A stretch of 64,000 nucleotides of DNA from Hypomesus transpacificus. Its lineage: Eukaryota; Chordata; Actinopteri; Osmeriformes; Osmeridae. Of the stretch, positions 1-64,000 are shown piece after piece. Position 1 is the first letter of the stretch; each line of letters begins with the position of its first letter. The notes under the pieces were generated by a model, which was given only the letters and a program-made list of their open reading frames with translations, had not been told where the DNA came from and ran no database searches. The stretch spans positions 14,262,908-14,326,907 of the forward strand of contig NC_061061.1 in NCBI RefSeq assembly GCF_021917145.1, written 5' to 3'. A program made the position numbers and the translations under genes.

Positions 1-1184
1 ACAAGTTGGTGTCTCGCGAGATACCCTTCAGTCAGTAGAAGATGCATAATGTTTACATTATTTGTGTGGCCTCTTATCCCAGCCCGGTCTGTTTCTTCAG
101 CCCCTTCTGCTAAGTGTCTGTCTGCATCACAGCCCAGGCGTGTTTCTCCTAAAGCAAAGAGACAGGATCGCTGTGTGCATCTCACCTGAGTGATCCTGCA
201 GCACTGGCGAGGAACGATCAGGCCGACACAATCTCCGCAAGGGCTTTCCAATTATACGCCAAGTAGGGACGACTGATGAATGATGTGGGGAAGATGGAGA
301 GGTGGATGGAAGAGGGAGGAGGGAAGGAGGTATAGGGGGTGGGTGGTTGGTTGGGGGGCGGGGTGGGGGGTGGGTGGGACACAACGACAATGTCTGTATT
401 TGAAAAGAGCCAAGAGATGTCTGAGAGATGTCTTCAATTGAGCGCACTCAGGCCCTAAATGGGTTTTCTGGGGAGAAAATAAAGGAGCCTGTCGTCCCGC
501 CTCTTCTGACCGGGCTCCCCAGCCACCCCTTGTTCCCCCATTATTATGGCCACGTAATGAAATGTGGAGAGTCTCATGGTGAAGCCTGGGCCCAGCAAAC
601 TGTATTAGTGTGTAAATGGTGCGGTAGTAATGAGAAAGCACTCAGGCCAGAACAGAAGTCTGGTTTGGTCTACAAAGGTCTGGGCTGTGTTTTTCACGCT
701 GTTCAGTGCAATAACAAGAGAAGAATAGCCCTTCTTTGTCAGGCAGTGGGTTTTATCCGGGATGCCAATATGGCTAATATGACCATTGGCATCTAAAGAC
801 AGTCTGTTTGTTGTGCTTACGTAAATGTAAGTGTGTATTGTTTTAGCCATAGTAATATGGGTCCCTCAGTCTCAAGTGAAGTATTTGTGTCTAATCATGC
901 TCAATGTATCAAAAAATCGGTCCATCCTATAAGGTTTATTTATCCATTCGTCACAGTATCTCACCCACTCTACCTCCGTACAAAAAAACGTAGGAACATA
1001 TCCAGACCATACGTTACAAATACAAATGCTGAGTGTAGCCTGTGTAATAAATGACCCACTGCATGTGGGGTTGCTGGGTGGCTGCATAATCTCATTAAGT
1101 TTCCCTCTGGCCCCAAGGCTTGGCAACAAGACACCCTCTGTCCTGTAAATAGTCTCTCATGGCCGTTCTCTCTATTCTCTGCAG
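1..1184 (+). other. Intron sequence of the raftlin gene
   Basis: No convincing exon is seen before the splice acceptor at 1181-1184. The stretch holds a G-rich run (335-378, listed separately) and otherwise ordinary AT-rich sequence. Short ORFs here show no recognisable protein similarity. Confidence 0.5.
335..378 (+). other. G-rich tract, potential G-quadruplex
   Basis: At least five runs of three or more G occur within 44 bases on the + strand (GGGGG, GGG, GGGGGG, GGGG, GGGGGG, GGG, GGG with short T/C spacers), the textbook spacing for an intramolecular G-quadruplex. It is intronic here. Function is not shown by the sequence. Confidence 0.5.
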
Positions 1185-3352
1185 ATTTGCTGCCTAAGTC
1201 GGTGGAAAGCGTCTTCATCTTCCAAGAGGCAACAGAGGGGGAGTCGAACACCACCACCACCTATGACGCCATCGTGGTTGAGCAGTGGACCGTCATCGAC
1301 GTGAGTGGCTTTTGTCTCTCATGTTGCAGTTGTTTGTCTTGACATTGAGAGTGGTAGTTGTCACTTTGAAATGTTCCCTGTGCTACCAGTGATCCAGAGG
1401 CAAATCTCAATTCATGAGACGTGTCACAGTGGCTTGTCTTATCTCCCTTATCTAGCTCTTATCTTCCCAGCGATTAAGTCCACAGTTTGTAGAAATCCAT
1501 GTTAGAAATTGATTTCTGTCTACTTTGTTTGGGGGCATTTCTTTCTGACGTGAATGTGTGTTGCATTGAGCCATCAGTATGATTATTTGTGTGTGTGTGC
1601 ATGTGTGTGTGTTTTGTGTGTGTTGTGTATGTGTGAGTGTGTGTTTGTGTGTGTGTGCTGATGTTATCACAGTAATCGAGTTTGGATTTTCTAGCCCTGG
1701 GGCTATCAAAGTGTGAAAGAGACTTTTGTCCTCAAAATGTGACTGTCATTGTCCATCTCAGTATTGGTAGCCAGTAAAAAAAAAACGAAATGGTCATGAA
1801 AAGAACTTTTTAACCTTGACATCAACTCATTTTACAGGTGATATATTATAAAGTTAAATATTATTCTATTTTGCCTGTCACATATCAAGTCTTTGAGGTA
1901 GATATACAAACTTCACTTGACTGAAAGAGCCCTCAGCCTACCATCGGCTAGCTAACTGTCCAGACAAACTAAACCTTCTGGCTGTGTTTTCAAATATCTG
2001 ATGAAGTTGGATGTAATTGTGCATCTTACATTTTTGTGCCTCGTTTTATAAAAAACAATGTTTTTGTACCATGATGTAAAAAGAACATGTACATGGCAAC
2101 ACCTATAGTGAAACGATTGTAGTTAGTAGAACTGATTGCAGTTACACTTCATTACGGTTTAACTGTACAAGTTATTATACAAATTAAACTTAGTATGGGG
2201 GAGGTTGGGCTTTCCAGGGGTAAGTGCATGTTAACATTGATCTTGGTCAATATTCTTGTTCAACATTCACCTACTGTACCACTACACCTCTTCCCCAAAC
2301 TCTGCCTTCTTACACTAATAACCTTATCTGCTAACACTTAATACCATTCATGAATTACTATGTACCTACAATGTTCTTACTAATTGTATTTGTATTGCTA
2401 TGGAGTTACTTTGTAGTTGACGTGACCTGTAAGGGAGTCGGTGTAGATCCGACTAAAGAACAAAGATCTAAACGTGTTCATTCATCTGTTGCCTACTATA
2501 ACAAGTTTTTTTTCTGAAGACTGTAGGTATATTGACCCAATTTCAAGGAGTGCACAGAAAAGGAATAACTCGGCCGACACCACGTCCTCCACAATGACAG
2601 CTCGAATACAAAGCTTGTCTACAGACTCGAAAGAAAAATCAATAAGGAGTGCAGCCTTAGGTTTGGTGCTTGACAGCCCCCTCCTCCAACTCCTATGATT
2701 GTGTTACACAGCAACAACAAAAAAGTTGTTCTCTTTAATAACCTCAGTGAAGACCATTCTTCATAAATTTGCTTGCTGGTAATGTCAATATTACTTCTTA
2801 TTCCTGAAGGGGAAATCCATTAGCATCATGTTATTGTATTTCCGACAATCTTGTTATATCCAGATGAATTATTAAGGACAAACCTGAGGTGAGGCAACAG
2901 GAAGTTGACGTTAGTTACATTTGTTGCTTGGGCACCAGTATTCTTTGCCTTACAGCTTGTTTTTAGATTCTGTGCCACTGAGTGATTTTCTAGTTCTCAA
3001 AATGATTAACCCTGTAGGACAACATTTGAGTAGCTCTAAAAGCAAACCCTCTTGTTTTCTCAATGCCCCATGAGTGTTTCCTTTAGGGGCTATATTGAAT
3101 GGAACTCACCAGTACATAGCCATTATCAATATTATTTACCAAGAAATTTAACAGATCTGTAGGCTAGTTGAAGTTATTATCTGCAGCTTTCTCAGAATTG
3201 ACGTTGATGTTACTGTAATTATTATTTTCTAATGGTCTGAAGTCCTGACTTTGAAGAGCGTCAGTAGAGTCACTAGAAATCCCTTTAGTAAAATGAATCA
3301 AAAATGAATGAATGTCAACAAACACCACAGCATCAGGATGTGTGAGTGTGTG

Positions 3353-3408
<56 letters not shown>

Positions 3409-6400
3409 GTGTGCGTGTGTGTGTTCACATTCACACACATATACAAAGGAAAAGTGATTTGGATGTTGTTGTTCTACATAGTTGATGACATCTATAGAAA
3501 TAACAAAAAAGTGTACATATCAAATGGAAGCTCACTGGTTAAGCAAGGGGATATCTGGTGGGATTGTATCAGTGTATTATTTGCCCATAATATTTTCTCT
3601 GGCGGAGGTGAGAAAGGAGATGACCTAGATACAAGATACAATTTCTCAGTCCCTGCAAGTGTGAAACAGTCCAGTACTGTGGTGAGAAGTGTGACTGTTG
3701 TGGAGGGGCCTATGGGGAAACCTCTGAAATAAGAATAGACAGACAATAATAGAAATACCACAATTTAAATATATAATTCTATTTAAAAAGAGATGAAAAT
3801 CATTGTTTTCAGTCAACAAGAAGATTTATTTGAACTTATTTAAAAACATACCCCTTGTCTGAAGAAGCAGATCAGAACAAAAACAAAACAATGGCCCTGT
3901 GTTTTCTATCTCCAAATTCCTTAAGTGCACTCTGAACTTCAAGCTGACCTCAGCTCCACCCTCTCCTGAAGCGTTTTTAAACCTCTTCAACGCTTTGGCT
4001 TCATCCCAACCTTATCACACACTTCATCATGTATGCCTAAGCATTGTTAACACCCCACCTTTAGTATTTATTTGACCATGTAGGGTTATTTTTACATTTT
4101 CTATACTTTATCTTTACTCAAGATTATACCTTGAGTAAAGATCACCATACAACCTTGCTTAGCTTTTGATTTACCTAGCTGTATGATGTGGTGAATCACA
4201 TAAAGGAGAACCTTTAAAAGCTTTAACCTTTCTCTCAGAAGTGGCCTACTATTTCACAGAAATCCTTTCTCAATCAATACCCCTTGAATGTACAAGTATA
4301 AAAAAAAACATTTCTGGAAAGGTTCCAAAACTAAAGTCTTTGAGAGGCTGGAAGAATGAATGCCAATGTAAATAACCATTACAACATACTTTATTTTCTG
4401 CAGAGGTAGCTTGTGATTCCAAATGTTGGGCTGCTGTAAATGTGTCATGTTTGTCAGTGTTGTCATGGTGATGTGTACTGTGTGTACTGTATGCTGATAG
4501 AGATACTATTAGATCTGGTGGATCTCAACATTCAAAAAATAATAATGATATTGGAGGACCTTTGTCTGTGTGGCTAACTTGTTGACCTGATCAGAGCAGT
4601 TTCCTATATGCTTTGAAAATGGCTGGAGAAGAAGAATAAACCGTCATTAATCTCGCAATTGAGTATCAGTAGAACTGTTGTGAACTAGGTTTCTTGTTTT
4701 TTGTGTAAGTGCCAGCGAGTTGGTATGTTTGACACGTGCCGTGGTTTCTCAGTCAGTACAAATATGTAGAGCACAACAAACCACTAACACATCCTGTGAG
4801 AGCAAATGCAATGTGGGTGTTTGTGTGTGGGTGTGCATGTACATGAATGTACTGCATTTGTGTGTGATCATATCCATCAAACTTATGAGAGGTTGGTGGC
4901 TGGCTCTCCGGTTAAGGGCACGTATCTCATAGACCAAGGCCTGACTCAAGTGCCCAGGTTCAATTCCAGCCCAGGCTATTTCCTGAATGCCCGCCCACTG
5001 TCTCTATTTCTATAAAGCAAAAATGCACCAAAAAATAAATAATAAGGGACAGAGAGTATGCTGTTTTAATAATTGTGTGATGTGATCTCTCCGTAGGGTT
5101 TGCAGGTGAAGACAGACTACGTTCCATTACTTCAGTCTCTAGCCATGTATGGGTGGAGACTCACCTGTGTGCTGCCTACACCTATCATCAAGACTAACAG
5201 GTAATGTAACTACACTGTGGTTTGGGCATTGTACATGTGTTTCCTAGTGTCCACTCAATGACAAAGCCATCCTTTTTAATCGTTTTAACACCTCAGTCGC
5301 CTGAAGTCAGTTCATGTCCCTAAAGAAACCACAAATATATTGTTTTTGGCAATGTGGTTAGGGTGTTGAGCAACATGACTTGAGAAGCAAGCTCGTGTGT
5401 GTCACTGGAAAATCTTTTGACAGAGCTATGACTGTCTGTCAGTTGGGTGAGCTCTGACTCAAATGGGTGTAGCACGTGGACGCATCCACTCACTCAAGTA
5501 TCTATCATGCACCAGAGAGACAGTATGAAGACCGATACAGGAAGCGGTGTGCCGTCCCCACAAGGCTTCTGTCATCAGTGGCTGTTGCAGTTTAGCATGC
5601 CCTTGTCTCTGGTGGTCCTTTTTGTGACCGTTCCAGAGCATAGCTGATTAATTACAGATCTATTCTCAACTCTGGTTTTTTTTCCTGTCTCAAAATGCCA
5701 CAACACAACAGCGCAACATGGCTAATTAATCAAAGAGACGGCCTAGATAAAACACAGCACTCATTTATCTGCCGAAACTGAACGGCATCAGCTGTTGTTG
5801 TCCACCAAAACAACTTGATCCAAATCAGATTATCTTAGTCATTACACTTTTTTTATGATTAATTTACACCGAGAATGTTGTATGTATACTGCTTTCACTC
5901 TGAGATCCATTATATTCTCTACACTTTATGTAAAGGAATACAGTCTGTTTCATCCCACCCTCATGCTGTTGCAGCAAAGTAAAATAAGCTGTTACATGTT
6001 TCATTGTATTCACAAAGACGAACCTTATGTCACAACAATGCTTTTACACAGTATATCAATATCACTGAACACAAATAGCACTCCCATCAAGACATGAAAG
6101 AGGCTTAAACATAATTGTAAATCATCTTTGACTTTGTCATTACATTAATGAGCCCTTGATTGATTATGTTGTGTGAGTGCACCACTGAATTACAATCTTG
6201 AATGAGCAATTAATGGAGAAACCTAGACACAAGAAGCCTAGACACAAAAGGTAGTCTTTTGTGGTAGTTTTAGGAGGAATACTGGCACCACAATCACATA
6301 CCTCTTAAAGGAGACTGGATATGGCTAGTAATTTTCCAAGCCACCCAGCTCTTTTCTAGTTTAATGGGCTCTTTTTCTGAGAACTCAGGTTCCTTTCCTC

Positions 6401-8684
6401 CCATTTTGATTTAGCAGGAAACTGCCCACCAATCTGACAGCCCAGAAAATGGGCTGTGGAGAAACGGTGGAGAAAAAAAAAGGGTTTGGGACGGTTTAAA
6501 TGGTAAACCTCTGCATGAGACCTTGAAGCCAAGTTGATGTAGATGGAGAGATTTGTGCAGACTCTTAATTTGTTACACTGTTATCTAACTCGCTATCGCT
6601 CCTCTCGTGCCAGGTTATGGATTCAGCTTTAATTCAGGATCTAACTCAAAGCTGCATCCCACCAGTGTGTGTGTACGAGCATGCATGTGTATTCGTGTTC
6701 ATGGGCTTAGATGGGGCTATCTTAGAGAGAGCATTTCTCATGTTTGAGAGAGGAAGAAAAAGAGAGAGAGACAGGAAGCCCATATGTAACAGAATCAGTG
6801 TTTCCTGCTCACATTAATCTGTCATCTCAAGTACTCATGTGGATCAAGTGAAAACAGAATGAGACATGAATTGGGGCCAGGGAGATTATGTTGTTGAAGT
6901 TTATGGGAAGAGAGAGCGGCCATATTTTAAGGAACAAAGTCCCTTGTGAGCACTCCCCTACATCCATAATAAAACGTGATTGATTTAAGCACGGTCTTTT
7001 AAAACAGTTATTTTTGCTTTTACGTCATTGTGGAAAAGTGCTAAGATGCACACTTCAGGGACAGGATAGGATATTGGGAATAGGGGGGTCAATATGCTTG
7101 ACCACATTAGCCAAGGCATGATATGTGTCTTGGGGGGGGGGGGGGCATTCGAGTGAAATGTATTTCCTCAGTCCCTCTTCACTGTGCGTGTGCAATGACA
7201 GAGGGAGAGTAAAGCAAAACTGATGACTGCTTGTTCTCGTTTGAATGCAGTATTGCTGTGTCAACCTACAGCAAAACAAAAGGCAAATGCTAGCCCGTCA
7301 CTTAGTTCTATAGTAGTAGCGTACGTTTATAGGACCAACTCAAGGTGCTACTAATGTCTACAACCATAGCCTTTTGTAGATATTGTATGTATACAACAAA
7401 ACAGAATCTGTGTTAACTTTTCTACCCTTTCACCCTCTCCCTATTTTTAACCTCACCCTTTTTTCTCCTGCAACTTAGTGATGGAAGTCTGTCCACCAAA
7501 CAGATAGTGTTTCTACAGAGACCTGTCTTGCCTCGCAGGAGTAGGGAATCTAAGGTACAGAAAACTTGTTTTCTTCTGCATTTTTTTGTTGGCATGTGTG
7601 GGGTCCACTCGCATTCTGTGACTTCATATACTATTGATAACCTCTGACATATGAGATCTTCCGTCACATGCTTATTTCCAATAATTGATATGAGTGATAT
7701 AATTCTAAAACATTCTTTGTTTGTCTAGTTAATCTCAGAGATATTACTTGAAATGTGTTTTTTTGGCCCAACGGAGTACCCTGAAGATATCAATCATTTC
7801 TCTTGAAATTACTTAAATGTTCTTCCCCATATTAACAAGAGTCATTTGAACGATCCTTTTCCCTAGCTTGTCATAAGGTTCCTTTTGTACAGCTTGACAA
7901 CAATGAGCAATGCATAAACATTGAAGACACATTTTCACCCCAAAATCCTGAATTTCAGAAACTGATGTTTAAAAACCGGAGCAAGTCCAACAAGAACTCT
8001 GTCAAAGATGTGCCAAAGACCAAAAAGAAGAAAAACAAGCCATCAGAAGGAGAAAAAGAGCTGGAAGACCCTAAGATTCTTGAAGATGGGGAGAAATTTG
8101 TGGAAGAGGAGAGCCAGAGCTTGGACGAAAAGGAGGACGTAGAAGAGAGAGTAAAGAAAGCAGAAGTAGAAACTGAATGGAAAGAGACGGTAGCACCAGA
8201 GGAGATGAAGACCGACAATGGAACTAAAAGTGGACTTGAAACTGGGGAAGAATTGGATGGGGATGTAGGAACAGAGGTGAGAGTAGGAAAAGACAAGAGA
8301 GCAGAGGAACAAGCCAAAGGAATGGCAAACACTGACCAGAAACAAGAAGGACAGATGGAAACAGTGACTCCTGTAGAAAATGGTGGTGTTGAGGATACAA
8401 CAGAAATGGTCATTGTGACTGAGGGAGTAGAGGAGACTAAAGATGAAATGTTTAAAACAGGAGAAATTGAAATAGAGGAAGTGAAAGAAAATGGGATAGA
8501 GACTGAAAAAGAAAAAGATGGAGATGGAGAGAGTACAAAATCAAAGAATGTTGCCATGCAACAAAACACACCCAAACAGGAAGAACCACTAGTTCAGGAA
8601 GAGGTCCAAGAGGAAATGTTTGTTGATGGACATGTCACAGTGACCAATCAAAGCCCTGAAAAAACTCTAGGAACAGCAGAGTAG
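1185..8684 (+). CDS. rftn1: Raftlin family protein, C-terminal four exons (partial, 5' end outside window)
   Basis: Exons 1185..1300, 5097..5200, 7479..7554 and 7959..8684 join in one frame with AG/GT borders and matching phases, giving about 340 residues and a TAG stop. The first three exons carry the conserved raftlin core, seen as YDAIVVEQWTV, KTDYVPLLQSLA, YGWRLTCVLPTP and TKQIVFLQRPVLP. These match the RFTN1 version better than RFTN2 from memory (for example the TDYVPLL and LTCVLPTP stretches). The last exon encodes a roughly 240-residue Lys/Glu-rich, low-complexity tail; RFTN1 also ends in an acidic tail. Raftlin is a lipid-raft-associated protein, N-terminally acylated, linked to B-cell receptor and Toll-like receptor signalling; the acylated N terminus is not in this window. 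The gene converges with vmo1. Family is sure, the exact paralogue less so. Confidence 0.86.
3357..3423. repeat. (GT)n microsatellite
   Basis: A long, nearly pure GT dinucleotide tract with a few GC interruptions near its right end, inside the second raftlin intron in the window. Confidence 0.95.
4893..5040 (+). repeat. tRNA-derived SINE-like element
   Basis: Starting near 4893 the + strand shows an A-box-like stretch (TGGCTCTCCGGTTAAGG) and about 50 bases later a B-box (GGTTCAATTCC), the two internal RNA polymerase III promoter elements of tRNA-Leu-like genes. A short unrelated body and an A-rich tail (AAAAATGCACCAAAAAATAAATAA) follow. This is the usual plan of a tRNA-derived SINE. It sits just upstream of the raftlin exon at 5097. 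The family was not identified. Confidence 0.6.
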
Positions 8685-8778
8685 ACCTCATCTTCAGACC
8701 ATAGCAGAGACCCAACAATTTGTCCAATTCCTCCAAACACCATCACGTGAAGAGGTCATTCAATCTCTGGGACATGCC

Positions 8779-9129
8779 TAGGGGTGTCACGATATACCGG
8801 TATTGACGATAATCATGATATAAAAAAATGAAATATTGATAACATTTTAATAATACACATGATAATACCGTGAAAATAAACCAGCGCAATTTATAATTTT
8901 AGATTCTTTATGTTCAACATTGTAAGAACATATTTTGAGTTTAAGTGTAATTCCTTTGCAAAAAAAGAGACAAAACATACAATAAACAGAGTTAAAGTTG
9001 AATTTGACTAATAGCATTATTTTATATATATTTTTCAAATTTTCTAGAGACATTGCGATAATATCGTTATTGTGAATTATTTTGGCCACAATAATCGTGT
9101 AGTGAAATTCAAATATCGTGACAGCCCTA
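8779..9129. mobile_element. hAT-type MITE with 8-bp target duplication
   Basis: A 351-bp AT-rich element is bounded by inverted ends TAGGGGTGTCACGATAT and ATATCGTGACAGCCCTA. It is flanked on both sides by the same 8 bases, GACATGCC (8771-8778 and 9130-9137). An 8-bp duplication and CAGGG-like TIRs are the hallmark of hAT transposons. The interior repeats the ATATCGT-type motif and carries no transposase frame, so it is non-autonomous. Confidence 0.85.
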
Positions 9130-9820
9130 GACATGCCTCTATCTATTGGAGGGACAGTTGGAGCTTATATCACTGCAACATTTATCTCCCTTATTCTTAT
9201 TTTGCCTCCCCAGAAGACATCTCCCTCTCCAAATTGCCTTTATGTTAGCCTTCAACATACACCCTACTGTATACTCACATGCTGAATGTATATAATTAAT
9301 GACAGAGGAGAAGATTGTAAAGGATGCCTATACCCAAACTACTGGATTCAATTGAATTTTTTTTATCATTAGGGTCATTGGGTTCAAAATGTACAGACTT
9401 GCTACTGCTTATGTCCTGGTCCTATGCTGTAATATACTCAAATAATTGTGTTAATCGAAAAATGAAAGACAAAAACAGGGGTAAAGATTATGGTTATTGT
9501 TGCTACAGTCAATCCGGTAAATGGTGAATATACTGTATATCTTTGTCTTTGTGCCCTTGCCATTCAAGTGCTATAGATCAATACTGATAATCATTCTGAT
9601 TGTCTGGCCAGGAGTGGCAGCTTCACATTGCCTCCTTAACAGGTCCTTATGTTTCAGCAGGTCAAGTGTTCAGTAGTATGAATCATCCTCTGAAGGAGGG
9701 TTTAGGTATAGTTAAGGCTCTAATCATATTCAACATAACATTCCAGTCAATGGTATATCACACAGGTCCTGCAGATAAAGAAGCCCGTGGTAAGGACCAA
9801 GACCTTTGACAGACGAAATG

Positions 9821-9821
<1 letters not shown>

Positions 9822-9901
<80 letters not shown>

Positions 9902-9912
9902 TAGAGAGAGGG
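9822..9912. repeat. (GA)n microsatellite
   Basis: Long AG/GA dinucleotide tract with single interruptions, in the raftlin-vmo1 intergenic region. Confidence 0.95.
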
Positions 9913-12574
9913 AGAGAGAAATAAATTGCCTACTTTAATTTAGAAAAGGTCTTTTGAATGGCCATTTCTCACCTATTTTGCTTTGATATTTCACCTCCAG
10001 CTTTATTAAGAAGCTCTTTGCTGCATAATTTCTGACAATAAAGAAATACTAATGTACCCTTTCATGGTATCATGTTGTGTTCCATTTTAACAGCTGTCTG
10101 CATTGACACTACAGCACAGTAATTTGCAGGCTAATGGATTTTGTCAACGGGGTATCTGTCAGAAGTCACATACAGTTATAATCTGGACTCATTTATGGAC
10201 CCAATTGACAGTAACCCAACTCACCTTGTCAAACACATGACTCTTCATGTTAACGGTGATTGAGATAGGCATGATTCTAATTGTGTGGCAGTTACCAAGC
10301 TAAGTTGGTGTGAGATGTGCGTACCTTTTCAGATGAATGGGGTTCTTTTGGAAATGCGGTCAGTTTTTGTATTTATTACCAGCAGACAGTTCTAGACTGT
10401 TTCATGTGAACGGCCGATGTATTGTATAGAGTAGAATTCCAAACTGTTGCCAGGATAGCCTTGCCAAATGTGGCCCTAATAGTCCTTTGAAGGTGTTGTA
10501 GAGGCCATTAGTTTGTGTTGTCGTCTTATTAAAGAGCATTGCATTCAGTGTTTTTAGGTAAATGAAAGGTAAAATCTATGTTTCCTGAGGTGAGGTCTGA
10601 GTTGTTAGCTTAACACATTTTAAGTAAAGTTTTTTAATTTGAAGGTGAAATTGTCTACCTTTGACTTTTACAACCAGTGTTTGGGATTTGGTTTGGAAGT
10701 ACAGGTTCTGTGTACTGTAATGCTGTCGTGCTTGAGCTTGCTAAAAGGTGTTTCTGATGGATGCTGTTAGCTTTGAGGATTGACAGGGGTTTTTTAGCTC
10801 TGGGGTCATTATTTCTGACCCTTTTCACCATATGCTTCTTGTCCTCCTGGCCCGAGATGATGGAGCTGGATCCTGTGAGCATGAGGTCATAAATAATGGC
10901 AGAAAGGTCAGGGGTCACGATGGAGCTCAAATTGATTTTCCACAAGTGGAAGGGGGTGAAGTATACAGGACTTTGCCTAAGCAATGGAAAATACCCATCA
11001 TGATATCAAGTCTGGGTGATCTCTTATTGGAACATTATTTGTGGTATTATTGTATTGCTATTCTTCTCTTTCTAAAACATTTTGCTTCAGGCTGTATGAT
11101 CCTTAAAAAGCATTTTTTGTATTTGCCAATTTTGTTTTAGCCATTTTGGATTACAGGTGATTTTTTATCATTAACAACTACAGTTCAGTATTTAGTTGAT
11201 ACAAAGATTAACAGGATACAAATGACAGTGAAAAACTATCTTTGTGATGATGAAGATTATCAGGAAAATTTGAAAGATTTCCCAGTTGCATTATATTAAG
11301 TTTTGTAGGAATGCTATCATTCTTCCTATTGTGAATGTCAGTTGAACGGCTATGGCGTTTTATAAAAGAAATTCCTGATTCATTTATTTCAGAACGTTGT
11401 TTTTCATATCACAAATTCAATTGGTGTAGATCCTTTTTCATTTTTCATATCTTTGACAGGTATTCCCCTTTGACATTATTGAACACTGGAATTGAATTGC
11501 CTGAACAAACATAATGTTAATTTAGTAACTGGGTAAAAGTTCAGCCAACCAGTTTTGGGTGATCTCATACTTTATATCATTTTTGAACGCCTACAGGAGT
11601 CCGGTTTGACGTTCATTACCATGTACAACAATGACCTTCAAAGAATTGGGGTCAAATTACACCAGGTCCTGTTTCCGTCTATACCACCCGGGGTCACCAC
11701 CCCCATGGTTTTGTCTCTGGCTGTTAAGGAATGATTGGCTGTTTTAGATAAAGTCCTGGGATTGGGACATGAAAAAATTATGATGGAGAGGGAGTAAAGC
11801 AGGATCTGGAACTTCATCAGTTAAATTATGCTGAACCATGTTTACTTTCCCTGCCGTGACAGGACCAAGACCTGTGACTAATGTTAGATCTCTTCAGCTT
11901 TGTCTAGAATCTTATACAAACTTATGTAAAAAGCTAATATGCTGTTTCCTGTCTTATGTAACCACAACTGTCTGAAGCTCAGCAGTGGAGCAATTGTTCT
12001 AGGGTGACACTGTGCAAATACATTTTTGTGGTACAGGGTTCATTCCTGTGTGCTATGTTGTGAAATGGACAGATGAGAAATTACATGACACAATACAATA
12101 GGATGGCAAATTATTTTAAAAGTTGTTTTGGCCTGTAGACAATGTATATGTATTTTCATCTGATGTTGCTGTTTTCCTCACCTCGGCCGTCTTCTTGAAT
12201 GTTGAGTATCTTTGTTCATCGTCAATGCTGGGATTACATGTAAGGAACAATATTTGTATCTTTGCTATCATGGAAAGTGTTTGCATTTGTATTGTTCATG
12301 ACATCTGTACAATTTGTATATTATAAAATAATTTATATTTAATGTGTAAATGTGTGGTTTATTTTTCACGTACAAGATATTGGTACAATCATCCAAAAGC
12401 AGAGGAGAATAAGCATGCAAATTAAGATATAAAAATATCTCTTTACCAACTGCATGCATTCACTGTTGAGAACTCTTAGTACTCAGTACTTCCTGTTTCT
12501 CGGTATGGACAATAGGAAAAACAAGCTCAGACAGGTCATCTCCATGTTTTAAATAAAGAACTCTTATGTTGTCT

Positions 12575-12622
12575 TTGGAATGGTCAAAGAATGTAAATGT
12601 CTCCATTCTTTGACCATTCCAA
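12575..12622. other. Perfect 19-bp hairpin with 10-base loop
   Basis: TTGGAATGGTCAAAGAATG at 12575-12593 is the exact reverse complement of 12604-12622, with a 10-base loop. Flanking bases (GTTGTCTT on the left, AGGAGAGCAAC on the right) can extend the stem with a small bulge. The shape is compatible with a short pre-miRNA-like or structured transcript, or with a small palindromic remnant. I do not recognise it as a known miRNA. Confidence 0.45.
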
Positions 12623-14364
12623 GGAGAGCAACTACTTAAGCCTCTAGTACCTAACTAGAGAGCTTTCTATTGTTGGACCATACTTGACGAAAGAGCAGCC
12701 TGTATGTCTGTATCATGAACACATTATTTTTTGCAGGTTGAGAGTCTTGGGAGTAGATTTGGGGTCACATTTTTTGGGTAAAAATAAATAAATCAAGACC
12801 TAAAACGTTTCCAAAGTATATTTTACAGAAATATCCCATGAGTGATGTAGTTGGACCATTGTGCTTATGAAAGTAATCATGAATGAATCATGGGAGGGCA
12901 AGCTGGTTTTGAGAAGGACTTTACCACTAAAATCACAACTCTGAAGGTGTTGGAGGTCTTGGTGTTTGGAGGAGTTGATGCAGTAGTTTTTAAGTGTGCT
13001 ATGAACAGAAGCTGGTCAGAAGTACACATTTCTTATGACTGTAAGATTATTCTTATTTTTCCACCTCTATTTGAAAAAATACTGTTCCACAAATCTGCCA
13101 CATAAGAAGATCAGATTGGTGTTGGTTTTGAAGGTATTCAGTTTTACAATTTCCTCAAATTGATAATTATCCTGACTATTATGCCTTGGTTGAATAGAAA
13201 TGAGTACACATGCCACTTTCATATGTATCAAAACAGAGATGTAAAGGTATTCACACAACAGTCACCCACATCAGTTATTAGTTACCTGACTGATTTGCAG
13301 TACATCTCAGCCATCTTGTGAAGGATCATGATTCCTGTGATCCACCTCCTAGATAAGCCTGCCACCTAGTGACAAATTGTCACGGACAAAGCCAGTCACT
13401 TGCCCCTTCCTATATCCTATATGATTTATTTATGCTCAAATATAAAAGGGAAGCACATTTTCCACAATGGCACCACTATAAGCTATCAGTCCCAGCATTC
13501 TATGATTTGCTATTTTATAAGGTTAATTGTGTCACATTATATGTGATTATACAGAGGAATCTTTAAATAAACTATAGCCCCTTCCCCTCTAAACATATTT
13601 ACATGTTGTCAGAAGCTTTTACAATTTATCCGGCAATATTAATCTGCTTTCCTTTGCAATATCTTCTAAAAACCTTTGCTTCGGCATTTGATAAAAGTCT
13701 CTCTATTTCAGATTTTTCACACACCCAGCATCAGTAGTAGGCCTAGATTAACAACTCCCCGATTCATTAATTCACCTCTGAGTGTACCAATCGCCTTCTT
13801 ATCTGTCTCACTCAGGCCTTAAACTGTAAATGAATTAATCCTGTCTCTTGTCATTTCTTAATTAGCTTCATTCCAGGAGGAGGAAAAATGTATGTGTCAG
13901 CAACTTCATTTTGTGCTAACTATTGTTATGACTTTGCTCAAAGTTTATTGGTTCATTAGAAACATTGTATTGAAACATATGTCCTCATGTTGATGAGAGT
14001 GATGGTGTACCATAAATTATAACTATAAAGGAGATCTCAAGTCAAAGACGTATAAGTCAAAATCAAGCTACTTGTGTAGCCTACTTGTAAATTGTAGACC
14101 ATGTCATATTTAAATTGTGTGTCAAAAAAAACTAAATAAGAATAACAAGAGAGACAAAGTATTATTATTTTATAAGTTTCCCTTTCATTCATTATAACAA
14201 CAAAGTCTAGGGGGTCCTTAGTTTGGTCCAGGTTTGTTTTCCAGGTTGAAGTGGTTCACAAGCTGTTACTCATTTCTGGAAAAAAGCATCATGCTAATAA
14301 TGACAAGGTCAAAATAAAAGCCATCTAATATAAACATTGGTAGAAATCCATAAATACCAACAAA

Positions 14365-15484
14365 CTACAATCTTCTTGTTTGTTTTACCTGGGACTGGGA
14401 GCAACAGTGCAAACGCACGTCATTGAGAGACGAGTCGTCCAGCCCATACTGGTACTCTTCCATCTTGGTTTCAATGCCACAGATGCCCCCATTACCACAT
14501 TCCTGGCTCCAGGTGCCGTACTCTCCCCACTCATTGCCGGTACCCTCCAGAACTGGGTTGCTGCTGCAGCGGAATTTGATGTTATTGACGGCAGTGTCGT
14601 CACCAAACATGCCCTGGTGTGGCTCCACACGCAGCTGGAAGGAGATGAGTGTTCCCCTGGGGCAATACTGAGGGCTCGACCAATCACCATAGCTGGAGAC
14701 GAGGAGTACAATGGGGAAGGAAGGGGGGAAAAGGTAAATGAGCTAAAAGAGTTCATGAGGGAGCATGGAACAGACAGAGGGAGCTCTTTTGATGAATTGC
14801 CGGGGATATATAGGTGTAGTTACTCAAGTTTCCTCAATTCTCATATCTTAACAACATTTTTACCCAAAAATTACATGATCAGACAGAATCCTGACTTGTA
14901 CCCTACATTTAATCTACTCACACAAGGCAGAAGGCTAAAGTTTACAAAGAAGTTTAACAAGTCCTTAAGAGCTAAAGTGTTATCTTACTATCCAGTGTGA
15001 GACTCGATTGTATAAAGGAAGCTCCTGTCCTCGGCTTTGGCACAAATGAGGCGAATGCCATTGAGGGAAGTGTCATCCAGAGCATATTGTTTAGGTTCCA
15101 CCTGAAAGAGAGTAGACAGACACATGCTAGCATGAAATTAACCCAAATGGTAGTGTGGGTTACTTCTATGCACAACTGTATTGATTCCAAAACGGAAAAA
15201 TAATCTAACCAAACTCTCTCAAACTCGCAATCTGTAAATTGTAGACACATATTACACATAGTTTTTACCCTCAGACTGAACCCAACAGCATAGAATGTGT
15301 CAGGGCACATCTCAGGCCATGTCCAATTCCCAAACTGCTCTCCATTGGACACGGTAAGCACAGATGAGTAGGGTCTGCTACTGTATGCCGTGCCTGCACG
15401 CTCTACGAACGTCTTCTCCCCAGATGCAGAGAGGCTAGGGGACAACGTAGCAAGGACCACAACAATTGGGAGAAAGATAGCCAT
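14365..15484 (-). CDS. vmo1: Vitelline membrane outer layer protein 1 homologue
   Basis: Three exons on the minus strand (15484..15269, 15101..14989, 14692..14365) join in frame with consensus splice sites to give 218 residues. The N terminus is a hydrophobic signal peptide (MAIFLPIVVVLATLSPSLS), so the product is secreted. The body shows the three-fold VMO1 repeat: GNWTWPEMCPDTFYAVGFSL, then ALDDTSLNGIRLIC, then GDWSSPQYCP with FGDDTAVNNIKFRCSS, then WGEYGTWSQEC and LDDSSLNDVRLHCC. Length and cysteine pattern agree with vertebrate VMO1 (about 200 residues, beta-prism fold). VMO1 is an egg-coat and mucosal secreted protein of uncertain biochemical role. The last five codons after HCCSQSQ extend beyond the usual end, and a GTAAAA donor there leaves open one further exon. 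It lies convergent with raftlin and upstream of brd2's 3' end. Confidence 0.88.
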
Positions 15485-18426
15485 GTTTAGAGTCTCAGCC
15501 TGAAGACACAGAAAGCCAACTGAGAACTGAAATCTCTTATAGTTTGGCCTGGCCTGATGTGGCCTCCACATTGTTATCTGTATGTTAATTATTTACAGTC
15601 TTGTGAACCAGTGTGGGTAGTAGAACAGATGGTCAGATACTGTAAATTGCCACATGTAGTCATAGACCTCTACTGCACCTTTATCCTGCATGCCTGTGCA
15701 TCAATGATTTTGTCTAGCCATGGTAGTAGTATAAATTTATGTTAAAGTTCCTATAAACACTATCTTGACTCAACTACTATGTGTACATTCATATGTTCAT
15801 GATGACCATGCAAATCCAGTTCAAAGTGGATTTTCATGTTCATCACAGCTTGGTTGCAGAAACAGCTATAACTATCAATATCTTACCTACCAAATAATAT
15901 GTTATTGCTAATGCACAATGAAAACACAGATCAAGATTGAAATGAAAGCTTCAACAGATCAAAGCTACTGAATACTGTGGAGAAATACATGACAATGTTT
16001 TATTGAGGAAAACTTTGAGGGAAATGAACCCTTAATTGATAACACAAAAACAAATATCTGTGTGTGTTACATTCCCACGGTCCTATTTATGCTTTAAATC
16101 TAGAAAAGTCATGTTTTTATTTTGGAATATATCACATAATTTGAATGGATATATTCATTAAATAATAAAGTCCTTAAATAACTTTTTTTTATTTATGCAG
16201 TGCTGTTGGGTAACATCTGAAATCATATGGCAGGCCAAACAGGTACTAGAAAAAAACTAAGTTATGTGGGAAGAACCTTTTATTTTCTTATATACATGGA
16301 TGACTGAAATGAAAGGATACTTTTAGAAAACTGTGACTGGCATCTTATCCTAATACTCTTTAAGGTTAATTGAGGAAAGCCTGAGCTTCTTATAACAAAC
16401 TCTCTTTATCCGTATAACACACTAATATACCGTTATGGTAAATAACAGTATTATTTAATGCAATTTCTGTCTCAGTAATTTAACGTGTTCCTTCTCTTCA
16501 CACCCCAGTCATTTTTAGGTGACTCAGGTGTCCAAAAGATCATTGTATTATGCTTCTTCCTTTCATACCTTACACATGGTGACGTCTTTATACCACCAGC
16601 CGCAGCCTAACCAGTCATAAAAATGAACCGCTGCCACCTACTGTACACACAAATATTAGCCTATGCGCTTCCTTTTTATGTAGAAAATCCTTAAGTGATT
16701 GAACTGGGGAGGGAGAAAACAGACAGGCCTGTGTTTAATTTGCTTCTGGGCTGCAGAGATCAAGTAAACAAGAACTCTTGTTTCATAGAAGAGGATTTTT
16801 TTCTTTTATTATACAGTTGTAAAATGAAAGGTATGTTTCTGAGGCAGCATTCCAGTCAACCAGGGGCTAACAATATCCATAACATGTTTGTAAAAAAACA
16901 AACGATAACTAGAAGTGTCACGTCTGAGGAGAAATATAGAATACAAAAGGAAAAGCAGGACAGGAAAAAATACTCACTGTTTGAACAAAGACTTTGACAT
17001 TCAGTATATTACATACAGTAGATTCTTTACAGATCGTTCAGTAACAGTTTGTGTACATCTACCATCTAGTGAATTTTCTTGGTTCAACTAAGAACCTCAA
17101 GTTGCTAAGATACATAAAATGTCCAAGGATTTCTAAATAATTAGAGACCAGAAGTATCATCTGCCAGAAATAAATGTCCTTTACAAAAATGAAGGTGCAA
17201 CAGAAAAGCTTACATCTCTTACATTCCAACAGCATTTGCAACTTCTAGAAGGTCAATGATGTATGTGTTACCCAGCCTGCTGTAACAACTGTTTAGTACA
17301 GGGCTATGCTACCATGAAATTTAGCATGACAAGAGTTGCTTACAAACAAAACAGCTAATCGTCATAGTGATTTCCAGTTCCAGGCTTGGCATGTCATGCT
17401 GTGGAAGTGGGTAAGTTTAACATGATTTTCTATTTGTTATTTATCAATAGCGACACATCCACGGTTAGTCCAAGTGTTTCAAAAACGTAATATGCTATTT
17501 GGTGAATCTGTCCGACAATATAACCCAAAGAACACATCTCGAAGTCTGACTCAAGGTTTTGTCTATATTGTAGTCACCACAAGCAGCCCACTTGTGCAGA
17601 AACTGCAATCCACACATTATGGAAATATGTTTAGACACATTTCCAACCCAATCAAACTGAACTTTATCTTCGACGACACCTTAATGAAATACAGGTTAGA
17701 AGGACAGCTCAGGTAGTTGCTTAAGAAATCAAAATAAACTCACTTGTGACTGCAGATCTAATACACGTAACTAGACAAAACACACCACCCAAAATTGACA
17801 TCTAGTACCTGTTTTTTGTTAGTTTTTTTTTCACTGTCATGGAAGGCCCCTTTGCCAATATAAACATATCAGGACGATGTCAGCAATATGGGAGGAAAAA
17901 GCTCAATCCAACCTTGAAAGCCAGCCAGACTTTACATCACAGTGCTTCCAACTTGCAATGTTTTTTCCAGGATCTCAGGGAAGCAATGAACCATGGAAGT
18001 GCTATACCGGGGGTCGAGGATTTGGATTTAGGATAAAGAGCATCTCACTACATCTTTTCACTTCCTGTCTCCCCTCTTTGGGGGATTTCCATAAAATTCT
18101 TCTTTATAAAAGAAACATAGATACATTTGTACAAGTATTTACACAGGTTAGAGAAGAGAATTATAGGAAAATCAAGGCATTTAGTGTTTTTGTTTTGCGT
18201 GTATACATGCTGGCCTTTGATCTCTCTTCCTCTGTCTTCACATACAAAGTCCACAATCCCCCCCCGCCCTGCTTTGAAATGGAGCGTTCCACCTGGGGTG
18301 TCTCGTCAGGGCTGCCCCCTTCCTGTCAACTCAAGGAGGGGGGGATACAACATTAGCCCTGTACCACCCATGTCCCTGAGTTCTTCTCTCCGGGTGCTTC
18401 TCTCTTGGCTGGTGGTGGCTGGTGGC
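15485..18426. other. vmo1 upstream region and probable brd2 3' UTR
   Basis: No coding exon is supported here. The left part would hold the vmo1 promoter (read leftwards); the right part next to the brd2 stop at 18427 would be brd2 3' UTR. Short ORFs lack domain similarity. Confidence 0.45.
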
Positions 18427-22899
<4,473 letters not shown>

Positions 22900-25800
22900 G
22901 TCGAGGAGGACGGAGAGGCACAAAAGGAGGGAAATACGTAGGGAAATCAATTAGAAAGAAAAAGGAGACGATGAAGACAGAATGGGAGAGGAGAAGAGCA
23001 GTGGAAGGGTACAAGGTAAGAGTTATCGGTGACATACTGTTCATGTCACTGCATGCCCTTTGAGCAAGTCATTATCATTGCAACAATAAACGTGTCAATG
23101 GGAAAACAAATGAGTAAAAAAAGTGGAGATCTCTCCTTCTTACGTCATTGATATAGGCTAACCTTTTTGTATTCTCCATGGTCCACTATTGTTAATCCCT
23201 GGATACTATAAGTAAGTAATGATCCCTTTTAAATTTACGGGAAGTCTAAGCCATTTGCGAAGATCTAATTCCCCATTCCTGTATGTGTTGGTTTAATCAC
23301 AACACAGCTCTCTCTGTCTCATCTCTACAGAAACCATAATCCTGTCAATAGGCTGCCACTTTTGACACTGCCATGGCAACCCTTGTGGATGCTAGTCTCG
23401 CCATGGAAACTGCACATTGGTGGAAATTTGCACTTGGGCAGTTTGGCCAATGGTTAAACAATGCCTAGGCCAGTCTAATTGTGTTATTTTAATTGACATA
23501 AACCTTCCAACATTAGAATTAAGCAGACTTCCAAACAAAAATACATTCCTAAACTAAGATGTACCTCTCCATGACAAAGATAAGAAGTCTAAAAGAACAC
23601 ATCCAGAACATATCTTGTCCTCTCTTTTGCAGAGGCTGAATATGATCAACTCAAGTGTCACAGGTCAAGAGTCCTGGCACAAACATGCTCCACTGACACA
23701 CAAATGAATGCCAAGTTTAAGAATGTATTCTAGTCTCACCTCGATCTACTCACACACCCACAACACTGGATGTGATTTAACAAAGTAAACCTCCTAAGGA
23801 CAAAAATAGACGCATGTTGTCACCGATAATCTTATTAGCATACATTTAACTACCAGTTGTATTAACACAAACAAAAATGTAAGGTATAACGAAATCCCAA
23901 ATTCTAACACAAAATACAAATGGGTAAATTTCAGGAAAAAATGATAATCAAACATCAGACTTTTTTTTCATGGACTTAGGCTAGATAATCATGAACCTTT
24001 GTCCTAATAACTGTCCTTAATAGCTGACCTCAACTGGTCAACCAGATAAAGTAGGTTTCCTGTTCTTGCCAAAAAGTATGTGGGTGCTCCTTCGCTGAGA
24101 AGCTTTGTCTCAATCTTTGAGAATCAAAAGGCAGAGACAGAAAGTTCCGTTTAAGAAGGAATATGTGGCACCTGGTGCAGCTCTTGTCAGGCAGTGTGAC
24201 AAACGGTAGTCGGAAGTATTAAACGTTGTGCCATCATCAAAAATTCTATTGATTGAAAGGACAAAATAACTTTTTGGACTCGTTCCCTTTTCATCAACTT
24301 GTACAAACTATTTAAATCATGTAGGCCTACTTTAGCGTTAAAATTGTGTTGTTCAGTTTTGGTTATCAACATCAGTCCCAAATGTAAACAAATCTAAACA
24401 TGCAGTGCTCCTTACCACCTCAATACTGTGACACCACCCCGCCTTTTTAAGATGTGTTTGTAAACATATTATAGGCCATCACAACTAAAACTACTCCGCA
24501 GCACTAGGTACACTGCATATAATTAATTGATCTGGCTAGGTTCTTCACGACACATTAAGATTTTCGGTGACTGAATTCAAATTACCGACCACATCTTACA
24601 GTAGTAGTCAAACGATCAAGCTAGCCGAGTCAGCACGATAAAGCTTGATCTCAGTCTAACCGAGTAGCGTCCAGTACCTAGCCAATATGACATGTAAACA
24701 TGTCGTGAATGGATAGTTGAAAACCCAACTTACGGGAAATAACAAGGATACTGAAGTGCTTACGTCAACTTGGAGGAAAAGTTAAAATAATCAAATGCAA
24801 GCTTGCTACAGTTGCGCCGAGCACAAAGATGGCGGTGGACCGTGAAGGATCCTGGTGCAATGCCGCTCAATGAATGACTCAATCCAGCTGTTTGCAGAAC
24901 TGTTGTTTACAGCTACTGTGGCAAGCGGCATGCAAAATGTATCCGCTACCATTTGTTTTGTCCCAGCTACTTAGTAAAACTACACAAGGGTAGTGCTAGA
25001 CACCCATTTCACTAGTGACAAGCTTCATAATTGAAAAGAATGACTAATGCTGGCTTTAGCTAATAGGCTGTACTAATAACAATTGTTCCGGCGACAGGAT
25101 ATTCGTTTTAGTAACATTATACACCAGATCAGTCTCTGACACTACTTGCGTGCATTTGCTAACAATAGCTAGTAGCTACCTGTCCAAATAACAACATTCC
25201 CCTGAATAAGTTCCCTGTCGGTGGATGGGGAATAGCTTGCCTAGCTAACAGCTACTTAGAAAGCAAGCTAGCTGTGCTAGAACACCCGGCTAGATTCAAA
25301 GAAGAAATGCTGCAAGATAGCTAGCAGATAGCTATGGTCATACCAGTCATACCAGTTCAATATATTTTATGCCAAACCTCCATATCTTATCGGTATCCAC
25401 ATGCAATGTATTGAATAGTACCTGTCAAGAGGTGGGTTAATGGCCGTTTCCATCAGGATGGATTCGGATTTTTAGTTTGTTCCAATATTTCCACTGTTGT
25501 GTTTACGTTCGTACAGACTTCAACACGAAAGCAGTGAAATGGCGCCGATCAGCTTCCGTCGGTTGCTTTATAAACCTACCATGTGGCATTCCTTGCATTT
25601 CCTGTAGGCTGTCAACCAATCCTGATAGTTCATTGGCTACATAAAATATTTTTCAACGCGGAATACAAGCCTTAACTCAACTGCCTAGAACACCCTTTAC
25701 TTGATCATACAATTTGGCATATACCTTATTATAATGCTGCAAGATGAGCTTCCCACTAAAGTAGCTACAAGAATAAACGCAATATTTGCTTTCTCGACGA

Positions 25801-26663
25801 ACTCAAGTTATTTACCACTTCGATATTGGTAGATTCGTTTAAAAAAGCGACACACGTTAAAAGTAAGGACGTAAATGTTTAAACGATCCATGTTAGCTAG
25901 ATACATCATCTAGCTAGTAATGCTTCAATCCTGTATGCATTGACATATGGTTAGACTACAAAGAGTTACCATTTTCTTCTGCCATCATATTTCGCTTACA
26001 CGTACAAGCACTCAAATAGTTATCCGATAAATCACGTGACTAAAACGCAAAGCACGACACACTGGACAGTCTCAACACCAAACCAGGTGGTGGCAGTCGT
26101 GTCAAACGTCTCAAGAGGGGGCGTGCATGTCAGTGCTGAATAAATAACAGACTACTAGATTGCTAAATACATAGTAGACTAATAATAAGCACTAGAATCC
26201 TCACAATATATCTATTAGTTTGGAAAGTAAAAGTGACAACCTCGAGACTTTTCCCGCCTTAGACAATTGCTTATTTTGTTGTTATGCAACCAAATATAAC
26301 GTTTTCAAAAAGCTCATAAAGAAAATGTTAGAAATGTTTATTTGAAACACAAATGTAGATAAAAAGGGGAATCATCTTAAAAGTAAATGGAATCACACTT
26401 ATTTACAATCAGTGTTTAGGAAATATAAACTTTGCAGCCAACACAAATTGAAAAATAAATGCATTTTGGGATTTAAATACTTTATAAAATTATATAATTT
26501 AGCAAGATGTTGTCCAGGTTTTTCTTCTGATGTACAGTATGTTATGCAGCTGACGGAGTTGCAACAATTTGATGATGATTTGAAATTATATAGATATGGA
26601 GCAATATAACTTGAAACTAGAAATTGGATTTGAAAAAGAAAAATCAACAAAAGACTTGAGTGT
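22900..26663. other. brd2 5' intronic/promoter region and tap1 3' UTR
   Basis: No further coding exon is seen. The segment from 22.9 to 25.6 kb should hold brd2 non-coding 5' exons and promoters, including a likely exon ending at the donor at 24759-24764 (minus strand). The part beyond about 26.4 kb adjoining the tap1 stop is probable tap1 3' UTR. Confidence 0.45.
24765..24850 (-). promoter_or_regulatory. Probable brd2 first exon with YY1-like site
   Basis: Read on the minus strand, CCGCCATCTTTGTGC (around 24825-24838) matches the YY1 consensus often found just downstream of vertebrate housekeeping start sites. About 60 bases further the sequence reaches a good splice donor (GTAAGC, 24764-24759). 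This fits a short non-coding first exon for brd2. A second candidate (CGGCGCCATTTCACTGC, minus strand, near 25540) may be an alternative promoter. Confidence 0.4.
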
Positions 26664-29600
26664 CTAAGAATTTCCAATTTCCATCCCCTCTTCTTTACGC
26701 TGAAAGCCAATGTTCTGTTTCCTCACCAATTCTGCATAGAACCCACCATTCTTCATGAGTTCATCATGGCTCCCTTCTTCATAGACTTCTCCCTCCTTGA
26801 GAACAACAATATGGCTGGCTTTCTCCACTGAGCTCATCTTATGGGCAATCAATAGCACTGTACAACGATTACTGTCCTTCAGCAGGGCTTGGTGCACCTA
26901 GGCAGAAAGAAAAAAACAGTAATGTGACAGTTTTGTTATGTAATCTTCAATAAGAAAGCGATGTGACAATGTAAAGAGTATTATGCCACAATACACAGTT
27001 TATAAGACTACATTAAAATGAATACTTTACCATGTGCTCGCTTTCGGTGTCCAGGTTACTGGTGGCGTCATCCAGCACCAGTACCCGAGGTTGTCTTATC
27101 AGAGCTCTGGCAATGGCAATTCGCTGCTTCTGTCCCCCTGACACCTGTCCCCCCTTCTCCCCAGCATCTGAGGAAGTACATCTATGAGTGCCCAAGCAAG
27201 TCCATTGTCCTTGTTTCTATCAGTGGTAAGTTGGTAAATTCAAATTAGCAAATGAATGAGGTTTGGGAACTAACCTGTGTCATAGCCATTGGGCAGTTCA
27301 GAAATGAATTTGTGGGCATTGGCTCGCTCTGCAGCACGGTGCATGTCTTCATCCGTCATGTCCTCACATCCATATTTGATGTTCTCTTTGACAGAACGGG
27401 CAAACAGCACTGGCTCTTGACTCACCACGCTGATCTGAGATGAGAAGGAGACATAAGTGAAATGATTGATGTTCTAAAGCATGGCCCATTCTCAGATAAA
27501 ACACAGATCGGTTACTAGCTACTTACTAGTTACTAGTAGCGCAGGTGCTTGTAAAAATGGTTCACAAGAAAAAAACAGTGGATGGCTCACACCTACACTG
27601 CAGACTTTGATCAATTTCCATACATGTACATCATAATGTAGTACACTATAGCTCACTTGAGAAGTATGTATCATTGTTTGACTACAGTTTAAAGCCTATA
27701 AAGACACATACCTTGTCATGTAAGTACTGGTCATTGTAGCTGTTTAGTGGCTCTCCATCTAGCAGAATCATTCCTTCCTGGGGTTGGTAAAACCTTTCCA
27801 GAAGACTGACACAGGTGCTTTTTCCTGCACCAGACAGACCCACCAGAGCAGTAATCTTGCCTGGTTTCAGCTCCAGAGACAGATTCTGAGATAGATATTA
27901 GAGATAGAAGAGCGAGAGAAAGAGGGAGAGAGACACAGATGGAAAGGGTTCCAGAATGAAGTTATTGGAGGAATTGTTTTGAGTTATGAATTGAAAAGTG
28001 TTTCAACACAACATTATAATGAGTCTTTAAACATAGACACCTTGAGTGTCGTTTTGTCATTTTTTTCTTTGTCTTTGTCAGAATAAGCAAATGTGACGTT
28101 CTTGAATTCCACATGGCCCTTAAGTGTTTTGGGGGCCAAAGACCCTTCTGGAGGAACTTGGGGCTTTCTGTCCATGTACTCAAATATCTCCTCAGATGCA
28201 CCAATTGCTTGCTTCACGTGTGGATAGTATGACATCAAAACCTAGAGAATTTAGGTTAAAGGTTAAGTTCAAGTTAAACATAATGACTTCAAGAGAGATA
28301 TAAACGATTAAACGTCATAGCCATACCTCCACAGCAGAAGAAAACTGGAGCTCATACAGAACGAAAGACACCAAGTTCCCACTGCTTACGTCCCCTCTCG
28401 TTACCAGCATTCCACCATAGTACAGGATACTGACTTTAAGTGCCAGGCTAGACATCTGGACACATACATTTTTGGGAAAGAGAAAACGCTTCCCATTAAT
28501 ATTTCTTATAATGCAACATACAAGTTCCCTTAACACGCATGCACACACACACAAAAACACCCACAGTATATCGTTTATATTTGTTCAGTGAAAAAATAAA
28601 GTAACCTTGCAAGCGGAGACTCACACTATTGGTCCAGGTGGAAGCTGCATAGGCAGCAGCTTCCTTTTTGTTGAGAGCGTACGTGTCCTCCAAGCTTTTT
28701 TTGTATCTTTCTGTTTCCCCTTCCTCATTGGCAAAGCTCCTCACTGTCTTGATGGATGAGAATGTTTCAGTGGCAACATGATTGGCCTTGGCTAGAGACT
28801 CTTGAACCTTTTTGGAAAGTGCCTGAAGCAAAAACAAGATACACATCAAGGTTATGATGCAGCTGAGTAATTTATTCTGATCCTGATAGACAGTATGAGA
28901 GGTGCATCCCATTGTTTCTCTTTGATATTTTTCAACAAGTACGCATTGGACATAAAATTTGGCATCAAATCCCCGTACCTGGTGGAACTTTCCTGATATC
29001 TTTGGAATGACAAGGATGATGGGGAGTCCCATGGCAGTGAAAAGGGACAGCTTCCAGGAGAGATTGAGCATGAAGCCAAAGAGGAAAATAATCCGGGCAA
29101 AATACCACATAAGCAAGCTCAATTTCTCACTCAAAGATTCACTCATCGTGTTCGTGTCCGTGGTGATGCGTGACACTATCACACCTAAAACACAGATTGG
29201 AGGGAGTTAGTGTTCCACTTCACAAGAGCGTACAATTTTTCTTAGCAATTCTTTTGTTTGACATTCCTACATGACATTGTGAAACCTTTTTTTAAAAATA
29301 CTCTAAAAATACATGTAAAAAAGTGGTGCGAAAAATGCTACTCACCTGTTTTATTACTATCAAAGAATGCAATCTCTTGTTTTAGAACAGACTGAAAGAC
29401 CAAGCCCTGGATAGAGGTGTGTATAAGGCTCATGGTGATATTGTAGATGAGGTCACACACAAACTCACAAACGGCACTGTAAGGCAAAGACCAGTGTATT
29501 ACTTCTATATAATGACAAGAAGTGAATGAATAATGATAAACATGGATGAACATGAATGTTACTACATTATTAAACTGTAGCCTACTATAATAAAAATAAT

Positions 29601-30540
29601 AATTTCAAGAGGAAGCTTACCTGGAGATGGTGATGACTGTCATAATTGTGATGGCATAAGAAAAGGCTTCAGGCTCATCTTTATTCATAATCCAGTCTGT
29701 CATACGGCCAGTGTAATGGGGAATCGCCATCTCACCTTAAAGACAAAGATGAACAGTCGTACTCTCAGATCTGGTTTCCCCTGACAAAGTTGACAGTCTT
29801 TACTAGACTAAGTAGAGAATTATTACCAAGTGACGAGACGACCACAAGAAAGAGCACCCCTCCAAAACGTATCACGTAGGGCTTCATGTATCCCAGCAGC
29901 CTCTGCAGCGAGGACCCAGTCTTTTCAGGTTCCTTAGTGATCTTACTGGATCGAGTCGGGATGTAGCGCGTCCAATATAACCAGGCCACAACTGTCACGC
30001 CATAGCTCTGTAAAAGCTGCCCAACAAAGATTTTGTTTTAGTTTCTTTATCAAAAGCATTGGTTGTTCATTTTCACACTGGTTATTACTCTCTGATTAAT
30101 AATGCAAAATAATACATATAACACAAAATGTTAGACGACTTTAGGTGTACTGTCTTATCTTAATTGTATATGGTTACAAACAGCAGTGAAATTATAAACA
30201 ATAGCAAACTTGTATTTACCCCCTGCCATGAATGCCATCCCCATAGCTGATCCAGGGTGGAAACTCCAAATGTCCAGAGAAGGCTAATGTAGACTGGGTA
30301 GAGGGAGCAAAGTACTCCTATAGTCTGGACTCCCTCCAGGCTGCTCATCCATGGTAGGGTCCCAGGGTAGGTAGCGGTGAGAAAGAGGAAGAGGCAGGCA
30401 CGGAGAAGACCTCCACCCCACAGGGTGATGAAGGGGTGCGGGAGGAGGAGTGGGGAAAGGTGGCACATACCGATCGCCCTCACCGCACACATATCCACAA
30501 ACAGATACAGGACTGGCGAGAACATACTCATTTTCTGCAT
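26664..30540 (-). CDS. tap1: Antigen peptide transporter TAP1 (ABCB2)
   Basis: Twelve exons on the minus strand: 30540..30220, 30016..29827, 29735..29621, 29476..29346, 29184..28979, 28822..28625, 28455..28327, 28241..28041, 27885..27712, 27434..27275, 27167..27031, 26897..26664; phases agree and give 731 residues. The membrane part has TAP1-specific sequence ([38 protein letters not shown]). The nucleotide-binding domain shows Walker [10 protein letters not shown] (about 513-521), Q-loop Gln561, signature VSGGQ (617-621), Walker [10 protein letters not shown] with Asp642 in place of the catalytic Glu, and H-loop His673. TAP1 pairs with TAP2 in the ER membrane and pumps cytosolic peptides to MHC class I. 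The Asp is a TAP1 feature and helps separate it from TAP2. It is divergent from the Notch-like gene, with about 2 kb between starts. Confidence 0.95.
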
Positions 30541-30952
30541 CCCAACTGTTTCTACATTAAGAAAGAAGGGAAAATTATCAAATGACCAGAGAACAATGAG
30601 ATAGCTTGAAAACTAACTACTTTCACTTTCACATTTGACACTAACTGTACCAGTAGAACAGTGATTGTGGTTATCAAAGTATTACATTAACTCTAAGAAT
30701 GTATCTATAATGTTGAAAACGACGTCATTTACAATCGGCCTATGTATTTCGTAGGTTAGCTACTCTAGCTACCGTGAGATTTGAATCCAAGTTTACCTGT
30801 GTTTTTGTACACTCAACCTTGAGCTACCGGAATATGGATTATCTTCCAGAGTTCAAATCTTCCATGCAAATACTTCAGAATTGGCTTTAATCTGCACCTA
30901 AATAAAAAATAAGGTGCTGCGGCTGCCTTTCAAAGGGCTGTGTTGTATCGAA

Positions 30953-30966
30953 CTAAAACCGAAAGT
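30953..30966 (-). promoter_or_regulatory. ISRE/IRF-like element upstream of tap1
   Basis: On the minus strand (the tap1 sense strand) the site reads ACTTTCGGTTTTAG, one or two bases from the interferon-stimulated response element AGTTTCNNTTTC. It lies about 410 bases upstream of the tap1 start codon. TAP1 is interferon-inducible in vertebrates, so location and motif agree, but a single motif match can arise by chance. Confidence 0.45.
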
Positions 30967-31402
30967 AGCTGCTTTTCCAAGTGGAAAGTATAGCCTATAT
31001 AGCCTACCCGACCCTTTAACAAAAGTCCCAACTATAATTAGCCTAGTATTGCATTAATTTTATAGTTCCACTTACATTCGAGTATGGAGATTAAGGTTTT
31101 ACATCAGTATAACCCACATTTAATTTTAACATCCAGAAATGTATACATTGTGTCAAATGAAAATGAACACGTTTGAACTTCCTTGTGAACAAGGGTGACA
31201 TCGTGTGACATTTTTGGAAACTGCGTCTTCAATTTTGACGTTTTTGTCAGGGGACGTTTTTATTTGCTTGAAGACGATGTAGATGTTTGAGGTTATGGTA
31301 CCATATTGCATTGCAGGGTTCAACTTCAAAGAGACCGACTCTATCTGTAAAGGAATACAACTAAGGTGTTTTTTACTTTTTTTTATAAGCTTTACTATTA
31401 TT

Positions 31403-31546
31403 GGCTGGGTTTCCCAGATTCGTTAAGAAGCTCTTGACAATAAGTGCTTCTTAGGAGCGTTCTAAGAGCGTTATAGAGCGTTCTTGGAACGCTCTTAAGA
31501 AGCTCTTAGCGTTGAGAGCTTCTTAACGAATCTGGGAAACCCGGCC
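31403..31546. mobile_element. Palindromic MITE
   Basis: The ends GGCTGGGTTTCCCAGATTCG and CGAATCTGGGAAACCCGGCC are inverted repeats that continue inward through TTAAGAAGCTCTT-type sequence, so the 144-bp unit folds into a long hairpin. Similar bases TATTATT flank both sides and are a probable target duplication. This gene-free palindrome resembles a small non-autonomous DNA transposon of a kind common in fish genomes. Confidence 0.7.
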
Positions 31547-32526
31547 TTATTATTATTTATCGTTTATTTGCTAATTTTTATTAACTATTGTAACTTTTAG
31601 AAACAGATGTTCATCCTCTTGATGCAATTTCCCCCAAATAAGGAAACCATTTTGACGACGAGAACAGCAGACAAAGCTTTTGTTGTGTCGACACCTGCTG
31701 TGAGTCCAGAGGTAGCCTATGAAGTGACCATGTTAGGTGCCCTCTTAAAGTTTCCTGTTCTTTATGTCGTCCTTTCATTATCTTTCAGACAGATAACGTA
31801 TGACGCAAGAGTTTAGCACATGGGAACTAAAGTACAAAACTAAAATCTATACCTACTGAGAGCAGCATTGGCCTACCTCGTAATGTCAAGCACACCACAT
31901 TGCCATAGATTATTTTAAATTCTGTTATGTTGCCTGCTCATGTTTGTAGTGTATTGTGGAATTACATTTTTGAAAAAATATGTAAAATTGTGGGCAAATG
32001 CCCTTTTAATTAATTTGCGAACAACATAAAGGCATGCTATTTTTTTTTTTTTTAAATGTCACCATTTGAACCATGCCATCACAGCCCTAAACATTACAAT
32101 AATAGGCACACACACCCACACCCAGCAACTCCCCCACCCACCTCCACACACACACATATACACACACAAAACACACACATCCCGCTTCTATTCTTCTCCA
32201 CACAGTGGCAGGAAGTTCTCCCGATATCCGCAGTGCTTCTGAAAAAAGATTTAGAGAGAAAATTGTGGCAGATATTTGCAAAGGTTGGGGGCTGTTCAAC
32301 AGACTGTTCACACGGTCCAATCTTCAACACAATCAGGAACATAGCAAGACCACAACTTAACAGGAAAAGACCAAGAGTGATACCCCCAAAAAGTTCCCAT
32401 GCTGGTGAACCTAAAAACTGTTGTGGGACCAAGTTACTGGATTAAACTGTTAAGTGGCTGCTAGGAAGAGAGAGAAGAGTATCTCTTGAGTCTCTAGGAA
32501 CATACTGGAACATCACTGGCCCAAGG

Positions 32527-35500
32527 ATGCTAGTGCTGTGGATGGCCATTCTGCTGGCTTTAATCAGGATGTGTGCAGGTGAGTATTAAATCCATCTGAT
32601 AAAATGTTTGACAGATGTGAGATGGAGGAATTTTATCCTCAAAAGAAAAAAAATCTCCAATTCGTATTCATCGTCTTCTCTCTTCTCATCGTCTATCTGG
32701 TCTCCAATGCCTAATCGACCTGTTGCATAAAATTACATTATATCTATTGAACTTTCCATATACTATACACATTAGACACAAATTATTTGTACATTATATG
32801 GCAATTATTTGAAAAGAGTATTTGAAGTAAACAATTGTCTGTCTGAATGTCCTTTCCTTTTAAACAAAACAGCTGAAGGGCAAATAATGGTGCAAATGAA
32901 AAATTCTGGTTAGAATCAGGATGACTAATTTGATAGTGTTAAGTAGGACTAATGTGAAATGTACATTTTTTATATTTGTTGACAGTTGTTTAGTGTCAGT
33001 TGTTTCCATGTATTTCATACTTTTTGTTCTGATGTTCTATTGTAACATGCAGACTCAGAACCATTTAATTATCATGGTTTTAATGTGACCTTCGTGAAGG
33101 GCCTATCTTTTAAATGAACAGAATGGCTTTTATAAGTAGTCTTAGACTAAGCTACAATATGTTTGATTCCAGCTCCATTGTGCAATCTGTCAGTGTTATG
33201 ATTTCATTGTGAGGAATACACCTGCCAAACCCATTGTCCCTCTCCATTAAATTCCTCATCACCATGGCAATAACCTTCAACCTCCATCGCTTTCCAGTTC
33301 ACGCCATTTCCTGTTACTATTCGCTTCTCCTGGAAACTTCCTGTTTGTTACAGGCTTATTTCCTGCTCTCTTAACAGTTTATGCAAAAGGATACCGTTTT
33401 CATGGCTTTAGCTTTGTCTACACGTTTTAATGAATGCTTGCTGATACATTACCACGTATAATAATGTGGCTATGAGGAAACTAAATGTGCATGCAGCACC
33501 AATTTACAAACTTTGGGAATTTAAAAACGCGATGTCACCCACAGCAGCATCACCTGGAGACCCATGGGGCCAGTGTCCCACCACCAGACAGTGCAAGGCC
33601 AAGTTTGCAGACGGATCATGTGACAAGGAGTGCACAGAACCTGAGTGTCTGATGGATGGCTTTGACTGTCTGAAGGACCAAGGCCAATGCAAGTAAGATA
33701 CTCTTAACTCATTCTCTCTCAAAATGGATTCCTTGAACTGCTTGTGATGAAATCCCTATGATACTATTGACCTTAAAATTGCCTTTCTTGGCATTTTTGT
33801 GTGCCCTCCCAGTCCAGGCCATATCCAGTATTGCCGCGACCACTATGCCAACCAACACTGTGAGCAGGGCTGTGACAGCGCCCCCTGTGGCTGGGACGGG
33901 AGTGATTGCTTTAGACACCAGAGCCCTAAGTGGGCTAAAGGCACCCTTGTGCTCCACACGCGGGTCCCGTTGCAACATGGCACCTTCTCCAACAGCTCCT
34001 TTCTGTGGGCTCTCAGTATTCTGCTTAAAACCTCCCTTAAACTGCGAGGCTCAATGTCCCTTGACTCCAGCAAGGACCTCCTGAACTTTGACCCCCAGCA
34101 TCTTGCTGAACTGTTGGCGCAAGTCGCGTCAAATGATGCAAATGGGTAGGTATATACAAAAACACACAAAAAAAAACGATTTTTGTGAAAGCCCGAGCAC
34201 TGCCACACTCCACTAACGCAGATTATAATCTACTATATGAATCATAAGAATCCAAAAATCAAGCAGGGCATAATGATAGCCCTCCTTCCCATTTCAATAA
34301 CGCTCCCCACCTCCTACTCCAACAGATCTGTGTTATTCCTCCAAGTGGACAACAGGCCGTGCTCCCGCCATGCTCCCGCTACCTGTTTCTTGCACGCCAC
34401 AGAAGCAGCCAGTTTTCTGCGCGCTGTGATGTCACTGAACCGTGCGTCCCTCCCCTTCCCCCCAGACCTCCAGGCCATTGTAAGTGTGAGGGGGCTCCGA
34501 GAGGAAATAGGAGGAAGGGAGGAGGACAAGGTTGAACAGGAAACTGGTAGGTCTTTGTGTGCTGTTGTTACAGGAATTAGAACGTCTAGGAAATTTGATT
34601 TGGATCAACAGTACACTTACATTAGAAAAATTCAGATAAAACAATGTTTGCAAGAGAGACATTGCAAAGATCTCTCCTAATCACCTCTGTTCTCCCCACT
34701 TGTCCAGTAGAAGCTACACCCTCATGGCTGTGGGCTGTGATCGGTGTTGCGGTAGGTCTGACGCTGGCATTGGCCTTGGCGGTTGTCTTGGTGACCAGAA
34801 AGGTAAGAAGGAGTCGAACAGAGAGGGAGGTGGGAGAGAGGGTGAGGCACAGATCCACCGTCACCGACAACAGTGAGGGCGGGGCCAAAACTTGGGCACA
34901 GCACACACCTCATCGTGAGCGAAGGGGCAGAGCGGGGAGGGAGAAAGACAGGAACGGGATGAAGAAGAAGAAGAAAGCTAAGGAGGCAGAGAAGAAGAGA
35001 AGGAGGGAGCCGTTGGGGGAGGACGCCATTCGAATGCGGTAAGCAAATGTGGAGATCAAATCTAATCAGTCTCAATTCACACTGAATCTCGCTCAGTGAG
35101 TGTTTAATTTATATATTACCTAACATGACACACTGTACACTCTTCTTTCAGACCACTCAAAAGGAACCTGGACATTGGCAGTGACACTGACTTTACCCAG
35201 AGTTCCATGGAGGACATCAATGCCAGATGTTCCACACGCCAGGAGGATCCTTCTATCTGTGATCACAGAAGCATGGAGCAGAAACACTTCAGGGTCACTC
35301 CCAGCCAATCACAAAGCCCTAGGCCTATACAACGTATAAACATTTCCTGTTTATAGTGAATGTATCAATAGACTATTCATTTCATCCCCCTGTATTCCTT
35401 CAATGGTATGCATTACGGCATGATGTCATCATATATTTCAGCTCCTCCAAGAGGATGGGAGAGAAATGCTGTCCCTCCACTTCTGAGTCCTCCCAATCAG

Positions 35501-37848
35501 GTGAGCTCTCCAGTCTTACCCAGTCTTGATACTTATCCTACGTGAGTACAACTTTGGAATAGTGTTACAGACTAGGTTGGGCATGTATCTTTTAGAATCA
35601 GAATCAGGCATGTATCTTTTAGAATCAGAATCAGAATCAGGCATGTATCTTTTAGAATCAGAATCAGAATAAAGGTGGCTTGTGCGTAGTGCAATAGGTG
35701 TCAGATGGACTTAAAAATTGTAAATTTTACCAATACCTGGCCTATTGTTAGAGTTAAGGTACTCGACATTCACTGTGGATACGCCTTTACCAGTCAGCTC
35801 CTGTCCAGTGGTGTGGTCCTGATGGGTCGGTGGTCCTTATTCGGGCAGTGCGGAGTGGTCTCGATCGAGTGGTCCTTGAGCTGCTGCGGGCTGGGGTGCC
35901 GGTTAACAACACGGACCATACTGGTAATGCCTTCCCCACAACATTGTATAATGATAACACAAAATCGCAATCTCCCCATGTATAGAGAGGACGACTCATT
36001 TACTGCATCCATTCACACAAGATGACAGATATCCCAGATGAGTCAACATATACAGTATACAGAGTATAATATTGTGTCATGGAAGCGTTAATGTGCTTTT
36101 GAGAAGTCGTACATTGTAAGACTGCTCTATACTTTGACACTTAAGGGGATGAGTAACTGGTGTAACTTACCCATCTCTCTCACATCCCTTCTTGTGTCCC
36201 GTCTTTTCTCTTCCCTCTTCTTCCATCTCTTCAGCACCCCTGCTGCCCCTTTCTGATGCAGAACAAAGTTAATGAGTGCTGAGGCAGTGTGGATGTACCA
36301 TATTAACCCCGCTCGCTTCCCCCCCCCCCTCCCCTGTCTCTCTTTCTCTCCCATTCTCGCTCTCTTTCTCTGTTATTATATCTCTCTTTATCAGTCTCTA
36401 GATTTGTCTCTCTTTCCTGGCTGATTCACTTGTCTTTCACCCTAATTTGCATCCCTGTCAGAATCGCTCCATTGTTCCCTCAGCATTTTTCACCCTCTGG
36501 GCTTGATCTCTGTTGTATAATGTTTGTTCACTGGCTGACTTACCAGTAGTCCCCCCTCTAATCTCTGTACCAACCTCCCTCCTTCTTTCCCTCACATCCC
36601 TCTAAATGCACTTTATCACTCAGGGAGATCAGCCCTCCACTGGGCATGCTCAGTAAACCACCTCTCTCTAACAAGAACCCTCACTCGTTATGGGGCAGCA
36701 GTGGACCTGCAAGACAACAAGGTACCCAAATGATTTATTTTATTTTAAAATGTATTGCGGAAACTGTCCCTAATTATCCCAACAATAGTCACTACTGGAA
36801 TGTAATTGTAGAGTTTAGGCCCCTCCCACTCTGGCAGTGCCACATTGTGATCTGTTGGGGCTACTCTCATCTTCTACCAGGGGGAGACACCTCTATTTCT
36901 CGCCGCCCTTCACGGTTGCTACGATACTGCCAGGTTTCTTCTCCTCAACGGGGCCAATCAGGAATTGCATGATCGAAGAGGGCGTCGCCCACTGGATGTT
37001 GCCCGAGAGGGAATGCATCACCAGGTTTTGGAGCTCCTATTGGCTCACAGAGTTCAGAGAGGACCTATTCCGATTGATCCATCCAATGAGATGTTGTGGG
37101 ATGAGCGTGGCCTCATGTACTCCCCCTGGCCCACTTCCCAGGGCGTACCTGGGAGGAGTTCCTCTTTCTCCGGGGTCATAGAACAACGATATATGACTCC
37201 ACCTCCACCAAGGTAAACCATCTATCTTGTTATATTTTATCTATCAGGAGCAAGCCAATTATTATGTACACACCCATTACAATCTTTGATTGAGTAATCT
37301 ATGCGATTGAAAATGCTTATTTCTTCTTTGACAGTAATTGGTCTATGGGCAGAGTACAGTGTCCCTCCCCCCAGAATTGGCGGCCACAGCTCAACCAATC
37401 AGCAACTGCATTGGTCACTCCAAGAATCATGGGTCGTCCACCTCGGCCAATCAGCACCCTGCAGGAAGTGACCTCAGAAGCAGAGGACGAAGACAGAGAA
37501 AGAGCACAGGAAGTTCCTAGAGCAGCCACCCCCCACTTTTTATTACCCCAGCCTGCTCCTCGACAACGGTCATTCTCCTGTACCCAGCATGCATTGCAGC
37601 GTCGCATTAGTACCCACCAACCTGCACCACCCCTTAATGTCGTCCACCTTGACACATCTAATGAGCCAATAGAGAGAGTGATAGTGGTCGCTCCCACAGA
37701 TGCACCCACACAATCAGACCGCAGATCAAAAACTGATAATAGTGACATCACAAGTAAGGCCGAGGCAGCAAGCTCCACAAATGTAGAGCAGAGAAGCAAA
37801 AGTGAGAAATTAAATAACATGGCTGACTCTACTCAAACAGCACTATAA
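32527..37848 (+). CDS. Reduced Notch-family receptor lacking EGF repeats
   Basis: Eleven exons (32527..32578, 33545..33692, 33813..34145, 34326..34546, 34708..35038, 35152..35333, 35442..35500, 35809..35923, 36624..36721, 36881..37212, 37335..37848) keep one frame with matching phases: 794 residues. Seen in order: a signal peptide (MLVLWMAILLALIRMCA), two Lin12-Notch repeats (Cys28-59 and 66-99, six cysteines each), a NOD region (GTLVLHTRVP), NODP (VLFLQVDNRPC), one membrane segment (about 258-280) followed by RKVRR, a basic block KKRRREPLGED matching the Notch post-RAM sequence, a short ankyrin block (about 444-570, with GRSALHWACSVNH and GETPLFLAALHG) and a 170-residue tail. No EGF repeat is present, LNR-A is missing, no furin-type RxxR is seen between NOD and NODP, and the RAM WFP motif is not seen. 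Location beside pbx2 and gpsm3 suggests descent from NOTCH4. Family is certain; function is open. Confidence 0.85.
35578..35668 (+). repeat. Short tandem repeat in Notch-like intron
   Basis: The unit GGCATGTATCTTTTAGAATC plus a variable number of AGAATC/AGAATCA copies is repeated about three times in a row. It lies in the intron between the seventh and eighth coding exons. Confidence 0.8.
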
Positions 37849-38663
37849 GCGCTGCACTAAATACTTTCCCACAAATGGGCATATGGGTGTTTACTTTACA
37901 TTGAGATAACATTAGGTGAAGGATTCATTTGTGTTTATATGCATTTATGTCTGAAATTACAAACAAGCATCTGATTTGTATTACTGAAATAATACACCTG
38001 TATTGGGAGACAGAACTAAAGATTGTGAATACAGATTCTTTATTGTAAAGGAGGTAGAGAGAATACAGGTGTTTCACTGTACAGAGAAAAGACTGCACTG
38101 TTTATATACTCAATTAAAGAGTTCAAATGGACAGCACAGACACAGGTGTGCCTCATTCATAAAATACACACACAAGCCCAGTAGAAAAAAAAAAAGAGAA
38201 ACACAAATTCTTTGGATTTTCTCTATTGCCCTCTCATTCTTGATTTCATCTCTGTTGTAACATAAAAAACACTACATATTTTAAATGCTAATAAAACAGC
38301 AATAATAATAATGTGTCATAAAAACAATAAAATGATAATGCAGTTGCCCAAGCCCCCCAACCAATGTGATGCAGTAACAAGTCCAGGTGGTGAAAAACAA
38401 AGCTCATGATCCATGATCCCAATACTAAAACCACAGATAGAAGTACACAAACAAACACACGTACACACACACTCCAAGTGCACATAAAAACACTCACATT
38501 CCAACTCTTAACCCATTCAACCAATAGCATGACAGTAATAACATAAAAATGTACTAACACATACAGAAATGATAACTGCAGCCGAGAGGAAAAAAGTGAT
38601 ATCATTCTTTTCCGCTGTCAATCTTTCCGTCAACTGTCGTTGAGGTGAAGAGGACGGGCCCCA
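37849..38663. other. Convergent 3' UTR region of the Notch-like gene and pbx2
   Basis: The two stop codons face each other across 815 bases. AATAAA-like signals occur on the + strand (near 38290) and on the minus strand, so transcripts may overlap at their 3' ends. No coding sequence is supported. Confidence 0.5.
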
Positions 38664-45112
<6,449 letters not shown>

Positions 45113-45331
45113 ACACTAGTGTCCCCTAGCGATTGACAAAGTAAAAAACAAGAAAATAATACTATAGCGACACGGGACTAAAGTGGACTAGTCTGTGTGT
45201 TTGATTTAGAAAAGCAATATAGAAAAAATGAATAATCTTGATCTGAATAATCATGATAAAAGCCATTTTATTAATTTGATCTGAGCTCTGATTCCAAACA
45301 TAAAAAATTTCTTATAAAAACAAATCAAAAT

Positions 45332-47519
45332 ATAGCTGCAAGCAGCAATGTGGTGGCCAAGCAGGTCAGATGACCCAGAAGAAACTTTCGACATCTAGTG
45401 ACTGCGGTTTACCTGGCTTTCTTTGCAGTGGCTTATAGTCTCGCTAAACAGAGAATCAGAGACATGACAAGCTTGTCAGCTTTGGCTGGATTTGAACCTC
45501 TGACGTTGCCAGGACACCAATTTATCCTAGTGAGCTATTCTCAGTGCTGGAAATCAGATTTCAGTGACTGCGTAAAAATATAAAGAATTTTTCCTGTGGC
45601 AAGCGGTTGTCAGATTTGTCCCAAGTTTAAACAGCTGTAATTCAGTCCTATTTTGATATGTCAATGTGATTGTGGTCTGAAGATAATCTGTGTAAAAGTT
45701 GGTGAATATTTGATACATTTTGAGTAGGACAAAAACGTTTTATTAATTAATGAAAATGGCGGCATCAATTTGGCTGGTATCACAAGTTAACATGTGTCAG
45801 ACATGGGATCGCCCCCCTAGAGGTTAGAGGACACATATCTGTAAAGCACAATAAATCGGATTCTTCATGAGTATAAATCCCCTGAGAATGAAACATTATC
45901 GTGGCCATTATGATTATACTGCTCGACAGCTACTGTCACATACCTGGCTTCACTAAACAGATAAACCAGTATCATGACATGCCTGAGACTTTGCCTGGAT
46001 TCGAACCTACGACCTTGCACTTCAACGGAGCCAGTCTATCCCAGTGAGCCATTATCAGCACTGGATGTGTACAGTTACTGAATACAAAAAGGAAGCCGTT
46101 TCTCCTGTGGCACGCATGGTCAGATTTGGCCCGAGTTTATACAGCTGTAATTCAGTCATATTTTTACATGGCAAGGTGATTGTGGTCTGAAGATAATCTG
46201 TGCCAAATCTGGTGAATATTGGATACATTGTGTAGGAGTAAGGAAAAAAGTTCATTATTCATTCATTCAAAATGGCGGCCTCATCAATTCGTGTGGTATC
46301 ACGCGTTAACATGCATCAGACGCGGGATCTCCTAAGATATCACGAGACATAGGAATTGCTTAAATACGCCAAACAAATCAACAGTTATTGGTCAAAACAC
46401 AATCCTACCTATTGTAATGCCCCCTAGAGGTCAAATGACACTACCTGTCTCAAACCTCTTAATAAGAGGGCCTTGAGTCCATACACCAAGTTTGGAGTCA
46501 ATGCATCAAAGCTTGGCTAAGATATTACCTCACTTTCTTTTTCCGGATCAGTTGCTCAATTTGATTGGCTGTAACTAACAAACGGTTGCAGAAATCAAAA
46601 CGCCATGTGATGTCTTTTGTGAGGCTTGGTCTGAAAATGTTTGCCTATTGCAGCGCCACCTAGAGGTGAAATGGCATGACCTATTTTGGACTTCTTTAGA
46701 ACAGGGTCCCTCGTCCCTATACCAAATTTGTTGTCAATGCAGTAAAGAGGTGCTGAGATATGACCTCACTTCTTTTATGGTGGCTTGGTTGACGATTTTG
46801 ATTGGCTGATGACTTTGATTGGCTGTTCCAGTCGAGTGTAGAAAGTCTAAAAAACATGTGATTTCTTTTGTGTGGCTTGGTCTGAAGATGATCTGTGCCA
46901 AATTTGGTGAAGATTGGACAAACCTTATAGGAGAGGTAGCGAAAAAACGTTATATTCAAAATGGCGGCCACATCAATTCAGCCACATCAATTTGATGTGG
47001 CTGTATGTAACAAACGGTTGCGAAAATCAAAGCTCCAGGGGATAATTTTTGTGAGGCTTGGTCTGAAGATCATCTGTGGCAATTTTGAAGAAGATTCGAC
47101 AAGAATTGTAGGAGGAGTAGCGAAAAAACGCTTTTCCTTTACATTCAAAATGGCGGAGAATCTATAGAACTGGGTATGACTGGGTATGAGTGCGTTGAAC
47201 TCGTCTTGATCCAGGGAATCCAACGATACCTCATTTTGGACAATGGGGCATATGGTTCAAAAGTAACATGTGTAAACACACCTTCAACTTTGACCCATTG
47301 GTGGCGCTAGATGGTTGGAATGGGAGACATGAAACTTGGTGAAATTGATGAGGGGACTGGTCCCAAATAGTGTGCCAAAATTCACAACTTCTGACCAATT
47401 GGTTCTAGGGGCTGCCATAGACTCCCATGGCAGAAGAAGATGTATAATAATAATAATAATAAGAAGAAGAATACGTAGAAACACTTAAGGTGGCTTCGCC
47501 ACTTCGCGGCTTGGCCACC
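45332..47519. repeat. Composite interspersed repeat with direct subrepeats and tRNA-like modules
   Basis: The block starts TATAGCTGCAAGCAGCAATG and has matching ends GGTGGCCAAGC (45352-45362) and GCTTGGCCACC (47509-47519). Inside, a roughly 508-bp unit is present twice as a diverged direct repeat (about 45404-45820 and 45912-46330; both have ACAGCTGTAATTCAGTC, GTGGTCTGAAGATAATCTGT and AAAATGGCGGC). Further copies of the GGTCTGAAGAT and AAAATGGCGG modules follow to 47160. Each large unit contains a minus-strand tRNA-like stretch. No transposase or reverse transcriptase frame is visible. Confidence 0.65.
45990..46064 (-). repeat. tRNA-like pol III promoter module
   Basis: On the minus strand an A-box TGGCTCACTGGG (46051-46040) is followed about 35 bases later by a perfect B-box GGTTCGAATCC (46007-45997), the internal promoter of tRNA genes. 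No full cloverleaf with a paired acceptor stem is evident, so this is a tRNA-derived module within the composite repeat rather than a working tRNA. A diverged second copy lies at 45488-45537. Confidence 0.6.
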
Positions 47520-48438
47520 AATTAAAAGTATTCCCTCTGCTTTTTTCACTCTGTCATAATCATTTCTAGACTAGACTGTTGTCATTTGTCTAGGTTACTT
47601 CTACTTCTCGTTTAGCTCTGTCTTGTCAACAGGATGTGTGCCAAAACCACAGAAGTGTTAGAGTAGCAGGGTGCCTGTTTCAACATGCTGTCTTTGAAAG
47701 TAAGGCAAAGGCATTTTCTATAGAAAGAGCATATAAAGCAGACCTGACTCTTACAATCAGCTCATGCCTTAACTCTAGTAGGACTACTTATTTACAATAC
47801 AAACAAAGCCGTACTTGACGTTTCACAGTAATGTTTCATAATGCCATGACGCAGACAGAAGGTGGCCAAATAAATAAGGGGGGGTTGGGGTAAAAAGAGG
47901 AACAGGAAGAGAGAAAGAGAAGACTGACAGACAGACAGTGTTGGAGAAAGCTTGACATGCTTGTGAAGCTAAAGGCATAGCAGGTTGTTTTCACAAAACA
48001 TTTAGTCAACCAAGTAAAGAATGCTGTGCCTACTCAATGCTGGTAATAGAAGATGAGATTGATCAAATACTAGATTGAAGGAAGAAAAAGGTAAGAAAAT
48101 AGTAACTTACTTCAATTTTGTTTGAAAAAGTTAGGACACACTCTAGGGGCAAGTAACGCCCTGAGTTGCATTTTTGAGCTGTACATGATGAAACCTGTCA
48201 TTCTGGTTTCTTATTGATATTCCATCTGCTATTAGAGCCTATTATGAATACATCTGCAGTAGTTGATCAGTTTGTGGTAAATCTACAGTGAAGTTGTATT
48301 AACATTAGCTATACAGTTAACACTTTGAGGTTTGTTATGTTGCTGTAACACTAATCAGGACAGTATATATCATAATATTTCCTGTCTTAAAGTTGTCGCT
48401 TTCATCAAAAATAGATTAAATCCAGTGGAAACTTCCCA

Positions 48439-50396
48439 ATGGAAGTGGATGTTACCATGGAATCGTCAGAACGTGAAGTTGCAGTTTCTGAAGAGCAACA
48501 CTTGGAGCCTCTTATAATTATTGAAGAGGGGGACATTACTGAGAACACAGTCGTTGGAGGACCAGAGACCATGACTGAAAACATGTGTGATGATGAAGAT
48601 AGTATACAGGAGGCTGGACAAGTAGGAAAACTCAGCAGTAATAGTGAAGAGGATGGAGACCCTGGAGAATACCCATGTCAGGTTAAACAAGAGTACAACA
48701 TAGAAGAAACCAATAGATATTCAGTAACAAACAAAGAAGAAAAAGCATATCCAGGTTCTGACAAAGTAGAGGAACCAGGTGGTGGAAGAACAGAAGAAAC
48801 TGAGAACAACCAAGAGATTATTAAAAAAGAAACAGATGGAGAGACAGCAGATAGAGATCACAAGAGACAAAGTCAGGTAGGAATCCGGACGGAAGAAATA
48901 CAAGCCCAAAATACTGAAGAAGACCCCAAGTTGCACATAGAAACATCAACACAGGCTCTACAAGTGGATACAAACAACGTTTTACCATCTGACCGGCCAC
49001 TGAATGAGATGTTCAGCACGGTAGACACTCAAAAGCAGGTTAGAAAAACCTACTGTATTTTTTGTGTAGAGCCAGTAAATGCTCTTGTGTCAACATGTCA
49101 CAATCACATTGATTCAATTTGCGAGTCTTTTGAGGGAAAAAGGTTTTATCTTTGTTACCGTCCCCAAAATATTAAATTGATTGCAATGAATCTTTGACAT
49201 TCTAAACCACCCCCAACCTGAATCTGGAGGAAGATCAGGGGTGATTATATTGTACCACTATGTGGGTGTATCAGAAACTATGCCACAATAAACCAAGAGG
49301 AGAAAATGATACAATTCTATAGCCACAATTTCTTCCTCTTTTTTTCCCTCCTCTGACTTTGTCAGGCTCGACGATTAACCCCTGATTTCCCAGACACACT
49401 TTACGAGCTGCTGTGCACATTGCAAGAAGGAAGACGTCTGAATGACCAGCGCTGCTCTTTCAACATGGAGATAGGGGGGAGGAGGAGGAGGTGCCACTCT
49501 GAACCCAGTGTCACCATGCCAACCAACAGAGGTGACAGGAAGGCTCTGTTTGTGACAATTGTCTAATGAGAATTGCCATTTGAGGACACAAACTGATCTG
49601 TTATGGTTTCTATAACACACGTTTCGTTCCAACAAAAGTAAACTTCTATTAGTTTAGTTTGTAATTTTTTGTGTGAAGATTGTTGAAAACCAACACTTAT
49701 ATTGAGATAATGTTTACACTAGGTTTATTGGCGTGATACTGAAATTCAGATGATCCGCGTGGAGCTTATCTCACACTCATCTAACTCCTTTCCCCTCTCC
49801 ATTTTCAACAGTGGTTTTTTCCTCCATGACTTCACTGCAGAAAGAGGAGTTCTTTGAGTTTGTTGCTACATCGCAGGCACGTCGACTGGACGACCAGCGG
49901 GCAGAGTCATTAAAAACCCCCCCTCCTAAACCCAAAGCTAACAGGATACGGAGCAGTATAAAACTCTCCATAGTGAGAAAACCTCCCCCAGTAGCAGTAC
50001 CCAAGGAGGACTTGTACAACATGATTCTCAGCTCACAAGTATGTGGTTTTAACTGTGATAAGCCTATGGAATTTTTGGGGGCGTCAATTTCCATTGCATA
50101 CCCTTATGTCTTTTGGCTTAACCTCACCACTTTCTCCTCCTGTAGGGTTAGGGCTTTCATGGTGGCTTAAATCATCTCATGTGCTGTTAACTTGAAAAGC
50201 TAAGTTATGTGGGTGTTACTTTTGGTGTAAAGTCTACCCTCTGTGGTCCTTTCAGGCACAGGGCAGACTGGAGGAGCAGCGAAGTGCCGCCCCAGGTCCC
50301 ATGGATGACGAGGACTTTTTCTCTTTACTGCTGAGGGTTCAGGGGGGACGCATGGACGAGCAGAGGACTGAGCTTTCCACAGCTGTCAGTACCTGA
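48439..50396 (+). CDS. gpsm3: G-protein signalling modulator with four GoLoco motifs (GPSM3-like)
   Basis: Four coding exons (48439..49038, 49366..49531, 49812..50038, 50256..50396) keep frame and give 377 residues. Exon 1 encodes about 200 acidic, low-complexity residues with two SUMO-consensus-like sites (VKQE, IKKE) and no recognisable fold. The rest carries four GoLoco motifs ending in the Gly/Arg-x-Asp/Glu-Gln-Arg core: about 210-229 (LYELLCTLQEGRRLNDQR), 267-285 (FFEFVATSQARRLDDQR), 321-340 (LYNMILSSQAQGRLEEQR) and 350-368 (FFSLLLRVQGGRMDEQR). GoLoco motifs bind GDP-loaded Galpha-i and block nucleotide release. There are no TPR repeats, unlike GPSM1/2, and GPSM3 sits next to NOTCH4 and PBX2 in human, which supports this name. 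Human GPSM3 is far shorter (about 160 residues), so the long N-terminal exon is unusual. The ATG follows an acceptor AG by 14 bases. Confidence 0.85.
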
Positions 50397-53300
50397 GAGC
50401 GCACGAGAAAATGGATGGGAAACAAATAATGCAATTCATTCCGAATGCTGGCGCAGCTTTGATCTGTCAACATTTTTTCTGGATATGTGTTTTGAGTCTG
50501 TGTTGAGAGTGTTGTATGACATAACGGTGCAATAGTGTAGTCATAATGTAGGCCTGTGTCAGAATGTGAATAATATGGGCAATTTTTACTGCAGTTTTCC
50601 TGACCAATTTGACTAATTCCTGCTTCTTTGAAGATGTCTTGTGGAATCACCTATTAATAGCCATTTACTTATATCTACAGTCTTTTCGCCTTAGCTATAT
50701 TGTTCCCAACTTTTTTTGTTACAATCGTATAGGTGTAAATAACAAACAAGCAATGCAATCCTTTAGGCCCAACAGCTCTGAAAGAATAATTTAACAGCAT
50801 TGGACAGTGTTTCCATATTGCTGGACAATGCTCCTCAGGAAAATAAACAAGACGGTGAAGGTCACAATGACTCGTTTATTTGCTCATTTACTTTGTGGGA
50901 ATGACAAATATATAGCTATGTCTATCTACTTCGGTTACTTCAGTTATTACATGCAATTTATCAGGGTAGCACACAGCTACAGCCAGAGGGGCCTTTGGAA
51001 AACACTGACATCTTTTTGAGCACCACGCCAACTGCATGAGTTCTCGATGTTCGTAAATAGTTTTGGGGAAGGTGAAAGTAAATGACGTAGAATACTTCAG
51101 TTGGTTCCTCAAAGCTCTATAAGTATGCAGGTTTATTATAACTATGGCCACTCTATGTGGTGTGCTACAGTAAAGTAGTGCTCGCAATGAAAAAGCTGAG
51201 ATGTCATGTGTCCAACTGTCTGAAAATGTAAGCATAGAGGGGACACGTTAGGCATTAAAGTGTAAAGAAATGTTTAGCCAGTGAAAGTTGTCACATTTCA
51301 TCCATTTGCAGCATTAGCCTGGTAGAGTTACAGGGTAGTAAGCAACCAAGACTAACTTACAGTACCTCATAGAAAACCTTTTTGGTTTGGTTTTGATAAA
51401 ATAGGCCCTTGAGAACCATTTCCAGTAACAAAATTATGCAAATAAATAAGTCACATGCCGTGGGACTGGACTGGTCTTTTCCACAATTATGGGGAAGTTC
51501 AGTGTCTATGTTTGTGACAACTGCCTCACCCTGACACTTATCCCATTCTCTTTTACTCTGGTGGAAAGGCTCAACAATGTAAAATAACGAATCCCTTTTG
51601 GTGCTAGAAAGCAAGTGTGGGTCACAGGAAGTGTAGGCCTATGAATAATAATTATTGTTTAAAAAAAGACTTCTTTCATTTCTATGTGATAAAGGAAATC
51701 ATCTGACGAGTGAGACAGAATCCTGGTAGGAAAAAAAGATGTGCAAAAATAATGACGGTGGTTCATGAATGCAGTTGGCCTATGAATAGAGACCATGGGG
51801 TCACAAAAAGTAAAAGGTTAGTTCACGGTTGAGATATTTCTGCAAATGTGAATAAAACAAGTCCCCTATCAACATTCCTACATTCATTAGCTGTGCATTA
51901 GTAAGACAACATTTTAAGAGTTTTGGAAAGATATCCATTCTCGCTTCTCCACGGTAAATGAAATCCACTTGATACTTCTGCATGTTCTTTGGCTCTGGGT
52001 CTATGGAGTTAGATTAGTTTCATAATTCAAACAAACAAACGCAACACGATTCAAACAAATTTAACACGATCCAAACAAACGTAACACGATTCATACAAAC
52101 ATAACACGATTCAAACAAACAAACGTAACACGATTCAAACAAACGTAACACGATTCACAAATGTATTTCGTGATTCACAATTGTAACGCGATTCACAAAT
52201 AAATGACCCTATTACATTCGTTTGCAACCTGACAAACACAAGTTACAAATCCCTGCATTCGTTGGTGTGAATCCTTGCATTCGTTCGTGTGGATTTTTGG
52301 AACTTTCCTGACGCGCTTTGATCCACAAATGCATTTTTTCTAAAAGATATCCTCAGCAGCCTATCAGATCGTCTCTTCCAATTTTAGCCAATCATATTAA
52401 CGTGTCTATGTGGACTTCAACAACCTGCCATAATGACGGACATCGTCTCATTCAGATAATGAGCAATGTCGTCTGGTAGCATGTAGGTGAAATATTGCTT
52501 GTTAATCTTATTAAACCGATGATCATACCTGATTAAATATTGTTGAGAATGGCAGGATTCATGTTTAGTCATTTTCCGTGTTTCCTAGGCTAACGCAGAG
52601 CCCGTCTACCCATATTAGACATTCTCCGGTGATTGGCTAAAATTGGAAGAGACGATCTGATAGGCTGCTGAGGATATCTTTTAGAAAAAATGCATTTGTG
52701 GCTCAAAGCGCGTCAGGAAAGTTCCAAAAATCCACACGAACGAATGCAAGGATTCACACCAACGAATGCAGGGATTTGTAACTTGTGTTTGTCAGGTTGC
52801 AAACGAATGTAATAGGGTCATTTATTTGTGAATCGCGTTACAATTGTGAATCACGAAATACATTTGTGAATCGTGTTACGTTTGTTTGAATCGTGTTACG
52901 TTTGTTTGTTTGAATCGTGTTATGTTTGTATGAATCGTGTTACGTTTGTTTGGATCGTGTTAAATTTGTTTGAATCGTGTTGCGTTTGTTTGTTTGAATT
53001 ATGAAACTAATCTAACTCCATATGGGTCTGGTTCAGTTTTTTTTTCCGTGTGCTGTCTTGTGATTCCATGATCCCGCCTTGATGACATCATCAAAACAAG
53101 GCTGTGGAAGCGTTTCGAATTCAGTACGGCAACGCGTTTCTTAATTCTCATTTGAAGGGAATACTTGAGGTTGGTATTTAGTAAGGTAGGCTAAGGAACT
53201 ATAAAAATAAGAAGTTATTATTCGTCAGTTTTGGTTGTGTGTTGGTATCGGCTACGCCAATACAAAATCTTTTTTAAATGAGGTCGTAAAAGCGAATGGA

Positions 53301-53572
53301 AAGTATTGAAAGTGAATTTTAACTGGTCATGTCTGAGACAGTTTTATCTGAAATATATGAAAATGTTGACGCCACTGTACCGACCGAGTTTCGAATGTTC
53401 GAATGTATCACACAAATCAGGATGCTACTAGTAGGGCCAATGGGGTTGGGATTTTTGCAATGTATATAGTCAGGTTTCACGTCTTCGACTAAATATCATC
53501 AAATGTATTCATATCCACATTTTAGTATGCTGGTTAAAATAAACTTCCAACTGTTTATTTTCGTTTCCTCAG
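50397..53572. other. Region between the gpsm3-like gene and dnase2
   Basis: After the gpsm3-like stop this should hold its 3' UTR (AATAAA at about 50840). The main structure is the foldback element at 52002-53022. The short stretch 53030-53572 would contain the dnase2 promoter and first intron; an acceptor CAG directly precedes the dnase2 ATG. No other coding exon is supported. Confidence 0.45.
52002..53022. mobile_element. Foldback transposon with 393-bp inverted arms
   Basis: Positions 52002-52394 and 52630-53022 are nearly perfect inverted copies (393 bases each) around a 235-base centre. The outer parts of the arms are made of short tandem units of the type CAAACAAACGTAACACGATT. The element begins TATGGAGTTAGATTAG and ends CTAATCTAACTCCATA, and the same six bases, TGGGTC, flank it at 51996-52001 and 53023-53028. 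Long inverted arms with internal tandem repeats and no ORF are typical of foldback-type, non-autonomous DNA elements. Near-identity of the arms suggests recent insertion or arm homogenisation. Confidence 0.88.
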
Positions 53573-56336
53573 ATGTTTTCCCTTGTTGCCCTGCTGATCA
53601 TAAGCCTACCAACAGATGGAGACACCGCGCCTATCACCTGCTACAATGACGAAGGAGTTGCTGTTGACTGGTGAGGATAGTTTTGTTGTCTGTATTAAAT
53701 GTTTTATATTTGCAGTTGTAGCAAAGACTATAGAAGCACTTCCAGTACTCTAAGGTTGTAATATGTGAAATTGAGACGTTGGCGGCTTAGCAGCTTACTT
53801 CAACCCCCACCCCTTGTCGCTCTCCAGGTTCTATATCTACAAACTGCCACATAAGCATGGTAGCAAAACTCAAAACGATGGGCAGAAGTATCTACTAATG
53901 GATAAAGGGAGTGAGAGATGGACGGACGGGAAAGTCCTGGTGAACGACAGCACTGGAGCACTAGGGAGGACAGTGGGGCAGCTATATCAGCAAGAAAAGG
54001 TCTGCTGTGTTTTGTACCCCTTCCCAATATCATGTCTTAGTTACATCAGAGCTGGGATAGAGCTATGGAAGACTTCAGTCACAGTCTAATGACTACAGTC
54101 ACAACAAATCAACACCATATTCAAAAAGTGTAACAACGATATTCTGTTGTTTCTCACTGATAAGACAGATCAGTAGAAAATATGCTGTATTTAATGTGTG
54201 TGGTTTCATTTCAGAGCAGTGAGCTTGCCTATATCTTGTACAATGACCAGAGTCCACCCGAGGCTATGGGCGACAGATGGTTTAATCAAAGTGGAAACAG
54301 AGGGGGGCATACTAAGGGTGAGATAGAGGCCAGCTAAATTATCACACGTTTCACATAATCATTTTTTACACAGTTTCACTCCATTGTTCAAAGTGTATGG
54401 TATCTAAACGGGAAGTATGCTAATCATTTGCAGTCAGACTTAACATGAGCAAAGTATTACATTTGCATGTAATACATTTGCAACAACTTGCATGTGAAGA
54501 GGATCTTAGCTAATTATATCAAAGTTGAGGTATAGCGGTAGAACCTGATAGTTGTCACAGGTGTGAGCAGCACTTCTAATCGGTTAGCATGGTTGGACAT
54601 TGAAATCATGGTTTGATTTTTCACAACAGGTGTTGTGCTTCTGGATAAGAATCAGGGGTTTTGGCTGGTCCACAGCACGCCTCGCTTCCCCCCAGTACAG
54701 AAGAAAGGGCCGTATTCTTACCCGAGCACTGGTGTGATCAACGGACAGAACTTCATCTGTGTCACTTATCCACTGGAGCGCTTTCAGACCATTGGTGAGA
54801 AGATGAGTCACCTATCATTTGGAAAGATAAACTTCCATAAGAAAAATGTATTGTGGAACAGGATGTAAACGGTGTATAAAAGGAAAATATGATGACATCC
54901 TGTTGGCAACCCTGTTCTTTAAAAGAAAAAGGAATATTGGATGATTTGGGACTAATAGTGGTCAATAACTTTCAAATATTTTCATGTTTTGTACCTTTTA
55001 CCATTTTCATTTCTGTTGTCTGTTATACAAAATGTTTCAATTGTGCAAAGTTGACAATACCCATGAACTAAACAGCATGTGTATAAGCATTACTTACCAG
55101 TTTTTTTTTAGCATATTATTGTGGAAGTGCAACTACAGCCTCACCCGTCCACCCAGCAACTAGCGCCGTAACCATAGCAATGTCTAATCGAGAGTAATCC
55201 TTTCTCGATGGCAGTGTAACCATAGAGACAGTGCATCTCCAGCTGTGACTGTTTGCTCCATCAGTTTTATGTATCTTCACGAGTGTTGAGATGGGCACCA
55301 TTAAGTTAGGTATCGCACTCCTGTTGAGCGCTTCTATTGTAAGTGTCTTCAAGCCATAGCGCACCGTGGTAAGCCTAGATATGTTTAAAGATATGATTAA
55401 ACAAGAATCTAAAGTTTGTGGTAGTCTGTGCATGGCTGTGCACTCGGCCTAGAGTTTAGTGTGGACAACTTCCTGTCAATTTGCTGATGTAGATGTTCGC
55501 TGAATCATTCAAGGGATTCCTCCTCATGTCCTTCCTTTGTCTATTGCAGGAGAACAGTTGCAGATAAACCAGCCTAACGTGTATGACTGTGATGTTCCTG
55601 CCTCCTTGGCTAGTCTGGTGCCCTCCATAGCTGCTGTGTGTAAGAAGAACCAAATGACCAACAGCATCTTTCCATACACCAGGCCTGCAGCCAACCGCAG
55701 CATGTCTCTCACCTCTTTGGGTGGAACAAAATTCATAAGTTTTGCAAAAGGGGCATCATTCAATAATGGTAAGGCACCAGTTTGTGTGATCAGCCTTTAT
55801 ATCTTGTGCTGGTTCTTATGCAACAAAGGGAAAACATTAATTTGTGTATGTTATCTGGCATTTGCATAAAGCATTCAGTGGCTTGATAACTATTTATCCT
55901 TCTATCAACTTTGATTGTTGATACTTGATACAGTGTTGAACTCGCCCTATCCTTCATCTCTCTCCTATCAGACCTGTACCACTCCTGGGTCGCCCCCACC
56001 CTCCAGTCCAACCTTCTGGTCCAGTTCTGGGTGCGCTCGACGGGCATACTCCCATCGAATTGCACCCTGGGTTGGAAAGTCTTAGACATCACCAGCCTCT
56101 CCCCAGGCCAGAAGTTCACCTACAAAGCCAGCCAGGACCACTCAAAGTGGGCCATCAGCACCAAGGGGAACTGGGTATGCGTGGGCGACATTAACCGCAA
56201 CCAGGCGGAGGAGAAGCGTGGAGGCGGGACAGTGTGCCAGCAGGATGCCCTGGTGTGGAAGGCGTACAGGATGGCAGCGCTGCAGTGTCAGATGTGTGGG
56301 GGAACCATAGCAAACTGTGCCACCTCTGTAGGGTGA
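53573..56336 (+). CDS. dnase2: Deoxyribonuclease II (lysosomal acid DNase)
   Basis: Six exons (53573..53670, 53828..53999, 54215..54317, 54630..54794, 55550..55768, 55972..56336) join in frame to 373 residues. A hydrophobic signal peptide (MFSLVALLIISLP) leads into ITCYNDEGVAVDWFYIYKLP, the usual DNase II start. The two catalytic His motifs are present: HTKG with His122 and DHSKWA with His309. Other conserved parts are YILYNDQ, GVVLLD, GFWLVHSTP and CVTYPL, plus C-terminal cysteines and several Asn-X-Ser/Thr glycosylation sites (for example NRS, NCT). DNase II is a divalent-cation-independent endonuclease that digests DNA of engulfed cells in lysosomes. Length agrees with vertebrate DNase II (about 360). 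Whether it is the alpha or beta paralogue was not resolved. It converges with rgl2. Confidence 0.94.
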
Positions 56337-58730
56337 GCTACAGCACTTACAGGGAGGGAAGGGAAACGAAAAGTTGTTTTGTCAGTCATCTCTGAGTGGA
56401 AATTTTGCACAAATCTATTTTTATCATGCCTACTGAAACAAAATTGAAATGCTGCTTCTGATCATGACTAACATTCTTTACATGTAAAACAGGTGCACTT
56501 TGCTTTGAGGTTGTTACTGTAGCAACCAGTGGTAGCCTTATGGCCATTCAACTATAATTGTTGAAAAATCTTAGGTTTTTTATGTTTTGTATGTGCCATT
56601 GTGAATGCAACTAATTATTTGGATCAATTTGTGGTCGAGCGGTGTTGTTGGATTTATGTGTGTGTATGCTTGGTTTTGGTACTGTTGTTGAAATGTAGTT
56701 CTCTTTTCTGAAATGAAGATGAGAAAAAGAGTTTGTGGTGAGGACATCTTTTGCAAGTAAATATGATCTCTTCAAAAACGATTATGCTGTAACATTGCAT
56801 TAACATATTTGGGATGTGTATGCATCTGGTAACTTATAATAACTCAAAATCAAATTCACTTCTATAACAAGTACATTTATTACACAAAAAACAAGCGTAT
56901 ATGTAGTGCATAAACATGACATGTTATTTAAAACATGCATAATCATGTATATTGCGAAACATGAAAGGGGTGCATTCCCCTAAGAGAAAGGCACAATCAT
57001 CTCAGCTGATACTAGCACCTCATCTCAGATCCCCCAGAATCCTCTCCTTTAGAGCCACCATATGAACGCCTCAGTCCCAGCTGGGATTTCAACAGCACTA
57101 GAGACTCGAATGAGTTGACAGGTCTGCATTACACATTGACCCCAAATATTCCTTAATTGTGGAAGTTGGGTTTTAGCTCTCAACCTGTCATACATAATCA
57201 TTTGGTTAAAAGTAGGCTTTAGCTCTTAACCAGTCATACATAATCATTTGGTTCAGATGACATGTAAGAGAGCAGATCATTTTACGTAGGCTTCTACATG
57301 CAGGCTTTAGGTTGAACATTGTATAACGTGTCTATTTCTACACTTAAAAAACAAAAGAGTAGAATAAAAATAGAATAAATACTATTTCACATACTGGTTT
57401 TGAAGACAGCTATTCCTATCTAGAAACTGTACACCAAGTTCAGCTTGTGTGGTACTGAACAGTTTGACGTGGATAAAAGAAAATAAACATAGTCTTTGTA
57501 AAAGGCACATACTAGTTTGGAGTTTCTTTAGTGTCTCTGTTTGAAATGATGGTGTAGCTAGGCAGTATACCAGGTATATACACACAAGCCAAAAAACTTA
57601 CCATACTTAAAGATACTTACAAAGTATAAGAAATAAAAGCAGTCAAACTCAAGTCAATTTTAGGTACACTTCCAATGTACTTACAAGAAAATGTTTGAAG
57701 ATCTAATTTAATACATTTAAATTAGATTTAAGTACACTCCTTTTCTGTTTAGCAGTAATTATGCCTTAAGTTACATTCTACAATGTCCACAGCTAGAGTG
57801 CTTTGTGTAGATAATACAAGATGCCGCCAAATAAATAATTAGTATTTCAACCACTATGTCATCAATTTATCAATGAATGTCAATTCAAAATGCTACTGAA
57901 ATAACCATGCTTTTTCTACATCTTGATTTGAAATGTTTGCTGTTTTATGTTTCTTAAAGCAATTTTATGTAACTTTATAAACTACAAATGATACCTTGAG
58001 CCTTGACTCCTTGCCACTGTAAACACAATTAAGACACCATATTATACACATACACAGCACATCAACATTGACAAAGCGTATATAGTGTAGTTCAACGAGA
58101 GAGTCCCAGGGTTTTGCTACGATAACATATCCTTACATCACTTGCATCTCTAGAAGGTCTGTCATTTTGCATATATACTGTATATTTATAGTATCCATCT
58201 TTTGCACAATATTGAAAGAAATTACACTAGACACTACAAGATTAAAGCAATAATCGTAATCTGGATTAATTTGTGATCTGTTTACTCAACTAATAAACTC
58301 AAATATCATTCCTTCTGTTAAGACAAAACCTGAGGTACCTCACCGACACAGGGGGAAGCCTTGGTTGCTGTACTAACATCCATTTGGTTAGACAAGGAAA
58401 AAGAGATGCAAATGCCATCGCTCAATGATTTCCATTGGTCCTTCCATTGGTCCTTAGATACTGAAAGGATTTCAAGCTAGCAAGATTGATCCTGCTCTCC
58501 ACATCAAGTAAATGGTTTCTGGTGTGGTCAGCACGTGATAGAAATGTCTTTACGTCATTGTACAGGTTGAGATACGTTCAGCGGAACATTTTGGTAGAAG
58601 AAGCTCAGTTGGAATGTGAAATTGTTTTTGTAAAAAAGGCATAGGTCATTTAGGGCTAGGAGAGACAAGGCCACATTTAAAAGAGACATCTTTGTGAAGT
58701 CCGGGATTTCATTGAGTTTGGAACCATGTG
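56337..58730. other. Convergent 3' region of dnase2 and rgl2
   Basis: No coding exon is seen between the two stop codons, which face each other. The AT-rich sequence presumably holds both 3' UTRs. Short direct near-repeats occur at 57171-57206 and 57215-57252 (AACC(T/A)GTCATACATAATCATT). Confidence 0.45.
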
Positions 58731-61700
58731 TCAAAAAAGAGTTCTGACCAGTCTCCGCCCCTTGTCTTTGATTCGAGGAAAGGTGGCACTGGTCTCAGTG
58801 CTTATTGGATGAGAGCTTAATGGGGTAGTACCCCCTTTTCTTCTAAGTAGGAAGTCCACACTTGAGGAAGTCATAGCGTAGAAGACGTTTCCTGTGGCAG
58901 GAATAACTAACTCTGTAGGGTATACAAATATGCAGAGCATGCAAATGAATAGCTGTGAACTGTTTACAACCAACATACATTAAGTCTTGCAGCTTCAGAT
59001 CATTTCCTCACCTTTTCCCTCAGGAAGTAGTTGAATAAGCTCATATTTGGAGGCCTCTTTACGGTCCTGATTGTTCTTCTCAAGGGCAGAACTGATGACA
59101 GTGGGGGTCTTGTCATTGCTTGACACCTGAGCAGACAATGAGACAGCTTTACTCCTACTTGTTATATTCCGAATGCATTACTGTTCCCCCTAAGGAAAAT
59201 TGTTTTATTACTGCCAGATGCTTAACAATTTAAGACAGAAAATCCTTTACTTAAGTTAATGTCAGTTTTCTTGTCCCCCCACCATAATGCTTCGATATAA
59301 ATTCCCATCATGTAAATCCATCCGTATCCTGATGATTCGCATATCTGGCCCCGACCCTTGATGGTTATAGGTGGGATTGTTGCCACAGGAGACGGATCGA
59401 CGATGTGATTTGACAGTGTTAGGTGATGGGGTCAATGCAGCAGAGGGGGTGGGTTCAGTAGATGAAGGGGAGGAGTCCACATCAAGACAGGAAACCGAAG
59501 GGGATTTCATATGCTGCAACATCAACAACAACAATAATGATAACTACAAAGCTTCTCCGCCAAGGAGAATGCAAAAGACAAGAATACACATAAGAGCATT
59601 AAAGGACCTTTGTCGTTCCATAGCATGTGTTTTTGCAAGCCCTTTAATGATTGATGAACACAAGGTTGTGCTTGTTAGTAAAATCAAAAATAAAATAAAA
59701 TAAAATCAAAATAACATACTACCATACACACAATAAACAATACAGTAGCTTAACTACTGTATTGCAGTTAAGCTACAATACAGTAGCTTAACTACAATAC
59801 ATCCTGTGCTATATATAACATATATAGCACAGGATGACATGCACACAAACATTTTGGCACATCATTAGATCATTACCTTTGCAAGCTTGGACAGTAAGTG
59901 ATTGACAGGAGAGGGAAAGTCAAACATACTTTCACTGTCACCAGCCAGACTGGTTCTTGAGGAACTTAAGCTGTATAAAAGATGGACAGAGTTACTCATG
60001 CACAATTTGTATACTCTATTGAATGTATGTTTGATACTTAGAGGTTTAATCTAACTCGTATCAATATTATTTGTATTTGCAGTATTTACTCTGGGCACTG
60101 AGTGACGATGACAGTGGGGGTAGGGCCACGACTTGGACTAGGTTCACTTGGGGCTTCGATCTTATTGGAGAGTCTATAACTGCAGCACACATATCGAAAC
60201 ACAAGTTTAAAAAAATATTTTTGCATGCATATACCAATATAAGAGTAAAAAAAAGATATGGTATACTGTATTATTGTGCTCCTATTCCATTGTACCTTTC
60301 TTCTTCAGTTAGTGTCGGAACACTGTTGTACCACTGTAGGAAGGCGTCGTCAGAGATGAAGACACAGTTTTTACAGGAAGATTGGAGGAGTCGAATTTGA
60401 GCTAAAACTTCAAATTCCTGTAAGAAACAAAACCACTTATCTCTCTCTCTCTCTACATATATATATATATATATGCACATACAGTATATAAACATAAATG
60501 CTTATAGCATAAATGGCTTAAACATTCTGTGAAAGTATATATCAAAGTAAAACAACAGCGTAAAAATACAGTACAGTACACTGCTTCTGCTTTTAACTTG
60601 AGTTAATGACCCTACAAGGAGTGCTGAATTCCTTCCCTTACGAAACAATGCAATACTTACACGTCTCCGTTTGTCAAAGTTGATATAGCCATTCTGAAAG
60701 GGAGAAACAGGAAGTTTTTGTGTAATTTTGTCATGTCGCAAATGGGCATGTCACAAATGAGTTTCACTTGAAATTATGATTGCAGTGGTTTGACCCATTG
60801 GCAAGAGGACACATCCCAAAGATTCACCTCTAGCTTGTCTTTGACTGCTGTGTCCAACATAGTGAGGTCAGTCAGGAAGATGCCCAAGTAGGGCACTGTG
60901 CCCTGGGCACTGGACTGAAAGAGAAGAAAAAGCAGGAGCATTGTCAGCACCACTGAACATTAATGCCTGTATTCTTTATATCATGGTAATGTCTTAATTA
61001 GACCAAACAGTCTACCAATCGAATACAAATCACTATTTCAAAACAATATGGATATGAGAGCCCTCATATAAACATTGAGATTATTAATGAATAATAACAA
61101 AGATTTTTGTGCTATTTGTCCTGCTTATCAACCACTTGGCCATATTTTGCACTTACTAGACATGCCAAGGATCACTGCGATTCACTTTTGATTAGCACTA
61201 ATGTACATTGTAATTTTTAAGGATTATTTTTTATTTTTTATGTTGTGCATATTAATTCGGCTGTAACAGTGCCATTTCTTACCAGGGATCAATAATAGTA
61301 GAATTGTAGTTTGTCACACATTCCCATATTGTTCTGTAACACTTCTGTTACAAGATATGTGTGACATTAAATTCTCTTACCCCTATATGTCTTCTGTTGT
61401 TCATTTTGCTGTCCACATTGGCAAACTTCGAAGTGCCCTCCTAGAAAAGACACAAACTAACAGTGGAAATTCCTCTTCCATTCAAAAAGGGTTTACCACA
61501 TTGACTTTGACTATACGGTGTATAAAAATAGCATCGGCTGAAAAATCCTGACAAATTATGCTGTATACTTCTTGTATTGAATGCCTTACACGTTTTCAAC
61601 CTTGTCTGGTATAGTTACCCATTTCAGGCATAATGAGCTAGGAAGTGGTTTGCTCTGGCGATTATCAAAGCCCAACAGAAGATGTCGGAGAAGCTTTCTC

Positions 61701-64000
61701 CGACATCAAAGCTCTGATTGAAGTTTTCAAATGAAAGCAACAGCAAATGCTTTTGGGAATTTGCGAATGTCTATGGCTAAAATTGATGCTAATGCATAAG
61801 TATTGATGCCTGCATAGTTTAATAGTGAGTCCAAATTATGTAAATCCTTCTTATTCCCCCAACCCCCACTCACAATGCATCCTGAACACAATACATATTT
61901 AAAGAAACTGCTGTTTTGTGTGACAGATTTGTGGCAGCTATACAGAACCAGATTAAACCTATTCTGGGCCTAAACAGCATGTTCACTCTGATGTAGATAC
62001 TCTTTAAAAAAAGGACTTTCACTTCTGTAAGTTTTTATTGAGTACAGACAAGTACAAATTTTGCATGAACTAAATCGTTTTTGGAAACCTGTCTCCATAA
62101 AAGTCCCTCACCTCTTTGAGCAGCTCTCTGCTGTGGGAGAAATTGTCCTTCTCTGAGAAAATGTCTGACAGCTCCTCGTATCTCCTCACGGTCTCCCTGT
62201 CAGGGTCACGTGACAAAGACGATGAGTGATGGGTGTGAAAAGGCTTGGCCGACATTCTTTCCAAGAGACACAACATCCAGATCAAAACTACAATGAAAAT
62301 GTTAATGAAATATTATACTTGTCTGTGTCTAGCCAGGTGCGCCTCAGTCTGTGTATGGGGTTACTCTGCAGTGCACAAACAATGGCATACAAGGACGAAA
62401 AGTTTTTCCTTGCTCGGCACTCCTGTTCAAAATAAAAATACATGCCCACACCCACACATTATGTACTACACACAAACCTGCAGGTCAATGGGTTTGATGG
62501 GCATTGAATTACTCTTACTGTCTGACATGTTCAATGATGCACAGTTATAAAGATACTTCTTTCTTAAAAAAAAAGTTGCTGGGGGTGGGGGGGTCAGGAC
62601 AGTGATTTGGAAACAAAATGTATAGGAAAATAGTTTACATTCTTGAATGCAAAAATTACTAAATAATATATTTCCATATTGCTCCGGAGAATGAAGGCTG
62701 TGTCTTTTCAAATAACGAATGCTAAATAAATACTTTCTGTCCACCAGTGCCAATCTGTCAAACTTCATTTCTCATAAGACATATTTGTCATATCGCACAG
62801 ATTACATATTGAATTATTTAAACGATCCCAGTGTCCTTTGGCTTTTTGTGTTTGACCCACTAACCTCCGCCACACTGATCCATTGCTCAAGGACACGAGC
62901 TCTCTGCCAGCTGCGTAGCTGCGTGGACCACAAGCAGGACGCCGACACAGTATTGGCAAGCTTGTTAAACTGCCGTACCGTGGCCCGAACAGACCAACAC
63001 ACTCCCTCCCGTCCCTTCTTATCTCTTTGGGACCACAGTGAACCCAGGCAGTGGTACGGAACCAGACGGACAAACAACTCCTGGCAGAAGGAGGGAGGCG
63101 AAGCAGAGAGGTAGGCAAAGAGAGATCGACCGCAGGAGAGAATATGGGTTGAGGGGATGAAATTGTTTTTTACGTGTAACTTTGTAATTGACATGAACAA
63201 GGCAAATGAAGATCATCATTTTTTAATTTCACGAGGGGAGATTCAATGTTTTCAATGTAACAGGGTTTCGGCTCACAGTCTCTATCTTTGTAAGCTGCTC
63301 AGCAATCAGCCCAGCTGGAAACACCAGTATGTTGGTGGCATCAAACTTGGAGGGGTCAGGAGGGGGAATCCGGGAGATAGTTTTATCTGAAGAGACATAC
63401 AGTACAACGAGACATTGACATTAATAAATCAAACTGAAAATGCTAGTAAGGCTTATGAAAGAGACATTCAGAGCGGTCAGCCACCACTAAAGACTAAGAG
63501 TGTGGAATATTGGCTTTATCTCAGTGTTATGGTCATATGCTTTGTTCAAGGGCTGAATATTTGTAACGGTATGCACTTCAAAGCCCACTTTCATTCTTGA
63601 TTAGTAAACGTGTAGGCTACCTACAAGACAATGCGAATATGGATACTCAAAATGGACACGGACCTGTTTGGCTGTCAGAAAGCAGAGCCTTCTCACTGAG
63701 CTCCTCTGCAATCTTGAGGAGGCGACTGCGGAGATCTGAGGCGGAAAAGTCCTGGGGGAGGAGAGGGGCTAGGCGCAGCAGGTGGGAGGGCTCCCCCAAA
63801 GAGAGGAAATCCTCGGGGTACTCCGAAAGCCAAGTGTTAAACACCATGCACACCGCTCTGAGGAGAACAGGAAGGAAGAGAAGAGGAACAAGATAGACAG
63901 AGATGTGAGGAACAATTTGTTAACAGATACATGGCTGGAGATATGTAGTACTTTGAAAGCCTCACCTGTTGAAAGTTTGCCTGGTCTGACTTCTTGTGCT
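58731..64000 (-). CDS. rgl2: Ral guanine nucleotide dissociation stimulator-like 2, 3' part (partial)
   Basis: On the minus strand exons 64000..63966 (cut by the window edge), 63857..63664, 63386..63277, 63080..62865, 62422..62319, 62196..62112, 61440..61381, 60914..60828, 60693..60661, 60417..60296, 60173..60090, 59970..59877, 59513..59283, 59126..59012 and 58912..58731 join in frame. In order: the end of the RasGEF N-terminal (REM) region ([12 protein letters not shown]), the CDC25-type RasGEF domain ([76 protein letters not shown]), a Ser/Pro linker, and a Ras-association domain ([20 protein letters not shown] to [14 protein letters not shown]). RGL proteins are Ras effectors that activate Ral GTPases. 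Family is certain; the RGL2 name rests on its place in the MHC block (human RGL2 lies at 6p21.3). The 5' exons lie beyond the right edge. Confidence 0.88.
59800..59836. other. 16-bp hairpin in rgl2 intron
   Basis: CATCCTGTGCTATATA (59800-59815) is the exact reverse complement of 59821-59836 with a 5-base loop. Immediately left, TACAGTAGCTTAACTAC-type bases repeat directly and inverted (59742-59797). This is a small palindromic cluster without coding content. Confidence 0.6.
60439..60474. repeat. (CT)n/(TA)n microsatellite
   Basis: A short TC run followed by an AT dinucleotide run in an rgl2 intron. Confidence 0.85.

Follow-up and report, generated by a model that had tools for sequence, protein, structure and literature searches.

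notchl of Hypomesus transpacificus, a conserved Notch-like gene without EGF repeats and most likely a fish descendant of NOTCH4

The notchl locus and its gene model

The window, a stretch of 64,000 nucleotides from Hypomesus transpacificus, carries at 32527-37848 the gene known in teleosts as 'notchl', whose usual database name is 'notch homolog protein 1'. An earlier sequence-only reading had guessed that a database entry might exist, and relatives do carry Notch-like names. Eleven exons, all with AG/GT borders and compatible phases, join in a single frame without a stop, as that reading had proposed with the same outer ends and the same first junction (32578/33545); its length of 794 residues is amended to 799. 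The encoded protein comprises a signal-peptide-like start, two LNRs, an HD/NODP region, a membrane helix, ankyrin repeats and a tail, and Pfam recognizes two LNR stretches, NODP and ankyrin repeats but no EGF domain. The exons and the neighbouring genes are as follows.

Exon 1: 32527..32578, forward strand; signal-peptide-like start MLVLWMAILLALIRMCA, putative from sequence, phase 1 end; counterparts align in relatives
Exon 2: 33545..33692, forward strand; LNR-B, counterpart of the canonical LNR-A/B exon's 3' portion
Exon 3: 33813..34145, forward strand; LNR-C plus the initial half of HD; S1 furin motif absent
Exon 4: 34326..34546, forward strand; NODP, second half of HD; C190 and C198 conserved
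Exon 5: 34708..35038, forward strand; membrane helix, basic block and REPLGED motif, without the phi-W-phi-P RAM motif
Exon 6: 35152..35333, forward strand; PLKRNLDIGSDTDFTQSSMEDIN, linker, conserved
Exon 7: 35442..35500, forward strand; short linker exon, PPRGWERN
Exon 8: 35794..35923, forward strand; ankyrin repeat 4 (tblastn match only E 0.08)
Exon 9: 36624..36721, forward strand; ankyrin repeat 5, equivalent to the canonical ANK5 exon
Exon 10: 36881..37212, forward strand; ankyrin repeats 6-7, then the beginning of the tail
Exon 11: 37335..37848, forward strand; tail, in which the RPISTLQEVTSEAE and RQRSFSCTQHAL blocks are conserved, and stop codon
brd2-like gene: 18864..21215, reverse strand; BET and bromodomain exons, gene name by eye
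tap1-like ABC transporter gene: 26667..30612, reverse strand; ABC_membrane in 28499-29206, extent and name by eye; ORF 26667-26897 without a family match
pbx2-like gene: 41691..42936, reverse strand; PBC domain exons, gene name by eye
gpsm3-like gene: 49754..50167, forward strand; one GoLoco motif, gene name by eye

Names of neighbours reflect family-level Pfam matches to ten ORFs, of which two gave no family and one matched only below the cut-off; a PDB search with the pbx exon returned no match. An alternative start, at an in-frame ATG seen by eye near 33532, was set aside because relatives keep the signal peptide. The genome search gave the notchl locus as its only strong match, and a second copy in the Hypomesus genome was therefore rejected; LNR matches on another contig (C7) resemble GNPTAB by eye and were rejected as a paralogue. 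One piece from this search, beginning 42 bases within the intron that precedes exon 10, includes a TGA; exon 10 itself is open.

Missing Notch parts and conservation among fishes

A Notch-type HD/NODP region adjoining LNRs and a single membrane helix are present in notchl. However, the protein has two LNR modules (LNR-B and LNR-C) where a Notch receptor is expected to have three, and only ankyrin repeats 4-7 of the expected seven. The absence of the EGF array, noted in the earlier reading, was examined with an EGF HMM built from sturgeon, bichir, Anolis and seal proteins and run over six frames of the window. No EGF exon was detected near notchl, which led us to reject the idea that such exons lie concealed upstream of the gene or within intron 1; the best match anywhere in the window (E 0.00095, 16.6 bits) is a fragment of just 17 residues at 17700-17771, some 15 kb from the gene and beyond tap1 and brd2, and the next has an E value of 0.05. 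As a control, the same model recovered 20 EGFs in 8.5 kb of a notch1-like locus of the same genome.

Further absences had been overlooked by the sequence-only reading, namely those of LNR-A, the S1 site, the RAM motif and ANK1-3. Searches by tblastn with canonical exon peptides found no LNR-A or ANK1-3 exon in the window, matches below E 0.05 falling only on exons that the model includes, those of LNR-B/C and ANK6, and LNR-A or ANK1-3 exons hidden in introns were rejected on these grounds. The S1 pattern after LNR-C occurs in none of the 119 relatives, out of 123, that could be scored, in neither sturgeon nor bichir and in none of three tetrapod NOTCH4 proteins; four of five Notch1/3 controls have it, the exception being Notch1 of a turtle (P0127). 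The RAM phi-W-phi-P motif is absent from the window protein, and its pattern appears in one of 123 relatives, where it lies in the signal peptide; it is absent in sturgeon and bichir and present in all three NOTCH4 proteins.

A protein search that scored 7996 candidates found 169 relatives, and at least 120 (the best of 169) range from bony-tongues to spiny-rayed fishes; a second search (123 found, 120 listed) added bowfin. Lengths among the 120 listed are 760-820 residues in 107 cases, with 8 shorter and 5 longer. Across the full query (100%), identity to the Osmerus eperlanus protein is 98%, which argues that the notchl reading is not due to chance. The HMM found no EGF domain in 124 proteins (the window protein and P0001-P0123), against 23-26 in three NOTCH4 proteins, 30 and 34 in Notch1 and 18 in a partial Notch3. 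Judged from these predicted proteins, the EGF-less layout is not peculiar to Hypomesus transpacificus. The proposed direct splice of the signal-peptide exon to an LNR exon also holds among relatives: in 108 of 123 the LNR-B start motif falls inside the N-terminal 35 residues, in 5 it falls at 36-60 and in 4 beyond 60, and the six unmatched cases can be put down to fragmentary sequence, a single skipped exon or variant letters.

Twelve LNR and two HD cysteines are at least 98% conserved in an alignment of 110 of 121 rows (11 with lengths outside 740-830 left out), in which residues 446-577 have a mean conservation of 93%. The tail blocks RQRSFS and GRSASFS, rich in basic and serine letters, are among the most conserved stretches, and strong conservation also marks the basic REPLGED block that precedes the ankyrins. 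In addition, whole frames of 789 and 799 residues are contained in two contigs (2989 and 3191 nt, source tag 'lgn'), which look like spliced RNA.

Relatives in sturgeon (P0124, 14 EGFs) and bichir (P0125, 21 EGFs) already lack LNR-A, S1, RAM and the early ankyrins. Like notchl, these notch1-like proteins have LNR-B/C only, truncated ankyrins and similar tail blocks; unlike notchl, they keep EGF11-12-like repeats, with 52% (bichir) and 58% (sturgeon) identity to mole-rat Notch1. They look like step-wise intermediates of the dismantling of notchl. S1, LNR-A, RAM and the first ankyrin repeats would accordingly have been lost before the EGF repeats, whose later loss would account for their absence from bowfin and teleosts.

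The ankyrin block and a possible role

The structure model of ANK4-7 has a pLDDT of 92-97 and matches PDB 1ymp, Notch1 repeats 4-7, the title of which set our numbering; the two share the same four-repeat unit (TM 0.88 on the target, 44% identity). The sequences nevertheless differ: at 29 of 129 ankyrin positions, 8 neopterygian rows share one letter and 6 Notch1/3 rows share a different one. On the ankyrin tree, the neopterygian stem (the sample being one bowfin protein and teleosts) measures 0.85 changes per site, and end branches within neopterygians reach at most 0.19. The block thus appears, from these branch lengths, to have undergone a burst of change on that stem and to have been nearly frozen since. 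In the AlphaFold model, LNR-C and the juxtamembrane part have low confidence, and 391 of 800 residues score below 50. A role like that of NRARP-like ankyrin inhibitors, which bind NICD-RBPJ by extending the ankyrin stack, might be considered. Chains F and K of PDB 6py8 also match the notchl model, F being named Notch1 and K carrying no name.

The stripped form has been kept across bony fishes, so the protein probably does something other than ordinary Notch signal reception, and a ligand-independent or regulatory role is plausible. We give even chances to the reading that NOTCH4, whose link to notchl is argued below, became by stepwise loss a ligand-blind, re-tooled arterial membrane protein that is cleaved and acts in the nucleus other than by standard RBPJ activation. 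Most likely the protein would span the membrane of arterial endothelial cells in type I orientation and be unable to bind Delta or Jagged. In Notch1 the LNR-A/B plug shields the S2 site (available part of PMC3145759); the stub regulatory region of notchl lacks this plug, and so the protein would probably be cut without ligand, by ADAM and then gamma-secretase. The freed ANK4-7 and tail, with the basic block, might modulate transcription by way of partners that differ from the standard RAM-RBPJ contact, and the effect on Notch1 output would probably be to damp or tune it. Only slightly short of an even chance is a second formulation, in which a NOTCH4 surface receptor turned into a non-receptor regulator, its ligand-binding ectodomain lost on the neopterygian stem and ANK4-7 rebuilt there in one burst for a new partner before freezing. 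In that case the arteries of teleosts would possess a relative of Notch that is blind to ligand and tunes Notch1 within the same cell.

Easy cutting is itself disputed, since in simulations covered by the available part of PMC3145759 the HD stays stable and LNR lifting alone is unlikely to open S2 enough. This doubt, the missing RAM motif and the high conservation of the serine-rich tail blocks would suit an uncut, membrane-tethered scaffold that holds partners at the arterial endothelial membrane through ANK4-7 and the tail, with no nuclear role. However, the basic REPLGED block is also strongly conserved, and the HD, membrane helix and two LNRs are retained as in S2/S3-cleaved proteins, so that we regard a scaffold as rather unlikely. 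Ligand-independent activation of Notch1 is eased by removal of LNR-A, the linker and LNR-B (cited in PMC3145759, part available), and the mouse Notch4 intracellular domain activates RBP-J transcription (PMC12375735). These observations could favour a constitutively active canonical Notch, freed without ligand or LNR-A to activate RBPJ targets in arteries, but the RAM motif occurs outside the signal peptide in none of 123 relatives, ANK1-3 are absent and 29 of the 129 ankyrin positions are fixed differently from Notch1/3, which makes this possibility decidedly improbable.

Neighbouring genes and descent from NOTCH4

The preferred reading derives notchl from NOTCH4. In the available part of PMC1309616 a table gives the human order PBX2, GPSM3, NOTCH4, and the window holds PBC, GoLoco, BET and ABC genes, so that notchl occupies, at the level of gene families, the place of NOTCH4 beside PBX2/GPSM3 in the MHC region. 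The earlier match to NOTCH4 by neighbours therefore stands at family level. Trees of 19 of 22 chosen rows (P0163, P0165 and P0145 dropped), which are unrooted, have long branches and were built without Notch2, group notchl with NOTCH4 at support 95/92 with all domains and with the ankyrins; LNR-HD alone, at 44/0, does not support the grouping. With all domains, alternatives to the grouping have a p-AU of 0.041. Because of the neighbouring families and, less firmly, the tree, notchl is most likely the ray-finned-fish descendant of NOTCH4. A bichir-protein search (41 found) gave platypus NOTCH4 as the nearest non-fish Notch.

That notchl might instead be a fast-evolving copy of Notch1 or Notch3 is suggested by the automatic names of relatives, mostly Notch 1, by an LNR-HD identity higher to Notch1 (37-39%) than to NOTCH4 (28-32%) and by the lack of resolution in the LNR-HD tree. 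We consider such a copy very doubtful, given the PBC and GoLoco neighbours, the tree with all domains and the S1 pattern missing in notchl and NOTCH4 alike. A decaying pseudogene or missing-sequence artefact, favoured by the absence of expected parts and nothing else, is rejected as extremely improbable, since the frame is intact, the window contains no N, listed relatives share the layout, the alignment is conserved and the 'lgn' contigs hold whole frames as spliced RNA would; the earlier argument from intact frame and conserved cysteines for selection rather than decay is thus borne out.

Tetrapod NOTCH4 shares with notchl its neighbouring families, tree position (with all domains) and arterial expression, the last reported for mammals in the available part of PMC8833884 and for zebrafish notchl, an arterial marker of the dorsal aorta and intersegmental vessels, in that of PMC9338088. 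LNR-A is degenerate in tetrapod NOTCH4 (by eye) and missing in fish notchl; the three scanned NOTCH4 proteins differ from notchl in their EGFs, RAM motif and full ankyrin domains (by eye). The available text of PMC1309616 describes NOTCH4 as absent from the zebrafish assembly and Fugu, and that of PMC10277265 as found only in mammals, with a debated origin. The likely fish descendant described here lies beside pbx2-like and GoLoco genes, with dismantling-like steps in bichir and sturgeon, and it raises the question, testable in zebrafish arteries, of the function that remains to a Notch protein after it has lost ligand binding. No description of the notchl protein was found in the open-licence literature searched, and in the available part of PMC9338088 the zebrafish gene of the same name serves as an expression marker only. 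The protein of Danio aesculapii, a relative of zebrafish (P0096, 784 residues), has the layout described here.

Gene model and missing Notch parts

Eleven exons on the forward strand (32527-37848), with AG/GT borders and compatible phases, form a 799-residue frame in which the signal-peptide exon is spliced straight to an LNR exon, as had been proposed from the sequence alone. The notchl product lacks five of the Notch-receptor features tested, namely the EGF array, a set of three LNRs, the S1 site, RAM and a set of seven ankyrin repeats. Pfam recognizes two LNR stretches, NODP and ankyrin repeats, with no EGF match. The first 20 or so residues resemble a signal peptide and are followed directly by LNR-B; alignment to the Notch1 NRR chain 3eto_A starts at chain residue 40, which we read as LNR-B. 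Because the match starts only there, LNR-A is absent too. When the exons were set against three Notch loci of the same genome (notch1-like on contigs C158 and C22, notch3-like on C17; named by eye), exon 9 proved to be the counterpart of the canonical ANK5 exon, and neither this comparison nor tblastn found a counterpart of the exon covering ANK1 to mid-ANK3.

The window contains no N bases. An EGF HMM scan of the window found no EGF exon near the gene: its best match (E 0.00095) is a fragment of 17 residues that lies about 15 kb away. The same HMM recovered 20 EGFs in the genome’s notch1-like stretch. The earlier view that no EGF exons hide upstream or in the first intron is thereby upheld. 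Canonical LNR-A and ANK1-3 peptides hit only the modelled LNR and ankyrin exons (tblastn, E < 0.05).

Searching the genome with the intracellular part of notchl gave a single strong locus, notchl itself, with other Notch loci matching at 40-43%; the exon-10 piece in this search begins inside the intron, and a TGA is located in that intronic part. LNR matches above cut-off were present on C158, C22, C17, C2 (notchl) and C7 of this genome (G000), and no notch2 was recognized among the best-scoring candidates on these contigs.

Relatives and descent

A search of 5.8 billion proteins (E up to 0.001) found 169, of which the best 120 were considered. Among the matches listed, the closest is from Osmerus eperlanus (98% identity over 100%), the usual name is ‘neurogenic locus notch homolog protein 1’, with ‘notchl’ for some, and the genera include Scleropages, Arapaima, Megalops, Anguilla and Albula. 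Judged by genus name, the relatives presumably span bony-tongues (Scleropages, Arapaima), herring kin, carps, characins, catfishes, salmon, pike, cod and many spiny-rayed fish. A longer-length search also brought in proteins of Paramormyrops (P0121), of the bowfin Amia (P0122; 794 residues), of the sturgeon Acipenser ruthenus (P0124; 1445 residues) and of the bichir Polypterus senegalus (P0125; 1719 residues). The window protein and relatives P0001-P0123 all have zero EGF HMM domains, so the layout sought in other fish does recur there. The notchl gene is genuine and conserved and is present in databases, as the sequence-only reading had anticipated. Two relatives (P0011, P0047) have whole frames within contigs of only 2989 and 3191 nt (source tag ‘lgn’), which would fit spliced RNA. 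The Sarotherodon galilaeus relative (P0030) is evidently misnamed ‘methionyl aminopeptidase’ in its source; most others are called Notch 1.

Genes around notchl encode ABC, BET plus bromodomain, PBC and GoLoco domains (Pfam), and by eye are tap1-, brd2-, pbx2- and gpsm3-like, respectively. A table in PMC1309616 lists human PBX2, GPSM3 and NOTCH4 consecutively, which agrees at family level with the claimed NOTCH4 neighbourhood. In an unrooted tree, notchl, bichir and sturgeon form one clade (support 100/100), which groups with NOTCH4 against Notch1/3 (95/92); constraining notchl with Notch1 or with Notch3 is 6.9 log units worse (p-AU 0.041 each). In the proposed comparison with tetrapod NOTCH4, this grouping has equal support from all domains together and from ANK alone (95/92), but hardly any from LNR-HD alone (44/0). 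In LNR-HD, notchl is 37-39% identical to Notch1 and 28-32% identical to NOTCH4. Because branches are long and Notch2 is absent from the tree, the tree alone is no proof of orthology. Genomic position supports descent from NOTCH4, and the tree lends it moderate support.

Probable order of losses and later constraint

EGF HMM counts are 34 and 30 in Notch1 (mole-rat, turtle), 18 in a partial turtle Notch3, 26, 25 and 23 in NOTCH4 (seal, platypus, Anolis), 21 in bichir and 14 in sturgeon. Bichir and sturgeon retain EGF11-12-like repeats (52% and 58% identity to mole-rat Notch1), and both proteins are missing LNR-A, the S1 pattern and the RAM motif; by eye, ANK3-7 and ANK4-7 are left, respectively. 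Retention of ligand-binding-type EGF repeats, together with the loss of RAM and of the first ankyrins, makes these two proteins candidate decoy-like receptors.

The S1 pattern is also absent in three tetrapod NOTCH4 proteins, whose LNR-A appears degenerate by eye; as an imperfect control, it occurs in four of five Notch1/3 proteins (missing in turtle Notch1, P0127), and four of the 123 relatives could not be scored. The simplest order of loss would be S1, then LNR-A, RAM and the first ankyrins, then the EGFs, all before the bowfin-teleost split, as judged from database gene models in which bowfin, sturgeon and bichir are represented by a single protein each.

The inference of selection from conserved cysteines is supported, with twelve LNR and two HD cysteines at least 98% conserved in a 110-row alignment. 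Mean majority share in these rows is 93% for residues 446-577, 89% for tail block 681-720 and 88% for 340-372, against 56% for the signal peptide and 59% for the last 79 residues. Smelt and Scleropages have 88% of 446-577 in common. In a short ankyrin alignment, with poorly supported branching order inside neopterygians, the stem branch to that group is 0.85 changes per site and end branches are at most 0.19. ANK identity is 84% for smelt-bowfin and 54% for smelt-sturgeon. The long stem, short tips and high smelt-bowfin identity show an ankyrin block that was remodelled and has been conserved since; the LNR-HD stem (0.54) is not longer than the longest tips.

An AlphaFold2 model of the Osmerus eperlanus protein (P0001; 38 alignment rows) has mean pLDDT 59.1 and pTM 0.36, with 92-97 for residues 451-570, 59-88 for HD, low values for LNR-C and the juxtamembrane region, and below 50 for the tail. 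Its Foldseek matches comprise NRRs of Notch proteins (TM about 0.6 on the target, with an rmsd of about 6-8) as well as Notch ankyrin domains, among them 1ymp, ‘Repeats 4 Through 7 Preserve an Ankyrin Fold’.

Possible mode of action and neighbouring features

In the account of PMC3145759, the LNR-A/B linker protects S2 as a plug, ligand-independent activation is facilitated when LNR-A, linker and LNR-B are removed (work cited there), and lifting the LNRs alone is argued to be unlikely to expose S2 enough. The notchl protein begins downstream of this plug. Standard RBPJ activation is unlikely, given the missing RAM motif and ANK1-3 and the 29 of 129 ankyrin columns fixed to differing letters between eight neopterygian and six Notch1/3 rows. 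Because the plug is absent and this route is unlikely, we favour a modulator that would be released without ligand; that it is cut and enters the nucleus, that it has a partner there and the direction of its effect are all inferred. For mouse Notch4, the intracellular domain is described as activating RBP-J transcription and the ectodomain as inhibiting Notch1 (PMC12375735).

In situ hybridisation is reported to place zebrafish notchl, ‘previously uncharacterized’, in the dorsal aorta and the intersegmental vessels (PMC9338088), and the gene is counted among arterial genes (PMC10961373); Notch4 is arterial in mammals (PMC8833884). A NOTCH4 orthologue is stated in PMC1309616 to be missing from the zebrafish assembly and Fugu. 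A statement in PMC10277265 restricts Notch4, of debated origin, to mammals, which the lizard NOTCH4 record P0155 argues against. Searches of open-licence PubMed Central papers brought up no account of the EGF-less layout or its history; the gene itself is already in databases.

A 68-nt inverted repeat at 31403-31546, between tap1 and notchl (arms 87% complementary, 8 nt apart), looks by eye like a MITE-like element. Other features in the window are:

14975-15592, reverse strand, VOMI (vitelline membrane outer layer) domain ORF (Pfam)
59265-59543 and 62073-62312, reverse strand, RGL2-like (RalGDS-like) ORFs (by eye; no Pfam match for the first, a sub-cut-off match for the second)
39246-39547, forward strand, THAP-domain-like short ORFs (by eye)

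The THAP-like ORFs are possibly a transposon remnant.
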